A stretch of DNA of 64,000 nt, taken from contig NZ_JAUOPN010000005.1 of NCBI RefSeq assembly GCF_030547005.1, forward strand, positions 1 through 64,000, given 5' to 3'. The notes under the pieces were generated by a model that saw only the letters and a list, made by a program, of their open reading frames with translations, made no database searches and was not told the DNA's origin. Below are positions 1 through 64,000 of this stretch, in pieces (position 1 is the stretch's first letter; each line of letters begins with the position of its first letter). Both the position numbers and the translations under genes were made by a program. The DNA comes from Maribacter sp. 1_MG-2023 (GTDB taxonomy: Bacteria > Bacteroidota > Bacteroidia > Flavobacteriales > Flavobacteriaceae).

Positions 1-167
1 CATTAGAAAGTTTAATTATAATAACCCAATTGAAGTCCTAAATGATAAGTGTGTTGCACTTATGGGTTGAACTCAGCACCAATACACTTATGAAATTCAT
101 ATTTTACATTTTTACATTGTATTTTATTTACGAAATACCCATAAAAAAGCTGTCACAAATTAAGGGC
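1..167. other. Intergenic edge region, no gene seen
   Basis: The left edge is AT-rich and holds no convincing coding sequence. A short inverted repeat (ATAAGTG / CACTTAT at about 46-63) could form a small hairpin. It lies downstream of the minus-strand gene ending at 168, so it may be part of that transcript's 3' end, but there is no clear T-tract terminator. Confidence 0.4.
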
Positions 168-728
168 TTATTCCTCTATTTGTAATTGTTTCAATTTTAA
201 GAGTTCACTCTTTGCTTGTTTGTATAAAAACACAGAGAACAGCGTTAAAAACACAACTGATGAACATAAAATATATAAATAAAACCCCGGTGATAAAGTA
301 GCTTTAAATAATGGTAATAAAATAATAAACCCAACGGTATAAACGCCTATGGCCAATGGCGTACCTAGGTAATGGGTATATTTTCTGAAATTATAGTAAT
401 TGGTTAAATCGTTACGAAAAGTATTTGATTCTTTGCTGAAATTAATAGTTCTTAACTTCTTTAAGCTATATAACTCAACAGCTATTCTAACCACTAAACT
501 ACCGATCATTAAACCGATGCCAAGCATGAATGTAGCACTCTTATATCCAGAAACATATAGTAGAAACGCAACCAGAATGATAATCGTGATGCTTAATACT
601 ATATTTCCTGTTCGTTGTTTTTGTTCTATGGATTTTACACTTTTTAAAAGCCCTTGAAATCCGTCTTCGGTGCCAGAAACTGTAGTTTGGTTCTGCCATT
701 TATTCTGTAAATCTTCAAAATTATTCAT
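168..728 (-). CDS. Small multi-pass membrane protein, partner of ECF sigma factor
   Basis: This protein of about 186 residues is not from a family I can name. It has a soluble N-terminus of about 40 residues, then two closely spaced hydrophobic segments (roughly 45-60 and 70-85) and two more near 125-145 and 150-170, followed by a lysine-rich C-terminus. I chose the ATG at 728 over a GTG at 737; either start overlaps the end of the sigma-factor gene, so the two are probably translationally coupled. Membrane proteins encoded directly after ECF sigma genes often act as anti-sigma factors. That role is inferred from position only, because no zinc-finger anti-sigma motif is visible. Confidence 0.75.
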   Translation of the reverse strand: MNNFEDLQNKWQNQTTVSGTEDGFQGLLKSVKSIEQKQRTGNIVLSITIIILVAFLLYVSGYKSATFMLGIGLMIGSLVVRIAVELYSLKKLRTINFSKESNTFRNDLTNYYNFRKYTHYLGTPLAIGVYTVGFIILLPLFKATLSPGFYLYILCSSVVFLTLFSVFLYKQAKSELLKLKQLQIEE

Positions 729-1215
729 TATGGACACATTTTGTAAGTTGTTGTTTTATTCTATGTATTCTAGTACGGATGGCTTCATGCTTGATTCCCA
801 TTATCTCTGAAATCTCTAGCTGCGGTAATCCTTCTAATTCCAATAATATTATAGCCTTATTGGTACTACTTAATTTATTGATGCATTTGTAAAGCTGAAC
901 TAACATATCTTCTTTTTCTGTAGCGTTGTCAACAGAATCGCTTACTTGAAGATTATCAATTTGTAGATTTTTATCCTTTTTACGTTCTCGTCTTATTTCA
1001 GCCAGGCATGTATTTACACAAATTCGGTAGATCCAAGTTGAGAGTCCGCTTTCATTTCTAAATCCGTCTAAATTCTGCCAAACCTTAATAAAAATTTCTT
1101 GAGCCAGATCTTTGGCAAGAGCGTCGTTACCTACCGTATACCCCATGCACAATCGAATAATCTTGGGGTAATTTTCCTCATATATCTTCTGATATGTAAT
1201 TTCTTTAGACCCCAT
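721..1215 (-). CDS. ECF-type RNA polymerase sigma factor
   Basis: A 164-residue sigma-70 family protein of extracytoplasmic-function size. Region 2 is at about residues 10-80, with the typical DLAQEIFIKVWQNL stretch and the STWIYRICVN segment. Region 4 is at about residues 105-160, with a helix-turn-helix around the LEISEIMGIKHEAIRTRIHR part. Its ATG shares one base with the TAA stop of the upstream hydrolase gene (TAATG), and its 3' end overlaps the downstream membrane protein gene. The three genes therefore look like one operon. It should redirect RNA polymerase to a small stress or envelope regulon; the signal is unknown. Confidence 0.93.
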   Translation of the reverse strand: MGSKEITYQKIYEENYPKIIRLCMGYTVGNDALAKDLAQEIFIKVWQNLDGFRNESGLSTWIYRICVNTCLAEIRRERKKDKNLQIDNLQVSDSVDNATEKEDMLVQLYKCINKLSSTNKAIILLELEGLPQLEISEIMGIKHEAIRTRIHRIKQQLTKCVHNE

Positions 1216-2060
1216 TATTCGTTCAACGCATATTTAAGATTCTCGATAAACCATTGTGGCTGATCATACATGATAAAGTGAGATGACCCATTAGCAAATT
1301 CAATGGTGTATTCTGCAAGCGCTTTATACTGTAGGTCATAAGTGGATTTCGCCATTTCTAAACCATAAGGTTCTGTAGCGGCCAGAATAGTAACCGGTGA
1401 ATTTATTTTAGCCAAATCTTCACGTAAATCTAACTTTAATAAATCGGTATACCCATAGACATAGGTCTCTCGATCTGCCTGAATCATCCAATTTTTAACT
1501 ATTTCTTGATTAGATTTTTCTTTAGTAATACTATTCGCCATTTGCTGTGCCATAGCTTCAAAATCAGAGTCGCCCATAGCTAATAGTTGTTTATTATATG
1601 GCGAATCATACACCATGTATTCACTTTTAAAATCGGGCATCATTAAAGCACCTGTTGATGGTAAAGCATCAACGATTATTAGTTCTTTAAATGAATTGCC
1701 ATCTGCTGCCATCCACAATGCTAAAGCACCACCTAAACTATGACCTAGCAAAACAGGATTCTCTAATTGTTTTTCAGAAATATAGTTGACGACTCCGTCT
1801 TTAATTTTGGGTAACCATGGTTTTTCAATAGCAGGGACATTACCGAAGCCAGCAAATGTAAATACATGACATTCATAATCTTTTGATAGCTCTGCAACTG
1901 TAGCTTCCCAAATTTCACCTGTACACGTAAAGCCTGGAAATAAAAGTATTGGTTCTCCTTTACCAATTACTTCGACTTTAAAAGGATTGTCTTGAGCAGT
2001 TATTGAAAGAGAGGAAATAATAAGTAATCCGAATAGTAACTTTTTAATTGTTTTCATCAT
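1215..2060 (-). CDS. Secreted alpha/beta-fold hydrolase
   Basis: An alpha/beta hydrolase of about 281 residues. The first residues form a Sec signal peptide (KK, then a hydrophobic stretch, ending near SITAQ), so the enzyme is probably exported to the periplasm or surface. The nucleophile elbow GHSLGG is at about 106-111 (Ser108), and the HG-type oxyanion region is represented by FPGFTCTG near 41-48. A late SSHFIMYDQP segment supplies the catalytic His. I chose the ATG at 2060 (or the adjacent ATG at 2057) because it begins the signal peptide; an upstream TTG at 2093 would bury it. The substrate cannot be predicted. It leads an operon with the ECF sigma gene. Confidence 0.88.
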   Translation of the reverse strand: MMKTIKKLLFGLLIISSLSITAQDNPFKVEVIGKGEPILLFPGFTCTGEIWEATVAELSKDYECHVFTFAGFGNVPAIEKPWLPKIKDGVVNYISEKQLENPVLLGHSLGGALALWMAADGNSFKELIIVDALPSTGALMMPDFKSEYMVYDSPYNKQLLAMGDSDFEAMAQQMANSITKEKSNQEIVKNWMIQADRETYVYGYTDLLKLDLREDLAKINSPVTILAATEPYGLEMAKSTYDLQYKALAEYTIEFANGSSHFIMYDQPQWFIENLKYALNE

Positions 2061-2131
2061 AAGAGTTTTTGTTTGTTTGCCCTTTAGATTCAAAAAATTA
2101 AAAATGTTACATCCTAAATTGAAAAAAGATT

Positions 2132-3352
2132 TTATTCTGGCTCTACATCCATTCTTTTTATAGCTGTGGACGCTAAAATAAAAGCAGCTAAGAGAAATAC
2201 TGCCGCCAGAGCATATGGTGCACCAGGAAAGTAAATTGATGTCTCAGGACGTATAAAATAATAAAACACGGGTGCAAAGATAAATTGCCCAAGTATAGCA
2301 GTAATACTAACTAGACCGGTAATTGATCCTTGTAAAATTCCCTGTTCCTTTTCAGATACTTGGTTTGAAATTACGCCTTGCACAGTAGGACCCGCAATAC
2401 CGCCTAAGGCATACGGAATTAAGAACGCATACAGCATCCACGGTTCTTTGGCGAAAGAAAATAAGAACATACCAACTGTCCATAACAAAAAACCGAATGT
2501 AATTACTTTACGTTTTCCAAACTTCTTTACAATCTTACCTACTAAAAACCCTTGTACAATTGCAACTAATAAGCCTACAACCATTAGCGACAATCCTATT
2601 TGTTTCGGAGTCCAATCATATCGCTCAATACCATAATAAGACCACGTTGATGGTAATGCCTGGCCGGCAAGATTTGCCAAGAAGAAAGCAGATATCAATA
2701 ACAAGATGCCTTTATAATTTCGTAATGCAAACAAAGAAACTCCCGGAATCATTTTTGAAAAATTAATCTGTCTTCTATTCTCTAGAGCTAAAGATTCTGG
2801 AACAAAGAAATACCCAAAAAGGAAGTTGGCAAATGTTAAGCCTGCAGCTATGTAAAATGGAAGTCGAATATTGATCTCCCCGAAAAAACCACCAATACCG
2901 GGACCTATGATAAATCCAATTCCGAATGCAGCACCTATTAATCCGAAGTTCTTTGCCTTATTTTCTTTAGTACTTACATCTGCGATATAGGCCGAGGCAA
3001 CAGTAAAACTGGCACCAGTTATTCCAGCTAAGAAACGACCTAGAAATAACCAGGTAATTGTCGGTGCCCAAGCATGAATCAAATAATCTATACTTAAACC
3101 TAAAAGTGCGAGAAGTAATATAGGGCGTCTACCAAATCGATCAGATATTTCACCTAACACGGGTGAAAACAAGAACTGCATACCTGCAAATGCAGTGGTC
3201 AGCCACATACCATAGATAATTGCCATGTGATTACCCTCCCCCGTTAATTCCATTATCAATTCGGGAATAATAGGTAGAATAATACCGATACCTATTACAT
3301 CAACAAGAATAGTAATAAAAATAAAGAGTAAGGCGGTTTTATTGGATTTCAT
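2132..3352 (-). CDS. TetA-type MFS drug/metabolite exporter
   Basis: A 406-residue major facilitator superfamily protein with about 12 membrane segments, of the drug:H+ antiporter TCR/Tet type. Motif A is visible in the loop between TM2 and TM3 (GEISDRFGRRP), and motif C in TM5 (GPGIGG), which is characteristic of exporters. The family pumps tetracyclines or other small amphipathic compounds out of the cell in exchange for protons. Chromosomal flavobacterial members are often of unknown substrate, so resistance should not be assumed. The start is the ATG at 3352; a TTG two codons upstream is less likely. It lies downstream of the ATP synthase terminator and 70 bp before the hydrolase gene, so it has its own promoter or shares the hydrolase transcript. 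Confidence 0.9.
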   Translation of the reverse strand: MKSNKTALLFIFITILVDVIGIGIILPIIPELIMELTGEGNHMAIIYGMWLTTAFAGMQFLFSPVLGEISDRFGRRPILLLALLGLSIDYLIHAWAPTITWLFLGRFLAGITGASFTVASAYIADVSTKENKAKNFGLIGAAFGIGFIIGPGIGGFFGEINIRLPFYIAAGLTFANFLFGYFFVPESLALENRRQINFSKMIPGVSLFALRNYKGILLLISAFFLANLAGQALPSTWSYYGIERYDWTPKQIGLSLMVVGLLVAIVQGFLVGKIVKKFGKRKVITFGFLLWTVGMFLFSFAKEPWMLYAFLIPYALGGIAGPTVQGVISNQVSEKEQGILQGSITGLVSITAILGQFIFAPVFYYFIRPETSIYFPGAPYALAAVFLLAAFILASTAIKRMDVEPE

Positions 3353-3402
3353 GGTCAAGACAAAAGTCGGACAAAAAAAGTAATCTTAAAGAGATAAAAA
3401 TA

Positions 3403-3428
3403 AAAACCCCACTTTTAGATGGGGTTTT
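3403..3428 (-). terminator. Intrinsic terminator of the ATP synthase operon
   Basis: The 9-bp perfect stem AAAACCCCA / TGGGGTTTT (3403-3411 and 3420-3428) has a short A/T loop. Read on the minus strand it is followed by a T-rich run. It lies about 65 bp after the atpG stop, which is where an operon terminator would be expected. Confidence 0.85.
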
Positions 3429-3453
3429 AAGTTCAATATATTTTCAAGCTTTA

Positions 3454-3478
3454 AATGACTTCACTCAACTCAGTCATT
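3454..3478 (-). other. Stem-loop in atpG 3' untranslated region
   Basis: AATGACT (3454-3460) pairs with AGTCATT (3472-3478), just after atpG and before the intrinsic terminator. It may stabilise the 3' end of the messenger; that role is inferred. Confidence 0.4.
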
Positions 3479-3494
3479 AAATACAATAGAAGTA

Positions 3495-4358
3495 TTAGTT
3501 ATTCAATGCTTCTGCACCACCAACGATTTCTAATATCTCGTTAGTAATAGCTGCCTGTCTTGCTTTGTTGTATGTTAATTTTAATTGATCACGCATTTCA
3601 GTTGCGTTATCGGTTGCTTTGTGCATTGCAGTCATACGTGCACCATGCTCACTAGCGAATGAATCTCTAATACCTTTATACAATTGTGTCTTTAAAGATT
3701 TAGGAATCAATTGTTCAATAATTTCTAATTTCGAAGGTTCAAAAGTATAATCTGCACTTGCAGTTACCTCAACTTCTTCTAATGGAACAATAGGTAAAAA
3801 TTGCTCTGTCATTACAATTTGAGTTGCCGCGTTTTTGAATTTGTTATACACAATTTCAATACGGTCATAAGCTCCTTCTGTGAAAAGGACCATCAAACGC
3901 TCAGCTATTTCAGCAACATTATCAAAGGTTAAATCGTCATATACATCGCTATGATTTTCGATAACATTAAAACGTTTCCCTAGAAAGTCATTTGCTTTTT
4001 TACCAATAGCAATAAAATCAACTGATTTACCAGCGTAAACATTATCTGCTAGATTAACCGATTGCTTTAAAATATTAGTATTAAAAGCTCCACAAAGACC
4101 TCTGTTAGAAGTAACGGAAACAATTAAAACCCTGTTCACAATACGATTATCGGCATAAACACTACCAGAATCACCTTCTAAACTAGCACTTAAGTTTTGT
4201 AGTAGTTCGGTCAGCTTATCTGCATAAGGTCTCATTGCCGTAATAGCATCTTGCGCCTTTTTCAATTTTGCAGCAGATACCATTTTCATAGCACTGGTAA
4301 TCTGCATCGTTGAAGAAACCGATGAAATCCTATTACGTATCTCCTTTAAATTTGCCAT
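3495..4358 (-). CDS. atpG: F-type ATP synthase gamma subunit
   Basis: The 287-residue gamma subunit is the central rotor stalk of F1, coupling c-ring rotation to conformational change in the alpha/beta hexamer. The N-terminal helix (ANLKEIRNRISSV, then TMQITSAMKMVSAAKL) and the C-terminal helix (EHGARMTAMHKATDNA, then NKARQAAITNEILEIVGGAEAL) form the coiled coil and match the family signature. Length is normal. It is the last gene of the operon, separated from atpA by an 82-bp spacer that holds a heptad-repeat palindrome. The beta and epsilon genes (atpD, atpC) do not follow; in Bacteroidota they are commonly encoded elsewhere. Confidence 0.98.
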   Translation of the reverse strand: MANLKEIRNRISSVSSTMQITSAMKMVSAAKLKKAQDAITAMRPYADKLTELLQNLSASLEGDSGSVYADNRIVNRVLIVSVTSNRGLCGAFNTNILKQSVNLADNVYAGKSVDFIAIGKKANDFLGKRFNVIENHSDVYDDLTFDNVAEIAERLMVLFTEGAYDRIEIVYNKFKNAATQIVMTEQFLPIVPLEEVEVTASADYTFEPSKLEIIEQLIPKSLKTQLYKGIRDSFASEHGARMTAMHKATDNATEMRDQLKLTYNKARQAAITNEILEIVGGAEALNN

Positions 4359-4362
4359 TTTA

Positions 4363-4439
4363 TTCAGTATTTAGTAAGTAGTACAAAGTATTAAGCAATT
4401 ATAACACTTTGTACCAACTACTCAGTACTCAGTACTTTT
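4363..4439. repeat. Heptad-periodic inverted repeat between atpA and atpG
   Basis: The spacer is built from 7-bp units. GTA recurs at 4367, 4374, 4381 and 4388, and its complement TAC at 4412, 4419, 4426 and 4433, so the two arms face each other across a 20-bp centre. The inner part is a perfect 9-bp stem (4381-4389 with 4406-4414), and the right arm contains two identical TACTCAG units. It would form a hairpin in the atp messenger between the alpha and gamma cistrons. Possible roles are a repetitive element or an expression-tuning structure. Confidence 0.7.
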
Positions 4440-4440
4440 T

Positions 4441-6021
4441 TTAGTTCTTATATTTCGCAGAAAGCTCCTTACAAACAGAAGTCAATGTATCGGTAACCTC
4501 ATCAGTTAATTTACCAGACTTCAATGTATCAAGAACACCTCTATGCTTAGCGTTCAAAAACTCTAAGTAATCACGTTCGAATTCTTTTACTTTCTCAACA
4601 GGAACATCTCTTAACAAGTTCTTAGAACCTGCATAGATAATTGCAACCTGATCTTCAACAGTAAATGGATCGTTCTGTGCTTGCTTTAATATTTCAACGT
4701 TTCTACGTCCTTTTTCAATAACGTTCAACGTAGCTGCATCTAAATCTGAACCGAATTTAGCGAACGCTTCCAATTCACGGAACTGTGCTTGATCTAGTTT
4801 CAATGTACCTGCAACTTTCTTCATTGATTTAATCTGAGCGTTACCACCAACACGAGATACAGAAATACCCACGTTAATTGCCGGTCTTACACCTTGGTTG
4901 AATAAATCTTGCTCTAAGAATATCTGTCCGTCAGTAATAGAGATTACGTTTGTTGGGATATAAGCAGAAACATCACCCGCTTGTGTTTCAATAATAGGCA
5001 AAGCCGTTAAAGAACCACCACCTTTTACAATTGGCTTTAATACCTCTGGTAAATCGTTCATTTCTTTTGCGATATCATCATCATTGATAACTTTTGCTGC
5101 ACGCTCCAATAATCTAGAGTGTAGGTAGAAAACATCACCTGGGTAAGCCTCACGTCCCGGTGGTCTTCTTAATAAAAGAGACACCTCACGGTAAGCAACC
5201 GCTTGTTTAGATAAATCATCATATATAATTAATGCAGGACGACCTGTATCACGGAAGTATTCACCAATAGATGCTCCAGTAAATGGTGCATATACTTGCA
5301 TTGGCGCAGGATCAGATGCATTAGCAGCTACAATAGTAGTATATGCCATTGCTCCTTTATCTTCCAATACTTGTGCGATACCGGCAACAGTAGATGCTTT
5401 CTGACCTATGGCAACATAGATACAGTAAACAGGCTCGCCAGCATCATAAAATTCTTTTTGGTTCAAAATGGTATCGATACAAACTGTAGTCTTACCAGTT
5501 TGACGGTCACCAATAACAAGTTCTCTTTGTCCTCTACCAACTGGGATCATCGCATCAATTGCTTTAATACCAGATTGCATTGGCTCAGTTACAGGCTCTC
5601 TGTAGATTACCCCTGGAGCTTTACGCTCTAATGGCATCTCATAAGTATCACCGGCAATAGGTCCTTTACCATCGATAGGGTTACCTAAAGTATCCACTAC
5701 ACGACCAACAATACCTTCACCAACTTTTACAGAAGCAATACGTTGCGTACGTTTTACCGTATCTCCTTCACCAACAGATTTAGAAGGTCCTAAAAGAACC
5801 ACACCAACGTTGTCTTCTTCAAGGTTCAAAACGATACCTTCAAGTCCGCCTTCGAACTCAACTAACTCTCCGTATTGAGCATTAGCTAATCCGTAGATTC
5901 TTGCGATACCATCACCTACCGTTAATACAGTACCTACTTCGTCTAAAGTAGCGGTAGCATCAAATCCTGATAATTGTTTCTTTAAAATTGCTGATACTTC
6001 AGCGGCTTTTACTCCTGCCAT
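4441..6021 (-). CDS. atpA: F-type ATP synthase alpha subunit
   Basis: The 526-residue alpha subunit contributes the non-catalytic nucleotide sites of the F1 head. An N-terminal beta-barrel is followed by the nucleotide-binding core with Walker A GDRQTGKT near residue 172 and a Walker B-like [10 protein letters not shown] near 265. The family signature P-x-I-N-x-G-x-S-x-S-R-V-G ([14 protein letters not shown]) is near 375. Full length and highly conserved. It sits 60 bp after atpH and before atpG in the order H-A-G. Confidence 0.99.
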
Positions 6022-6081
6022 TTTTAATTAGATATAAGATATTAGGCGATGAATGTAACCATCCGAAGCCTTATATAGTTA

Positions 6082-6621
6082 TTATAGACTATTTGAAAAT
6101 TCTCTTTTTAAATTATTAAGCTTGTTGCTTACGCTAGCATCATACTGTAAATCTCCAACTCTTAAGATGAAACCTCCAATTATACTTTCGTCAACTTTAC
6201 TTTCAATGGTAACCTCATTACCGGTAAGTGCAGCAACTTTCTTTAATATTTTTTTCTCCATTGCAGCATCTAAAGGTACAGCAGTTGTAACATACGCTAC
6301 ATCTTTACCTTTTAATTGCTCATTGATGATAATGTATTTTAAGGCAACTTCGTTTAGCATTCCTAAACGTTTGTTGTCTACCAACATATTAATAGCACCT
6401 TCTGTGATAGAATGACTGCCCTTAAAAATTTCAAGTAAGGCATTCTTTTTCATAGTACCAGAAACAACCGGACTAGCCAGCACATCTCTAAGTTCTTTAC
6501 TACCTGAAATAGTAGCGGCGATTGAACGCATATCTTTCTCAACAGCATCCAAGGCTTTGTTTTCCTTGGCCATATCCAATATTGCCTTTGCGTAACGTAA
6601 TGCAGCTCTAGATTCGCTCAT
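6082..6621 (-). CDS. atpH: F-type ATP synthase delta subunit
   Basis: The 179-residue delta (OSCP-like) subunit links the F1 head to the peripheral b stalk. The N-terminal helical domain (SRAALRYAKAILDMAKE) and the C-terminal conserved block with ESKVDESIIGGFILRVGDLQYDAS near residues 140-165 are typical. It follows atpF by 8 bp, which is consistent with tight coupling in the operon. Confidence 0.97.
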   Translation of the reverse strand: MSESRAALRYAKAILDMAKENKALDAVEKDMRSIAATISGSKELRDVLASPVVSGTMKKNALLEIFKGSHSITEGAINMLVDNKRLGMLNEVALKYIIINEQLKGKDVAYVTTAVPLDAAMEKKILKKVAALTGNEVTIESKVDESIIGGFILRVGDLQYDASVSNKLNNLKREFSNSL

Positions 6622-6629
6622 TATTTCTT

Positions 6630-7130
6630 TTAGTTAAGTTTTATATCGCTCAACATTGAATCAACCAATTTCAATTGCTTGTCATTGCTAGATAAATCTT
6701 CTTTCAATACTTTTTCTGCTATAGCTACAGACAATTCTGCAACTTGACTTTTAATATCAGCAACAGCAGCTTTTTTCTCACTTTCGATTGCAGCTTGTGC
6801 TTGCTTCAACATTTTATCACCTTCTAGCTTAGCTTGCTCTTTAGAGTCAGAAATCATTTTCTCTTTGATTTCACGAGCTTCTTTCAACATCCCTTCACGT
6901 TCAGCACGCGCTTCTTGAAGCATCTTCTCATTATCAGCTTGTAAGTTCTGCATATCTGTACGTGCTTTATCAGCAGCAGCCAATGCTTCTTCTATACCAG
7001 CTTCTCTTTCGTTCAACGAATTTAAAATTGGTTTCCAAGCAAATTTTACCATTAAGAAAATTAATGCTAATAATAATATTGTTTGAACAACAAACAAACC
7101 TGGTGAAAAATCGTTCAATAAAACTTCCAT
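6630..7130 (-). CDS. atpF: F-type ATP synthase b subunit
   Basis: The 166-residue b subunit forms the peripheral stalk. One N-terminal membrane anchor (about residues 10-28) is followed by the WKPILNSLNEREAGIEEAL segment typical of bacterial b subunits. A long charged alpha-helical, coiled-coil region rich in Ala, Lys and Glu runs to the C-terminus. It lies downstream of the atpE hairpin and directly before atpH. Confidence 0.97.
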   Translation of the reverse strand: MEVLLNDFSPGLFVVQTILLLALIFLMVKFAWKPILNSLNEREAGIEEALAAADKARTDMQNLQADNEKMLQEARAEREGMLKEAREIKEKMISDSKEQAKLEGDKMLKQAQAAIESEKKAAVADIKSQVAELSVAIAEKVLKEDLSSNDKQLKLVDSMLSDIKLN

Positions 7131-7160
7131 ATCCTAATCTTTAAAATCTAAATCAATAAT

Positions 7161-7196
7161 TAAAAAAACATTTCCTGTAACCAACCGTTACAGGAA
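7161..7196 (-). terminator. Terminator-like hairpin between atpE and atpF
   Basis: A perfect 10-bp stem (GTTACAGGAA at 7187-7196, TTCCTGTAAC at 7172-7181) has a 5-base loop. On the minus strand it is followed after three bases by a run of seven T. It has the form of an intrinsic terminator but lies inside the atp operon, just after the atpE stop. Partial termination or 3'-end protection here would raise c-subunit messenger relative to distal genes. Confidence 0.7.
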
Positions 7197-7219
7197 GATG
7201 TCTTTGGGTTTTCGTGTTC

Positions 7220-7432
<213 letters not shown>

Positions 7433-7452
7433 TTAAATTAAAAAAACTCTTA

Positions 7453-8631
7453 TTAAATGAAGTCCGCTCTTACATCTTCTGTATCGGCAACTTCGTGACC
7501 CGCCTCATCATGTTCATGATCGTGATCGTGTTCTGCAACTGCCATACCTATAAACAAGGCTGAAAGCGCGGTAAAAATATATGCTTGCAAAAAGGCTACT
7601 AGAACCTCAATAAGCGTAATAAAAAATGATAACACCAATGATAGACCTGTAGCTCCTGCTACACCTAAACTCTCTTTCAATGTAAACATAATTGCAATTA
7701 AGCTCATTACTACAATGTGACCTGCAGATATGTTTGCGAATAAACGCACTAACAATGAAAATGGTTTAATGATAAATGCACCAGCTAATTCTATTATAGC
7801 CAAAATAGGTTTTACGAATACAGGTACACCTGGCATCCATAAAATGTGCATCCAATAATCTTTATTACCACTAACTGTATAAATAACCAAAGTAAATATT
7901 GCCAAACAAGCTGTTACTGCAATTTGACCCGTTACATTAAATCCGAATGGAGTAAGACCCATTAAGTTTAGTATCCATATAAAGAAGAATACTGTTAAAA
8001 GGTATCCTGTAAATTTTCTGTAATGCTTTTCCCCAATATTAGGTCTAGCAATCTCATCTCTTACATAAAGCACCAATGGCTCTAATACTCTACCGAAGCC
8101 AGTAGGAATTTTTTTCTTTCCGTATTGTTTCGCCAATGAAGAAAAGGCCAATAACATAAGTAAGCCAACCAACAATACCCCAACAACACTCTTAGTAATA
8201 GAAAAATCTAAAACTTTGTGTGCATTAGTGGCATGGTGCTCTTCATCAAAATTCACAGAAGATGCTCCAGCATCCAATTCATATATTTTACTATGAAGTT
8301 TTACGAATTTAGAACCGTTTCTCTCAACAATTACATGTCCGTTATCATCATGATGAAATTCTGATGACATAAAAGTTGCCAAACCATTGCTTGACCAAAG
8401 AATAACAGGAAGCGGAAAACCAACATGCTTTCTTTCTCCTGAATCACTAGTATAAGAGAACAAATGAAAATCATGAGAATCTTTAAGGTGATGTAAAATA
8501 TAAGCATCTACCTGTTCCTTACCACTTACCGCTCCTTCTGGCTCAGTATCGGATATAGCGAAACTTTGCAATGAAAAACAAAGTATTAGAAGTTGTAATA
8601 AGGTTTTAATCGTATTTGAAACTTGCATCAT
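7453..8631 (-). CDS. atpB: F-type ATP synthase a subunit, extended form
   Basis: The 392-residue a subunit forms the proton half-channels. The first 25 residues look like a Sec signal peptide (hydrophobic, ending near SFAIS), followed by about 110 residues of periplasmic sequence before the first true membrane helix. This N-terminal extension is seen in other Bacteroidota a subunits. The conserved core includes LVRLFANISAGHIV, containing the essential Arg, and a late TALSALFIGMAVAEH block. The C-terminus ends in a His/Asp/Glu-rich tail (HDHDHEHDEAGHE). Two adjacent ATGs (8631, 8628) are possible starts. It precedes atpE by 38 bp. Confidence 0.97.
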   Translation of the reverse strand: MMQVSNTIKTLLQLLILCFSLQSFAISDTEPEGAVSGKEQVDAYILHHLKDSHDFHLFSYTSDSGERKHVGFPLPVILWSSNGLATFMSSEFHHDDNGHVIVERNGSKFVKLHSKIYELDAGASSVNFDEEHHATNAHKVLDFSITKSVVGVLLVGLLMLLAFSSLAKQYGKKKIPTGFGRVLEPLVLYVRDEIARPNIGEKHYRKFTGYLLTVFFFIWILNLMGLTPFGFNVTGQIAVTACLAIFTLVIYTVSGNKDYWMHILWMPGVPVFVKPILAIIELAGAFIIKPFSLLVRLFANISAGHIVVMSLIAIMFTLKESLGVAGATGLSLVLSFFITLIEVLVAFLQAYIFTALSALFIGMAVAEHDHDHEHDEAGHEVADTEDVRADFI

Positions 8632-8702
8632 TAGTTCTTTATCAAAAAATTTAGCTCCTAGAAATTTTGCGCAAAAATAGTTAATTATTGCATAATCTAC
8701 CC

Positions 8703-8722
8703 AATTTTAAAGCTTTAAAATT
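8703..8722. repeat. Perfect 20-bp AT-rich palindrome
   Basis: The ten bases AATTTTAAAG are followed directly by their reverse complement, with no loop, and the palindrome touches the stop codon of the upstream membrane protein gene. It is 70 bp before atpB. It could be a dyad binding site or a chance result of AT-rich DNA; no function is assigned. Confidence 0.45.
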
Positions 8723-9114
8723 TAGAGTCTTTTTTTGCGCATAATTTTCGAAATAAAAAACACTTCTAGAAACAAAAAAATAATCACCGGTATAAGCAGC
8801 GCACCCCTATATATTTGAGGCATAATTAGTTCACCCAACAAGTATGGATAAAACAATATTGCGAAAACCATAATCTTAAAAACCAACACACCCATATACA
8901 TAAAACCTAATTGTTCAAAAAATGAATTGTTTTTTGAAGCAATTAAGAATATGACAACCAATGTTAAGGAAAACAAGAAGTGAAAAGTATATGCATTGAT
9001 CAAAAGCGGACCAAAATAAATTGGTGCAGTCGAAAGAACCAAATCTTGTAGAAAATAAGAAGTCGCGCCCACAACAGTGAACACGACTATATATAAAATG
9101 ATATTTTTTAGCAA
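8722..9114 (-). CDS. Small four-helix membrane protein of the atp operon
   Basis: A 130-residue protein with four predicted membrane helices (about residues 5-22, 38-60, 72-92 and 100-122) and a basic C-terminal tail (KIMRKKRL). I cannot assign it firmly to a family; position and topology resemble the DUF6168-like proteins found between AtpI and AtpB in Flavobacteriaceae. It lies 3 bp after the AtpZ/AtpI-like gene and before atpB, where AtpI, an assembly helper of the c-ring in other bacteria, would sit. A helper role in F0 assembly is a reasonable inference. Confidence 0.8.
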   Translation of the reverse strand: MLKNIILYIVVFTVVGATSYFLQDLVLSTAPIYFGPLLINAYTFHFLFSLTLVVIFLIASKNNSFFEQLGFMYMGVLVFKIMVFAILFYPYLLGELIMPQIYRGALLIPVIIFLFLEVFFISKIMRKKRL

Positions 9115-9117
9115 CGC

Positions 9118-9345
9118 TTATTTATTTAACGCCATAACTTTTTTTATGACTAAATAGATTGACAAAAATACAGCAAGTAACGTAAATGTGTCTTCTAAAA
9201 AGGTTTTTTCAAATTTTTGATCTAACCACTCCCCTAAAAGATTACCCAAGAATATAGTGACACCCATTTGTATCGCAACACCAGATAAGCTTGCGGCATT
9301 TCTTAAAAGCTCAGAATTATCATTACGAGGCTTTTGCGGCTCCAT
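9118..9345 (-). CDS. AtpZ/AtpI-like protein
   Basis: A 75-residue protein with two hydrophobic helices separated by the motif LLGEWLDQKF, which is typical of AtpZ/AtpI (F0F1-ATPase subunit, putative). These small proteins accompany F-type ATPase operons and are implicated in c-ring assembly or magnesium/calcium handling. Its start overlaps the 3' end of the bactofilin gene by 23 bp, so the cytoskeletal and ATP synthase genes are probably co-transcribed. Confidence 0.85.
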   Translation of the reverse strand: MEPQKPRNDNSELLRNAASLSGVAIQMGVTIFLGNLLGEWLDQKFEKTFLEDTFTLLAVFLSIYLVIKKVMALNK

Positions 9346-9736
9346 TATTAGAAGATTTTAAACCCGCAGCACCTTTACCGCCACCCATAGTACATGAGGC
9401 GTTAAACGTAGCACCTGGCTCAACAGCCAATTTATTTACCGATACGGTACCTTCTATTACAGCAGAAGATTTTAAAGATAATAGGTCAGACACTAAAAGC
9501 TCGCCATTAAAGCTACCTTCTATATCTGCGTTTACACATTCTACTTTACCATGAATGTAGCCATCTTTACCGATAACAACTTTACCTGAAGTTTTTACAT
9601 TACCATCTAGCTTACCATCTATTCGAAAATCTGCTTCAGATATAATATCTCCTTTTATCTTGGTATTCTTTTCTATTCTGTTAGGTTGCCCTCCTACTTC
9701 ATTCATAGCTCTAGGTTTTTGTTTGTCTGAAAACAT
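9323..9736 (-). CDS. Bactofilin (polymer-forming cytoskeletal protein)
   Basis: A 137-residue bactofilin. A short proline-containing N-terminal tail precedes the right-handed beta-helix core (about 20-115), recognisable by repeats such as KIKGDI, FRIDGKLDGNV, GKVVIGKDGYIHGKV and SAVIEGTVSVNKL. A Gly/Ala/Ser-rich disordered tail follows. Bactofilins self-assemble without nucleotide into filaments that position envelope enzymes or secretion machines. It lies 3 bp downstream of the sprE-like gene and overlaps the AtpZ-like gene, so it links the gliding/secretion gene to the ATP synthase operon. Confidence 0.93.
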   Translation of the reverse strand: MFSDKQKPRAMNEVGGQPNRIEKNTKIKGDIISEADFRIDGKLDGNVKTSGKVVIGKDGYIHGKVECVNADIEGSFNGELLVSDLLSLKSSAVIEGTVSVNKLAVEPGATFNASCTMGGGKGAAGLKSSNNGAAKAS

Positions 9737-9739
9737 TGT

Positions 9740-12295
9740 TCACGGTTTTGGGGTTAAAAGTGTATTTCTATAATCGATTAAATTCTTGTGTACTTGTATA
9801 ATCTTATAGTTCTCCGATAAAACTACAAAATTCTCTTCAGCAACGTAGTAATCCTTATTGTTTTTTAGCAGTTCTGCATAACCTCGGGCAAAATCTTCAG
9901 ACTTAAACCCATGAACTACTACAAATTGTTCTTCTAGGTTATAAATATCTTTAGAAACTGTATTTTCATATTTTAAATCAGTGATGGATTTATCTAACAA
10001 TTCCATTAATTTCAATGCTTGCTCGGTATTACTTCTTTTTAACGGGAAAACTACCTTCCAGTTCGATGTTCCTTTTGAATCTGTCTCAGGAAAAAACTCC
10101 TTTGGTTCTAACTTCGGAAGCTGCTCCGCAATCATTTGCTCTGCCTTTTTACCTTCCGGATTATTAGGATACGTCAATGCCACATAATTCAATGCTTCTT
10201 TAAAAGGCTCAAAACCTTGAAGTCTACCAATTGCATTTGCCTTCAGCATTTCAAATTTTGGAACAATAGGGTCACCGGTAAATCTATTAATGTTTTCCTC
10301 TGCACCTGTAATTACCTGTAAATACTGTTGTTCTTTATATTGTTTGAATAAGCTCTCATAGCGCTTCTCTGGACTATCGGAACTATCTGCCAATACCGCT
10401 TGCGGATTCAATAGAATCTCAGCATATCTAGAGTCGGCATGGTTGGCAATAATGTCTGCCTTCATAGTCTCTTTCAACGGACTATCAACTTCTTCGTAAA
10501 TCTTATATAGATTATATTTTGAAGGAAGAATCAATCGCTCTTCGGCATTAGATGCCAATACATCTTCTAATTTGGCAGCTGCCAAAAGATTCTCGTTAAA
10601 CTTCTCTTTATATATTAATCCTAATTGATAGTTAGCAAAATTACGTTCTGTTTTTAAACTGTCAATAACAGCAACATCTGTTGGCAAACGATCCATGTAA
10701 AAGTCTAATGAGAATTTCTCATCTTCACTAACTATACTTAAACTATCATTTACATCCGGTGCATTTTGCAATGCAATATTTTCAGTATTGATAACCGATT
10801 TGTCTGACCAACGCCAATCATCTGTCAATTCTCTATTACCCCAACGATTCTTAAAATCGTTCTGACCATAGCCTAAACTGGTAATATTGTAGAAGTAAAA
10901 TTTACCCTTGTTTTCTTTGCCACCTTTACTGTTGCTAAATGCAGCAAAACCATCGGTAATTCTTGCCTTTTCTTTTTTCTGTGCAGCTTCTTTCGCCTTC
11001 TGTAATTCTTCAATATGTTTTCCAAAATAAGTCAATTGCTCATCTTTAGGCATTTGATAAATTGTAATTACACTGTCAGAATACTGTACAATGTCTTCGT
11101 ATTTAATAACATCTTCCAAATTATCGCGCTTCTTCTTAATAGAACGAAATTTTTTGGTGTTTTCATTAAGGTTGGTCAATACACTATCGTAAAATGCACC
11201 AGCCGGCTTATATACACTTTCATCAAAATTGTATTCCGCTAAATTCTCATAGTTAAGCGCATTCAATTTTGGCTTGTTCTGCGAAGCACGTAAAGATTTA
11301 TTGAAATAAACCAACGCCAAACTATCAGACTCTTGCTTTAAATGAAACTCTGCCAATTGTCTGTAAATACCATCTAAAAAAGGTCTATTCTCTCTGTTGA
11401 GTTCTAATTTGGTCAAATACTCCAGTACCTCTTCTTTATTTTCAGCTGTAACCTCGGTATTCTTTAATTTTTCAATTTCGGCATTGATCATGTATACACG
11501 TGGCGACTTTCTATTTAATTCAATAACCTTGTCAAATGCGTAATTAGCACTGTCTTTAAAGCCTAGTTGATTATATAACTGACCTATAATATAATAGTAC
11601 CTTCCTTTCTCTGGATTTTTTGTAGTGTAGTGCGATGCAATTTTAAGATTTTGAACTGCCGTATCTGGTGCATTAAGGTTGATGAACGCTTGCGCCATCA
11701 TTGCTCTTGCATCTGCATATTCCTGATCTTTTAAACGCTCATATTTCATTAAGCGTTTTAAGTTCTTTATTGCCAGGTCATCGTTTTCTAACCTGATGTT
11801 TACTTTCTCTCTCCAAATACTAGCTTCGTTTAGCTTATCACTTTCAGAATATTTGTTTAGTACATAATTGAAAGATTCTAATGCCGGAATATAGCGTTCA
11901 TCAAAATATCTTGCTTTTCCTAAAAGAAGAAAAGCTTCATCTATTTGTGGGTTTCGTTCTTCATCTTTAATATCCATACTATGGCGTTGAATAGCCTTAG
12001 TGGCTTTTTCTTCTGCAATAAGGAAATTAGGATTGTTGTCTTCTGAGTCAAGTTTAATTTCGCCGCTAACCTCTAAACGTTCTATAGGCAAGACTTCAAA
12101 ATAATCATCTTGATAGGTATCGTTCAAAGTTTCTCGACCTTGTTCAAAAGCAATATTACCATTATACAAAGTATTGTATTTGGTATTGAGCGCATGCCAG
12201 TTACGGTTTACGAACTTGTCTTTCTTAACAGAACATGCATTAAAAAGCATACTCGCCAAAAGACCCGATAAAATAAGTTTGTTTCTAAGATTCAA
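9740..12295 (-). CDS. sprE: SprE/PorW-type gliding and type IX secretion TPR lipoprotein
   Basis: An 851-residue lipoprotein with a 20-residue signal ending in LFNAC-S, so Cys21 would be lipidated. The N-terminal part (NRNWHALNTKYNTLYNGN) and a long array of TPR-like helical repeats from about residue 100 to 720 match SprE of Flavobacterium johnsoniae and PorW of Porphyromonas, which are required for gliding and type IX secretion. In F. johnsoniae sprE is also near ATP synthase genes (from memory). The start codon is TTG: an in-frame TAA lies shortly upstream, and the first ATG would delete the signal. It is the first gene before bactofilin and the atp genes. Confidence 0.88.
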   Translation of the reverse strand: MNLRNKLILSGLLASMLFNACSVKKDKFVNRNWHALNTKYNTLYNGNIAFEQGRETLNDTYQDDYFEVLPIERLEVSGEIKLDSEDNNPNFLIAEEKATKAIQRHSMDIKDEERNPQIDEAFLLLGKARYFDERYIPALESFNYVLNKYSESDKLNEASIWREKVNIRLENDDLAIKNLKRLMKYERLKDQEYADARAMMAQAFINLNAPDTAVQNLKIASHYTTKNPEKGRYYYIIGQLYNQLGFKDSANYAFDKVIELNRKSPRVYMINAEIEKLKNTEVTAENKEEVLEYLTKLELNRENRPFLDGIYRQLAEFHLKQESDSLALVYFNKSLRASQNKPKLNALNYENLAEYNFDESVYKPAGAFYDSVLTNLNENTKKFRSIKKKRDNLEDVIKYEDIVQYSDSVITIYQMPKDEQLTYFGKHIEELQKAKEAAQKKEKARITDGFAAFSNSKGGKENKGKFYFYNITSLGYGQNDFKNRWGNRELTDDWRWSDKSVINTENIALQNAPDVNDSLSIVSEDEKFSLDFYMDRLPTDVAVIDSLKTERNFANYQLGLIYKEKFNENLLAAAKLEDVLASNAEERLILPSKYNLYKIYEEVDSPLKETMKADIIANHADSRYAEILLNPQAVLADSSDSPEKRYESLFKQYKEQQYLQVITGAEENINRFTGDPIVPKFEMLKANAIGRLQGFEPFKEALNYVALTYPNNPEGKKAEQMIAEQLPKLEPKEFFPETDSKGTSNWKVVFPLKRSNTEQALKLMELLDKSITDLKYENTVSKDIYNLEEQFVVVHGFKSEDFARGYAELLKNNKDYYVAEENFVVLSENYKIIQVHKNLIDYRNTLLTPKP

Positions 12296-12681
12296 AATAG
12301 TTGATCTACGTATGTATGTTTAACTTAAAAACAGCCACATTATTATGTAGTTAATCGGTAAACAGCATATTTATTTTTAAGCATTCGCAACATTTCTAAA
12401 GCACTAACACCATTTTTTACCGACTATGTAGTTTGTTTTAAATTTAAATGACCAAGAATTTATATGGTAACTGCAGATAATCTGATCAAATATGTATTCA
12501 TCGGATTTTATCTATCTCCCTATAAAACTCAGAAATGAAAAACCGACCTAGTGGTCGGTTTTATATTTTTTTGTGGCTTTTAGTTAAAAGTGTAGTTCGT
12601 CTAATCACACGCTGCCGAAATCTCATTGATTTTTTAACGAGTTGTAGTTCGCCACTGCCCTGGAACGAACAGACATCCGGA
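12296..12681. other. Intergenic region upstream of sprE
   Basis: This 386-bp gap lies between the ABC transporter gene and the sprE-atp operon, both on the minus strand. It should contain the operon promoter near 12300-12400, but no convincing consensus was found. It also holds the hairpin at 12539-12562. The 12590-12670 stretch contains two imperfect copies of GTAGTTCG, near 12591 and 12643. No RNA gene or ORF is supported. Confidence 0.6.
12539..12562. terminator. Bidirectional hairpin terminator after ABC transporter gene
   Basis: AAAACCGACC and GGTCGGTTTT pair perfectly around a TAGT loop, followed on both strands by T-rich sequence. It lies about 120 bp after the stop of the ABC ATPase gene. 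Its core is also similar, with two mismatches in 15, to the TetR-type operator sites at 20651 and 30243, but the terminator explanation is simpler here. Confidence 0.75.
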
Positions 12682-13401
12682 TTATTCCGTAACCGGCAGA
12701 GCACTTTCTGCACCAAAGAACACCTCTAATTCTTTCAAGGTTTCAGCAGATGTTTCAATGTCTTTAACTACTTCTCCTTTGTTCAATACGACTATACGTT
12801 CGCATACCTCGGTTACATGAATTAAATCGTGACTAGATACCAAAACGGTGACATCTTCTTTTGCAGCAAGTTCTTTAATAATTTGCTTTAGACGAATCTG
12901 TGTAGTTGGGTCCAAATTTGCAAAAGGCTCATCTAAAATGACCACTTTTGGATTACCAATAAAAGAAGCTACAATTCCTGCCTTTTTTTGATTCCCTTTA
13001 GACAAATCTCTCAAGTACTTTTTCTGACCCAAAATTTCACCGTGAAAGAAATCTTGATACTGTGCCAATAATGCATCTACATCGGCTTTATTTTGACCGC
13101 GAAGGTCGCCTATAAAGTAAAAATACTCTTCAGGAGTCAAGTACCCAATCAGAAAGGTTTCATCTATAAACGATGATGTAAATGGTTTCCAATCTTCACT
13201 AGTGTTTACCTGAACATCATTATTAATGATATGACCAGTACTTGGTTGTATCAAATCTAACAACAAACTAAAAAGTGTTGTTTTACCTGCCCCGTTATTA
13301 CCCACCAAACCGAAACTTTGCCCCGTTGGTATGTTTAAAGATTCAATATTAAGAACTTGTTGTGAACCGTATATCTTTGATAAATTTTCTATTGTAATCA
13401 T
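12682..13401 (-). CDS. ABC transporter ATP-binding protein
   Basis: A 239-residue ABC ATPase. Walker A is GNNGAGKT near residue 35, the signature region is LSKGNQKKAGI near 130, Walker B is VVILDEPFANLDP near 155, and the switch region SSHD is near 190. This architecture is typical of the ATPase of two-component exporters of the DUF5687 or antibiotic/bacteriocin-export class. It is 54 bp downstream of the DUF5687 membrane gene, its likely permease. The substrate is unknown. Confidence 0.93.
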   Translation of the reverse strand: MITIENLSKIYGSQQVLNIESLNIPTGQSFGLVGNNGAGKTTLFSLLLDLIQPSTGHIINNDVQVNTSEDWKPFTSSFIDETFLIGYLTPEEYFYFIGDLRGQNKADVDALLAQYQDFFHGEILGQKKYLRDLSKGNQKKAGIVASFIGNPKVVILDEPFANLDPTTQIRLKQIIKELAAKEDVTVLVSSHDLIHVTEVCERIVVLNKGEVVKDIETSAETLKELEVFFGAESALPVTE

Positions 13402-13455
13402 AATTTTATTATTCTAATTTTTTAGGATGAAATTAAATGCGCCAAATGAAAAACC

Positions 13456-14925
13456 TTAACTAGCCTTTTCTTTAAAACCTGCAATCATTCCGTATTTCTT
13501 TTTCTTGTACTGCTCGGTGATTAAATCGATTAAGTAGTTCTTCATGGCAAAACCAATAATGCCTAAAACTGATAATACACCTACTGCAACTTCTAAATTA
13601 AAGATGTAATAAAAGATGGAAAATATAATTATTGGAACCACCATTACCGGAAGCATTACCAGAAACTGAGTAGCACTTGCGCCCTGCATGTTACCAAACG
13701 GACTCTGATCTAATTCGATTCTCTTTTTATTAAATGAACCAAAATATAAAATGATCGGTATATTTACCCCTAAATTATATAATGCACAACCAAAATTGAT
13801 TGCCAAAGCATCCCAACCGAAGTATACATAAGGCAAAGTCAATAAAAACATAAATACAACACTTACCGTAATTAAAGATACTTTAGATTCTAAATACTTA
13901 CGCATAGGTATATTTTGCGACATCATCATGCTATAGTAGCTACTGTCCCAAGCGGGGATAAATTGACCGAAATTACTTAAGAAAATACCCGTCATAAAAA
14001 TACCCACAAATGCTTTCATTGGCATCATACTACTGTACATGTCTTGCGTGTAGAACACCAATCCGTAGAACACCATAAGTAGGGAAATATACACTTGAGA
14101 TTTTGTTCTTTTATTTCGCCAAATCATTTTTAGATCAAGCTGTAAGAATGAACCCATTTCTCCAAAACGCTTTGTCCAAGCTAAATCTGACGTATTTGCT
14201 TCTACCGATTTCGATTGAAGCTTCGCATCTAGATAAATCTTATCACGTAAGTATTTAAAATTGACATAATATATAAGTGCTGCCAAAGCAATAGGAATCA
14301 ATACGGTGATTGGATATGCATAAAGCGCATGAAAAACAGGTGCAAAAAACTCTTTTACAGAGAACACTCCGAAATAATCCAATACGTACCCTAGAACAAG
14401 AATACTCCCTATTCCAATAAGAACTTTATCATTCTTATTTACAAGCAGGTTCACATAATTAATACACATTACAATTGCCATTACACCTACTATCCATAAC
14501 AGAACATTTACTGCAGGATAGCCATTAAACAGTAATACAATTGCAAAGGGTACTATAAAGAATAATGTCAATACATTATATATGGATGCTGCCGATCTAC
14601 CTAATATATAATGTGCGATGGTACTTTTTTTAACCGGGGTGGTCAAAAATGGTTTTATATCCATTACCGGTAATTTCTGCATGAAATACCGAAGTAATAA
14701 TTCAATTAAAATCCAGTAAATAAAATATTGGCTAATGCTCCACATTGGGCTCTGATCTGGGAATATTTCTTTCAAAAGAAAGTACATTCCGGCTCCTGCA
14801 CCAGCAAGTGATAAAAGCAGATATACCCCCATAAAGCCCATGAAAATTTTTATCCCCAAGCTTTTACCAAGGTTAGAGGACCTGAAAAAGGATTTCCATT
14901 GTAATGAAGAAAAACGTTTAAACAT
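13456..14925 (-). CDS. DUF5687-type ABC transporter membrane protein
   Basis: A 489-residue membrane protein with about 10-12 predicted helices. The N-terminus (LQWKSFFRSSNLGKSL) and the conserved cytoplasmic segment LDLKMIWRNKRTKSQ near residue 260 match the flavobacterial DUF5687 family, which pairs with ABC ATPases. A soluble loop near residues 240-270 likely docks the ATPase encoded downstream. The family is an export-type permease of unknown substrate. Confidence 0.85.
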   Translation of the reverse strand: MFKRFSSLQWKSFFRSSNLGKSLGIKIFMGFMGVYLLLSLAGAGAGMYFLLKEIFPDQSPMWSISQYFIYWILIELLLRYFMQKLPVMDIKPFLTTPVKKSTIAHYILGRSAASIYNVLTLFFIVPFAIVLLFNGYPAVNVLLWIVGVMAIVMCINYVNLLVNKNDKVLIGIGSILVLGYVLDYFGVFSVKEFFAPVFHALYAYPITVLIPIALAALIYYVNFKYLRDKIYLDAKLQSKSVEANTSDLAWTKRFGEMGSFLQLDLKMIWRNKRTKSQVYISLLMVFYGLVFYTQDMYSSMMPMKAFVGIFMTGIFLSNFGQFIPAWDSSYYSMMMSQNIPMRKYLESKVSLITVSVVFMFLLTLPYVYFGWDALAINFGCALYNLGVNIPIILYFGSFNKKRIELDQSPFGNMQGASATQFLVMLPVMVVPIIIFSIFYYIFNLEVAVGVLSVLGIIGFAMKNYLIDLITEQYKKKKYGMIAGFKEKAS

Positions 14926-15040
14926 TCGGTTGGTTTTAGTATTCTGAATATAAGTAAGAAAAATCTAGAGTTTGTTACAAACAAAATTCAAAATATTCAT
15001 TAAGCTCTTATTTTATACCTTACTATATATCCAGAAAAAA

Positions 15041-16279
15041 TTAACCGATTAATCCTTCCTTCTTCCCCATAAAAAACTCCTTTTCCAACGTATTTGAAGT
15101 TTCCAAAAGTGCTTTATTTAAAAAAGAAATCGCTAGTTCTTTATCCCCTTTCTTAATATAATATTCGGCATAACAACCATAATATAAATACGTTCTTTGT
15201 ACTAAATCAGAAACATCTATACTATTTAGTAAATGGAGTGTTTTTTTAAAATCACTCAATTGAATACATACGGTAGCATGATTTAATAAGGTAAACGAAT
15301 TTGGCTCGAACGCATACATTTGTTCATACCAATAGGAGATTTTTTTCCAATTGGTTTCCTCAAATGTTTTTGCATTTAAATGTTCTGACGCAATTGCCGC
15401 TTCGTAATGATAAACAGAAGTATCTTCGTATTCAACTGCTTTATTCATAGCACTATCTCCCATTTTTATTAATGGAAAATACCACTTGGTACGGTCTTGA
15501 TTTTTTAAATTAACTATTTGATTATCAATAGATATTTTACTTTCTAATCGAGACATGTGAAAACATAGTAAAGCAAAAAGTGCATACAAACTTCCGCTTC
15601 TAAATTGCTCTTTTTTCAAAAGAAGTTGGCAAAGTCGAATGGCTTCGCCACACAAATCTTCCTTAATCAATTTGTCTTGATTGGTAGAATGAAACCCCTC
15701 ATTAAATGTCAAATAAATAACTTCCATAACGCGTAGCATCCGTTCCTGAATAGCTTCAGGATTTGGATATTTAAATTGAATATTATTCTCTTGAATAGAT
15801 TTCTTAGCACGGGTCAATCGCTTAACAATTGCATCTTCTTTGGTCAGCAAGGCCGCAGCAATTTCTTTAGTACTGAATCCCGAAATTGTTTTTAGTGCAA
15901 AAGCAATTTGCTCGTTAGGGTGCAAACTTGGGTGGCATGCAACGAAAATCATTCGTAACTGACTATCGGCAACTTCATGGTCTAGAAAAAGTTCATCAAT
16001 CTGTAGCGATGATGCCCCTGTAGTAATTTTAAAATTCCTATTCTTTTCGGCTTGTATACTTCGTAAGATATCAATAGTTCTGTTCTTGGCAACCCTGTTC
16101 AACCATGCTTCAGGATTATCTGGAATCTTTGTCCTCCATTGCCAAGTTGCTTTTATAAACGTATCCTGTACCGCATCTTCAATAGTTTCTAAATAAGAGA
16201 GACCAAAAAAGCGGGTTAGAATAGCGACCATCTTCCCGTAATGATGTCTAAAAAGATGGTCAACTACTTTATGTTCCAT
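15041..16279 (-). CDS. ECF42-type sigma factor with C-terminal DUF6596/TPR region
   Basis: A 412-residue sigma factor. Region 2 (about 10-75; DAVQDTFIKATWQW) and region 4 (about 105-165; GFSTKEIAAALLTKEDAIVKRLTRAKKSI) are followed by a C-terminal domain of about 240 residues. That domain contains the conserved YLTFNEGF motif of DUF6596 and helical repeats, which is characteristic of the ECF42 group. ECF42 sigmas have no anti-sigma factor; the C-terminal extension is needed for activity and the gene is usually next to DGPF/YCII proteins. That arrangement is seen here: the YCII gene ends 5 bp upstream. Confidence 0.92.
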   Translation of the reverse strand: MEHKVVDHLFRHHYGKMVAILTRFFGLSYLETIEDAVQDTFIKATWQWRTKIPDNPEAWLNRVAKNRTIDILRSIQAEKNRNFKITTGASSLQIDELFLDHEVADSQLRMIFVACHPSLHPNEQIAFALKTISGFSTKEIAAALLTKEDAIVKRLTRAKKSIQENNIQFKYPNPEAIQERMLRVMEVIYLTFNEGFHSTNQDKLIKEDLCGEAIRLCQLLLKKEQFRSGSLYALFALLCFHMSRLESKISIDNQIVNLKNQDRTKWYFPLIKMGDSAMNKAVEYEDTSVYHYEAAIASEHLNAKTFEETNWKKISYWYEQMYAFEPNSFTLLNHATVCIQLSDFKKTLHLLNSIDVSDLVQRTYLYYGCYAEYYIKKGDKELAISFLNKALLETSNTLEKEFFMGKKEGLIG

Positions 16280-16284
16280 ATATC

Positions 16285-16632
16285 TTACTGCTCAAATACC
16301 ATTACTTCTCTAATTTCAACGGTACCGTTCAAATCATAATCTGGATAATCTTCAGCAATCTTAACCACAGCATCGGCATTTTCCGCTTGTACAATGTAAT
16401 ACCCTCCAATCAACTCTTTACCCTCTATTAAAGGAGCATCGGTTACGGTACGCTTCGGACCAGAAACTCTTTTTACATGTGGAACTAAAGCGTCACCACC
16501 TTTTACAATACCTTGAGCCATCATTTTTTCATTCCAAGCAAACCATTTCCCCATTCGTTCTTGTAATTGCTCTTGGGATAAACCTAATTCTTGGTAATCT
16601 GCACCAATAAAAATCATCATAAAATCTTTCAT
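16285..16632 (-). CDS. YCII-related (DGPF-type) protein
   Basis: A 115-residue protein of the YCII/DGPF family. It starts with the usual MKDFMMIF core strand and carries the GPKRTVTDAPLIEGKELIGGYYIVQA segment with the conserved TDAPFxE-GKE-like region. Biochemistry is unclear; the fold is ferredoxin-like and a His/Asp pair is proposed as an active site in some members. It is the first gene of an operon with the ECF42 sigma factor, a partnership seen in many phyla. Confidence 0.9.
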   Translation of the reverse strand: MKDFMMIFIGADYQELGLSQEQLQERMGKWFAWNEKMMAQGIVKGGDALVPHVKRVSGPKRTVTDAPLIEGKELIGGYYIVQAENADAVVKIAEDYPDYDLNGTVEIREVMVFEQ

Positions 16633-16804
16633 AATTTAACTGTTTTAGTTTTTACATAGAACTCGTTCTAAGTTCATATTGTTTACCCCATGACGTTACC
16701 GAAATCAAATTAGGGACAATTTTTAGAATAATTTTTTCAAAAAGATAATTTAAGCATTTTTTAAACTGAAACATCACGACAAAACATAGAGAATTATACT
16801 TTTT

Positions 16805-16816
16805 TGACAAATGTCA
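16805..16816. promoter_or_regulatory. Crp/Fnr-type palindrome upstream of flavoreductase gene
   Basis: TGACA-AA-TGTCA is a perfect dyad. With its preceding T it matches the DNR/NnrR-type box TTGAC-N4-GTCAA at all but the last base. It lies 56 bp before the ATG of the plus-strand reductase gene and about 170 bp upstream of the YCII gene. A TAATTTTG element at 16839-16846 resembles the Bacteroidota -7 box (TAnnTTTG), but no good -33 TTG was found at the proper distance. Confidence 0.4.
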
Positions 16817-16871
16817 TATTTTATCGCAAAAGCATGCTTAATTTTGTAAATCGATTTAAAGAAACCAACAT

Positions 16872-17921
16872 ATGTCGCATTTTCACCCATTAACGGTAAA
16901 ACATATCAAGAAATTAACGCCAACATCTGTTGCCGTTACATTTTCAATTCCGAAAGAATTGGCACAGGCTTTCGCCTTTACCGCAGGTCAGTATATCACC
17001 ATAAAAAAAGAAATTAAAGGTAAAGAACTTAGAAGAGCATATTCTATTAGTTCATCTACCGAAAAAGATGGAATCACCATTGGTATAAAAAAGGTAGATA
17101 ATGGGGGATTCTCTAACTACGCCAACTCAGAATTAAAAGTAGGTGATACATTAGAGGTTATGGAACCAGAAGGTCGTTTCGTATTCAAAACTACCAAAGA
17201 AGTACAGAATATAGCGGCTTTTGCTGCGGGTAGTGGTATTACCCCTATTATGAGTATTGTAAAGTCTGTTTTAGACAGTAACCCAAAGAACAAATTCGTT
17301 TTGGTTTACGGAAACAAATCTTACGAAGAGACGATGTTTTATACTGATTTGGTGAAACTAGAACTAGAATATGCCAATCGGTTTTTTGTATACTTCACTA
17401 ACAGTCAAACTCGCGAAGACAAGGCTTTATTTGGTAGAATTGATACCTCAACTGTAAACTATGCATTATTAAATAAGCATAAGGATGTTGGTTTTGATGG
17501 CTACTATTTATGCGGACCAGAAGAGATGATTCGTTTAGTTCAAGATACTTTGATAGAGAATGAAGTTGAAAAGGATAAAATCCATTTTGAACTTTTTACT
17601 CCTACTGAAATAAAAGAAGAATTACCTGTACAGGCAGATGGTCAAACTTCGGTTACCGTTCTTGTTGATGATGAAGAATTTCAGTTTACCATGGATAAAA
17701 AGACGGTTATTCTTGACGCCGTTTTAAAGGAAAATATAGATGCCCCGTATTCTTGCCAAGGCGGAGTATGTAGTAGTTGTATTGCCAAGGTAACGGAAGG
17801 AAAAGCAGAAATGGTCATGAACCAGATTCTGACCGATAAAGAAATCGCAGACGGATTTATTTTAACCTGTCAGGCTCATGCTACTACCCCTACTATTAAG
17901 GTAGATTATGATGATGTTTAG
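16872..17921 (+). CDS. PaaE-like NAD(P)H:flavin oxidoreductase with C-terminal 2Fe-2S ferredoxin
   Basis: A 349-residue electron-transfer protein. The N-terminal FAD-binding barrel contains RRAYSISS near residue 55 (flavin binding). The NAD(P) domain contains AAGSGITPIMSI near 118-129 and the YLCGPEEMI motif near 215. The C-terminal plant-type ferredoxin has cluster ligands in SCQGGVCSSC and a late LTC (C-x4-C-x2-C-x~29-C). The architecture matches PaaE and related reductases that feed electrons from NAD(P)H to an oxygenase or reductase partner. No paa genes are nearby, so the partner is unknown. It is a single-gene unit, convergent with the patatin gene. Confidence 0.92.
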   Translation: MSHFHPLTVKHIKKLTPTSVAVTFSIPKELAQAFAFTAGQYITIKKEIKGKELRRAYSISSSTEKDGITIGIKKVDNGGFSNYANSELKVGDTLEVMEPEGRFVFKTTKEVQNIAAFAAGSGITPIMSIVKSVLDSNPKNKFVLVYGNKSYEETMFYTDLVKLELEYANRFFVYFTNSQTREDKALFGRIDTSTVNYALLNKHKDVGFDGYYLCGPEEMIRLVQDTLIENEVEKDKIHFELFTPTEIKEELPVQADGQTSVTVLVDDEEFQFTMDKKTVILDAVLKENIDAPYSCQGGVCSSCIAKVTEGKAEMVMNQILTDKEIADGFILTCQAHATTPTIKVDYDDV

Positions 17922-17944
17922 TTAAGTACTAAATAAACTTTATA

Positions 17945-18030
17945 AAAACCTCATTGCGAACGTTGTGAAACAATCTGTTTAATAGTTGTTACTATCTGTG
18001 AGATTGTTTCGTACATCGCAATGAGGTTTT
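17945..18030. repeat. Long REP-like hairpin between convergent genes
   Basis: A 15-bp perfect arm (17945-17959 with 18016-18030; core CCTCATTGCGA) and an inner 10-bp arm (GAAACAATCT at 17967-17976 with 18001-18010) form a two-part stem separated by a small internal loop. The ATTGCGA...AACAATCT layout resembles dispersed palindromic repeats seen in many bacterial genomes. Sitting between convergent stops and ending in T-runs on both strands, it probably also acts as a bidirectional terminator. Confidence 0.75.
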
Positions 18031-18046
18031 TTTTATCTAATAACTA

Positions 18047-18817
18047 TTATGGAAACATAGTTTCAAATTTTCTCACTGCAGTCTCATACCCAATTGCATA
18101 GGCTTTTTCGATACCTCTTCGATCAAGTAAACCGATATGTTCCAATTCTTGCGATTCGAGGATAAGATGGCAATTATTAATTTTTTGTCGGTTAATAGCG
18201 TAAATCATCAACCCAGTTACTCTGCCTGTTAATTGAAATGAATTGTTCAAATGCTTCTTTTCTAATTTAGAAACTACCGAAACATTACTGCCAATTACAT
18301 ATTCTACTCTAGATAAAACCGGCTCTGAAGGAAAATTATTCATTATTCCGCCATCGGCATATAATTCACCATTGTACTCCACCGGACTAAAAACAGGAGG
18401 TAATGCTGCAGATGCTAATAAGGGCTTTATTAACTCACCTTTGTCTATAAAAAGCTCTTCGCCTTTTTGCAAATTGGTGGCAACCACGTGAAGCTCTCTA
18501 TTTAAAGCCTCAAAACTATCATCTGGAAAATATTGTTTGAAAGAAGATATGTAACTCTCGCTGTTCAATAAACCTGGTTTAGCGACCGCAAAGTAATTAT
18601 ATTTAAAAAGCGGAGTTTCCTTAAAAAACTTGAGCATATCTACAACTGGTTTATCGGCTGCATACAATGCACCTACCAAAGCACCAATACTGCTTCCGGA
18701 TACAACGTTGGCCTCTAGACCAAACTCTTGCATTGCCTTAATTACCCCTATATGTGCCATACCTCTTATGCCCCCACCGGAAAGCACTAAACCTACGGAC
18801 TTAGAACCTATTTGCAT
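18047..18817 (-). CDS. Patatin-like phospholipase family protein
   Basis: A 256-residue cytosolic serine acyl hydrolase. The oxyanion glycine-rich loop GGGIRG is near 14-19, the nucleophile elbow GSSIG is at 41-45 (Ser43), and the catalytic Asp lies in ADGG near 154-157. These form the Ser-Asp dyad of patatin-like lipases, which deacylate phospholipids or other acyl esters. There is no signal peptide. It follows the htrA gene on the same strand, but a strong terminator lies between, so it is probably transcribed alone. Confidence 0.93.
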   Translation of the reverse strand: MQIGSKSVGLVLSGGGIRGMAHIGVIKAMQEFGLEANVVSGSSIGALVGALYAADKPVVDMLKFFKETPLFKYNYFAVAKPGLLNSESYISSFKQYFPDDSFEALNRELHVVATNLQKGEELFIDKGELIKPLLASAALPPVFSPVEYNGELYADGGIMNNFPSEPVLSRVEYVIGSNVSVVSKLEKKHLNNSFQLTGRVTGLMIYAINRQKINNCHLILESQELEHIGLLDRRGIEKAYAIGYETAVRKFETMFP

Positions 18818-18835
18818 CTATCTAGAATTAATTTC

Positions 18836-18874
18836 AAAAAAAATGCCGAGCAAATATTATTATTCGCTCGGCAT
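18836..18874 (-). terminator. Intrinsic terminator of htrA
   Basis: ATGCCGAGC (18843-18851) pairs perfectly with GCTCGGCAT (18866-18874). On the minus strand the stem is followed by eight T residues (complement of 18836-18843). It is 22 bp after the protease stop codon. Confidence 0.88.
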
Positions 18875-18895
18875 AAAATTAAACATTAATGTGGA

Positions 18896-20410
18896 CTATG
18901 AATCCAATCCGAAGGCATAATAATTTTTAGTGCCATCTTCATAAATTCCTTCTAACATTACTCCGCCATTTTTATTCTCTAAAATAGCAGCAACGTCATC
19001 AACATCCTTTATTCGTTTACCATCAATATGCGTGATTATAAACCCTGCTCTCATTTGAGTTTCTTTCTTAATCTTACCAGGGTATAATTTGGTAACCTGA
19101 ACACCGCCATCTAAACCAAACTTCTTAGCAACTTCTTTATTTACGTTCTCAAAATCAGCTCCGAGCAGATTAAAAACCTCTTTCTCTTCTTTTTTAATAA
19201 TATCGGTACCGCCTTGAGAATTATGAAGCTCTACTTCTAATTCTTTTTCTTTACCGTTTCTATTTACAATAATGGCAACCTTATCGCCAGGTCTTTTACC
19301 AGCAATAATTTCTTGAAGCCTTGGTGAAGTTCCTGTTTCTTTACCATTTACGCTAACGATAATATCGCCAGATTCCATACCTGCCAAATCTGCGCCACTA
19401 TCTTCACCAACTTGTTCTACCCATACCCCTTTGGTAAAGTCAACATTTTTCTCTTTCGCTAAGTTACTGTCCATAGTTCTGATAGAAACTCCTAACATAC
19501 CACGTTGCACGTTACCGAATTTCAGTAAATCTTCGACTACTTTGGTAACGATGTTGCTAGGTACCGCAAATCCGTATCCTGTATATGTACCTGTTGTACT
19601 TGCTATGGCAGTGTTAATACCCACAAGGTTACCATCTAAATTCACTAAAGCACCACCACTGTTACCTGGGTTGATAGCAGCATCTGTCTGTATAAAGCTT
19701 TCTACCGCAAACTTATCTGTATTAATATGAATGCTTCTTGCCTTAGCACTTACGATACCCGCAGTAACCGTAGAATTCAACCCTAACGGATTACCAACTG
19801 CCAATACCCACTCACCGACTTCTACATCATCAGAATTTACCAATGACATCGTTTTTAGATTATCGGCTTTAATCTGTAAAAGCGCCAAATCTGTCGTTGG
19901 ATCGGTACCAATAACCGTCGCTTTATACGATTGGTTATTATATAAGGTAACCTCAACCTCATCGGCATTATCAATAACATGATTATTGGTAACGATATAT
20001 CCTTGGTCGTTAATAATTACTCCCGATCCCGTACCCACTCTAGGTCTTGACTGCGCACCGTTTGGAGATTGCCCTTTAAACATATCACCAAAAAACTCTT
20101 TAAAAGGATCTGGCAATTCGCGTGCACCTTGGCTTTGATTCGATGACCCCGTTTGGGTAGATTTAATATGCACTACGGCATCTAAAACTTTTTCAGAAGT
20201 TTCCGTAAAATCTAAAGGTTTAATATTTCCGTCGTTATCTCTAGTGTATAAAGCTTGTGCACCAGGTACAGATTCTACGACTGTTACACCAGTAGATTCT
20301 TTCATCTCCTGTTTGTTAAAATGTAGTACTCCGTAACTAACTGCAAGAGCAATAACTGCTGAGAAGAAGTAAACCTTCCAAGCGCTTCTGGTATTTGTGT
20401 CTGATTTCAT
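18896..20410 (-). CDS. HtrA/Deg periplasmic serine protease
   Basis: A 504-residue Do-family protease. The N-terminal hydrophobic helix (about 12-30) exports or anchors the protein. The trypsin-like domain has the catalytic triad His144 (TNNHVI), Asp174 (TDLALLQI) and Ser251 (GNSGGAL). Two PDZ domains follow (about 285-385 and 410-500). It degrades or refolds misfolded envelope proteins. Length and order match DegP/DegQ. The long 374-bp upstream region is shared with the divergent arsenosugar-type operon. Confidence 0.95.
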   Translation of the reverse strand: MKSDTNTRSAWKVYFFSAVIALAVSYGVLHFNKQEMKESTGVTVVESVPGAQALYTRDNDGNIKPLDFTETSEKVLDAVVHIKSTQTGSSNQSQGARELPDPFKEFFGDMFKGQSPNGAQSRPRVGTGSGVIINDQGYIVTNNHVIDNADEVEVTLYNNQSYKATVIGTDPTTDLALLQIKADNLKTMSLVNSDDVEVGEWVLAVGNPLGLNSTVTAGIVSAKARSIHINTDKFAVESFIQTDAAINPGNSGGALVNLDGNLVGINTAIASTTGTYTGYGFAVPSNIVTKVVEDLLKFGNVQRGMLGVSIRTMDSNLAKEKNVDFTKGVWVEQVGEDSGADLAGMESGDIIVSVNGKETGTSPRLQEIIAGKRPGDKVAIIVNRNGKEKELEVELHNSQGGTDIIKKEEKEVFNLLGADFENVNKEVAKKFGLDGGVQVTKLYPGKIKKETQMRAGFIITHIDGKRIKDVDDVAAILENKNGGVMLEGIYEDGTKNYYAFGLDS

Positions 20411-20525
20411 ATGTATTTAAATTTTTATAATTCTTCTGATGTCCTAATCGCAATAGCTATGCCATGCATATTGCTGTCAATGCTAAAAAAAAATTAAAAC
20501 TGATTGAAATTTTAAGGCTTTTTTT

Positions 20526-20539
20526 AGACTAACCAGTCT
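20526..20539. promoter_or_regulatory. Dyad AGACT-N4-AGTCT
   Basis: A perfect 5+5 palindrome with a 4-bp centre, 116 bp upstream of the htrA start. Its outer AGAC...GTC bases resemble the TetR-type sites at 20651 and 30243, but the inner bases differ. It may be a weaker site for the same regulator or a separate operator. Confidence 0.35.
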
Positions 20540-20650
20540 GTAACCTTAAAATTTTGTCAAAATCACGACTAAAAACAAGTTATTAAACTGATTTATGAGC
20601 ATGTTTATAGTCCAATATATAAGATAGGATACTAAATAGCGAGCATAAAA

Positions 20651-20665
20651 CCGACCAAGTGGTCT
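20651..20665 (+). promoter_or_regulatory. TetR-type operator candidate for the arsenosugar-type operon
   Basis: CCGACCAAGTGGTCT contains the dyad GACCA-AG-TGGTC. The same 15-mer, with a single central change, occurs on the other strand at 30243-30257 just before the tetR gene that ends this cluster. It lies 120 bp upstream of the first gene's start. The natural reading is a shared operator of the cluster's TetR protein. Confidence 0.6.
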
Positions 20666-20784
20666 AAAACTGTCATTTTGACTTAAAGTAAAGTATTTCG
20701 TATGTTTTAATTTAACTATTATGCATACTTAAAAAACCTTTGCTATATTTTTACGTAAGTTTAACAACGAGAAATAACATATAA

Positions 20785-21474
20785 TTGAATTCACTGAGTA
20801 CTACTGCAATTCTGGTTTTTGCCAATTCCGCTAAAGAAGATTTAGCGAACAAGCACATTGCTAAAGGCGAACAGTTATTTGATCTTTTAACTCAAACTAC
20901 ACTCAAGAAAGCAAAAAACACAGGTTTACCTGTTTTTCACTTTTCAGACAAAGATCAAGTTGGTGCTACTTTTGGTGAGCGTTTTACCAATGCCATTGCC
21001 AACGTTTTTGAAAGAGGCTTTTCTAACATTATTACCATTGGTAATGACACTCCGCATTTAAATACACAGCATCTTAAGCATACTGCCCACCAATTGGCAA
21101 TTGGTAAGACTGTAATTGGTCCTTCAAATGATGGTGGTTTCTATTTGTTAGGTCTACAAAAATCTAACTTTCAGGTTGCAGAATTTCAAAATTTACCATG
21201 GCAGCGCTTCAGCTTATACCACCAAATTTCATTGTGGTTACAAGAAGAGTCGTCTGAATTAATAAAATTACCTGTTCTACAAGATTTGGATAACGAAAGA
21301 GATTTAAAATCTATACTATCGTTTTCTTCTGGTCTATCATCAACCATATTATTGTTGATTATCGGTTTATTAGAAATAAACAGAAGTCTATACTACACTA
21401 AACAGAACTTCTCTAAACTATTACCCAACAGCTTTCTTTATAACAAAGGCTCCCCTGAAGTATCATTTATCTAA
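20785..21474 (+). CDS. DUF2064/CofC-like transferase, arsenosugar-cluster type
   Basis: A 229-residue member of the rSAM/selenodomain-associated transferase 1 (TIGR04282, DUF2064) family, a GT-A-like nucleotidyl/glycosyltransferase fold. Visible family motifs are GERFTNAI near 73, IGNDTP near 95, GPSNDGGFYLLGL near 120 and DLDNERDL near 172. The N-terminal GxxKTRL motif usual in the family is not present (residues 11-30 read FANSAKEDLANKHIAKG). The last 45 residues extend beyond the core and include a hydrophobic stretch. The start is TTG, directly preceded by an in-frame TAA, so no earlier start exists. It is the first gene of the arsenosugar-type operon. Confidence 0.8.
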   Translation: MNSLSTTAILVFANSAKEDLANKHIAKGEQLFDLLTQTTLKKAKNTGLPVFHFSDKDQVGATFGERFTNAIANVFERGFSNIITIGNDTPHLNTQHLKHTAHQLAIGKTVIGPSNDGGFYLLGLQKSNFQVAEFQNLPWQRFSLYHQISLWLQEESSELIKLPVLQDLDNERDLKSILSFSSGLSSTILLLIIGLLEINRSLYYTKQNFSKLLPNSFLYNKGSPEVSFI

Positions 21475-21526
21475 TTCCCTCTTTGCCCAATAGTTGGGCA
21501 AATACAACTTCAGTTTAAAGCTTTTT

Positions 21527-24500
21527 ATGAGACACTTAATATTAGTGTTGACACTGTTTATGATAAACATGGTCAATGCTCAAGAAACTATAACAGGTAT
21601 CGTAACAGATACCGATGGAAATACGATACCATACGTAAACATTCTACTGTCAGGCACCGTAACTGGATCGACCACTAATGAAAATGGTTTTTATACTATT
21701 GATATACCTAACCTCGCAGGCGCTATTGAATTTTCAGTTTTAGGATATGAAACTCAAATAGTCTCCATTAACAATCGAAGTACTATAAATATCACCTTGG
21801 CAGATTCATCTGAAGTTTTAGACGAAGTCGTATTAACTGCATTAGGGTTGAAACGAGAAACCAAAGAATTAGGTTATGTAGTTCAAAGTTTAGACGCCAA
21901 AGGAGTTACGGAAGTAAAATCAGTGAACTTTCTAGACAACCTCTCTGGTAAACTGGCAGGTGTAACTATTAACCAAGGTGCTACTGGTGTTGGTTCTTCA
22001 TCAAAAATTACTATTCGTGGTGAAGCTTCTTTCTCTAATAACAATCCGTTGTTTATTGTAGATGGAGTGCCTATTAATAACAACTCGGTTTTCAACTTTA
22101 CCAATGAAGCAGCAGCAGGATTTCAAGAAATCGATTTTGGAAATGGCGCTATGGATGTGAATCCTGATGATATTGCAGAAGTATCTGTATTAAAAGGACC
22201 AAGTGCGGCAGCGCTTTACGGCACAAGAGCATCTAACGGTGTTATCATTATTGAAACCAAAAGCGGTAAAAATTCGAAAGGATTGGGAGTTAGTTACAAT
22301 ACCAGCTTTTTTGTGGATTCAGCTTTTCAATTGCCCGATTTTCAAAATGAATACGGTCAAGGTAATTCTGGGGAATTTGCTTTTGTAGACGGATTAGGTG
22401 GTGGAACAAATGACTTAATCACCTACAGCTGGGGACCACGCTTAGATGTTGGCAATTTAATCCCGCAATATGATAGTCCCGTGACATTGGCAGACGGAAC
22501 AATTGTTCGTGGTGGTGATACTGCTCTTTACAATGGCAATGCGATAACACCAACGGAGTTTAAATCGAATCCTGATAACTTGAAGGATTTCTATGAAACC
22601 GGAACAACGTTAATTAATAACATCGCTATTTCTAACGGATTTGAAAAAGGTAACTATCGTCTTTCGTTTACGGATTTGAGAAGTGAATCTATAATACCGG
22701 GAGTTAATTTAAACCGACAAACCGTAAGTGCACGTTTGAATTTTCATCCTATTGATAAATTACGCATCAATTCATCTATAAGTTATATAAATTCAAATAG
22801 TGACAACAGACCTTCTAATGGGTATGGTTCTGAAAATGCCAACTATTCTTTAGTCGCTTGGGGTCCGCGTTCTTTAAACATTGAAAATTTAAAAAACTAC
22901 TGGCAACCAGGTTTAGAAGGCATACAACAGTATTCATATAACTATACCTTTTTCGATAATCCGTATTTTATTCTTAATGAAAATACCAACTCTTTCAATA
23001 GAGATCGTGTTTTTGGAAACATCTCAGCCAGCTATGATATTACAGCGCACATAACGGCATCTATACGAACAGGAATGGATTATTCAAGTGAATTACGCCA
23101 ATTAAAAAGGGCTTATAGTTCTAATCGTTTCTCTAATGGTGCTTATGCCGAGCATGATGTTTTCTATAGAGAAGTGAATACCGATTTTCTATTAAATTAT
23201 TCAAATCAATTCAATGACTTTAAAGTTGATGTATCACTTGGCGGAAATCGTTTAGATCAAAAGGCATTCACCTCACAAGCGCAAACCACAAGCTTAGCAC
23301 AACCGGGTATTTTTAGATTATCGAATGCTGCTTCACCAATTGAAGTTTTTGAGTTCGATTCGAATAAAAGAATAAACAGTTTTTACGGTTTAGCAAAATT
23401 CGGATATAAAGACTTTCTTTTCTTAGATGTCACAGGCAGAAACGATTGGTCTAGTGCCTTGGCTACTCCGTTTTCGGTAGATAATACCTCATTCTTTTAT
23501 CCATCGGTATCTAGTAGTTTTATATTATCTCAAGTGGTTGCTTTACCTAAAGCAATTTCATTTGCAAAACTAAGGGCAAGTTGGGCACAGGTTGGTAACG
23601 ATACAAATCCGTATCAGACTACAGGTGCTTTTGTAGCGCAGACACCGTTTAATGGTCAACCTACTTTCAGTAATTCAAACACGATTGCAAATGCAAATCT
23701 ACAACCAGAACTAACCTCTTCATTTGAAGTAGGTGCAGATGTACGATTGTTTGGCGATCAGGTTCGGTTCGATGTTTCTTATTATAATGCTTTGACCAAA
23801 GATCAAATCATTTCTTTGCCTATAGGTATCTCCTCCGGTTATACACAGCAAGTAGTTAATGGTGGTGAAGTTCGTTCTAAAGGAGTAGAGATTATTTTGG
23901 GCATATCGCCAGTAATAAGTCAGAATTTAAAATGGAATAGCACTTTAAATTTTAGTACTAATAAATCTACGGTAGAAAGTTTACCACAAGACGAAGGACG
24001 ATTAACACTGGCATATTCTAGAATCTACGATAGTCAAAACCAAACGGTATTTTTACAGGCAGAAGAAGGCGGTCGCGTTGGTGACCTATACGGAACAGGA
24101 TATCTTAAAAATGATAATGGCGATTTTATTCTTACGGATGAAGGCAGATACATACCAGATAATGAACTTCAAAAATTGGGTAATTACAATCCTGATTTTA
24201 TGTTGGGTTTCAATAACCAGTTCAATTATAAAAACTGGAATATGGGTTTCCTTTTCGATTGGCGCCAAGGCGGAATCATAGTTTCTAGAACAAGGGCTTT
24301 AGGTAATGTTGGTGGTCAATTAGCTGAAACAGCTTTTAGACCCGAAGGTGGTATTGTTCCCGAAGGCGTTCTGAATACAGGTACTGCAGATAATACTGTT
24401 TATTCACAGAACACTGTGGCAGTTTCGGCAGAAAGTTACTACCGTCAGTTTTATGATAGAAACCATGAAGAAAACAACACCTATGACGCTTCCTTTTTAA

Positions 24501-24730
24501 AGTTGCGTCAATTATCTGTTGGCTATACGTTTGACAATCTTAGTGTACTTAACCAAGATGCAACCCTGAGTTTATCTCTTATCGGAAAGAACTTGTTCGC
24601 CATTACGGAGAATCCACATTTTGACCCAGAGCAGCTAGCGGTACAAGGACAAGGATTTATAAGTGGTGTTGAAGATATGTCATACGCCACCACAAGAAGC
24701 ATAGGTTTCAAAGCCGGATTTAATTTTTAA
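21527..24730 (+). CDS. SusC/RagA-type TonB-dependent outer-membrane receptor
   Basis: A 1067-residue protein: signal peptide (MRHLILVLTLF to NAQ, about 20 residues), then a carboxypeptidase-like regulatory domain (about 22-105; GIVTDTDGNTIPYVNILLSG). A TonB-box-like EVVLTALG, a plug domain (about 120-235, ending KGPSAAALYGTRASNGVIIIETKSG) and a 22-strand-type barrel to the C-terminal Phe follow. These receptors import bulky nutrients with TonB energy, together with a SusD lipoprotein encoded next. I chose the ATG at 21527 because a TTG 33 bp upstream would put charged residues before the signal. No CAZyme is nearby, so the ligand is probably not a typical polysaccharide. Confidence 0.95.
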   Translation: MRHLILVLTLFMINMVNAQETITGIVTDTDGNTIPYVNILLSGTVTGSTTNENGFYTIDIPNLAGAIEFSVLGYETQIVSINNRSTINITLADSSEVLDEVVLTALGLKRETKELGYVVQSLDAKGVTEVKSVNFLDNLSGKLAGVTINQGATGVGSSSKITIRGEASFSNNNPLFIVDGVPINNNSVFNFTNEAAAGFQEIDFGNGAMDVNPDDIAEVSVLKGPSAAALYGTRASNGVIIIETKSGKNSKGLGVSYNTSFFVDSAFQLPDFQNEYGQGNSGEFAFVDGLGGGTNDLITYSWGPRLDVGNLIPQYDSPVTLADGTIVRGGDTALYNGNAITPTEFKSNPDNLKDFYETGTTLINNIAISNGFEKGNYRLSFTDLRSESIIPGVNLNRQTVSARLNFHPIDKLRINSSISYINSNSDNRPSNGYGSENANYSLVAWGPRSLNIENLKNYWQPGLEGIQQYSYNYTFFDNPYFILNENTNSFNRDRVFGNISASYDITAHITASIRTGMDYSSELRQLKRAYSSNRFSNGAYAEHDVFYREVNTDFLLNYSNQFNDFKVDVSLGGNRLDQKAFTSQAQTTSLAQPGIFRLSNAASPIEVFEFDSNKRINSFYGLAKFGYKDFLFLDVTGRNDWSSALATPFSVDNTSFFYPSVSSSFILSQVVALPKAISFAKLRASWAQVGNDTNPYQTTGAFVAQTPFNGQPTFSNSNTIANANLQPELTSSFEVGADVRLFGDQVRFDVSYYNALTKDQIISLPIGISSGYTQQVVNGGEVRSKGVEIILGISPVISQNLKWNSTLNFSTNKSTVESLPQDEGRLTLAYSRIYDSQNQTVFLQAEEGGRVGDLYGTGYLKNDNGDFILTDEGRYIPDNELQKLGNYNPDFMLGFNNQFNYKNWNMGFLFDWRQGGIIVSRTRALGNVGGQLAETAFRPEGGIVPEGVLNTGTADNTVYSQNTVAVSAESYYRQFYDRNHEENNTYDASFLKLRQLSVGYTFDNLSVLNQDATLSLSLIGKNLFAITENPHFDPEQLAVQGQGFISGVEDMSYATTRSIGFKAGFNF

Positions 24731-24739
24731 GAAAAAAAG

Positions 24740-26164
24740 ATGAAACATATATATAGCATTCTAATCTTATTATTGGTCGTTGGCTGCACAAAAGATTTTG
24801 AAGAAATTAATACGAATACCAATGATCCTGTAGCGGTACAACCTAGTCTATTGTTAAGACAGGTTATCTATGATTTTGGTGAACAAATGTCATATGAAGG
24901 TTTTACTGCAGGCAATCTGTTAGGTCAATATAGTACAGCTCTCGATTTCAACTTATTCGATCGTCATGATTTGAAATCTCCACAATTAGGTGGAAATCCG
25001 TGGCCTATATTCTATCAAAATCTAAGGGACAATGAAATCATATTGAATTTATCTCAAGAAAATACTGCCTTTGCGGTATATGAGGGTCCCGCAAGAATTA
25101 TGAAAGCATATATGGCGGCAGGTTTAACAGATTTATTTGGTGACGTTCCTTATTCTGAAGCATTCAAAGGTGATACAGAAACCGTCACTCCCGTTTACGA
25201 TTCTCAAGAATCTATTTATATGGATGAAGGTGGCATATTTGATAATCTCGATAAAGGTATTGCTGCGCTTGAGAGCTACACAGGTACAATTGCCTTAGAA
25301 GGTGATATTTTATTTAATGGCGATTTGGATGGATGGATCCGTTTAGCAAATTCATTGAAGATTAAATATCTAATGCGTGTTTCAGGTAAAATAGATGTTG
25401 CGTCTCAATTACAGACAATAGTTACTAATGGTAATTTCATTGATGATAACAGCGAAAATGCGATTTTCAATTTTACCGATGGTGAGCCAAACAATTTCAG
25501 ATTAGCACGATTGAGAATAGGTGATTTCAACAACTACGTGCTATCAGAAACTATGGACGAAATCTTGACCGGTTTAAATGACCCACGTATTAGCCGAATG
25601 TATAAACCATTTGCAAATAGTACTGATGGCGGTTACAACGGATTATTAAATGGGATTGATGCCTCTGCCGGAGTCTCGTTAGCTGATTATTCCTTATTAG
25701 GGACGATTTTTAGAGAAAATACAGGGCTTTTAGACGCCAATTTCATGACCAGTATGGAAACTCATTTATTGTTAGCAGAAGCCGCCCAAAAAGGGTTGAT
25801 TACTGCCGATGCTGAAAGTCTTTATAATACGGGAATAACCCAAGCATTTGAATATTGGCAAGTATCGCTTCCTGCTGATTATTTAACGGTTGATGCTTCT
25901 TTAAGCAATGGCAATCCTATAGAAAATATCATCACTCAAAAATGGATTGCAAATAGTATAAACGGTTATGAAGGTTGGGTTGAATATAGAAGAACAGGTT
26001 TTCCGCAATTGAAAACAATTTCCGCTAGTTTGAACAATAATTTAATTCCGATTCGCATGCCATATCCTTCAGAAGAAGAAGCTTTAAATAATGCCAATTA
26101 TACCGAAGCTTCAAACAATACGGAAGGCAATAGTATAAATGTACCTGTTTGGTGGGATGAGTAA
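24740..26164 (+). CDS. SusD/RagB-family surface lipoprotein
   Basis: A 474-residue lipoprotein with signal ending LVVGC (lipidated Cys16). The SusD-like-2 pattern is recognisable: TKDFEEINTNTNDPV after the Cys, a helical TPR-like region (about 90-200, YMAAGLTDLFGDVPYSEAF), and the C-terminal EGWVEYRRTGFPQL near 410-425, followed by the RMPYPSEE motif. It caps the preceding SusC receptor and captures ligand at the cell surface. It starts 9 bp after the receptor gene. Confidence 0.94.
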   Translation: MKHIYSILILLLVVGCTKDFEEINTNTNDPVAVQPSLLLRQVIYDFGEQMSYEGFTAGNLLGQYSTALDFNLFDRHDLKSPQLGGNPWPIFYQNLRDNEIILNLSQENTAFAVYEGPARIMKAYMAAGLTDLFGDVPYSEAFKGDTETVTPVYDSQESIYMDEGGIFDNLDKGIAALESYTGTIALEGDILFNGDLDGWIRLANSLKIKYLMRVSGKIDVASQLQTIVTNGNFIDDNSENAIFNFTDGEPNNFRLARLRIGDFNNYVLSETMDEILTGLNDPRISRMYKPFANSTDGGYNGLLNGIDASAGVSLADYSLLGTIFRENTGLLDANFMTSMETHLLLAEAAQKGLITADAESLYNTGITQAFEYWQVSLPADYLTVDASLSNGNPIENIITQKWIANSINGYEGWVEYRRTGFPQLKTISASLNNNLIPIRMPYPSEEEALNNANYTEASNNTEGNSINVPVWWDE

Positions 26165-26166
26165 CA

Positions 26167-26194
26167 GAGTTAGGAGTTAGGAGTTAGGAGTTAG
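26167..26194 (+). repeat. Four tandem copies of the heptamer GAGTTAG
   Basis: Four perfect 7-bp units fill most of the 44-bp gap between susD and the symporter gene, ending 14 bp before the symporter ATG. Because TAG recurs every 7 bp, a stop occurs in all three frames. Copy-number change by slippage could alter the symporter's leader. Other 7-bp repeats occur in this window at 4363, 28745, 28917 and 33774. Confidence 0.85.
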
Positions 26195-26208
26195 GTAAGA
26201 ACAAAAAA

Positions 26209-27549
26209 ATGACTGAAGTAAAAATTTGGCAATGGGGATTAATAATAACATCAAGTTTGGTGTTGTTTTTCCTTTCCCCATGGGCAAAAGACACTAACCA
26301 GTTTTTTAAGGCAGTCCAGAAAAAGAAAGCACCCAATACTTTTATGTTAATGGGTAGCTTGATCATCTCTTGGATTTTTGCAAAGAGTATTACAAATGCC
26401 GCTAATTTAGGTTTGGACTTCGGCATTGTTGGTGGAGTGGCGTATGCTGGATATTATTTATCCTTTGCAGTTGCGGGTATCGTCATTTATAAAATGAGGC
26501 TACATGGTAAATACACCAGTATTCATCATTTCCTTTCCTCCAAATTTGGTAAGGCAGCAGTAAATATTTTTTCCATTTTAATAGCATTTCGTTTATTCAA
26601 TGAAGTCTGGAGTAACACTATGGTTATTGGTTCTTACTTTGGTGATATGGGTACGAGCCCATATTATTGGTCCATTTTAGTATTTACCGGACTAACATTG
26701 GCTTATGTACTCAAAGGAGGCATGAGCAGTTCAATTTTTACCGATGTTGTCCAAATGGGGCTATTCTCTATACTATTAGCGGTAATATTGTTCACTATTT
26801 TTGGAAAGGATAATGCAATCACCACTACCGAAGTGGTTAACTCTGGAATATGGTCTTTTGAAACAGGGCTTAATTTACTATTCGCTGCATTGCTACAATC
26901 CTTTAGTTATCCCTTTCATGACCCGGTGTTAACCGATAGAGGATTTATCAGTAGTCCGAAAGTAACATTGAAGAGTTTTTTATGGGCAAGTGTACTAGGT
27001 GCTATCTGTATCATCTTATTTAGTATTATCGGAGTATATGCACAATTTCAAGGTATGCACGGTCAGGCTGCAGTACAAGTTGGTAAAGCATTTGGAACCG
27101 TAATATTATTAGTCATCAATTTCATCATGATCACCTCTGCTGCATCTACATTAGATTCTACTTTTTCATCATTTTCAAAACTATTAGCTCTCGACTTAAA
27201 CTTAGGAAACACTTTAAAATTCGGTCGTTGGTCTATGGTTGCTATTGCAGTGCTAGGTACAATTCCTGTTTTTTTAGATGCAGAGATATTATCTGCTACG
27301 ACGATTAGTGGAACTATGGTGATAGGGCTTACTCCTGTATTCCTTTTTTGGAAGGATAAAGCACCTAAAATCAGTTTTCACCTAAGCGTATTTATAGGAT
27401 TGCTATTTGGGTTCCTTTTAATTTTTAAATGGTTTCCAGATAATTTGATTTTCACCACCGGCAAGTATGCCGATTTACTTTGGATTAATTTTTGGGGCAT
27501 TTTATGTTGCCTATTCGTTTATATAATACCTACATGGATAAAGAAATAA
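26209..27549 (+). CDS. Sodium:solute symporter family protein
   Basis: A 446-residue inner-membrane protein with about 12-13 hydrophobic segments, of the SSS family. Typical features are the early GGVAYAGYYLSFAVAGIV helices, LKGGMSSSIFTDVVQ near 165-180, and the ITSAASTLDSTFSSFSKL segment near 310, which corresponds to the sodium-site helix of the family. It probably brings the compound delivered by the SusC/SusD pair across the inner membrane. Its 3' end overlaps the next gene by 16 bp, so the two are translationally linked. Confidence 0.88.
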   Translation: MTEVKIWQWGLIITSSLVLFFLSPWAKDTNQFFKAVQKKKAPNTFMLMGSLIISWIFAKSITNAANLGLDFGIVGGVAYAGYYLSFAVAGIVIYKMRLHGKYTSIHHFLSSKFGKAAVNIFSILIAFRLFNEVWSNTMVIGSYFGDMGTSPYYWSILVFTGLTLAYVLKGGMSSSIFTDVVQMGLFSILLAVILFTIFGKDNAITTTEVVNSGIWSFETGLNLLFAALLQSFSYPFHDPVLTDRGFISSPKVTLKSFLWASVLGAICIILFSIIGVYAQFQGMHGQAAVQVGKAFGTVILLVINFIMITSAASTLDSTFSSFSKLLALDLNLGNTLKFGRWSMVAIAVLGTIPVFLDAEILSATTISGTMVIGLTPVFLFWKDKAPKISFHLSVFIGLLFGFLLIFKWFPDNLIFTTGKYADLLWINFWGILCCLFVYIIPTWIKK

Positions 27550-28739
27550 AACATATTGGTGCCAAGAACGGAAAGCTGTTACTTTTTGGTGGCGTGTACA
27601 GTAATCTTCAGGCTTTACAGCAATTGATTTCGATAGCTGAAGAAGCAGGAATTCAACCTGAGAATTGTATTAGCACCGGAGATCTTACCGGGTATTGTGC
27701 ACAACCAGAAGAAACCGTACAACTGTTTCAAACATGGGGTGCATTAAGCATTGCAGGTAATGTAGAGCTACAATTGGCTAGCGATAGCGAAGACTGTGGA
27801 TGCGATTTCAAAAGTGGTAGCCGTTGTGATGATTTTTCAAAAATGTGGTTTCCGTATACTAAGGGACATTTATCTCAACAGTCTTTAGGTTGGATGAAGG
27901 AAATACCAGAGTACATCAGTTTCGATTATGGTAGTAAGAAAGTAACCGTAGTCCATGGAAACTATGGAAATACTTCTGAATTCGTATTCAAGTCAAATGC
28001 CACAGAAAGTAAAGTACGCTGTTTTAATGAGACTAAAAGTGATATCATCATAGCAGGTCATTGCGGTCTACCATTTCATCAATCTATCAAAGATCAGCTA
28101 TGGCTTAATCCTGGAGTAATTGGAATGCCCGCAAATGATGGCACAACTAGAGTTTGGTATATGCTTTTAGATGTTCTTGATGGCGAAGTATCCTACACAC
28201 ATCAATCATTTGAATACGATGCCGAAACCGCACAAAAATTAATGTATAAAAATCACTTGCCCGAAGCCTATGGCGATACACTTACCTCTGGCATTTGGGA
28301 CAACATGGAAATTCTCCCTGAAATAGAAAAAATGGGACAGGGAATTCCAATTCACTTTAACCAAGATCAAAAAGATTCAATAAAACCTAAAACACAAAAA
28401 AAGATGGCAAATACGTATTACGACCCAGCAGATTTAAGAAAATTTGGAAAAATTACTGAGTGGAGCGAAGAGCTAGGAACAAAATTTTTCGATTATTATG
28501 GTAAGGTTTTCGAAGAAGGCGCACTAAGTGCTAGAGAAAAGTCCCTAATTGCTTTAGCTGTCTCTCATGTAGTTAAGTGTCCGTATTGCATTGATGCGTA
28601 TACCAAAGACGGATTGCAAAAAGGAATTACGAAAGAAGAAATGATGGAAGCCGTTCATGTTGGTGCTGCCATTGAAAGCGGTGCAACATTGGTACATGGT
28701 GTACAGATGATGAATAAGTATAATAAATTGTCCATGTAA
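27534..28739 (+). CDS. Degenerate metallophosphoesterase fused to AhpD-like arsenosugar-associated domain
   Basis: A 401-residue two-domain protein. Residues 12-215 follow the calcineurin-like phosphoesterase order: FGGVYSNLQAL (18-28), TGDLTGY (48-54), AGNVE (74-78), VVHGN (139-143), AGHCG (174-178). However, the usual N-terminal D-x-H metal ligands are Gly and Tyr, and the His of GNH and the second His of GHTH are replaced. A Cys cluster CGC...C lies at 88-98. Residues 291-401 form an AhpD/carboxymuconolactone-decarboxylase domain with redox CPYC at 349-352, of the peroxidase-like type found beside ArsS. The reading frame is open across the join; Met291 (28404) is a possible internal start. 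The ATG at 27534 was chosen over a TTG at 27492. Confidence 0.87.
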   Translation: MDKEIKHIGAKNGKLLLFGGVYSNLQALQQLISIAEEAGIQPENCISTGDLTGYCAQPEETVQLFQTWGALSIAGNVELQLASDSEDCGCDFKSGSRCDDFSKMWFPYTKGHLSQQSLGWMKEIPEYISFDYGSKKVTVVHGNYGNTSEFVFKSNATESKVRCFNETKSDIIIAGHCGLPFHQSIKDQLWLNPGVIGMPANDGTTRVWYMLLDVLDGEVSYTHQSFEYDAETAQKLMYKNHLPEAYGDTLTSGIWDNMEILPEIEKMGQGIPIHFNQDQKDSIKPKTQKKMANTYYDPADLRKFGKITEWSEELGTKFFDYYGKVFEEGALSAREKSLIALAVSHVVKCPYCIDAYTKDGLQKGITKEEMMEAVHVGAAIESGATLVHGVQMMNKYNKLSM

Positions 28740-28744
28740 ATTTC

Positions 28745-28772
28745 GTTGTTGGTTATTCGTTGATGGTTGTTG
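28745..28772. repeat. Degenerate heptad repeat, left arm (GTTnnnn x4)
   Basis: Four successive 7-bp units, GTTGTTG, GTTATTC, GTTGATG and GTTGTTG, lie just after the stop of the fused phosphoesterase/AhpD gene. They are roughly the reverse complement of the units at 28917-28944. Together the two arms bracket about 145 bp of AT-rich DNA, like the terminal repeats of a miniature palindromic element. Confidence 0.6.
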
Positions 28773-28916
28773 GTAGCAGCCTCTTTAATAATCAATACAT
28801 TGAAATTAAAGCTAGTTTAAAAAATATTGCAAATGGAATATTCATTATGAATATTCACGGTTAAGAATAAGAAATTAATTGTTGTCTTGTTAAAGTTTGA
28901 AGCATTTACAAAATGC

Positions 28917-28945
28917 CAACAACGAACAACGAACAACGAACAACT
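28917..28945. repeat. Heptad repeat, right arm (AACAACG x3 plus AACAACT)
   Basis: Three perfect AACAACG units and a final AACAACT end 5 bp before the arsS start codon, so the repeat forms the immediate leader of that gene. It mirrors the left arm at 28745-28772. The DNA between the arms holds no ORF of note. Confidence 0.8.
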
Positions 28946-28950
28946 AAAAA

Positions 28951-30006
28951 ATGGCTACAAAATCATTAAAAGCGACAGGAAACGATTTAGCAGTTTCCAA
29001 TAAGCAATTAGAAATATTAAGCGGAGGAATCTTTGCTGATGGCGAACTTCCTTATTTTAAAGATAAAATTGCCGAAATAGGACGTTTTCCATTACGACCT
29101 AAAAAATTGGAAATCTTGCAAATCAATGTAGGTTACATGTGTAATCAAGTTTGTGAACATTGCCACGTAGATGCTGGTCCAGATCGCAAAGAAATCATGA
29201 CGCGTGAAACCATGCACCAATGCCTAGAGGTCATTAAAAATACGGGAGCTCACACATTGGATTTAACTGGTGGAGCACCAGAAATGAATCCTGATTTTGA
29301 GTGGTTCGTAGAAGAAGCGGCTAAAGCTGGAATTAAAGATTTTATTGTTCGTTCTAACCTTACTATAATTAGAGCTAATAAAAAATATTATCACTTACCA
29401 GATTTCTTTAAGAAACATAATGTGCACGTTATTTCTTCAATGCCACACTACACACGTGGTAAAACAGATAAGCAAAGAGGGGACGGTGTTTTTGATAAGT
29501 CGATCAAGGCATTGCAAGAATTAAACGAAAGAGGCTACGGTATGCCAGGTAGCGATTTAAGGCTAGATTTAGTCTATAATCCATCAGGTGCATATTTACC
29601 AGGTGATCAAGCAGCGATGGAAAAAGATTTCAAAAAAGCTTTAAAAGAGGATTTTGATATTCAGTTTCATAGTCTTTTTGCCATTACAAATTTACCCATT
29701 GCACGTTTCTTAGACTACTTAATAGCATCTGAGAATTATGAAGATTATATGTATGCTCTAGTAGAAGCTTATAACCCCTCTGCAGTAGAAAATGTTATGT
29801 GTACCAATACGATATCTATTAGTTGGGATGGATGGTTATACGATTGTGATTTTAACCAAATGCTAGACCTAAAAGTAGCTAGCAAGGTGAAGCATATTAA
29901 GGACTATAATGAAGATTTGTTAAACGATAGAAACATTATCATATCACAGCATTGTTATGGTTGTACAGCAGGTGCCGGTAGTAGTTGCCAGGGTACTGTT
30001 GCTTAA
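28951..30006 (+). CDS. arsS: ArsS-type radical SAM protein, arsenosugar biosynthesis
   Basis: A 351-residue radical SAM protein. The 4Fe-4S/SAM motif C-x3-C-x2-C is Cys64, Cys68, Cys71 (CNQVCEHC), followed by the SAM-binding glycine-rich strand DLTGGAPEMNP near 110-120. The C-terminal Cys-rich region has Cys at 335, 338 and 346 (HCYGCTAGAGSSC), the hallmark of the rSAM/Cys-rich family that can contain selenocysteine; here all are Cys. ArsS is proposed to transfer the 5'-deoxyadenosyl group to methylated arsenic during arsenosugar formation. It is separated from the upstream operon by a 211-bp repeat-bearing gap, so it may have its own promoter. Confidence 0.9.
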   Translation: MATKSLKATGNDLAVSNKQLEILSGGIFADGELPYFKDKIAEIGRFPLRPKKLEILQINVGYMCNQVCEHCHVDAGPDRKEIMTRETMHQCLEVIKNTGAHTLDLTGGAPEMNPDFEWFVEEAAKAGIKDFIVRSNLTIIRANKKYYHLPDFFKKHNVHVISSMPHYTRGKTDKQRGDGVFDKSIKALQELNERGYGMPGSDLRLDLVYNPSGAYLPGDQAAMEKDFKKALKEDFDIQFHSLFAITNLPIARFLDYLIASENYEDYMYALVEAYNPSAVENVMCTNTISISWDGWLYDCDFNQMLDLKVASKVKHIKDYNEDLLNDRNIIISQHCYGCTAGAGSSCQGTVA

Positions 30007-30116
30007 TACAATTTAGGATGAAATTAAAGAACCGTTTGATGATTTAAATTGAGCAGTTTTTTGTTTTAAACGAACTCATTCTACTATAAACCAACCAAAT
30101 AAATCACGTACAGAAC

Positions 30117-30131
30117 TGACCACTTAGTTTG
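30117..30131 (-). promoter_or_regulatory. Second operator-like site upstream of tetR
   Basis: On the minus strand this reads CAAACTAAGTGGTCA, matching 11 of 15 positions of the site at 20651, including the AAGTGGTC half. It lies about 150 bp upstream of the tetR start. It may be a weaker site for the same regulator. Confidence 0.4.
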
Positions 30132-30242
30132 TTTAGCAGTGTAAAAAGGATGTCATACACCGATAAAATGTACGTTTATCGAAAAAAAATGCATCTAATC
30201 TATAAATCCTGAGGTTGTTTGACAATCTAGCGTTCTATAAAA

Positions 30243-30257
30243 AGACCACATGGTCGG
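30243..30257 (-). promoter_or_regulatory. TetR-type operator candidate at the tetR promoter
   Basis: The minus strand reads CCGACCATGTGGTCT, with dyad GACCA-TG-TGGTC. It differs by one central base from the site at 20651-20665, ten kilobases away. It is 21 bp before the tetR start codon, a typical place for autorepression. Confidence 0.65.
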
Positions 30258-30278
30258 ATTTACCCAAATCTACATATT

Positions 30279-30896
30279 ATGAACAAGAGCCTTAAGCGCA
30301 TGGCAACCATGCAACGTTTACAGAACACCGGATTAGAATTGTTTTATGCCCAAGGGTATTACGATACTAGTATAGATGATATTTTAAAAAAACTAGACCT
30401 TTCTAAAGGTGCTTTTTATTATCACTTCGAATCTAAAGAAGATTTTTTTATACAAATTATAGAAAATCTTCTTGCACGTAAAATATACAGCACATTAATA
30501 GAACCTATTGAGGGTCATGATAATCCATTAACACTTATTACAAAATGTTTCGACGATGCTTTGGAAACCGCAGTTCATAATGAAATGGATTATGGTTGTG
30601 TTCTAAGTAATTTTTTGGCCGAATTCAATGGTAAGAATGATGTTGTTATGCGTCATCTAAATGAGATTGTTACTGTATGGGAGGTAAATCTAGTAACTGC
30701 TCTACAAAAAGGAAAATTTAATGGCTATTTAGACCGCCATGCAGATTGTGAAGCTGCAGCTACTTTTATAATGAGTTCTTATTTCGGAGTAAGAATTTTA
30801 ATGACAAGTGCAGCTCCTTCTTCTAAAAAATATCGATTTATGTCTCAGATACGTCAATACTTTAAAAGTATAGAAGCTAAGCCCGTAAATTCTTAA
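30279..30896 (+). CDS. TetR/AcrR-family transcriptional regulator
   Basis: A 205-residue TetR-type repressor. The N-terminal helix-turn-helix (about 10-58) has the classic LSKGAFYYHFESKEDFF recognition segment. The C-terminal domain (about 75-200) is a ligand-binding helical bundle typical of the family; it holds Cys at 98 and 153 (CVLSNF and the later DCEAAATF). It closes the arsenosugar-type cluster. The paired operator-like sites at 20651 and 30243 suggest that it represses both the operon and itself. The inducer is unknown; an arsenical or a membrane substrate are options. Its TAA stop overlaps the stop of the convergent GT9 gene (shared TTAA). Confidence 0.92.
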   Translation: MNKSLKRMATMQRLQNTGLELFYAQGYYDTSIDDILKKLDLSKGAFYYHFESKEDFFIQIIENLLARKIYSTLIEPIEGHDNPLTLITKCFDDALETAVHNEMDYGCVLSNFLAEFNGKNDVVMRHLNEIVTVWEVNLVTALQKGKFNGYLDRHADCEAAATFIMSSYFGVRILMTSAAPSSKKYRFMSQIRQYFKSIEAKPVNS

Positions 30897-31945
30897 ACCG
30901 AAACACTTAAAATTTCACTGATTTTCTGAACGATTGTTTCAGGTAATATTGTTTCCATTACATTATCATAACCATCGGGATATTTATTACCATAAATGGA
31001 AGTGGGTATAGCAGGATATTTTTTTTTGTCGGATAAAAGGGCATGATGCTTAGGCTGATTAAAAGGCGAAAAACCTGCATACGGATGCGTAACGCCCCAT
31101 ATTGTAACGGTTGGCACACCAAACATTGCAGCTAAATGGGCATTCCCACTATCCATCGCTAACATTAACTGAAGATTAGATATTAAGCTCAATTCGTCTG
31201 AAAATGACAATTTACCTGCTGCATTTGAGCAATTGTTAAATTGAGATTCCCATTTTGCTAAAACCTCAATTTCCTTTTTCCCTCCTCCAAATAAAACTAT
31301 TGAATATTTATTGGATGCGTTCAGGTCACTTAAAACTTTCTCCATCAATGGTAATGGATACATTTTTCCGCTAAAAGCCGCAAACGGGGCAATACCAATA
31401 AGCATCTTTCCTTCAAAATCGATTAAGGTTTTTGCCGATTCAGGAATTGGTCTTTTAGATAAGGTTTCCATCTCAGTTATAGCAATAGGATACCCAAGCT
31501 TACCAAAGACCTCAGAATAGCGCTCAAAAGTAGTTGATATAGGAATAAATGAAGTTCGTTCGGGGTTTACCAAAGCTTTCTTCGCTGCCCTGCCTTTATC
31601 CATTTGAATAAAAGGAATTGTAGATAGCTTAAAAAATTGTTTTAAAATAGAACTACGTAAAACATTATGCAAATCTGCAACTGCATCAATCTGTAACCCC
31701 TTTAATTCTTTGTATAATTTCCAAAGTCCTAAAAAGCCTTTATGTCTTCCTTTTACATCAGCTTTAAAAACTGAGACATTTAGTATATTTTCAAATATAG
31801 GTGCTGTAAATCCTTTTGTTAAAACCGTAATCTTTACCTGAGGATATTTTTTTAAAACCCCTAAAAGCACCGGGACAGTCATAGCGACATCTCCCATAGC
31901 GGAAAGTCGTATTACCAGTATGTGATTCGTTTTATTTGTTACCAC
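30893..31945 (-). CDS. Glycosyltransferase family 9 (heptosyltransferase-like)
   Basis: A 350-residue GT-B enzyme of the ADP-heptose:LPS heptosyltransferase family. It begins with the family N-terminus HILVIRLSAMGDVAMTVPVL, has a second-domain GIAPFAAFSGKMYPL near 180, and the LMLAMDSGNAHLAAMFGVPTVTIWG nucleotide-binding segment near 260-285. These enzymes add sugars to lipid A-core. The start appears to be GTG at 31945, overlapping the DUF4254 stop by 14 bp; no ATG exists at the N-terminus. It is co-transcribed with the DUF4254 gene. Confidence 0.9.
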   Translation of the reverse strand: MVTNKTNHILVIRLSAMGDVAMTVPVLLGVLKKYPQVKITVLTKGFTAPIFENILNVSVFKADVKGRHKGFLGLWKLYKELKGLQIDAVADLHNVLRSSILKQFFKLSTIPFIQMDKGRAAKKALVNPERTSFIPISTTFERYSEVFGKLGYPIAITEMETLSKRPIPESAKTLIDFEGKMLIGIAPFAAFSGKMYPLPLMEKVLSDLNASNKYSIVLFGGGKKEIEVLAKWESQFNNCSNAAGKLSFSDELSLISNLQLMLAMDSGNAHLAAMFGVPTVTIWGVTHPYAGFSPFNQPKHHALLSDKKKYPAIPTSIYGNKYPDGYDNVMETILPETIVQKISEILSVSV

Positions 31946-32552
31946 GAAGGATGGGGTTTAGTTCCTCATCATTATACATTTTCATTTGCTTGTATACCTT
32001 CATATACTTGGTACCACTTTCAATATCTGCAAGTAGTTGGTCTATAGCTACAAAAAGGTCGTTTTTCTGTTCAAGCAAGATTTCGAGTTTAACTTGGCAT
32101 TTTTCTCTATGCTCTAAAGAAGCATCTGCTCTAGTAGCCTCTTCATTCATATGATAAATTTTCAGCGCTAAAATAGACAGGCGATCAATTGCCCAAGCAG
32201 GGCTCTCCGTATTAATAGTAGCATCCGCCTTAACTTCTACCGATTGGTATTTATTAAGAAAATAACTATCAATGAACTCCACCAAGTCAGTTCTGTCTTG
32301 ATTACTAGCATCAATTTTACGTTTTAAAACCAAGGCGTCGTCTGGATTTATATCAGGATTTCTAATAATATCCTCATAATGCCATTGAACGGTATCAATC
32401 CAGTTTTTGCGATATAGCAAATGCTCTATATCCTCTTTCGAATAAGGATTATGAAAACTTTGATACACATCATCTGCTATGTGATATTTTTCAATACTGG
32501 TATTAAAGATATTAAATGCGAATTCGCTAAACATATGAACTGTTTTTAACAA
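31932..32552 (-). CDS. DUF4254 family protein
   Basis: A 206-residue, largely alpha-helical, charged protein with no signal peptide or membrane segment. The N-terminal FAFNIFNTSIEKYHIADDVY and the middle SPAWAIDRLSILALKIYHM segments match the DUF4254 family of Bacteroidota. Its function is unknown. It is encoded directly before a GT9 heptosyltransferase-like gene with overlapping reading frames, so a supporting role in core glycan assembly is possible. Confidence 0.85.
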   Translation of the reverse strand: MLKTVHMFSEFAFNIFNTSIEKYHIADDVYQSFHNPYSKEDIEHLLYRKNWIDTVQWHYEDIIRNPDINPDDALVLKRKIDASNQDRTDLVEFIDSYFLNKYQSVEVKADATINTESPAWAIDRLSILALKIYHMNEEATRADASLEHREKCQVKLEILLEQKNDLFVAIDQLLADIESGTKYMKVYKQMKMYNDEELNPILRGNK

Positions 32553-32574
32553 AGATAAAGTTTAAAGCATAAAC

Positions 32575-33504
32575 CTAAAGTTTCACAACAAAAACTATGA
32601 TGGGTATTAAAATACTAGAAACAAGAATTAATTCTAGAAACTTGGGTTTCTTAATAGATTCAAGATAGTTGACGATGAAAATTACCGAAGGAAAAAAGGT
32701 AATCATCACGGCATTGTTATTTTCAGAAGTAACTAGCACGTTAACAACCAACCCTATTACAAACGAAAATGCAATAAGTCTCATTACAATTACTTTACCT
32801 ACACCCGACTTACTCAAATGAACAAAAGCAGAAAAAGCAAGAGCCATATTGAACAAGGCATATAATGTCATTTTTAAGCTAGTCCACCATTTAATGGGGA
32901 ATATAGCGTCATAGTTAATTGCAAAATCATAATGCTCTAGAATAAAATTAGGTTTGTCAAGCAATACTAATATACCGTATAGTATCATAAAAAAGCAGAA
33001 GCCAACCGATATGATTACCAACCAGTTTCGTATGTTTTTTGGCTCATAAATATATATTGCTGCAAAAACCAAAAGCAAATAAAGCAAAGCCCATTCATAA
33101 AAAACACTTGATATGCAGATCCAGAGTGAGGCGTCAAAAATTTTAAGTTTAATATTCTTTAGAGATTTAATACTTAGCAATCGCCTCATCGCGAGCAATA
33201 AGAAAAAACTGGTGAAAATGGCATTATTATCACCTAGCGTCTCAGGGAAAACCACAAAAAGCAGGGTGAAAAACAAAATTGCAAAAGAATTTGTACTCGT
33301 AAGTTTGTTACGTTTAACAACAAAGTCAACAATAAAGACACTGAATAATAAAATGGTCAAAATACCCATTGACGGGGCAATTTCTACATTGCTCATCGAT
33401 AAATCAAAGAGGTAAAATTGGACTGACCAGTAGAAAAGAAACAAAAAAACCAGAAGAATGATGAAATTCACCGGTTTTGTTTTCTCAAAAATGCTTGAAA
33501 TCAT
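32575..33504 (-). CDS. DUF6427-like multi-pass membrane protein
   Basis: A 309-residue integral membrane protein with about 9-10 helices, of the DUF6427 type widespread in Flavobacteriaceae. It starts near ISSIFEKTKPVNFIILL, and conserved residues near 90-110 include FPETLGDNNAIFTSFFLLLAMRRLLS. No catalytic motif is visible. It precedes the DUF4254-GT9 pair on the same strand by 22 bp and is divergent from the small DUF6341-like gene. It is probably an envelope protein of unknown activity. Confidence 0.82.
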   Translation of the reverse strand: MISSIFEKTKPVNFIILLVFLFLFYWSVQFYLFDLSMSNVEIAPSMGILTILLFSVFIVDFVVKRNKLTSTNSFAILFFTLLFVVFPETLGDNNAIFTSFFLLLAMRRLLSIKSLKNIKLKIFDASLWICISSVFYEWALLYLLLVFAAIYIYEPKNIRNWLVIISVGFCFFMILYGILVLLDKPNFILEHYDFAINYDAIFPIKWWTSLKMTLYALFNMALAFSAFVHLSKSGVGKVIVMRLIAFSFVIGLVVNVLVTSENNNAVMITFFPSVIFIVNYLESIKKPKFLELILVSSILIPIIVFVVKL

Positions 33505-33524
33505 CTAAGCTTTTTATATTTTTG
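33495..33524 (+). promoter_or_regulatory. Bacteroidota-type promoter (TTG-N19-TATTTTTG)
   Basis: A -33 TTG (33495-33497) and a -7 TATTTTTG (33517-33524) match the Bacteroidota consensus TTG-N17-23-TAnnTTTG. They lie 20 bp before the ATG of the plus-strand DUF6341-like gene. The -33 element falls within the first codons of the divergent DUF6427-like gene. Confidence 0.55.
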
Positions 33525-33544
33525 CTGGTAAATATAGTAATAAG

Positions 33545-33766
33545 ATGAAATCATTTTTTGAAGGTATCGCAGATTTGTTCGTAAATGTACTATTTGCACC
33601 GTTAGATTTTTTACGTTTTGCAGATAGCTGGGCTTTGGCAAATATCTTAAACTGGGTATTTATGCTAATAGGTTCTGTAGCATTTGTGTATTGGATGCTT
33701 CAATTGAAGAAATATAATGATAACGGTGAAGAGGATAAGTCGAGTACTTCTCACTCTTACTTATAA
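33545..33766 (+). CDS. DUF6341-like small membrane protein
   Basis: A 73-residue protein: an amphipathic N-terminal half (FFEGIADLFVNVLFAPLDFLRF), one clear membrane helix (about 38-55, LNWVFMLIGSVAFVYWML) and the conserved tail NDNGEEDKSS. The strong conservation of this tail in Flavobacteriaceae supports it as a real gene despite its size. Databases sometimes mislabel such proteins as uracil phosphoribosyltransferase; no such domain is present. Function unknown. Confidence 0.85.
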   Translation: MKSFFEGIADLFVNVLFAPLDFLRFADSWALANILNWVFMLIGSVAFVYWMLQLKKYNDNGEEDKSSTSHSYL

Positions 33767-33773
33767 TATCAAA

Positions 33774-33822
33774 TTTAATCAGTTATCAATTTTTAAAGAC
33801 TAAAAACTGATAACTGATTATT
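33774..33822. terminator. Bidirectional terminator made of heptad repeats
   Basis: AATCAGTTATCA (33777-33788) pairs perfectly with TGATAACTGATT (33808-33819), and the pairing continues inward with two mismatches. It lies between convergent stop codons. The arms are also 7-bp periodic (units ending ATC on the left, starting GAT on the right), so it shares the architecture of the repeats at 4363 and 28745-28945. Confidence 0.8.
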
Positions 33823-33824
33823 TA

Positions 33825-35096
33825 TTAAAGATCGAAACCTAGATCTTTTCTATAATTCATTCCTTCGAAGGAAAGTTTTTCTACATTTTTATACGATTGC
33901 GCAAGTGCCGATTTAAAATCAGTACCAAAAGAAGTAATGGCCATTACTCTACCACCGTTAGTAACTACTTTACCATCTTTAAGCGTAGTACCAGCGTGAA
34001 ATACCAAAGATTCGCTAATAGCATCTATACCAGAAATTTCTTTTCCTTTCTCGTAAGAACCAGGATACCCACCGGATACTGTCATAACAGTTGTTGCTGT
34101 TCTTTCATCTAGCTTTAAATCAATCTCTGATAGTTTTTGCCCAGCAACCGCATTTAACAATTCTACCATATCGTTTTGAATACGTGGTAAAACTACTTCA
34201 GTTTCTGGGTCACCCATTCTAACGTTATATTCAATAACCTTAGGATCATCGCCAACTTTTATAAGTCCAATAAAAATAAAACCTTTATAAGGCATATTAT
34301 CCTTTTTAAGCCCTTCTACGGTAGGTTTTACAATTCGCTGCTCAATCTTATCCATAAAGGTCTTACTTGCGAAAGGAACCGGTGAAATAGCTCCCATACC
34401 GCCAGTATTGAGTCCGGTATCACCCTCACCTATTCTTTTGTAATCTTTTGCGGTTGGTAGCAATTTATAACTATCACCATCGGTTAGCACAAAAACACTT
34501 AATTCAATACCATCAAGAAACTCTTCAATAACTACAGTTGCACTTGCAGCACCAAACTTTTGATCAACCAACATAGATTTTAATTCTACCTTGGCGTCGT
34601 TTAAGTCATTGAGAATAACTACCCCTTTACCAGCAGCCAATCCGTCAGCTTTTAAAACGAACGGAGGATTTAATTCTTCCAAAAATTTAAATCCGTCTTC
34701 GACCGTTTCAGCTGTAAAACTTTTATACTGAGCGGTAGGAATTTCATGACGCATCATAAACTCTTTCGCAAACTCTTTACTACCTTCTAAAGTAGCCGCC
34801 AATTTTTCCGGACCGATAACTGCAACATTTTTCAACTGAGCATCTTCTAAAAAGAAATCATGAATTCCATTTACCAAAGGATCTTCTGGACCAACCATAA
34901 CCAGTTCAATGTTCTCCTTTAAAACCAATTCCTTAATAGCTCCAAAATCATTTACACCAATTGGTACATTAGTGGCAATTTTCTCAGTACCTGCATTTCC
35001 CGGTGCTACAAATAGTTTTGATAGTTTATTACTTTGTGCCAATTTCCAAGCAAAAGTATGCTCACGACCACCTGATCCTAAAATTAAAATGTTCAT
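33825..35096 (-). CDS. purD: Phosphoribosylamine--glycine ligase
   Basis: A 423-residue GARS enzyme, the second step of de novo purine synthesis: phosphoribosylamine + glycine + ATP gives glycinamide ribonucleotide. The N-terminal domain begins MNILILGSGGREHTFAWKLA. The ATP-grasp region holds LKADGLAAGKGVVI near 147-160, and the family signature RMGDPETEVVLPRI is near 290. Full length. It stands at the end of the polysaccharide locus, 42 bp downstream of the UDP-glucuronate decarboxylase gene, which suggests read-through but no functional link. Confidence 0.98.
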   Translation of the reverse strand: MNILILGSGGREHTFAWKLAQSNKLSKLFVAPGNAGTEKIATNVPIGVNDFGAIKELVLKENIELVMVGPEDPLVNGIHDFFLEDAQLKNVAVIGPEKLAATLEGSKEFAKEFMMRHEIPTAQYKSFTAETVEDGFKFLEELNPPFVLKADGLAAGKGVVILNDLNDAKVELKSMLVDQKFGAASATVVIEEFLDGIELSVFVLTDGDSYKLLPTAKDYKRIGEGDTGLNTGGMGAISPVPFASKTFMDKIEQRIVKPTVEGLKKDNMPYKGFIFIGLIKVGDDPKVIEYNVRMGDPETEVVLPRIQNDMVELLNAVAGQKLSEIDLKLDERTATTVMTVSGGYPGSYEKGKEISGIDAISESLVFHAGTTLKDGKVVTNGGRVMAITSFGTDFKSALAQSYKNVEKLSFEGMNYRKDLGFDL

Positions 35097-35138
35097 TTTT
35101 TCAATTTTTGCAAAATTACTTTTTGCTTTTATATAACC

Positions 35139-36116
35139 TTATTTAGTAGAGAAATCTCTATGCTCTTTCTTTTGTAAGTCTTCTGAAGACAAGGATTTAA
35201 AATAATCGTATACGATTTTTAAACCTTCGGCTCTGTGTACCTTTGGTTCCCAGCCCAAAATTTCTTTTGCTTTGGTAATATCTGGCTGACGTTGGGTAGG
35301 ATCATCTTGCGGTAGCGGTTTGTAAATTACCTTTTGTTTGGTTCCTGTTAAAGCAATAATCTCTTCTGCGAATTCCTTAATAGTAGTTTCATGCGGATTA
35401 CCAATATTAACAGGATCTGTATAATCACTAAATAACAAACGGTATATACCTTCTACTTGATCATCAATATAACAGAATGATCTACTTTGAGAGCCATCTC
35501 CAAAAACGGTTAAATCTTCTCCACGTAACGCTTGACCCATAAATGCAGGAACAACTCTACCATCATTTAAACGCATTCTAGACCCATAGGTATTAAATAT
35601 GCGAACGATACGTGTATCTAGTCCGTGATGTCTATGATAAGCCATTGTAATAGATTCCATGAAGCGCTTAGCTTCATCATAAACTCCACGTGGACCTATA
35701 GGGCTAACATTACCATAATACTCCTCATTTTGAGGATGAACTAAAGGGTCTCCATAAACTTCTGAAGTCGATGCCACCAAAATTCTAGCATCTTTTTCTT
35801 TTGCAAGACCAAGTAAATTAAGAGTACCCAATGATCCTACTTTTAAAGTTTCAATCGGAATCTTCAAATAATCAATGGGACTTGCGGGTGATGCAAAGTG
35901 CAAAATATAATCCAACTTTCCTTCCAAGTGAACAAATGTCGAAACATCGTGGTGATGAAACTCAAAATGCTCCAATGCAAATAAGTGAGCAATATTTTTT
36001 AAATCTCCTGTAATGAGATTGTCCATTCCTATAACATGGAAGCCTTCAGCAATAAAACGGTCGCACAAGTGAGAACCCAAAAAACCTGCAGCACCTGTAA
36101 TTAATATTTTTTTCAT
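35139..36116 (-). CDS. UDP-glucuronate decarboxylase (UDP-xylose synthase) family SDR
   Basis: A 325-residue extended SDR. The NAD-binding motif [10 protein letters not shown] is at 8-17, the catalytic Ser/Tyr/Lys are in [10 protein letters not shown] near 115-124 and YDEAKR near 146-151, and the family-specific [11 protein letters not shown] is intact. UXS enzymes convert UDP-glucuronate to UDP-xylose with bound NAD. A 4-epimerase or other UDP-sugar SDR is possible but less likely given the motif set. It follows the WcaJ-like gene by 7 bp in the surface-polysaccharide operon, so a pentose may occur in the glycan. Confidence 0.87.
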
Positions 36117-36123
36117 AATAATT

Positions 36124-37476
36124 CTAGTAGGCTTTTTCTTCTCCTTTAAATAAATTGGTTACCGTCTGAATAATAATACCTAAATCCAATAACAGAGACC
36201 AATTTTCTAGATAGAAAATATCATATTTAACTCTATTGATTATATCAGTATCTGCCTCTATCTCTCCTCTAAACCCACTTACTTGAGCCAAGCCAGTTAT
36301 ACCAGGATTAACACTGTGTCTCAACATATACCTATTAGCTTTCTTCATATAAACTTCAGAAAGAGAAACCATGTGTGGTCTTGGTCCAACAACAGACATC
36401 TGCCCAAAGAATACGTTATAAAATTGGGGCATTTCGTCTAAACTAGTTTTTCTAATAAATTTTCCTATTTTGGTAACTCGCATATCGTTCTTTGTAACAT
36501 GCAGAGCATCATTACCACGGTTAACTGCCATCGATCGATATTTAAAGCAGTAAAACTCTTTGTTATCCAATCCATGCCTTTTTTGCAAGAACAAAGTTGG
36601 CCCTTTAGATTCTAACTTGATTAAAATAGCCATTAATGGTGTTAACCAAGACAAAACAAGCAATATAACTACTGAAGAAAAAACGATATCAAACGCTCTC
36701 TTGATAAACGCATTTATAGGATCATGTAATGCGATTTTACGTAAAGATAAAATTGGAATATAGTCGTAATACTCGTATTTCAGGTTTCTAGCAAAAATAT
36801 CTTTATTATCAGGAATAAACTTTAATGTTCTTAAGTTGTTTTCTGCAAAGTCAACAAGGTGCGTTATTTGATCATTAGTTAATTCTGCTACAGAAAAATA
36901 AATTTCATCAATATTGTTTTCTACAACGTACTCCATACATTTCATTAAAGAAAAGTTTTTATCTCTAACAGAGAATGTTTCTTTAAAATTTAAACCATAA
37001 TCCAATTTTGTTTGAAAAATTTTTATAAGCTGTCTAGTTTTTGCATTGTCTCCAATTACAATAACGCTTCTACCATTTCCCTTTAACAATACCCTGAATT
37101 TTTTTAATAGGAAAAAAACTAAACATTTAAAGGAAAAGACCACACATGTTACATAAACGACATAATTAGCTAATGCTAATCTACCAACATCAGGTTGTTT
37201 AAAAAATCCCATATATGCATATAAGACTATTATGAACAGGAGTATTTGCCTTATTAATAGTGAGAATAGTTGAATTAACCTAGCTTGTCTTTCTACCTCA
37301 TAAAAACCATTTTTCAAAGAAATTATGGTCCAAGCAATCGACACGTAACCTATAAACAAATAATAATTAACTAATTGAATTTCAAACAAAAAAACACCAC
37401 AAATAAGTATAGTCAAATCAATTAACCCCATTAAAGGCCTTAATAATTTCGACCACCTTCCATTTCTATATTTCAC
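36124..37476 (-). CDS. Undecaprenyl-phosphate sugar phosphotransferase (WcaJ-type)
   Basis: A 450-residue polyisoprenyl-phosphate hexose-1-phosphate transferase. The N-terminal part has four membrane helices (about 10-110), then a Rossmann-like domain ([13 protein letters not shown] near 135), a further membrane helix near 265-285, and the C-terminal catalytic domain. That domain contains [31 protein letters not shown] near 310 and [24 protein letters not shown] near 355-375. It starts repeat-unit synthesis by placing the first sugar phosphate (often glucose or galactose) on undecaprenyl phosphate. It is the initiating enzyme of this Wzx/Wzy locus. Confidence 0.93.
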
Positions 37477-37500
37477 TTGAGATTATTTATTAATTATAAA

Positions 37501-37547
37501 AGGGTTGAAACACCCTAAACATATTTTGCATATGTGTAATATGCAAA
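37501..37547 (-). other. Two small hairpins upstream of the WcaJ-type gene
   Basis: TTTGCATAT (37525-37533) pairs with ATATGCAAA (37539-37547), and AGGGT (37501-37505) with ACCCT (37511-37515). On the minus strand the second is followed by a short T run. They lie in the 153-bp gap between the GT4 and WcaJ-type genes and may act as a weak terminator or attenuator. Confidence 0.4.
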
Positions 37548-37629
37548 TTAAAACAATTTGGATAAGAACAACTATGTTTCTATCGCTTTTGAACATAACT
37601 AATCGTACCAAATTATATAAGCAGATTTA

Positions 37630-38745
37630 TTAATTTGATGAAAATATATTATTTACGTGAGAATTGAAACGTTCTAAAAATTGATCTTCCCCAAATTTTC
37701 TTGCATGACCCCTAATCCATTCCGAATTATATTTTGTTTCATTCAGTTCAAATAAATCAATACATTCTTGAATAGAATAAGAATTCTGTTCGTCAAAAAA
37801 ACCTCCGCTAGATTCGCTGATATTTTCATTCTCAACCACGGTTTCTAAAGCCCCTCCTCCTTTAAATGCTAAGACAGGAACACCATAAGCCATTACCTCA
37901 AGCGGAATCATTCCGAAGTCCTCTTCTCCTGGAAAAATTAAAGCTCTTGTTCTATCTAAATATTTTTCAATTTCACCCCAAGATAAACTACCTAAAAAAG
38001 AAATATTGGAATTAGCCATTGAAGAAAGTTTTTCTTTTTCTGATCCATTTCCTATTACTACTAGTTTTTTACCATTCTTATTAAATGTTTCAACTAACAA
38101 ATCAATTCTTTTGTAAGGGGTAATAGCACCAAAACTTAAATAAATATCACGCTCTACGTTTTTCACTAAAGGTCTTTCGAAAAGAGCTAATTCGATAGGC
38201 GGATATATCACCGTCGAATTTTTTCTATAAAACTTTTTAACCCTTTTTGCTACATTTTCTGAATTAACAACATAACTGGTGACATTATTAATTGTCGTAA
38301 TGTCCCATTTACGTAATCTTTTGAAAAAATAATTTGCAATTGGTCGCAACGGTTTAGACATACTTAAAAGATAATCTTCAGTAAAGCCCCAGCAATAACG
38401 CATTGGAGAATGAACATAGCAAATGTGGGGTGTACCTGCCTTAAAATTGACACCTTTAGCTGGTCCTGATTCAGAAGATATAATTAAGTCATAGTCCTCC
38501 TTTAGCTTTAATGATTTAATTCCTATTGGATATAATGGAAATAATTTTTGATAATATTTTTTTAACAACGGCTTGTCTAATACAGAAGAAATTATAGTAT
38601 TCTTAGGTAAATTAGAACCATAAATACTTTCATCCAGAAACAAGGTATAAATATCCGCATCAGGATAAAGTTTTAAAATACTTTCTATAACTTTTTCTCC
38701 CCCTCTTCTGGTAATTAACCAATAATGTACTATAGCTACTTTCAT
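37630..38745 (-). CDS. Glycosyltransferase family 4
   Basis: A GT-B retaining glycosyltransferase of 371 residues. The N-terminal VAIVHYWLITRRGGEKVIESIL is typical of GT4 mannosyl/rhamnosyltransferases. The donor-binding E-x7-E motif is EDFGMIPLE near 285-293, followed by GVPVLAFKGGGALETV. It adds one sugar of the repeat unit at the cytoplasmic face; donor identity cannot be read from sequence, but dTDP-rhamnose is made in the same locus. The ATG at 38745 was chosen over a TTG at 38754. Confidence 0.9.
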   Translation of the reverse strand: MKVAIVHYWLITRRGGEKVIESILKLYPDADIYTLFLDESIYGSNLPKNTIISSVLDKPLLKKYYQKLFPLYPIGIKSLKLKEDYDLIISSESGPAKGVNFKAGTPHICYVHSPMRYCWGFTEDYLLSMSKPLRPIANYFFKRLRKWDITTINNVTSYVVNSENVAKRVKKFYRKNSTVIYPPIELALFERPLVKNVERDIYLSFGAITPYKRIDLLVETFNKNGKKLVVIGNGSEKEKLSSMANSNISFLGSLSWGEIEKYLDRTRALIFPGEEDFGMIPLEVMAYGVPVLAFKGGGALETVVENENISESSGGFFDEQNSYSIQECIDLFELNETKYNSEWIRGHARKFGEDQFLERFNSHVNNIFSSN

Positions 38746-38862
38746 ATTTTTCAATAGTTAATAAAACACTGTTACTCTTCCATACTATTTAATAAACCTA
38801 AAAAGAACGACACAAGTTTTAGGAAATATTTAAAACTAATAGTTAATAGATACCCTAAAGCA

Positions 38863-40092
38863 CTAATCTTGATGGTCATCTACTTTGTTAAAATTAACAG
38901 CACTCAAATATAAGAATGAAGAAATTACCGTAAAAAATACAATACCTTTTAAACGGTATAAAAAGGACTCTGACAATAAGCCTAGCCCAAAAAGCACTAA
39001 GAAAGAAATATTAATTTCATTGTTAAAAATGCTTTTTTTTCTATGCAAAAGAAAAGGGTAGAACAATAAAATCAATAAGCTTATAATACCTAATATGCCC
39101 ATGTCCATATATTGCCTTAAGTATTGGTTATGCAAATCATAACCGAAATACCTAATTCGTTCATCTCCATTTTTAATTACTTCTCGTCTTAGTACTTCAT
39201 TGCTCTGACCTAAACCTTCGCCAAGAATAAAATAATTATCCGAAATTGTTTTAAAAGCAGTTGGCCAGTGATAAATACGTTCATCATTTTTAGTTATATC
39301 TAATTTACTGGATAATAAGGGCAATTTGGAACCTACAAAGAATAGGGTAACCAATAAAAATAGTAAACTTAGTCTTTTTAATAAAGAAACATTGTCAACC
39401 TTTATATACTTGCCCAGAAACAAAAGATGAACCAAACAATTTACCAATAAGGGCATTCTAGAAGCAAGGATAATCAAGTTAATATTTAAAAAAGAAATTA
39501 AGAGTATAGCCCAAACCTTACTTTGATAAACCTTTAGCACTTTATTTGATAAAAGAAATATTAAAGCACTTACTATCAAATAACTCCAATATGTAGGATG
39601 AACACCGATTACATGTGGGAATTTATATTGTAAGTATAAAAATAAACTTCCTTTTTCTGCAGCCATATGTTTGACCCAGTCATAATTATTAATCACAAAG
39701 CTTGAGAATTTTACAATAGAATATAAACCAATAAAAAAAGTTGTGGATATAAAAATTTTGATAAAAATTTTTATCCTAGATAAATTCCATTTCGCTGCAA
39801 CTATTATAAATGGAATAACTAACAACGAAATCTGCCTTTCAAGAATTTTTAAAGCCAATTTAAAATCTGGAGATAAAATTGTAAACGTTATGAAAACTCC
39901 GATTGCTATAAGAAAAGGAAATAATACCTTCCTATTGGAATATAAATTTATTTTCTTGTTTTTTTCAAAAATAAGGGCAAAGGCAAATAATACATATAAA
40001 AAGGGAACATACTTTTCTCCTATAAATATACCTATGAAAGGAAATATTCCTAAAAGAAAAGGTAAAGCACCATTTTTAATCATTTTAATCAT
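38863..40092 (-). CDS. O-antigen ligase/polymerase family membrane protein (second copy)
   Basis: A 409-residue membrane protein with about 11-12 helices and the Wzy_C/WaaL-type periplasmic loop near residues 255-330, containing GEGLGQSNEVLRRE and DLHNQYLRQYMDMGILG (conserved His). It either polymerises repeat units or ligates glycan to the lipid A-core. Its ATG overlaps the stop of the upstream polymerase-like gene (ATGA), so the two are translationally coupled. Which of the two is polymerase and which is ligase is not resolved. Confidence 0.85.
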   Translation of the reverse strand: MIKMIKNGALPFLLGIFPFIGIFIGEKYVPFLYVLFAFALIFEKNKKINLYSNRKVLFPFLIAIGVFITFTILSPDFKLALKILERQISLLVIPFIIVAAKWNLSRIKIFIKIFISTTFFIGLYSIVKFSSFVINNYDWVKHMAAEKGSLFLYLQYKFPHVIGVHPTYWSYLIVSALIFLLSNKVLKVYQSKVWAILLISFLNINLIILASRMPLLVNCLVHLLFLGKYIKVDNVSLLKRLSLLFLLVTLFFVGSKLPLLSSKLDITKNDERIYHWPTAFKTISDNYFILGEGLGQSNEVLRREVIKNGDERIRYFGYDLHNQYLRQYMDMGILGIISLLILLFYPFLLHRKKSIFNNEINISFLVLFGLGLLSESFLYRLKGIVFFTVISSFLYLSAVNFNKVDDHQD

Positions 40093-41318
40093 TCCAAAAT
40101 GATTTTGCTACGCTTGTGACGACCAAGCTTGTTTTGATTAAAAAAGACAGCTAAAAAGAGTCCATAAATCCATCCTGTTTGAGCTGCATAAACGTAAGGG
40201 TTGACCAAAATTTCAAAGTGTAAAAAGACAAAAAAACCGAAAAAGGTTAAATCAGCACTTTTCCTATTTTTAAAAAACATATAACACAAATACATTACCA
40301 GAGCTAAATATCCTAATAACATTAAAATTCCATTTCTATAAAAAACGTCCACTATGAAATTATGAGAGGACTCGTAAGGTGAACCATTAACCATAAAATT
40401 GATACTTCCCATACCATGCCCGAACAAAATTTCTAATATTGATGAGTTTTTAATATGATTATTATACATATCCCTTACAATCAAACCCCTTCCGGAAGAT
40501 GCTTGTTCTATTGTTGTTTCACCTGAAAAGATACTCAAAAATCTTTCACTGAACTGTAGTGCTATATCTTGAGCTGCATTTGAGTATAATAGCACTACAA
40601 AACCAATTATAGTTAAGAAAAAAGAAGTTTTCAATAAAGAAGAAAGAATTTTACCCTTAGGATCGTATAATGCTACCAAAAACAATGTTATTACAAGCCC
40701 AAATAAAGCACCTCTAGACATTGTAAGAATTATTACAACTATAAAATAAAGACATGATACAACTTTTAGTATGCCTTTTTTTAAATGAAAAAAACTGATT
40801 ATAAAACCAAGCCCAACGATTAAACCAAAATTGTTTACACCACCTGCAAAAATAGTTTCTACCCTAAACCCCCTTACGGAACTCAAATTAAATACTTTGT
40901 CCCAGTCATCTATAAAAATTCTAAAAGAAAAAAGCAGGATGACATAAAGCAAAATTTTATATAAAACTTCTTTGTTTATATAACTTGAATAATAATTACC
41001 CAATATCAAAACAAGAAAAAGCTGTAAGTGAATTACAGAGAATATTAACTGTTCCTTTAACAAAAAACCTTTACTAACTAAAACATTAAGAATTGTAAAA
41101 AGTAAAAAGTATATAAAAACACATATTGCAATAAATGCTTCCTTTTTCAATATTAACCGTCCTTTAGAAAAGAAAACGACGATTAAAAAATTTAAAAATA
41201 TCAAAATAGTAGATAGATATACACTTCCCACGCCGTCCGTTAAAATAAAATTAAACGGAAGAGATAATAAAAGTAAGATTAAGCTAAACTTGGCTAACGA
41301 GAATGTCTTCAAAATCAA
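40089..41318 (-). CDS. O-antigen polymerase family membrane protein (Wzy-like)
   Basis: A 409-residue membrane protein with about 11-12 helices. It has the SRGALFGLVI motif near 200, a large periplasmic loop (about 255-325) containing SGRGLIVRDMYNNH, GHGMGSINF and ESSHNFIVDVFYRNG, then three further helices. This arrangement is typical of Wzy/WaaL-type proteins. No ATG exists near the N-terminus, so it starts at TTG 41318 or 41312, within the last 35 bp of the upstream gene. Confidence 0.85.
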   Translation of the reverse strand: MILKTFSLAKFSLILLLLSLPFNFILTDGVGSVYLSTILIFLNFLIVVFFSKGRLILKKEAFIAICVFIYFLLFTILNVLVSKGFLLKEQLIFSVIHLQLFLVLILGNYYSSYINKEVLYKILLYVILLFSFRIFIDDWDKVFNLSSVRGFRVETIFAGGVNNFGLIVGLGFIISFFHLKKGILKVVSCLYFIVVIILTMSRGALFGLVITLFLVALYDPKGKILSSLLKTSFFLTIIGFVVLLYSNAAQDIALQFSERFLSIFSGETTIEQASSGRGLIVRDMYNNHIKNSSILEILFGHGMGSINFMVNGSPYESSHNFIVDVFYRNGILMLLGYLALVMYLCYMFFKNRKSADLTFFGFFVFLHFEILVNPYVYAAQTGWIYGLFLAVFFNQNKLGRHKRSKIILE

Positions 41319-42249
41319 GTGTTAAATCAAAGTTTTTATAAATTTCATCATCAATATTAATTCCCTTAATTTTTATACCGATCGTTTTAAGATTAAAAAT
41401 TTTAGCATCGATTAATGCCGTCGAAAAAAAACTATAAGCGTTTTTACATTTTTTAAAGCCATCTATCATGTCTTTTACAACAATAACATTATTTGGTAAA
41501 TTGATATTATCTAACTGATTAATGCAGGCCGGATGAAGTTTTATTAGCACATTTTGATATTTATTAGATAAATATTCAATAATAATATTGGTATACTTAA
41601 TTTCTTCCTCAGCTGAACATAACCCTGCTAGGTGTAAACATTGCATTAAAAAAATAGCTGTTTCTGAATCTTGTTCTACTTCGCTATTATTGTAATGAGA
41701 CAACAAATCTGCCTTAATAAAATCTAATTTCGCAAAAACCTGATTGTCTTTCCACTTTTTATATTTAATTAAAAAATTCTTTTCCCTTAGAGAATAAACA
41801 TAATATGAATTTAAAATAATACCACCAAAACCTGCACCTACAGCATATACTCCGAAAATCGCCTTCGAAAAACTGTTAACTATTCCTCTAGCTAATTCCT
41901 TACTTTTAGAAAATTCTAGAGGAAAAACACCATGCTGTAGGGCTATAAAGTAAATGTCAGGCAACTTAGTTTTTAAATGACATATAATATTATGGCTTAT
42001 AAAACCTTCTGATGATGAAAAATAAACAGTTTCAAGCTTATTTTCTATTATAAAAGCTTCTATTTCAGAGGTAGTTTTTAAAAGATTCTTTTTCGACAAC
42101 AATCTTTTAAAGATATTTTTTACCGGGTTGCCATCAAAGTTATTTTCCAAATTGGCTTTAAAAACCTCTAAACCATGAATATTTGCCATATCCATGAAAC
42201 GTTTATTCATTGCTTTTTCAAAGATTATTAAACCTTTATTTCCCTCCAT
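41284..42249 (-). CDS. Bacterial-sialyltransferase-like protein, candidate nonulosonyltransferase
   Basis: A 321-residue soluble protein without a clear named family. It looks GT-B-like: ALQHGVFPLEF near 103-113, LIKLHPACIN near 236-243 (His-Pro at 239-240) and YSFFSTALIDAKIFN near 272-286. The HP and S-x2-ST motifs at this spacing are hallmarks of bacterial sialyltransferases, where they bind CMP. Because the locus makes a CMP-nonulosonate and has no other obvious enzyme to transfer it, a legionaminic acid transferase role is likely (inference). It overlaps wzx by 22 bp. Alternatively it may be a polysaccharide-export or capsule-type GT. Confidence 0.72.
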   Translation of the reverse strand: MEGNKGLIIFEKAMNKRFMDMANIHGLEVFKANLENNFDGNPVKNIFKRLLSKKNLLKTTSEIEAFIIENKLETVYFSSSEGFISHNIICHLKTKLPDIYFIALQHGVFPLEFSKSKELARGIVNSFSKAIFGVYAVGAGFGGIILNSYYVYSLREKNFLIKYKKWKDNQVFAKLDFIKADLLSHYNNSEVEQDSETAIFLMQCLHLAGLCSAEEEIKYTNIIIEYLSNKYQNVLIKLHPACINQLDNINLPNNVIVVKDMIDGFKKCKNAYSFFSTALIDAKIFNLKTIGIKIKGINIDDEIYKNFDLTLDFEDILVSQV

Positions 42250-43469
42250 TTAATTTGTGCTCTTAATAATTTTAATACTAGAACTGTAAAATATGTAATC
42301 ACAAAACTGTATGCAGCCCCTAAAATTCCAAATTTAGGTATTAGAACCAGGTTAAGACCTAAATTTATTACAAATGAAACAGCCATAATGACTGTAATAG
42401 CCTTTTCATCATGACTAACATACAAAAACAAATGGGGTATCAATGACAAATTATTAAAAACAAATCCTAATAAGAATATGTACAATAAATCTATATGAGC
42501 TATAAAGGCCTCTTTATCAATTAAACTAAAAATAAAAGGACTGATAAACGGAATTACTACTGCTAAAGTAATACTTGATACTAATGTCAACAGACCGAAC
42601 TTTTTTAATTCAGATATAAATATATTTTTATTGTCGGCAAAGCTTTGAATTAATTGTGGCAGGTAGATAATGTAAAAACCACTTACAATAAAAATATGTA
42701 TTACTGAAGCTATTGAAAAAAGGAAAGAGTAGATACCGGTATCCTCAAGACTAAGTACCTTACCTATTATAAATTTGTCAGAGAATTCAATTCCTTTTAA
42801 AAATAGTATCAAGACAACAAAGGGCAAAATAGCCTTTAAACTTAATTTCAGCTGTTCTGATGACATTCTCCTGAACATAGAATTTGTAACCTTATGTAAA
42901 GTTCCAACAAAACCCTTGTAAGCTATTATAAACAATAAAATGTAAGAAACTAGCATAATCCAAAGAACTATTTCAAAAGTCAATGCTTCAAAAAAAATGT
43001 CATAAACAACAATCAATAGAACAAAAAGTAAGCTTTTATAAATTAGCTGTATGTTACCTTTTCTAAAAGATTTATTTATCATCAAATACCTGTAAACCTC
43101 TTGTGAAAAATAATCGCACAGTCCAATTACGAGTACTAGCACTACATTTACCGATGTTATCAATTCATTTGGAAAAACTATTAAGAACAAGAGTACTTGT
43201 GCAATTAAAACGAATGGAGCAATTGTGACAAAAAACGAAAAATGTTCGTTATAAATTTGCTTTTTCTCTGTCGCTTGTGCAATATTCCTATTGGTAATAT
43301 TATAATATTCCAATCCAAAAATAGTAGTGGATATTAGCACGAAATAACTAATTAATTGAAAACTACCATAATCATCTAGACTAAGGTTTTTAGCTAAATA
43401 ACCAAGCAACAAAAACTTAGAAGCTATTGAAATACCCCTTGTAAATAAACTTTCTAAACTATTTTTCAA
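42228..43469 (-). CDS. Oligosaccharide flippase (Wzx-like)
   Basis: A 413-residue MOP-superfamily membrane protein with about 12 helices. The N-terminal ESLFTRGISIASKFLLLGYLAKNLSLDDYGSFQL is the standard Wzx/polysaccharide-export start, and a late LIPKFGILGAAYSFVITYFTVLVLKL is typical of the last helices. It flips undecaprenyl-linked repeat units to the periplasm for the Wzy-type polymerase. It overlaps the acetyltransferase gene by 4 bp (ATGA). Confidence 0.88.
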   Translation of the reverse strand: MKNSLESLFTRGISIASKFLLLGYLAKNLSLDDYGSFQLISYFVLISTTIFGLEYYNITNRNIAQATEKKQIYNEHFSFFVTIAPFVLIAQVLLFLIVFPNELITSVNVVLVLVIGLCDYFSQEVYRYLMINKSFRKGNIQLIYKSLLFVLLIVVYDIFFEALTFEIVLWIMLVSYILLFIIAYKGFVGTLHKVTNSMFRRMSSEQLKLSLKAILPFVVLILFLKGIEFSDKFIIGKVLSLEDTGIYSFLFSIASVIHIFIVSGFYIIYLPQLIQSFADNKNIFISELKKFGLLTLVSSITLAVVIPFISPFIFSLIDKEAFIAHIDLLYIFLLGFVFNNLSLIPHLFLYVSHDEKAITVIMAVSFVINLGLNLVLIPKFGILGAAYSFVITYFTVLVLKLLRAQIKWREIKV

Positions 43470-44014
43470 CTAATGACTTTTAAAACTTTTGCAGGATTAC
43501 CGGCAACCACAACATTATCAGGAACATCTTTGGTAACTATACTACCTGCACCTACAATGGAATTATGACCTATTGTTACACCTGGTAATAAAATTGCATT
43601 AGCGCCTACCCAACAACCTTTTTTTAAAATTGTATTCTCTGCATTAAAATGACCTTGATCCATAATCATTGTATTTAATGCTCCGTACTTATGGTTAGAT
43701 ACATAAATATGCACTCCTGAACCAATTAAAACATGGTCTTCAATTATAATCTTTCCTTTTTCCGGTTCACGTATATCGGCAAATAACATGCTGCCAGGTC
43801 TTATAACTACTTTATCGCCAATACTAATTTTTGAACAATTAATTGCAAACGCATATGGTCTAAATTCTGACCCAACGCCAAAATGTCCAAATTTCTTTTC
43901 ACATAATTTACGAGAGGTTTTCTTAAAAAATAGTCTCCAATGTGTAAATGGACAATCTGGTCCGAGGCGATCTGCCTTTTTATCAAACCTTCTTTTATTT
44001 AAAAAACCAATCAT
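43466..44014 (-). CDS. Hexapeptide-repeat acyltransferase (WbbJ/CysE-like)
   Basis: A 182-residue left-handed beta-helix O-acetyltransferase. Hexapeptide turns run from about 65 to 170, including IEDHVLIGSGVHIYVSNHKYG (with the acetyl-CoA-site His), WVGANAILLPGVTIGHNSIVGAGSIVTKDVPDNVVVAGNPAKV. It lacks an N-terminal Rossmann domain, unlike the NeuD/PglD-type protein at 52592. It likely acetylates a sugar of the repeat unit. Confidence 0.9.
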   Translation of the reverse strand: MIGFLNKRRFDKKADRLGPDCPFTHWRLFFKKTSRKLCEKKFGHFGVGSEFRPYAFAINCSKISIGDKVVIRPGSMLFADIREPEKGKIIIEDHVLIGSGVHIYVSNHKYGALNTMIMDQGHFNAENTILKKGCWVGANAILLPGVTIGHNSIVGAGSIVTKDVPDNVVVAGNPAKVLKVIS

Positions 44015-44016
44015 AA

Positions 44017-45612
44017 TTAAAATGTTTCTTGCAAGTATTCAAAATTATTCATCTCCTCTTTATTTTCTTTAAGGATCCTGGCAATTTCCGTACCTATAAT
44101 TAATTTTTGAATTTTATAGTTTATTGAATTATCTCCACGATAACTATATTGCCCTAAGTTAAGTTTTTCAATTACATAATCAGGTAATTCCGTATGTGCA
44201 ACATGATATAATTGACCTTCATAATCAAACGATGTAAAGTTGCTGTCAAAATTTATAGGATTATGGTTGGCTTTTCCCAAAAGATCTTTTTGGTTTTTAG
44301 GGTACAAATGAACAAAGAACTTACTTTCTTGTTGCATATTGGTCAATGTACCTTTTTTAAGAAAAACTATTTCTTTTTTACCATCAAAATTGGCAATGAA
44401 TATTTTGTAAACACTATCTGAGTAAACACTTCTTTGAGCTAGAAGTTTTGAGTATTCACTACCAGTCTTCAACATCTTTATTTGCTGTTTTTCCTTTTTG
44501 TCTAATTGTATATTTCTTTTGTTTGCCTGTAGAATAAGAATTGTTCCAAGTATAATGGTTACAAGGGGTTTCAAATATAAGTTTGAAGATATATTAAAAT
44601 TAACTTCTCTAAATTTTCTTCCATATTCTATAAATCTTTTCTCAAAATAAAAAAAAACAACATAACTTAAAACTAAAGTTATAATCACAGCTAAGCTTAA
44701 AAAGCTATAAGAACTTTCAGCTATATTAAGTTGTTTAGCTAGAAACCAATACACAATTGGATGAATAAGGTAAAGGGAGTAAGATATATGACCTAGGCGT
44801 TCTAAGACTAGATTAACCCATTTAAAATTAGGGAATTTAATAAGCAAAAATGCAGACGTTAAAATAAAACAACCACCACTATAAATTATTCTATTAGAAC
44901 CGCTGATTATATGAATTAAATCGCCTTCTGACAAGGGTAACAGGAAAATAATAAGAGCAAGAAATAATAGAATTGATCCGAGCTTATTATTCTCTTTCAA
45001 TGCAAATAAACTACCTATTAATATTCCACCAACAAATAAAAATAATTGGTTTAATGGGTTGATATAGGTTTTCCATGCCTTACCTAAACTATCAAATTCT
45101 GATAATTGGAAAAACGCAAAATACAGTGCGATAAATAAAGTAATTAAAAAGAAAACGGGAACTAAATATTTAAACTTCCTTGATGCTATTACAATGATGG
45201 GGAAGAGAGCATAAAAAACTAATTCATTCCCTATTGACCAAGCTCCAGTAGGTATATATTGATCCACGGCAAAAAAACCAAATAGTCCAGTTATATTTAG
45301 TAAAATCTTTTCGTAGGGATAACTTTTAGCTAAAAGAAGTATATTTAATAAAATACAAAACCATAATAAAGGGTATATTCTAGCCAAACGTTTTACAGAA
45401 AAGCTCTTTATTGTTTTCAAAGTTAATTTATCTTGATATACAAGATATAATGTTAAGCCACTTAACACATAGAAAACCGAAACACCATAAATACCAATTT
45501 TACCAAGAAAGGTTTCACTACCATATACTCCATAAGACCATACAAGATAATGATAACACATTATACCCAATGCCATTAGTCCTCGTAAATAATCAAGTGA
45601 TGCTATTCGCAT
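44017..45612 (-). CDS. Acyltransferase-3 (OafA-type) membrane protein with C-terminal extension
   Basis: A 531-residue protein. Residues 1-345 form an acyltransferase-3 domain with about 10 helices and the catalytic-type motif SLDYLRGLMALGIMCYHY at 4-21, including the conserved Arg and His. A further helix near 350 is followed by an unusual extension of about 170 residues, rich in Lys/Glu and probably periplasmic, with no family I recognise. OafA-type enzymes carry acetyl groups across the membrane to modify surface glycans; in some relatives an SGNH domain fills the C-terminal position, but no SGNH blocks are visible here. Confidence 0.86.
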   Translation of the reverse strand: MRIASLDYLRGLMALGIMCYHYLVWSYGVYGSETFLGKIGIYGVSVFYVLSGLTLYLVYQDKLTLKTIKSFSVKRLARIYPLLWFCILLNILLLAKSYPYEKILLNITGLFGFFAVDQYIPTGAWSIGNELVFYALFPIIVIASRKFKYLVPVFFLITLFIALYFAFFQLSEFDSLGKAWKTYINPLNQLFLFVGGILIGSLFALKENNKLGSILLFLALIIFLLPLSEGDLIHIISGSNRIIYSGGCFILTSAFLLIKFPNFKWVNLVLERLGHISYSLYLIHPIVYWFLAKQLNIAESSYSFLSLAVIITLVLSYVVFFYFEKRFIEYGRKFREVNFNISSNLYLKPLVTIILGTILILQANKRNIQLDKKEKQQIKMLKTGSEYSKLLAQRSVYSDSVYKIFIANFDGKKEIVFLKKGTLTNMQQESKFFVHLYPKNQKDLLGKANHNPINFDSNFTSFDYEGQLYHVAHTELPDYVIEKLNLGQYSYRGDNSINYKIQKLIIGTEIARILKENKEEMNNFEYLQETF

Positions 45613-45676
45613 TAGTATAAAAGACTTTAACTAAGTTTCAGTAAAAATACTAAAACCAAAACAACAATTAGCATGT

Positions 45677-46987
45677 CTATGGTGCTGTAAAAACGAATCG
45701 ATCTTTGTTAGTCTGATTACAGGCTCCGCTGTTTAGAGAATTCCACACACCTCTACTATTACCATTAACAACAGAACGAATTGAGAACTCATAAGTGCTA
45801 CCAGATTCAAAGTTACTTAATGGTAAACTATAAGAGAATAATCCCCCACTGCGTGTAGCTTGCGTTATTTCAATCGAAACTCCTTCACCTTCTAAAAAAC
45901 CCTGCAGACCATATTCAATTTCGTAAACTACCTGATCATAAGATTGGCAGTATTCATAATTGAAACCATAATGATAATCAGGCCAGCTTAGTTGTAATTG
46001 ATCGTCAACAACACTGCTCTCTGTAATGAACACCACATTGGCAATTGGAGAACGATAAGTTAAGACCTTTGTGTATTCCGAAAAAGAAGAACCACAAGCT
46101 ACTCTTACAAAAATATCATAATTAGTATTTGCTTTTATATAATCTGAGTATTCATTATGAAAGGTAAGTTTGTTTAAATTAAAATAATCTTCAAACTCTA
46201 AACCAGTCCCTTTTTCTGTATTCTCTTCTACTATTTCTACAACGTAACTTGACTGAGTATTTACGTAAAAGTTAATGTTATATCCATCTTCATACACATC
46301 TCTTATGGTTGCTATACAGGGCGAAGTTAGATTTTCATCGCCAGTATTTATGTTTTTTGTAACCCATTCACCGTAGACATCGTTACATTTTCCCCTAACA
46401 AGAAAAGTATATTCAACATTTGGTTCAATATTGGTAAAGTTAAAAATATCAGTATTACGCTCTAAAGTATATATCTGTGCTTCGGTAGGGTTACTATTTC
46501 CGTTTGCCAACATGGCAACTTGCCACTCTTCTGCGTTTCTGTTTGGAATCCAAAAAGCTCTAAAATCGCCATTTTCTACATAACCTATGAAGCCTAAATT
46601 ATCCACATCTAGCTCATAACAAGTAGGGGTAGTAAAGGTATATGGGTTTGTGATAAACTCTCCTATAATGTCAGCCGAACAAATAGATTGCAGATAAAAA
46701 TCATATTTCGTATTTGGTTTTAAATCTTTCAGTTCAGCATTCTCATCAGATGTATTTCCTTTAACACCTGTGCCCAACACAAAGCCTTTCTCACCATATT
46801 CATAATTTGAGGCAAAACCTTGAGTCTCTAACCATTTAATGGTGGCACTGTAAGGTGATAAAGCCTCTAGGCCAATATCAACATTTCTAGGGCATATTTC
46901 TTCGGTTTCTTCAATTACATCATCTGTTTTACAGTTAATGAAAAGAGTAAAACAAATAATTGGTACTAAAAAAATGTTAGTCCTCAT
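45677..46987 (-). CDS. Fibronectin type III-like repeat lipoprotein
   Basis: A 436-residue predicted lipoprotein (signal to Cys20, LFINCKTDD). Four degenerate Fn3-like repeats follow, at about 35-125, 126-225, 226-310 and 311-436. Each carries a Y-x-F/I-x-V/L-R/Q strand near its end, and three end in Cys (YDFYLQSIC, YTFLVRGKC, YDIFVRVAC). Conserved WL/FW and NTKYD-like elements match Fn3 strands. No enzymatic motif. It sits inside the polysaccharide operon, where a surface adhesion or glycan-scaffolding role is possible but unproven. Confidence 0.8.
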   Translation of the reverse strand: MRTNIFLVPIICFTLFINCKTDDVIEETEEICPRNVDIGLEALSPYSATIKWLETQGFASNYEYGEKGFVLGTGVKGNTSDENAELKDLKPNTKYDFYLQSICSADIIGEFITNPYTFTTPTCYELDVDNLGFIGYVENGDFRAFWIPNRNAEEWQVAMLANGNSNPTEAQIYTLERNTDIFNFTNIEPNVEYTFLVRGKCNDVYGEWVTKNINTGDENLTSPCIATIRDVYEDGYNINFYVNTQSSYVVEIVEENTEKGTGLEFEDYFNLNKLTFHNEYSDYIKANTNYDIFVRVACGSSFSEYTKVLTYRSPIANVVFITESSVVDDQLQLSWPDYHYGFNYEYCQSYDQVVYEIEYGLQGFLEGEGVSIEITQATRSGGLFSYSLPLSNFESGSTYEFSIRSVVNGNSRGVWNSLNSGACNQTNKDRFVFTAP

Positions 46988-47029
46988 AAATACTGTCTTT
47001 ATATCTTTATACCCAAGTACATCTAATTA

Positions 47030-47776
47030 TTATATTGCCGTCCACCCGCCATCTACCATTAAATTATGACCGGTAATGAATGAGGCGTCTTCTGACAGTA
47101 AAAAAGCAATTGCAGGAGCTATTTCTTCTGGTTGACCCAATCTTTTCAATGGTGATTTATCTTCATACCGCTCTATAAACGAAGGGTGCTGAGCATCTTT
47201 AATTCCGCCAGGTGAAACACAATTTACCCTAATGTTATATTTGCCATAATAAGAAGCTAAATATTTACTAAAATTAATGACCCCTCCTTTGATAGCGGCA
47301 TAAGCAGCAGGTGATGTGCCGCCATACCCTTCGTAAATAGTAAAATCATTACCAACAACACCATATATCGAAGCGATATTTACGATAGAGCCTGACCCTT
47401 GTTCTTTCATTACTTTTAAAACACATTGGCATAAGAAAAATACGCTATTCATCTGCATATCTACATTCTTTCGCCATGACTCTAGCGGTACATCTTCAAA
47501 TTTATTGCCCCAGTCCTTTGTTCTCGGATAAGCATTGTTTACCAAACCATCTATTCTACCGTACTTGGCATACACTTGTGCTACCAACTCCCTTATAGAA
47601 TCTTCAGAAGTAACGTCGCAATTATAATCGCCATTTTCGATATTCGTATTTGCATTGATATCGGCATTGATTACAATAGCTTGGCTTTTCTTTAAAAGCT
47701 CTAATGTTGGTTTGCCTATTAGACCACTACCACCTGTAACAATAATTACTTTATTTTTTAATCGTTCTGCAAGCAT
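47030..47776 (-). CDS. SDR oxidoreductase, PtmA-like
   Basis: A 248-residue classical SDR. The cofactor motif TGGSGLIG is at 14-21, NNAY near 86, catalytic Ser in ASIYG near 136, and Tyr/Lys in YAAIKGG near 158-164. It is similar to PtmA of the Campylobacter legionaminic acid/flagellin-modification locus and is here the last gene of the same gene set. Its precise role in the pathway is not settled; it probably works with the PtmF-like oxidoreductase encoded just upstream (19-bp overlap). Confidence 0.83.
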
Positions 47777-48669
47777 ATTTCTAATATTTCGTAAGCTTCA
47801 TTAGCTGTATTAAACTTATTATCTTTTGCAACGACCTCATGAATAAAAAATCGTAATTGATCTTCGTAGGTATCGATTATTGTTTTCTTAGAAGTGTAAA
47901 TAATCTCCTTATTTTGATAAACCGTATTTTCTAGAATATCAATTGTTAATGTATGATCATCACAAATAATTTCAAGTGTTCTTTTGGGGTCTCTTCTAAA
48001 GTAGTTTAGAACTATGTTTGCGTTGAATGTTGTATACCCTAACATATAATTTGCATAATCATAAGCATCAATGTTCAAAGAGGATTTATTTGAAAAAATC
48101 TTATGTACTTCTTGAGGTTTACCAAACAACCAATATGTATAATCTATTTCATGAATTAAATCAATGTGTACCCCTCCACCAAGTTTTCTATTTGCACTAT
48201 ATGTAGTTGTATAATCTATACCCGGTCTCCAATCTGGTAAATAAGATCCACAATAAACATTTACTTCATTGATTCTTTTTCCTTGTATGTACTTTTTAGC
48301 AAATTTTATACAATCTAAAAACCTAAGATTACACGCCACGTAGGTAATAATATTATTACTATTAATTTTTTGTAATACAGCCTTGTTCCCCAATGAAGAA
48401 AAAAGCGGTTTTTCAATAAATAAGGGTATTTTTTTAGGTATTAAGTGCTCAATTGTTTCTTTATGAACCGATGTAGGATTAGATATTATGGCAAAGTCAA
48501 TTTCTATATGATCTAAATCTTCAAATGAAAATATATTGATAATCCCCTTCTTGGCATCTGCTTTTAATGAAGATCGTATAGCATACAATTCAACATTAAA
48601 ATCAATTTTCCTTAAAGCCGCAATATGTTTTAAAGCGATAGAACCAAGACCTACGACCAGTACTTTCAT
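47758..48669 (-). CDS. Gfo/Idh/MocA-family oxidoreductase, PtmF-like
   Basis: A 303-residue NAD(P)-dependent oxidoreductase. The N-terminal Rossmann fold has [15 protein letters not shown] at 5-19, the EKPLFSS motif near 90 contains the conserved Lys, and [20 protein letters not shown] near 166-185 is the substrate-side signature. In Campylobacter ptmF belongs to the same set of genes as ptmA, ptmB, ptmE, legI and legG. It overlaps the upstream cytidylyltransferase gene by 4 bp. Confidence 0.85.
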
Positions 48670-49382
48670 AAGTTCATTCCTAGTTTATCACTTGCCAAAA
48701 GATATTCCATCATATCAAAATCTAGAGGCTCATCTAGGTCAAAACATATATGGTCCATAACATAATACAAACTTCTTTCTGTAATCGCCGACTTACAGCC
48801 GTTTTCAAAAAATGTTCTACGATAAAAATAAAATGAGGCATTCATATCAAAAACCTGTGGTGCCGTTTGTCTAGATCTTGTGTCACTTGGGCATACCAAT
48901 TTACAATAGCCATTATCAGCATCCTCTACAACATTGAAATAAGGATTTTTATGAGGTTTAGATACTGAAAACAGATTTATGGCCTTGTCATCGGCCAAAA
49001 GCTTTATAAAACCTTCATTTAGATCCTTCTGAGTTCTTAAGGGAGAAGTAACATCAAGATCTAAAAGAATATCATATTTTTTGCTATTCTTGCTTTCCTG
49101 AAACTTTATCGCATCTTTTAAAACATCAATTTTACCAACCGTATCATTCGCCAAGTAATCTGGCCTAATATAATCTGTTTCCAAACCAAATGAAAAGGCT
49201 ACTTCTTTAATAGCGCTATCATCAGTTGATAGTAAAATATCTACATTATCATGTATTGAAGCAAATTCTTTGGCATGTTTAATAGAATATGCCAATAGAG
49301 GAACACCATTTAATTTTTTAATATTTTTACCAGGTATTCCCTTAGAGCCTCCTCTTCCACATAATGTAATTAGTATATTCAT
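48666..49382 (-). CDS. CMP-nonulosonate cytidylyltransferase (LegF/PtmB/NeuA-type)
   Basis: A 238-residue enzyme that activates a nonulosonic acid with CTP to the CMP-sugar. The N-terminal LCGRGGSKGIPGKNIKKLNGVPLLAYSI holds the nucleotide-binding GRGGSKGIPxKN motif; LDLDVTSPLRTQKDL near 110 and DTRSRQTAPQVFDMN near 165-180 are family hallmarks. Given the neighbouring LegI/LegG genes the substrate is probably legionaminic acid rather than N-acetylneuraminic acid. Confidence 0.92.
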   Translation of the reverse strand: MNILITLCGRGGSKGIPGKNIKKLNGVPLLAYSIKHAKEFASIHDNVDILLSTDDSAIKEVAFSFGLETDYIRPDYLANDTVGKIDVLKDAIKFQESKNSKKYDILLDLDVTSPLRTQKDLNEGFIKLLADDKAINLFSVSKPHKNPYFNVVEDADNGYCKLVCPSDTRSRQTAPQVFDMNASFYFYRRTFFENGCKSAITERSLYYVMDHICFDLDEPLDFDMMEYLLASDKLGMNL

Positions 49383-50429
49383 TTAAAATTTAATTTGTTC
49401 AATATCTCTTTGTGCTTTTTCAAAATCTTCATGTTTGCCTACATCTAACCAGTAACCAGATAATGGATAAGAAACAACCTTTTTACCATCTTCAATTAAT
49501 TTTTCCATCAAATCGGTAGCATTGAAAAAGCTTTCTTTAGGAAGATACTTTAATGCCGATTTTTTAATTAGATATATGCCACCATTAGAGTAGTATGTAT
49601 AAGTAGGTTTCTCTTTAAAATTTATTACATGACCATTATTTGTTTCTAATACGGCATACGGAATGTTCACTTGATAAGGAATTGTAACAACGGCCAAATC
49701 CGCATCATTGTTCTTAAAATCTAAGAAAAAATGCTCATAATCTAAATTGGTTAAAAGATCAGAATTGGTAAGCAGAACATAATCATGTGAAAAATCATCT
49801 ATTTTAGATACCGCTCCAATGGTTCCTAAAGGTTTGTCTTCCCATACATAACTTAAATTAATATTTTTTTGACTTCCGTTTCCAAAATAATCTTCAATTT
49901 GCTCTCCTAGATATTTTACTGATATCCAAAAATCATCTATTCCGTATAACGCAAGTCTATCTAAATTATGCTCCATAATAGGTTTAGAGCCAACTTTTAA
50001 CAAAGGTTTTGGCGTATGCTCGGTTAAAGGTCTTAAGCGCGTTCCTTTACCTCCGGCCATAATTACAGCATCAACAGGTAAATAAGAACGTATTAATCTA
50101 AAGTTAATAACGGTTACAACGATATTATTATCGTCTAAAACGGGTAAAATTCTATAATTACCTTCTCGATATTCAATTATTTTCTCTAAATTTTTTTCGC
50201 CTTTTCTAATAAATTTAGGATTGGGCTGAATTATTTTGTTTACGTTATCGGTAACTTCAACACCATCTATTAATCCCCTTCTAATATCGCCATCAGTGAG
50301 CGAACCCAAAAGTTTATCTTCATCATCAACGACGAATAAAATGGCATCTTTTGCTAAATCTTGTAACTTTATCAAGGCTTCCCTGATGGTGCTTTGTGTA
50401 AGTAGTAAATGGTCTTTATAGTTTCTCAA
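49383..50429 (-). CDS. CBS-domain sugar-1-phosphate nucleotidyltransferase (PtmE-like)
   Basis: A 348-residue protein: two N-terminal CBS repeats (about 1-115) and a nucleotidyltransferase domain (about 120-345) with AVIMAGGKGTRLRPLTEHTPKPLLKVGSKPIMEH near 122-155. This combination matches Campylobacter PtmE, which makes GDP-glucosamine-type precursors for legionaminic acid. Its presence suggests a GDP-linked rather than UDP-linked pathway. It overlaps legG by 14 bp and its stop abuts legF. Confidence 0.88.
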   Translation of the reverse strand: MRNYKDHLLLTQSTIREALIKLQDLAKDAILFVVDDEDKLLGSLTDGDIRRGLIDGVEVTDNVNKIIQPNPKFIRKGEKNLEKIIEYREGNYRILPVLDDNNIVVTVINFRLIRSYLPVDAVIMAGGKGTRLRPLTEHTPKPLLKVGSKPIMEHNLDRLALYGIDDFWISVKYLGEQIEDYFGNGSQKNINLSYVWEDKPLGTIGAVSKIDDFSHDYVLLTNSDLLTNLDYEHFFLDFKNNDADLAVVTIPYQVNIPYAVLETNNGHVINFKEKPTYTYYSNGGIYLIKKSALKYLPKESFFNATDLMEKLIEDGKKVVSYPLSGYWLDVGKHEDFEKAQRDIEQIKF

Positions 50430-51591
50430 AACATGTTGGTTTTAAATCGTAAAATGACTTCTTAAGATTTTTATTATTGTATGTAGTTAGTTTGTTTATT
50501 ATTTTATTTGTTGCATCGCCATTACCAAATAACAATTCTTGTTTTGAAATCTCATCCAAGAAATTTTTATTTGTTGTTTTTATTATAGACGATGAAATTT
50601 CATGCTCATTTGGCGCACAATGTATAACACTTATTGGAGCTACGCGACCTTTTTGTCTATCTCCAATATTAATAGTAGGAATATGAAAATAAGGAACTTC
50701 TAGAATTCCACTTGAAGAATTACCGATTACAAAGTCTACATATTTTAATGCTGAAAGGTATCTAAGTTGACCCAACGATATAAAGCTAATTGCTTTTGCG
50801 ATATTATTTTCTACATAGGAATCAATCATATCAATGATAGCCCTACCGCCTTTATCCGAATTAGGTTTTGTAAAAATTAATGTAGTATTTTTCAATTTAT
50901 CTAAAGCAGATAATAATTCTTGAAATTGTACCTCGGCAGTACAATTTTCCATAGTAACAGGATGAAAAGTAATTAATACCGATTTTTTGTCAAGTTTTGT
51001 AGCAATAGATTCTTCAAAAGATTTTTTATCTAACAACTGAAGGTTTTTTATACTATCTATACCTATTGCACCAACATTAAATACAGTATGGGGCTGCTCC
51101 CCTAATTGTATGATTCTATTTCTATACACCTCGCAACTTGCAAAATGTAAATGACTCATTTTAGTAATTGCATGTCTAATAAACTCGTCATAAGCCCCTT
51201 CTGTTGTTTCACCGCCATGAATATGAGCTACAGGAATGTTACTGATTACTGCGGCCGTAGCTGCAGCAAGTATTTCGCTACGGTCACCTAAAACTACAAT
51301 CATGTCAGGGTTAAATTCACCAAAAGTTTCTGCAAAACCTATTGTAGCTTTACCTACCGCTTTTGAGATTGCCAAAGCACTATCGCCTTTCAAACCATCA
51401 TCAACTTTTGCATCTATGGTAAACCCGTCTTTTTCTATTTGTAAATACGTATTTCCGAATTCTGACATTAAATGCATGCCGGTAACAAAAAGTTGAAGCT
51501 GTAAAACTTTGGCATCATCAATGGCTTTAATCAATGGCTTTAATAGACCGTACTCTGCCCTAGTACCTGTTATGACACCAATTTTTTTCAT
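50416..51591 (-). CDS. Hydrolysing UDP/GDP-sugar 2-epimerase (LegG/NeuC-type)
   Basis: A 391-residue GT-B-like 2-epimerase of the hydrolysing NeuC type. It opens with IGVITGTRAEYGLLKPLI, with VLGDRSEILAAATAA near 98, HIHGGETTEGAYDEFIRHAITKMS near 118-141 and SSSGILEVPYF near 300. It removes the nucleotide while epimerising C2, giving the 6-deoxy-mannosamine-type precursor for the synthase. The N-terminal Arg-Asp-Glu pattern matches the family. It overlaps legI by 4 bp. Confidence 0.92.
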   Translation of the reverse strand: MKKIGVITGTRAEYGLLKPLIKAIDDAKVLQLQLFVTGMHLMSEFGNTYLQIEKDGFTIDAKVDDGLKGDSALAISKAVGKATIGFAETFGEFNPDMIVVLGDRSEILAAATAAVISNIPVAHIHGGETTEGAYDEFIRHAITKMSHLHFASCEVYRNRIIQLGEQPHTVFNVGAIGIDSIKNLQLLDKKSFEESIATKLDKKSVLITFHPVTMENCTAEVQFQELLSALDKLKNTTLIFTKPNSDKGGRAIIDMIDSYVENNIAKAISFISLGQLRYLSALKYVDFVIGNSSSGILEVPYFHIPTINIGDRQKGRVAPISVIHCAPNEHEISSSIIKTTNKNFLDEISKQELLFGNGDATNKIINKLTTYNNKNLKKSFYDLKPTCFEKL

Positions 51592-52592
51592 ATTAACTCG
51601 TCAGCTTTGTAGTTTTTAGTTGCAGTTGTACCAATAACTTCGTCCCATTTCATAGGAGATATTCCTGTTCCCGGTCGCTTCACCGTTATATTGTTTTCGT
51701 TGAAAGCTTCTCCTTTAGAAATATCCACATTTGCAACAATGCTTTTACGCGCAATAGGTTTGTTTTTAACCTCACTTGGGCTAGGCACTTTTACACCATT
51801 GCCCAAAGCCTGTTCTATATTTCTTATTGCAGTCACCATTTTTTTAAGCTCTTGGGGTTCTAAGGATGCTTTATGATCAGGACCGTCCATAGTATTGTCA
51901 AGGGTAAAATGTTTTTCGATAACGGTGGCTCCAAGAGCTACGGCAGCTATAGGGATTTCTATACCCAAAGTATGATCAGAATAACCTATAGGCACTTTAA
52001 ACACGTCTTTTATAGTGTTCATGGCTGTTAAGTTTACATCTTGCATAGGTGTTGGATATTCAGTATTACAATGTAAGACAGTAATATCTTTTATATCTGT
52101 ACCAGATGAAGTAACGACATTTATTGCGTCCTCTATTTCTGACATCTCGGCCATACCTGTAGAAATTATTACCGGTTTGCCTAAGCCACCCAATTTTCTT
52201 AAGTATGGTAAATTGGTAATTTCACCAGAAGGTACTTTCCACAAATCAATTTTAAGTTCTTCTAAAAAATCAATACTATCTAAGTCAAAAGCTGTTGACA
52301 GAAACTTAATATTCTTAGCGTTACAATAATCGATTAATATAAGATGGTCGTTTTTACTAAGTTCAAGTTTTTGAAGCATCTTTAACTGAGATTCTACTTC
52401 ATTATTTGTGTTTTGTTTTTGGTAATCAGCTTTTTGAGCAGATTTACTAACAAGTTTTTTAGAATTAAATGTCTGGAACTTAACATAATCTACCCCTGCT
52501 GCTGCTGCTGCATCTATTAGTTTTTTCGCTAAAGTAATATCTCCATTGTGGTTTACACCCGCTTCAGCAATTATCAGTACTTTATTTTTCAT
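51588..52592 (-). CDS. Nonulosonic acid synthase (LegI/NeuB-type)
   Basis: A 334-residue PEP-dependent synthase that condenses the six-carbon precursor with phosphoenolpyruvate. The TIM-barrel begins with IIAEAGVNHNGDITLAKKLI; KFQTFNSKKLVS near 38, STGMAEMSEIEDA near 143, and VIEKHFTLDNTMDGPDHKAS near 225-245 are active-site blocks. The C-terminal SAF/antifreeze-like domain has RKSIVANVDISKGE and KRPGTGISPMKWDEVIG. Full length. It overlaps the acetyltransferase gene by one base. Confidence 0.94.
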   Translation of the reverse strand: MKNKVLIIAEAGVNHNGDITLAKKLIDAAAAAGVDYVKFQTFNSKKLVSKSAQKADYQKQNTNNEVESQLKMLQKLELSKNDHLILIDYCNAKNIKFLSTAFDLDSIDFLEELKIDLWKVPSGEITNLPYLRKLGGLGKPVIISTGMAEMSEIEDAINVVTSSGTDIKDITVLHCNTEYPTPMQDVNLTAMNTIKDVFKVPIGYSDHTLGIEIPIAAVALGATVIEKHFTLDNTMDGPDHKASLEPQELKKMVTAIRNIEQALGNGVKVPSPSEVKNKPIARKSIVANVDISKGEAFNENNITVKRPGTGISPMKWDEVIGTTATKNYKADELI

Positions 52593-53224
52593 TATTTAAT
52601 AAGTTGTTTAGCAGGATTACCTACCCATGTCCCTTCTTCCTCTATATTTTTTAAAACTACAGAGCCTGCACCAATAATTACATTATCGGCTATTGACACT
52701 CCCTGTTTTATAACAGACTTTGCTCCTATAAAACAATTTTCTCCTATTTTAACGTTCCCTGCTAACACGGCTCCTGGTGCAATATGTGAATAATCACCAA
52801 TACAACATTCATGTTCTATTATACTTCCAGTATTTATAATACATGCTTTTCCTATTCTTACCAAAGCGTTGATAGAGACGTTAGGATTTATTAAAGAAGA
52901 TTCACCAATAACGGCCGTATTAGAAATAAAGGCAGTAGGATGTGCCAAGACCAATTGATTAATATTTAGCTGCTTTAATAATGTATATAATCTTTTTCTT
53001 ATGGTATTAGACCCCATAGCTGGGAAAACATAACAATCATTGACAAAATCCTTTAAATCAATATCGGCTTCATTCCCAAAATATTGAATATCATATGGGT
53101 TTTCTGTATTTTCATGCCGATCAAAATAACCCTCTACGCAAAATCCATTACTATTAGCAACATCAATGGCTACATATGCATGTCCCGAATATCCTAAAAA
53201 ATAAATATGTTTATTTTTTGACAC
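52592..53224 (-). CDS. NeuD/PglD-type N-acetyltransferase (LegH-like)
   Basis: A 210-residue sugar acetyltransferase. The PglD-type N-terminal domain (about 5-80; IYFLGYSGHAYVAIDVA) binds the nucleotide sugar; the hexapeptide beta-helix (about 95-205) carries HECCIGDYSHIAPGAVLAGNVKIGENCFIGAKSVIKQGVSI. In legionaminic acid synthesis LegH acetylates the 4-amino group. It lies between legC and legI with overlaps at both ends. Confidence 0.88.
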   Translation of the reverse strand: MSKNKHIYFLGYSGHAYVAIDVANSNGFCVEGYFDRHENTENPYDIQYFGNEADIDLKDFVNDCYVFPAMGSNTIRKRLYTLLKQLNINQLVLAHPTAFISNTAVIGESSLINPNVSINALVRIGKACIINTGSIIEHECCIGDYSHIAPGAVLAGNVKIGENCFIGAKSVIKQGVSIADNVIIGAGSVVLKNIEEEGTWVGNPAKQLIK

Positions 53225-54350
53225 TACTTGGAATATTAATTACACGTTGTTCTAACCAAACAGAATTATCGAGGTTTCCTTTTTGAGCTTTTTCGAACAT
53301 GGGCAAACTAGACATTAACTTCCAAATTGGTCTGGTCATCACTCCAGCATCATTAGTAGCTGACAAGAATTCATCTCTATCATTAGGATTCTCAAGAATA
53401 ATTGAATTTAACCAATAGTTTGCAGATGTATTATCAGGTTCTGTGACAAAACGTGCCGATTTATTCATAAAAAAGCCTATATATTTTTGGGCTAAATCTC
53501 GTTTGTTCTGTAAAATTTCAGGTAATTTTTCTAATTGGGCACAACCGAGTGCTGCATTAACATTCGGCATTCTATAATTATAACCAATCTGATCATGGTT
53601 AAAATCCCAACGATGAGGAATTTTAGCGGTAGTCGTTATATGTTTGGCTTTTCTTGCCAGACTTTCGTCATCTGTTAATATCATACCACCACCACCAGTA
53701 GTAATGGTTTTATTTCCATTAAAACTTAATGTACCTAACAAACCTTTAGTTCCTGTATGAACTAGGTTATCATAACTTCCTAACGATTCTGCTGCGTCCT
53801 CAATAATTTTGATATTATATGGGTCACAAATCGCTTTTAAATCATCAATATTAATTGGCATTCCAAATGTATGCATTGGTACTACCGCCTTTATTTTGCG
53901 TTTGGTTTTTTTATTGATACAAACATCATTTTTCATGATTGTTTCTTCCGATAAAAAATGCTTTAATTTCTCAGGGGACAGACCCATTGTATTTTTATCT
54001 ACATCAATAAAAATAGGATGTGCTCCTATATAACTGATTGCATTGCAAGTGGCGATAAACGTTAATGACTGAGTTAACACTTCATCATCTCTTTCTACGC
54101 CTGCAAGTTGTAATGCAATATGTAAAGCTGAAGTACCGTTTACAGTTGCTATCGCAAATTTTGAACCTGTAAAAGTTGCTATATCCTTTTCGAATTTATC
54201 TACAAATTTACCAACACTAGATACAAATGTTGTATCAATACATTCATTTAAATATTTTTTTTCATTACCGGCAAAATAAGGCTCATGAAGAGGTATAAAG
54301 TCTTCGCTCTGATAATACGACCTAATAAAATCTATTGTTTCTTGAATCAT
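53211..54350 (-). CDS. LegC-family aminotransferase
   Basis: A 379-residue PLP-dependent DegT/DnrJ/EryC1 enzyme. The N-terminal FIPLHEPYFAGNEKKYLNECIDTTFVSSVGKFV and the PLP-Lys block SFNGNKTITTGGGGMI near 228-243 match the LegC family rather than PseC. It installs the 4-amino group on the 4-keto-6-deoxy intermediate. It follows the dehydratase gene by 5 bp and overlaps the acetyltransferase gene by 14 bp. Confidence 0.92.
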   Translation of the reverse strand: MIQETIDFIRSYYQSEDFIPLHEPYFAGNEKKYLNECIDTTFVSSVGKFVDKFEKDIATFTGSKFAIATVNGTSALHIALQLAGVERDDEVLTQSLTFIATCNAISYIGAHPIFIDVDKNTMGLSPEKLKHFLSEETIMKNDVCINKKTKRKIKAVVPMHTFGMPINIDDLKAICDPYNIKIIEDAAESLGSYDNLVHTGTKGLLGTLSFNGNKTITTGGGGMILTDDESLARKAKHITTTAKIPHRWDFNHDQIGYNYRMPNVNAALGCAQLEKLPEILQNKRDLAQKYIGFFMNKSARFVTEPDNTSANYWLNSIILENPNDRDEFLSATNDAGVMTRPIWKLMSSLPMFEKAQKGNLDNSVWLEQRVINIPSSVKK

Positions 54351-54355
54351 TACAG

Positions 54356-55543
54356 CTACATTTTACTATCTAAATACTTACCGGTTTCTTTATGGCCAAA
54401 CGCAGGGATCATTTCAAAGAACAAATCTACAATTGGCTCTTTTGACCAAGTTCTTTGCTGTTTTATTTGGTCAATAGTATTTTCAAAATATTCTAACTGT
54501 TCATGATTGACCTCAAGTTCGTTTTTTATAACTCCTAATTTTTGGAATCGGTTCATATCCAAAGTTTCCGAATTTGTAAAAAATTCTTCAAAATCCTTCT
54601 CCCCCGTTGTATCGCTACCAGAAAACAGACATGGCCATTTTCCTTCATTAGGGAGTACTTTTACTAAATCTCTAGCTTCTTGTTCATTTTCGCATATGTA
54701 AGGCTCGTAACCTAAAGATTTTAAATATTTCACTGCAATATCCGCAAACGATATTAAATGCAGCCCTTCATCTAGTTTTGGAAAAAAAATATCTCTATTC
54801 TCACCAAAAATACAGGACATTAAACAGAGCTCACCACTTTCTTTAGGTATAACAAAATATCTTTTTATATCATTAGGTGCTACAATGGGCTGACTTTTTT
54901 TAATCCTTTGATCAAATCCATGTAATAATGACCCATCAGAAAAAGCCACATTTGCAAAACGGGCAGTGGAGATAGGTATCTCTGCACTGTTTCTCATTAA
55001 GAACATTTCCATAATACGTTTTGATGCACCCATCATATTTACCGGGTTTGCAGCTTTATCCGTCGATACACAGAAATATTTTTTTGATCCTTTTGCTATT
55101 GCCTGTTTAATAGTTTTATCGGTATTAAAAATATTGACCTCTATCATTCGCATCAATGTAAAGGGGTCTTTCTCACTCCTAACGTGTTTTAAGGCCGAAA
55201 GGTTAAGCACATAATCATACTTACCATCTGCTTCTATAAAAGCATCATATTCTCTAGAACCAATATCTAAAGCAAAAGTTTGAAAATCACCGTCTATATA
55301 ACCAAAAGAACTACGAATATCTCTAACTAATTCCACCATATTATTCTCACTAATGTCAACAACATGGAGTTTTTTAGGATTTCGTTTAAATATTTCTTTT
55401 GTCACTGCTTGTCCTATCGAGCCCGCTCCACCAATGACAAGAAATGAAGAATTACCTACTTTCTGACTTAATTCATCTTCATGGGTAGTAATATCATTCT
55501 TAAATAACTCCCTTTCCCTTCCAATAAGGTTAAGTATTTTCAT
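54356..55543 (-). CDS. Nucleotide-GlcNAc 4,6-dehydratase (FlaA1/CapD-type, LegB role)
   Basis: A 395-residue short membrane-free member of the polysaccharide biosynthesis (FlaA1/CapD) SDR group. The cofactor motif is VIGGAGSIGQAV at 36-47, STDKAANPVNMMGASK spans 160-175 (catalytic Asp/Lys with Met171-x3-Lys175 in place of Tyr-x3-Lys), and substrate-binding FANVAFSDGSLL is near 198. It forms the 4-keto-6-deoxy sugar that starts the legionaminic acid route. It is the first gene of the leg set, 19 bp after rmlD. Confidence 0.87.
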   Translation of the reverse strand: MKILNLIGRERELFKNDITTHEDELSQKVGNSSFLVIGGAGSIGQAVTKEIFKRNPKKLHVVDISENNMVELVRDIRSSFGYIDGDFQTFALDIGSREYDAFIEADGKYDYVLNLSALKHVRSEKDPFTLMRMIEVNIFNTDKTIKQAIAKGSKKYFCVSTDKAANPVNMMGASKRIMEMFLMRNSAEIPISTARFANVAFSDGSLLHGFDQRIKKSQPIVAPNDIKRYFVIPKESGELCLMSCIFGENRDIFFPKLDEGLHLISFADIAVKYLKSLGYEPYICENEQEARDLVKVLPNEGKWPCLFSGSDTTGEKDFEEFFTNSETLDMNRFQKLGVIKNELEVNHEQLEYFENTIDQIKQQRTWSKEPIVDLFFEMIPAFGHKETGKYLDSKM

Positions 55544-55562
55544 AATTCAGATTTAATTAGTG

Positions 55563-56333
55563 CTATTTCAGCACACTATTTAAAGGTCTTCTAGCAAAAG
55601 TACGATAATTCTTATCTCTGCGTAGTTGAACCGACATTTGTAATCCATGCTCAATTAATATCTTTTGGGCAAAATCAAACCATGTACAGGAATAATTATC
55701 CGTAAAGTGGTCAATACCAAAGTTATTATTCTGGGTTAACTTTTCTACTATGTGCAATGCCAAATTATTGGCATTAGTAGGACAGCCAATCTGTTCATCG
55801 GTTACCGAAAGGTTTTCACCAGCCTTAGCCTTCTCCCAAATTGTAGTATAAAAATTCTTTCCAAATTCTGAATATAACCAGGAAGTTCTAATAATAAGAT
55901 AATCTTCCATTATCTCTTGAATATATTTTTCTCCTAGCAATTTAGATTTACCGTATTCATTTATTGGATTAGGTTGATCATCTACTGTGTAGGGTTCCTT
56001 TTTCTCCCCGTCAAAAACATAATCAGTAGAAATATGTATTAAAGATGTATTATTTTCTCTACATACTAAAGCCAAATTTTTAACCCCTTTTGCATTGACC
56101 TCGTAAGCAATATCTGGGGTTTTCTCAGCTTGCTCAACGTTTGTATAGGCGGCACAGTTTATACAATAATCAAAATCATCTACTGCAAAAAAAGAACTCA
56201 TTTGCTCCTTATTCGTAATATCCAAGTCTTTGGAATTCTTAAAAACAAATTTTAACTCCTTATATTTAGGAGCTATTTTCTGCAAACACAGTCCTAGTTG
56301 CCCATTTGCCCCTGTGACTAATACCTTCTTCAT
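55563..56333 (-). CDS. rfbD: dTDP-4-dehydrorhamnose reductase
   Basis: A 256-residue SDR that makes dTDP-L-rhamnose with NADPH in the last step of the pathway. GANGQLGLCL lies at 8-17, STDYVFDG near 100, and the catalytic Tyr/Lys in YGKSKLLGE near 125-133. It ends directly at the RPLNSVLK motif, about 30 residues shorter than enterobacterial enzymes. Overlaps rfbC by 4 bp. Confidence 0.95.
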   Translation of the reverse strand: MKKVLVTGANGQLGLCLQKIAPKYKELKFVFKNSKDLDITNKEQMSSFFAVDDFDYCINCAAYTNVEQAEKTPDIAYEVNAKGVKNLALVCRENNTSLIHISTDYVFDGEKKEPYTVDDQPNPINEYGKSKLLGEKYIQEIMEDYLIIRTSWLYSEFGKNFYTTIWEKAKAGENLSVTDEQIGCPTNANNLALHIVEKLTQNNNFGIDHFTDNYSCTWFDFAQKILIEHGLQMSVQLRRDKNYRTFARRPLNSVLK

Positions 56334-56875
56334 TGCATTAACTTTTTGAAAGTCGGTAATAACAAGTCTTTTTCTGACACTATTAATTCTGATAAAGGAT
56401 AATTCCAGTCTATAGCTAAAGCAGGATCATTATATAAAATGCCCGACTCTTCTTTAGGGTTATAATAGTCATCACATAAATAATTGAACACCACTTGATC
56501 GGTAAGAGCTAAAAAACCATGAGCCATACCTTTTGGTATAAAAATACTTTTATTATTTATATCTGATAAATGCACTTTAATATGTTCGCCAAAAGTTAAA
56601 CTATCAGGTCTAATATCAACGATTACATCGACTACGCTGCCATTTTGAGCCGAAACTAACTTGGCTTGTGCGCTTTCTCCTTTTTGAAAATGAAGTCCTC
56701 TTAAAACACCTTTCTTAGAAATTGATTTATTCTCTTGTACAAAGTCTACTTTATACCCTAAAAAATCACTCAGTTCTTTTATTTTGAAAACTTCAAAAAA
56801 GACCCCTCTATTATCTTCAAAAATTTGAGGCTCTAGAATTAAGCAACTTTTTAATTTTGTTTCGGTTATTTTCAT
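56330..56875 (-). CDS. rfbC: dTDP-4-dehydrorhamnose 3,5-epimerase
   Basis: A 181-residue cupin epimerase. The catalytic His is in [17 protein letters not shown] near 60-76, with [12 protein letters not shown] near 85 and [11 protein letters not shown] near 118-128. Length is normal. It overlaps both rfbA and rfbD by 4 bp. Confidence 0.97.
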
Positions 56876-57732
56876 TTAATCAAATTCATTAAATATTCTC
56901 CATAACCGCTTTTTAACAAAGGTTCTGCCAAGTCTTCAAGCTGTTTTGCATCAATAAAACCTTGTGTAAAAGCTACTTCTTCTATACAACCAATTTTTAA
57001 TCCTTGTCTCTCTTCTATTACCTGAACAAATTGAGAGGCTTGCATTAAAGAACTGAATGTACCTGTATCTAGCCATGCAATTCCTTTATCAAGAACGCTT
57101 ACTTGTAACTTTCCCTTTTCTAAATAAGCAATATTAACATCTGTAATTTCTAATTCTCCTCTGCTACTTGGATTTATGTTTTCAGCAATTTCAATTACTT
57201 CATTGTCATAAAAATAGATTCCTGGTATAGCATAATTAGATTTCGGTGTTTCTGGTTTTTCAACAATTGAAATAGCCTTTCCGTCATTATCAAATTCAAC
57301 TACCCCATATCTCTTTGGGTTATTTACGTGATACCCATATATAATACCTCCGTCTGGCTTATAATTTTCCTTTAATAATCTCTCAAGACCATTACCATAA
57401 AAAATATTATCCCCTAAAATTAAGGCAACCTTACTAGAGCCAATAAAATCTTTACCTATAATGAATGCTTCCGCTAATCCTTTAGGTTCTTTTTGAACGG
57501 CATATTCAAATCTACAACCTAACTGACTGCCGTCTGAAAGTAACTTTTTAAATAAGGGCAAATCATCAGAAGTAGTAATAATTAAAATTTCTCGTATGCC
57601 AGTTGTCATTAAAGTGGACAACGGGTAATATATCATTGGTTTATCATAAATAGGCATGAGCTGCTTACTTAAAGCCTTTGTCAATGGCCATAAACGTGAT
57701 CCGGTACCACCTGCGAGTATGATTCCTTTCAT
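56872..57732 (-). CDS. rfbA: Glucose-1-phosphate thymidylyltransferase
   Basis: A 286-residue RmlA enzyme forming dTDP-glucose. The N-terminal [35 protein letters not shown] is the thymidylyltransferase signature, [11 protein letters not shown] is near 105-115, and [15 protein letters not shown] near 222-236 contains the regulatory/metal region. Full length. Confidence 0.97.
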
Positions 57733-57736
57733 ATAT

Positions 57737-58741
57737 TTAAAGTTGATATTTATTTAAATACCAGTCAACAGTTTTTTCTAGACCAGAATCAAAGCTTTCA
57801 TTGGCTTTCCAACTTAGTTCTTTTGAAACCTTTGACGCATCAATTGCATACCTAAAATCGTGTCCTAGACGATCTTCAACAAATTCAATTTGATCTTTAT
57901 AGCTTCTCTTTTTTTTAGGAATTTTTATATCTAAAATTTTACAAATCTTCGTCGCTATCGTCAAATTATCATATTCATTATTCCCCCCTAACAAATAAGT
58001 TTCTCCAGCTTTTCCTTTGTGATAAATGGAGCCTATACCCCTACAATGATCCTTAACAAATAACCAATCTCTTATATTTTTTCCATTCCCATAAATGGGA
58101 ATCTTAACACCATTGATGGCAGACCTAATTATTGTAGGAATCAACTTTTCATCATGCTGTTTAGGACCATAATTATTAGAACAATTACTGGTCACCACGT
58201 TCATACCATACGTATGATAATAGCTTCTGACCAAAAAATCAGAAGATGCCTTAGACGCACTATATGGGCTATTTGGTTGGTAGTTCGATTCCTCTGTGAA
58301 AAATCCATTTCCCCCTAAAGAACCATAAACTTCATCTGTTGATATGTGATGGAACCTATTGTTTTTACCTTTCCAAAAAGTTCTAGCATTTTCTAAAAGA
58401 TTAAAAGTGCCTTCTATATTTGTTTTTATAAATTGCCTCGGAGAATTTATTGAATTATCTACATGAGATTCTGCAGCAAAATTTATAACTCCACTAATAT
58501 TATACTTCTCAAATAAATTCTTAACCAAAAGGTTATCGCATATATCTCCTTTTACAAATGTATAATTTGGATGGTTCTCAACTTCCTTAAGGTTACCCAA
58601 ATCTCCAGCATATGTCAATACATCTAAATTTACGACCTTGATACTTGGGTTTTTATCTAAAAAATAAGGAATAAAATTACTCCCAATAAAACCAGCGCCA
58701 CCAGTAATTAGTATTGTATTAATAGAATGGTGGTCCGCCAT
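57737..58741 (-). CDS. rfbB: dTDP-glucose 4,6-dehydratase
   Basis: A 334-residue extended SDR. The NAD motif is [11 protein letters not shown] at 13-23, the catalytic Thr-Asp-Glu is in [10 protein letters not shown] near 133, Tyr/Lys in YSASKASSD near 160-168, and [16 protein letters not shown] near 190 marks the family. It is the first dTDP-rhamnose gene, 3 bp after the wzz-like gene. Confidence 0.97.
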
Positions 58742-58744
58742 AAA

Positions 58745-59740
58745 TTATACTATAGATTTTGATTTTCTATTTAAATAAACAAGTACAGATAGTATAAAAA
58801 ATACAGAAACAAAAATAATAGGAATTAACACAATACTTTTTCCGAAAAATGATTTTTGCTCTACTTGAGGTTGCCCTAAATTAATGATGCTTACCGGTTC
58901 TTTACGTTCTTCAAGTTCTAATTTCTTAGTTTCAATGTCCCTAATCAAACTGGTTTTATATTCAAAAATATCAGCTATATTGACTTGCTCTTGATTGTCT
59001 AAAACAATTTTATCATTTGAAGAAGAACTCCCATTATTTGCTAATCCCTTTGTATAATTAGTAATAATTTGATCAACTTGCACCAATAATTTTTCATCCT
59101 CCTTTATCCTAGCTGCTGCATTGCTTCTATAAACTTCTAAAAGACCATTGAAGTATGAGTTGGTATTGATATAATTCAAAACTTGTTCAGCAAATTGTTT
59201 ACCGAAAGTTGTATCCTTATAATATAAGGTAATTCTATGGTTAAACGAGCTCTTATTCTGTAATTCTGCCCTAACAATATCCGCTATGGCATCGGTATTT
59301 TCAAAACTTTGAAGTAATTCTAAATATTTAAGATCACTCTCAGAGTTACCAACTTCAGCAACTCTGCTAATGTTAATGTTTAAACCATTGAAATCGATAT
59401 TTTCGACACCTATAGATTTAAAAAATAAAGTGTCCTTTGATTTTATATTAGATTGAATTTCACTTACAACATCATACAAGTAATTTTTACTTTCAATTTG
59501 AGGTTTAACAATCACCTCGGTTTTATACTTTTTTGATATAATTTGATTTAAACCGTAACCAATTGCAAGTCCAACAACTACTAGACCAATAAGTAAAAGA
59601 ATGTTCTTTTTAAGGTATAAGAATACTCTTAAAATCCAACGAAAAACAGCACTAAAGCCTCTTCCTATTAATTGAAATAACTGCCCCAAATCAATTTCAT
59701 CAGAATTGGTTTGTGTAGCTGGTGGTTGATTGCTTGCCAT
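58745..59740 (-). CDS. Wzz-like polysaccharide chain-length determinant
   Basis: A 331-residue membrane protein. A disordered N-terminus (MASNQPPATQTNSDEIDLGQLFQL) precedes TM1 (about 48-68), a large periplasmic domain (about 70-295) with coiled-coil sequence near 210-280, and TM2 (about 304-324). This two-helix arrangement with a periplasmic helix bundle is that of Wzz/co-polymerase proteins, which set glycan chain length with Wzy. No kinase domain is fused, unlike Wzc. Confidence 0.82.
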   Translation of the reverse strand: MASNQPPATQTNSDEIDLGQLFQLIGRGFSAVFRWILRVFLYLKKNILLLIGLVVVGLAIGYGLNQIISKKYKTEVIVKPQIESKNYLYDVVSEIQSNIKSKDTLFFKSIGVENIDFNGLNINISRVAEVGNSESDLKYLELLQSFENTDAIADIVRAELQNKSSFNHRITLYYKDTTFGKQFAEQVLNYINTNSYFNGLLEVYRSNAAARIKEDEKLLVQVDQIITNYTKGLANNGSSSSNDKIVLDNQEQVNIADIFEYKTSLIRDIETKKLELEERKEPVSIINLGQPQVEQKSFFGKSIVLIPIIFVSVFFILSVLVYLNRKSKSIV

Positions 59741-59741
59741 T

Positions 59742-61424
59742 CTATCTATTAAATATTTGCTTTAAAATTTTATCAGTAATTAAATATGTAGGTTTCACTC
59801 CTGTTGTACCTAATCCTCCAGAAGCTAACGTACTTCCTGTCTCTAAAGGATTATCTGATGCATAATACGCATAACGCACTTTTACATCTTCACCTATACT
59901 CTTTCTAATTTTAGAGGCAGACTGTATTGCTTTTTGATAATGCACACCTTCCATCTCTAAACCGATTACATTCCAAGTTGACTTATGAAAGAACTTAAGA
60001 ATATCTTTATTCTGAAGTGATGTTCCTAAAACAGTCACCATAGTCCCTTCAAAAACCTCTAAACTATAACCTTCAAAGTCTTTGGCACACAATTCATTTT
60101 TAAATGGATAATTGTCTGCTGTTCCTTCAAATATATGTGCAGAAGGAATCATTAAATCTCCTTTTCCTCCTTCTAGAATACCTGCTTTTCCCATTATTGA
60201 AACAGAATCAACATTTATCAAAGACACATTGTTCTTTTTGGTATTGTACGGTTTCAATAATTCATCAATTGTTTCATACGCTTGCTCACCAAATGCGTAA
60301 TCCATTACAAATATAACAGGTTTTTTATCAACCTCTTCTTCAGAAAATTCATACGAACAATTGTTGATTTTTATTTTTGCCGTATCAAAAATCTGTACAT
60401 CAATGTTGGTTCCAGAGGTATCATCCATAATAATCATACCATTCTTCTCAGCTAGATCAGTAACTTTCTTTCTTAGCGCTGCATTGCCAGAACTACTAAG
60501 TGCTTCAAAAATTTCTAATGAATCTGTATTCGGAAATTCAGTTTTCAAGGCTGCTTTTGCAAATAAAGAATTCATTACACTATGCATATTCGCAGAAATA
60601 ATATGAATTGGCCTATGCATAAGTTTGTTTTTGGTCAAAACCTCCTTTATGTTATTTGCCCATCTTTCTCCATGAATATGATGCCCTAATCGTTCTCTTA
60701 GCAAAGCACTAAAAGTAACAGCTCTTTTCTCTCCTGAGATTTCTTCATCTAAGGCTAGTTTACCCAACCAATAAATAACATTCAGAAATCTATCCGGATT
60801 GTTTTTGGTACTAAACTTTTTATAGACTTCTAAAATTTCTTCAAAAGACCTACCTAAAATGTTGGCTGTATGTATAAGTGCAATTTCTCGCTCAGCCTGA
60901 GTCAACTCCTCTTTTTGAACCGCAGCTTCAAGTTTAGCCCAATCTCTTATAGTTCTTTCTGTATCTGTTATTAAAACACGCTTACATATTTTTTCAGATT
61001 CAATGAATAGAAAAGTAAGGTGAGTAAGAATATCATAAATATCTGAACGACCTCTGGTGATTTCTATATTCATCTGCTCTTCGTCTATACGATAGCAGTT
61101 TCTTCTTCTTTTTGGTGGAATGATTGGATTGATATGAGAAATACCATACCCTTCATCTGATGTTAGATTTATGAATGAACATTGTTCTATACCTTCTGGT
61201 AATCTTTCTAAAACGTATATGAGTCCGTTTAATTCGGCTTTTTCTTCTCCTACGGAACCATATATTTCTGGTCTTAACTGCAGTAAGGCATTTTTCAATG
61301 CTTCACCAGAAACTCCGTTTGGCTTATAAAAACCTCTATTAAAAAGATGACGCATAGTAATATACATGCGTTCTATTGCATTTGTAGACTCTTGCGCTCT
61401 TGTTGTTGTAATTGCTTTTCCCAT
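59742..61424 (-). CDS. DUF6909-like conserved protein
   Basis: A soluble protein of 560 residues of a Bacteroidota family I recall as DUF6909, function unknown. The first half is helical and charged. The second half (about 330-560) looks like a Rossmann-type enzyme: IIMDDTSGTNID near 329-340, VIFVMDYAFGEQ near 366, MVTVLGTSLQNKDILKFF near 465-482, and VIGLEMEGVHYQKAIQSA near 488-505. The EME motif recalls nucleoside phosphorylase-type enzymes, but this is tentative. ATG 61424 was chosen over a TTG at 61436. It precedes wzz by one base and follows the GH3 gene. Confidence 0.78.
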   Translation of the reverse strand: MGKAITTTRAQESTNAIERMYITMRHLFNRGFYKPNGVSGEALKNALLQLRPEIYGSVGEEKAELNGLIYVLERLPEGIEQCSFINLTSDEGYGISHINPIIPPKRRRNCYRIDEEQMNIEITRGRSDIYDILTHLTFLFIESEKICKRVLITDTERTIRDWAKLEAAVQKEELTQAEREIALIHTANILGRSFEEILEVYKKFSTKNNPDRFLNVIYWLGKLALDEEISGEKRAVTFSALLRERLGHHIHGERWANNIKEVLTKNKLMHRPIHIISANMHSVMNSLFAKAALKTEFPNTDSLEIFEALSSSGNAALRKKVTDLAEKNGMIIMDDTSGTNIDVQIFDTAKIKINNCSYEFSEEEVDKKPVIFVMDYAFGEQAYETIDELLKPYNTKKNNVSLINVDSVSIMGKAGILEGGKGDLMIPSAHIFEGTADNYPFKNELCAKDFEGYSLEVFEGTMVTVLGTSLQNKDILKFFHKSTWNVIGLEMEGVHYQKAIQSASKIRKSIGEDVKVRYAYYASDNPLETGSTLASGGLGTTGVKPTYLITDKILKQIFNR

Positions 61425-61479
61425 TGATGATTTCAAACGAAATTACGATTTATAATTTGTTATTTAAAAGCTCGTTGCG

Positions 61480-62976
61480 CTATGCCTTATATTTTGACAG
61501 ACTTTCAACTACTTTTCGGTCGTTAGATAGTCGCTGAACTTTATTTTGTCCGCCGAGCTTACCTATTGATTTCATATACTCTAAAAACCCGCCACTTTTA
61601 ACGGGAATAACTTTTAAAGTTTGCAGCACCTTGCCTACAATAAGGTCATAATAATAACTGTTTTGTTTTTGAAGTGCCGTATCCAATTCATGTATAAAAG
61701 TGTCCATATTAGACGGTAGTTTTTCAAATTCTATAAACCACTCGTGATATGGCAATTCATTTTCTTGCGGGATAATTTGTGGTGCTACAGTAAATTCGCT
61801 TACACTGGCATCGGTTGCTTTTGTAGCTACCAACATAGCCTCTTCAACTTCTTTAGCAATAACGTGTTCCCCAAAAGCAGAAATAAAGTGTTTTATACGC
61901 CCAGATACTACTATTTTAAAAGGATAGGTTGAAATAAACCGAATGGTATCACCTAGGTTATATGCCCAGAGCCCAGCGTTAGTCGTTATAATCATAACAT
62001 AATCTACACCAATTTCAACATCTTTTAAAGTTATCCTTTTAGGGTGTTCATCAAAAAATTCATCAGATCGTACAAATTCATAAAATATGCCTGCATCTAA
62101 TAACAGTAACATACCCTTTTCTGTTTGAGAGTTCTGATAAGCAAAGAAACCTTCACTTGCCGGAAACAATTCTATACTTGCTACTTTACGACCAATTAAT
62201 GATTCAAACTTCTTTCTATACGGTTCATAATTGACTCCACCATAAATAAATAGCTCAAAATTCTTGAATAAATCACCTACATACTCATTGGTATTTTCTT
62301 TTAGTTTCTCAAAGTACATTTGAACCCATGATGGTATACCGGCAATAACCGTCATATCTTCATTCTTGGTTTCTTCTACAATGGCATTTACCTTGGTTTC
62401 CCAATCCTCAATACAATTAGTCTCCCAACTGGGCATTCTATTCTTCTGCAGATAATTAGGCACATAATGTGCTGAAATACCAGAAAGCCTACCCAATTTT
62501 ACTCCGTTTTTCTCTGTTAAAACAGGACTACCCTGTAAAAAAATCATTTTACCGGTTACGAAATCTGCTTTGCCAGTTTCATGTATGTAATTAAGAATGG
62601 CGTTTCTAGATGCTTTTACTTGTTCTTTAATACTACCTTCTGTAATGGGTATATATTTTGCTCCAGATGTGGTGCCAGATGTCTTTGCAAAATATAATGG
62701 TTTACCCGGCCAAAGAATATCTTCTTGCCCAGCAACCGCTAAATTCACATAATCTTTAAGTTCTTCGTAATCTCTAATAGGAACCTGAGCTATAAAATCG
62801 CTATGGGTTTTAATAGTCTTTAAGTTATGTTCTTTACCGAACTTTGTCTCATTTCCTTTTGCAATAAGTTCACTAAAAACCCTCGCTTGTGTCTCAATAG
62901 GATTACTGACCCATATATCGGTTCTTTTCGCGATACGATGTGCAAATATTTTAGCAGCAATAGTCTTTAGTGACAT
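61480..62976 (-). CDS. GH3-family acyl-acid-amido synthetase-like protein
   Basis: A 498-residue ANL-superfamily member similar to plant GH3 auxin-conjugating enzymes. The ATP-binding P-loop FAKTSGTTSGAKYIP is near 94-108, and ASEGFFAYQ near 272-280 with AYNLGDTIRFIS near 330-341 are adenylation motifs. Bacterial GH3 proteins are likely to adenylate an acid and join it to an amine; the substrate in Bacteroidota is unknown. Lies 6 bp downstream of the M23 peptidase gene. Confidence 0.9.
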   Translation of the reverse strand: MSLKTIAAKIFAHRIAKRTDIWVSNPIETQARVFSELIAKGNETKFGKEHNLKTIKTHSDFIAQVPIRDYEELKDYVNLAVAGQEDILWPGKPLYFAKTSGTTSGAKYIPITEGSIKEQVKASRNAILNYIHETGKADFVTGKMIFLQGSPVLTEKNGVKLGRLSGISAHYVPNYLQKNRMPSWETNCIEDWETKVNAIVEETKNEDMTVIAGIPSWVQMYFEKLKENTNEYVGDLFKNFELFIYGGVNYEPYRKKFESLIGRKVASIELFPASEGFFAYQNSQTEKGMLLLLDAGIFYEFVRSDEFFDEHPKRITLKDVEIGVDYVMIITTNAGLWAYNLGDTIRFISTYPFKIVVSGRIKHFISAFGEHVIAKEVEEAMLVATKATDASVSEFTVAPQIIPQENELPYHEWFIEFEKLPSNMDTFIHELDTALQKQNSYYYDLIVGKVLQTLKVIPVKSGGFLEYMKSIGKLGGQNKVQRLSNDRKVVESLSKYKA

Positions 62977-62982
62977 TTCGTT

Positions 62983-63855
62983 TTAATTAAAGTCGATATA
63001 ATTTAAAGGATCAATAGGTGTACCGTTATCCCAAAGTTCAAAATGTAAATGTGGTCCAGTGGTAAGTTCACCGGTATTACCCACTGCAGCAATTACTTCA
63101 CCACCTCTAACAATATTACCTTGATATTTTGATAATGAACCATTATGCTTGTATACACTTAATAATCCGCCTTCGTGCTCAATTATAATTACATAACCAG
63201 TATCTGCCGTCCATTCAGAAAAAATTACTGTACCGTTTGCAATTGCTTTTACCGGACTATCAGTAACAGCAGTAATATCAACCGCATAATGTTTTTCATT
63301 AGGATTGAAGCTCATAGATACAGACCCTGAAACCGGAGTAAACAGTACTAAATTTTTCTTATCGATTGTACGTTCAAATAAGTTGTACTTATCTTCAAGA
63401 GCGACCTCTGCTCGTAATAACGAATCTTCTTTAATAGGGTTTAAATCTACTGATGCTGGATCTAATTTAAACTTTTGAAAAAGAGAATCTCTGTTAACTA
63501 CCGTATTTTCGATATCACCCTTTAAAACCATACGAATATTATCTAAGTACTTATTGGTATAATTTAATGTTCTAATTAAAGAATCTGTTTTATACGTAAG
63601 CTCCGTGGCTTCTTTCTTTAATCTTGTTGAAGAATAACCTGGTATATATTCTCTTAGCGGAGTAAAAGCGATTAGTAGTGTTGTAAGTCCGATTAAGGTG
63701 ATCATAAAAAGAGATCCTGTCACAAATACATTGAGCCTGCTTAACTTAAAAGAAATCTTCTCTTCGAAAGTACTTTCGTTTAGTATTACCAAACGGTACT
63801 TGTGAAGTAGTTTCCTTTTTATTTCTTTTCTTTTTTTGACTTTCTTTTTGGCCAT
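62983..63855 (-). CDS. M23-family peptidoglycan endopeptidase (LytM domain)
   Basis: A 290-residue membrane-anchored protein: a highly basic cytoplasmic N-terminus (KKKVKKRKEIKRKLLHKYR), one membrane helix (about 48-68), a coiled-coil linker (about 80-130) and a C-terminal LytM domain. Zinc ligands are visible in HYAVDITA near 189-196 (His/Asp) and HLHFE near 273-277. It either cleaves peptide crosslinks or, if a regulator, activates other hydrolases. It is the first gene of the minus-strand GH3-DUF6909-wzz run. Confidence 0.93.
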   Translation of the reverse strand: MAKKKVKKRKEIKRKLLHKYRLVILNESTFEEKISFKLSRLNVFVTGSLFMITLIGLTTLLIAFTPLREYIPGYSSTRLKKEATELTYKTDSLIRTLNYTNKYLDNIRMVLKGDIENTVVNRDSLFQKFKLDPASVDLNPIKEDSLLRAEVALEDKYNLFERTIDKKNLVLFTPVSGSVSMSFNPNEKHYAVDITAVTDSPVKAIANGTVIFSEWTADTGYVIIIEHEGGLLSVYKHNGSLSKYQGNIVRGGEVIAAVGNTGELTTGPHLHFELWDNGTPIDPLNYIDFN

Positions 63856-64000
63856 CTTAACAAAGATAAACTTAGAATTTAATTTTAGACCTTCTTTAAA
63901 ATGAATTATTTATAAAGAGCAATTAAAACTTAAATTAATTACAACATTCTAAAAGAATTTAACTAACAAAAATATATATTTCATAGTATGCTTACTTATA

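Follow-up and report, generated by a model that had tools for sequence, protein, structure and literature searches.

The locus studied here places ArsS, the arsenosugar radical SAM enzyme, in a row with a SusC/SusD pair and a sodium:solute symporter, and the question it raises is whether these genes import an arsenic compound on which ArsS then acts. It lies in a window of 64,000 nucleotides from Maribacter sp. 1_MG-2023 (contig NZ_JAUOPN010000005.1), in which a sequence-only reading had described seven genes running in a single direction between positions 20785 and 30896, the last encoding a TetR regulator. All seven were found as claimed (Table 1), with intergenic gaps of 19, 9, 44, −16, 211 and 272 bases in that order, the negative value marking the overlap of the start of the Pho gene with the end of the symporter gene.

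Table 1. Genes, domains and palindromes of the ArsS block, in window coordinates
Feature	Position	Strand	Basis
Palindrome GACTAACCAGTC preceding the operon (putative TetR operator 1)	20527..20538	.	0 mismatches to GACYR-NN-YRGTC
Palindrome GACCAAGTGGTC preceding the operon (putative TetR operator 2)	20653..20664	.	
CofC-like (DUF2064) paralogue CofC'	20785..21474	+	TTG start; TIGR04282 91 bits vs cut-off 134; profile coverage and motif comparison
SusC-type TonB-dependent outer-membrane transporter	21494..24730	+	TIGR04056 583 bits vs cut-off 368
SusD-type surface lipoprotein	24740..26164	+	PF12771 (SusD-like_2) 292 bits
Divergent sodium:solute symporter (SSS family)	26209..27549	+	TIGR00813 32 bits, PF00474 21.5 bits, both sub-cut-off
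Pho domain, calcineurin-like (metallophosphoesterase) fold	27534..28409	+	PF12850 39 bits; motifs; AlphaFold model; Foldseek
CPYC-containing AhpD domain of the Pho-AhpD fusion	28410..28739	+	TIGR04169 196 bits vs 120; motif
ArsS, arsenosugar radical SAM enzyme	28951..30006	+	TIGR04167 440 bits vs cut-off 300
Palindrome GACCACATGGTC preceding tetR (putative TetR operator)	30244..30255	.	
TetR-family regulator	30279..30896	+	PF00440 and PF16925

Gene content of the block

ArsS clears the TIGR04167 equivalog cut-off and its cluster motif CxxxCxxC is intact as CNQVCEHC. Adenosylation of arsenic by ArsS in the arsenosugar pathway is known chemistry (described in PMC12159101); the window protein is a member of this family, for which the same reaction is predicted. 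SusC and SusD reach their family scores and are adjacent, and the true start of SusC is likely the ATG at 21527, ahead of a stretch that by eye resembles a signal peptide. The symporter falls just below the Pfam SSF cut-off (21.5 versus 22.8 bits) and far below that of TIGR00813 (32 versus 184 bits), and a PDB search at an E value of 0.1 gave no sequence relative. It contains a SAASTLDS stretch, which we take to resemble the SSS sodium site. The 120 relatives listed for it carry generic names only (sodium:solute or Na+/proline symporter, SLC5/6 family protein) and therefore give no pointer to its cargo.

The SusC and SusD proteins are thus full members of the families found in polysaccharide utilisation loci, but the block differs from such loci in lacking a glycan-degrading enzyme, in its linkage to ArsS and in having a divergent sodium symporter as partner. 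To our knowledge no outer-membrane import system for an organoarsenical has been described; a literature search found no paper in which arsenosugar and SusD occur together, and no arsenosugar or organoarsenical term appeared among the matches listed. The NanOU operon (PMC3969230) likewise uses a TonB-dependent receptor and a SusD-family protein for one small molecule, although its cargo is sialic acid whereas that of the Maribacter module is likely an arsenical.

A TetR-type palindrome is common to the regions upstream of the operon and of tetR, and putative TetR operators precede both. The pattern GACYR-NN-YRGTC, which was picked after viewing sites in the window and in nine related loci that belong to the 25 loci of the count, occurs without mismatch in 19 of 48 regions (0.2% of shuffles) and with at most one mismatch in 35 of 48 (5.4% of shuffles, which preserved base composition only).

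Two altered enzymes and a pathway on two contigs

The protein described earlier as a phosphoesterase-AhpD fusion is indeed a fusion, and its Pho domain has a metallophosphoesterase fold according to an AlphaFold model (pLDDT 93) and a Foldseek structure search, the same fold as in PF12850 and in structures 3qfm and 3rqz. It does not appear to be a working phosphoesterase. Unlike those enzymes, Pho has GVY in place of DxH, GNV in place of GNH and GHCG in place of GHxH, the last histidine of which is lost; the GD and the HG histidine are kept, and five invariant cysteines have been gained. All 34 Pho proteins checked (one per module-bearing genome, two samples) show replacement of the three motifs, and we therefore rejected the idea that Pho is a working phosphodiesterase acting on an arsenosugar-phosphate. 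The Pho-AhpD fusion lies directly before ArsS in G000, G056 and G075 of its own family and also in families f3 and f63 (one genome each).

The first gene of the block had been read as a CofC/DUF2064-like transferase and so as an arsenosugar marker. The likeness holds, with the C-terminal two thirds of CofC' aligning to the CofC family TIGR04282, but because its score is below the cut-off and the match covers the profile from position 70 onward only, CofC' is not the standard arsenosugar transferase and is better described as a divergent paralogue. The KTRL signature at the N terminus of CofC is also missing from CofC'. This motif comparison (4 of 38 CofC' sequences, shorter than 200 residues, omitted; 25 of 89 CofC sequences sampled) would be circular by itself, since the two groups were sorted by a KTRL-like motif, and the evidence for divergence that is independent of this sorting is the TIGR04282 profile coverage among the matches listed.

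The canonical CofC is encoded on contig C7, within a stretch of about 18196-21101 in which it and a glycosyltransferase exceed their family cut-offs and a PNP gene and a rhodanese gene are recognised by BLAST against a small reference set, as are all neighbour labels used here, so that unlabelled genes may be anything. ArsM is missing from the slot of the C7 locus that it fills in the relative G056. Since CofC, PNP, rhodanese and the glycosyltransferase are on C7, the window locus holds only one half of a pathway that is split, and the suggestion that it remodels arsenicals as a cassette by itself does not hold. Compared with the known ArsM-ArsS arsenosugar cluster (TIGR04167, NF038099, TIGR04169, TIGR04282, TIGR04283), the window contributes ArsS and AhpD as full members and C7 the other four proteins; the differences are that no ArsM was found, that the genes form two separate loci, that a five-gene uptake module has been added and that AhpD is fused to Pho.

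Association of the uptake module with ArsS and with lack of ArsM

Had the SusC/SusD genes occurred mostly without ArsS in relatives, the proposed connection would have failed; the opposite was seen. Orthologous SusD is present in 19 of 149 genomes of the family, every one of which has ArsS, at a distance of 5.3 kb or less in 18, and the symporter adjoins SusD in all 19. The uptake genes are therefore not chance neighbours and, as had been suggested, belong with the arsenosugar system. Among 80 ArsS loci of named genomes, 15 have orthologous SusC and SusD beside ArsS (in one, L072, the block is cut off by the end of the contig). Pho occurs in 21 of the 149 genomes, with ArsS in all 21 and nearby in 20. 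A sample of 395 genomes of the class added 13 Pho genomes, 12 with ArsS (a raw count, to be weighed against the class-wide ArsS frequency) and only four with ArsS close by, giving ArsS in 33 of 34 Pho-bearing genomes overall. Outside its own family the module is not beside ArsS in 9 of 12 cases, in one of which no ArsS was found. Its gene order is conserved, in two arrangements.

The absence of arsM noted from the window extends to the rest of the genome: the assembly (99.98% complete) has no over-cut-off match to the ArsM families NF008823 or NF038099. Inspection of the weak matches was limited to ORF start and number of cysteines, and the best of them presumably begins like a UbiE-type methyltransferase; an unrecognised methyltransferase could stand in for ArsM. 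As a general distinguishing mark, ArsM absence fails, as 10 of the 19 SusCD genomes retain ArsM. Both ArsM families are nevertheless absent from 9 of 19 SusCD genomes versus 6 of 92 other ArsS genomes (Fisher p = 5e-5, with related genomes counted as independent and the general-ArsM search covering the 26 ArsS genomes without NF038099), and from 8 of 18 versus 3 of 79 when near-complete genomes are compared. Simulation on the best ArsS tree, which has strong support on 2 of 108 inner branches only, gave 0 of 4000 outcomes as extreme. The contrast weakens when only the arsenosugar ArsM is counted (absent from 9 of 19 versus 17 of 92; Fisher p = 0.014, simulation p = 0.0125), and a paired-rows tree test had only two to three pairs and was underpowered.

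In six single-locus SusCD genomes the ArsM slot is empty with the later pathway genes in place. The ArsM-less G063 has another importer (a TonB receptor with an ABC transporter) between CofC' and rhodanese, the interval in which the SusCD module sits elsewhere. G046 and G098, near-complete ArsS genomes from which both ArsM families are absent, have no module genes near ArsS; tallies of further transporters covered ArsS loci with 12 kb of sequence or more (81 of 111), G046 being just under this length. G121 has the symporter and Pho without SusCD, no arsenosugar ArsM, and a general ArsM match that contains one in-frame stop. The enrichment of ArsM lack with the module fits import of a methylated arsenical. 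A simple swap of importer for ArsM is ruled out by the ten genomes that retain both.

Possible cargo and mechanism

The proposal that the locus imports an arsenical therefore stands in part, in the association of SusCD and symporter with ArsS and in the enrichment of ArsM lack, and not as a simple replacement of ArsM. We give an even chance to the reading that ArsS is coupled in this block to a predicted uptake system, encoded by genes found with ArsS in other Bacteroidota too, that likely imports a ready-methylated (dimethylarsinoyl-type) arsenic compound to feed ArsS. The cargo is likely an organoarsenical, probably methylated by other organisms, since this genome has no recognisable ArsM. 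Because dimethylarsinate is a small molecule for which SusCD may be unnecessary, the cargo would have to be larger, for example an arsenosugar. SusCD would carry it over the outer membrane with TonB energy and the symporter would move it into the cell, where Pho may bind or split it and pass it to its fusion partner AhpD, a CPYC thiol domain. AhpD would yield trivalent dimethylarsenic, to which ArsS would attach a 5'-deoxyadenosyl group, and the C7-encoded rhodanese, PNP, true CofC and glycosyltransferase would make an arsenosugar glycoside from the product. Repression by TetR, of the operon and of its own gene, would last until an arsenical or a pathway product is present. More tentatively, we put forward as a possible generalisation that marine Bacteroidota use a dedicated SusCD pair and sodium symporter to scavenge methylated arsenic from algae or neighbours and deliver it through a cysteine-bearing pseudo-phosphoesterase to AhpD and ArsS, and that many species have dropped methylation, becoming "arsenic pirates" in the marine arsenic cycle.

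It is unlikely, though worth weighing, that the importer serves the arsenosugar pathway with an arsenic-free cargo (a glycan, glyceryl or nucleoside compound) that the glycosyltransferase would use as acceptor or building block. SusCD pairs usually carry sugars or peptides, such a cargo would explain the co-occurrence with ArsS equally, and the ten SusCD genomes that retain ArsM need no imported arsenical. However, it leaves the enrichment of the module in ArsM-less genomes unexplained, Pho is fused to AhpD beside ArsS and not to the glycosyltransferase, and the glycosyltransferase (TIGR04283) is found in 101 of the 149 genomes, 82 of them without SusCD.

Uptake of finished arsenosugars or arsenolipids from algae or neighbours, for recycling or as carbon in the manner of siderophore piracy, seems improbable. 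It draws on two genomes without ArsS (G001 and G129) in which an ABC importer, a nucleoside hydrolase and, in G129, a kinase-like APH gene accompany CofC'-SusC-SusD, with a 71-75% identical TetR close by and rhodanese-CofC-PNP-glycosyltransferase kept. Their SusCD proteins, however, are different (37-43% identity) and the examined stretch has no SSS-Pho pair, and the window genome retains ArsS and the later steps, which would be needless if a finished product were taken up.

SusCD pairs are abundant in these bacteria and the module mostly lies apart from ArsS outside the family, but an ordinary glycan-utilisation locus beside ArsS by chance is very improbable and was rejected on the co-occurrence in both samples, with conserved gene order and no glycan hydrolase in family scans of the seven proteins. 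An arsenic-resistance or export locus is equally hard to credit, since SusCD pairs, like SSS transporters, are known to work in import and scans of the seven proteins returned no ArsB, Acr3, ArsA or ArsC family, even if TetR regulators often control efflux and AhpD-like proteins can serve stress defence.

If import of a methylated arsenical for ArsS is true, arsenosugars would be traded between algae and bacteria, beyond being made and decomposed, and some bacteria would produce them with no arsenic methylation of their own. The degenerate enzyme families Pho and CofC' would thereby gain suggested roles, and such import would open the bacterial role of arsenosugars to single-gene deletion in culturable marine strains. 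Separately, PMC6656958 reports thiolation, and no dimethylarsinate, in the breakdown of arsenosugars by enteric bacteria, an observation that is neutral to the import reading.

Gene block and split pathway

The window belongs to a contig (C41) of a 4.27 Mb assembly that is 99.98% complete. The seven-gene block described in the sequence-only reading is present there, in one direction and with short gaps, and comprises a divergent CofC/DUF2064 paralogue (CofC′), SusC, SusD, a sodium:solute symporter (SSS), a calcineurin-like domain (Pho) fused to AhpD, ArsS and TetR. In profile searches ArsS and the AhpD domain score above curated family cut-offs, SusC and SusD receive clear family assignments, and the symporter, a divergent SSS member, scores below family cut-offs. 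The nearest named ArsS belongs to Maribacter huludaoensis (97% identity). Every kind of part in the block is already known; the combination of ArsS with an uptake module was not met among the matches listed in the literature searched, which covers few subscription journals.

Coordinates of the features discussed
Feature	Sequence	Position	Remark
Seven-gene block	window	20785-30896
Short tandem repeats	window	26165-26200	AGTTAGG units, gap after susD (by eye)
Short tandem repeats	window	28915-28945	CAACGAA units, gap before arsS (by eye)
Near-perfect palindrome	window	12539-12562	AAAACCGACCTAGTGGTCGGTTTT
Later pathway genes	contig C7	about 18196-21101	glycosyltransferase, PNP, canonical CofC, rhodanese
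Second TIGR04283-like glycosyltransferase match	G000:C45	87549-88211	below cut-off, two in-frame stops; likely pseudogene

The arsenosugar pathway in this genome is split over loci, not missing. At the locus of the relative G056 that matches C7, ArsM lies between PNP and DUF547; it is absent from that position in the C7-type loci of G000, G075 and G050. The ArsM slot after PNP is also empty in six single-locus SusCD genomes (G045, G074, G076, G091, G111 and G140), which keep ArsS, SusCD, SSS, Pho, rhodanese, CofC, PNP, DUF547 and glycosyltransferase, with labelling gaps at AhpD in G074 and CofC′ in G111.

Co-occurrence with ArsS and absence of ArsM

The neighbourhood survey took in ArsS loci of named genomes, 80 in all, which ranked highest among 588 confirmed relatives; there the usual cluster is AhpD-ArsS-rhodanese-CofC-PNP-ArsM-DUF547-glycosyltransferase. 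Window-orthologous SusC and SusD are also found in 15 of these 80; five have them on the upstream side, matching the window, and ten on the downstream side of ArsS. The module order is CofC′-SusC-SusD-SSS-Pho. At one locus (L059) SSS and Pho are present and SusCD is missing.

ArsS was above cut-off in 111 of 149 family genomes. SusD orthologues (identity of at least 65%; the next-best matches fall to 42%) occur in 19 of the 149, and all 19 have ArsS, bearing out the expected co-occurrence; ArsS lies within 5.3 kb in 18, and about 181 kb away in the other (G087). Pho occurs in these 19 genomes plus G002 and G121, with ArsS in all 21 and close by in 20. Given 111/149, the probability of 21/21 is 0.0012, with adjacency not counted and relatedness ignored. 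In the class sample Pho was found in 14 of 395 genomes, the window's own included. ArsS is present, as a raw count, in 12 of the 13 others and is near Pho in just four; since one of these (G393) is of the same family, linkage outside the family is 3/12. The single genome of the 13 that lacks ArsS (G527) has a completeness of 89% and is broken into 840 contigs. Even where unlinked, the module thus accompanies ArsS.

The reported absence of arsM holds genome-wide: general ArsM (NF008823) reaches at best 37 bits against a cut-off of 263, and a profile search of the whole assembly found no arsenosugar ArsM (NF038099). The latter occurs in 85 of 149 family genomes, every one with ArsS. It is lacking from 26 ArsS genomes, and in 11 of these general ArsM is above cut-off (in G121 with one in-frame stop). 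None of these 11 has SusCD; G121 has SSS and Pho. Both ArsM families are absent from 9/19 SusCD genomes versus 6/92 ArsS genomes without SusCD (Fisher p 5e-5), and from 8/18 versus 3/79 when only near-complete genomes are counted (p 3.6e-5). The contrast is weaker for NF038099 alone (9/19 versus 17/92, p 0.014). When ArsM loss was simulated on the best, poorly supported, ArsS tree with SusCD fixed, 0 of 4000 runs were as extreme for the two families combined, and for NF038099 alone p was 0.0125; the paired test, with 2-3 pairs, was underpowered. Three of the six ArsM-free genomes without SusCD are <90% complete (G095, G062 and G065), in a further one (G063) genes for a TonB receptor and an ABC importer occupy the interval from CofC′ to rhodanese, and G046 and G098 are plain exceptions.

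The ArsS cluster of G098 (L218) has another glycosyltransferase set (a 230-aa GT2, a 496-aa GT2 and GT87), and those of G046 (L217) and G065 (L225) contain genes similar by size alone; neither ArsM family was recognised in these three genomes. A gene assigned by eye to the PiT-type phosphate transporters is present in 8 of 81 ArsS loci (G141, G101, G148, G078, G019, G051, G138 and G082), all from genomes with arsenosugar ArsM and none with SusCD; it is possibly an arsenate entry route.

Proposed cargo, Pho and CofC′

Gene content, linkage and co-occurrence, the lack of both ArsM families searched, the changed motifs and the palindromes are direct observations. The transported compound, the direction in which it moves, the role of Pho and the regulation of the genes we infer, as follows. 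A dimethylarsinoyl compound larger than dimethylarsinate would be imported and handled by Pho-AhpD, ArsS would adenosylate the arsenical, in keeping with its described chemistry, adenosylation of arsenic (PMC12159101), and the C7 enzymes would complete the arsenosugar. In the main rival reading, the importer supplies this pathway with a building block that contains no arsenic.

Pho can be aligned to metallophosphoesterases, matching 3rqz in sequence and 3qfm in fold (model pLDDT 93). In one Pho from each of 34 module-bearing genomes, FGG-x-YSN replaces DxH, GNVE replaces GNH and GH[CAS]G replaces GHxH, and cysteines C45, C55, C88, C90 and C98 are invariant in 33 aligned members. A Pho-AhpD fusion is present in G000, G056 and G075 and in two further families, with one genome apiece, and links Pho with the AhpD-ArsS step. 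CofC′ is without the KTRL signature, and sub-threshold matches to canonical CofC (TIGR04282), among those listed, start at profile position 37 or later.

Palindromes and ArsS-less relatives

The palindrome GACYR-NN-YRGTC, a pattern picked after some sites had been seen, has two copies upstream of the operon and one upstream of tetR. The window and 24 related loci together provide 48 upstream regions, of which 19 contain an exact copy (0.2% of shuffled regions) and 35 a copy with no more than one mismatch (5.4% of shuffled regions); these sites may serve in regulation by TetR. The palindrome is also found in G001 and G129, genomes without ArsS above cut-off, where CofC′-SusC-SusD (L196, L198) stands with an ABC importer, a nucleoside hydrolase and a TetR 71-75% identical to that of the window. 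Both retain rhodanese-CofC-PNP-glycosyltransferase, and G129 has a kinase-like APH gene besides the importer genes. In G018 (L202) a 103-aa ArsS fragment, apparently a relic, adjoins a TetR gene, where an operator-like palindrome is perfectly matched. Elsewhere in the window, the palindrome AAAACCGACCTAGTGGTCGGTTTT resembles TetR sites and is flanked by genes that, judged by eye, are ABC-ATPase-like and lipoprotein-like (the latter 851 aa); it is a candidate operator or hairpin.
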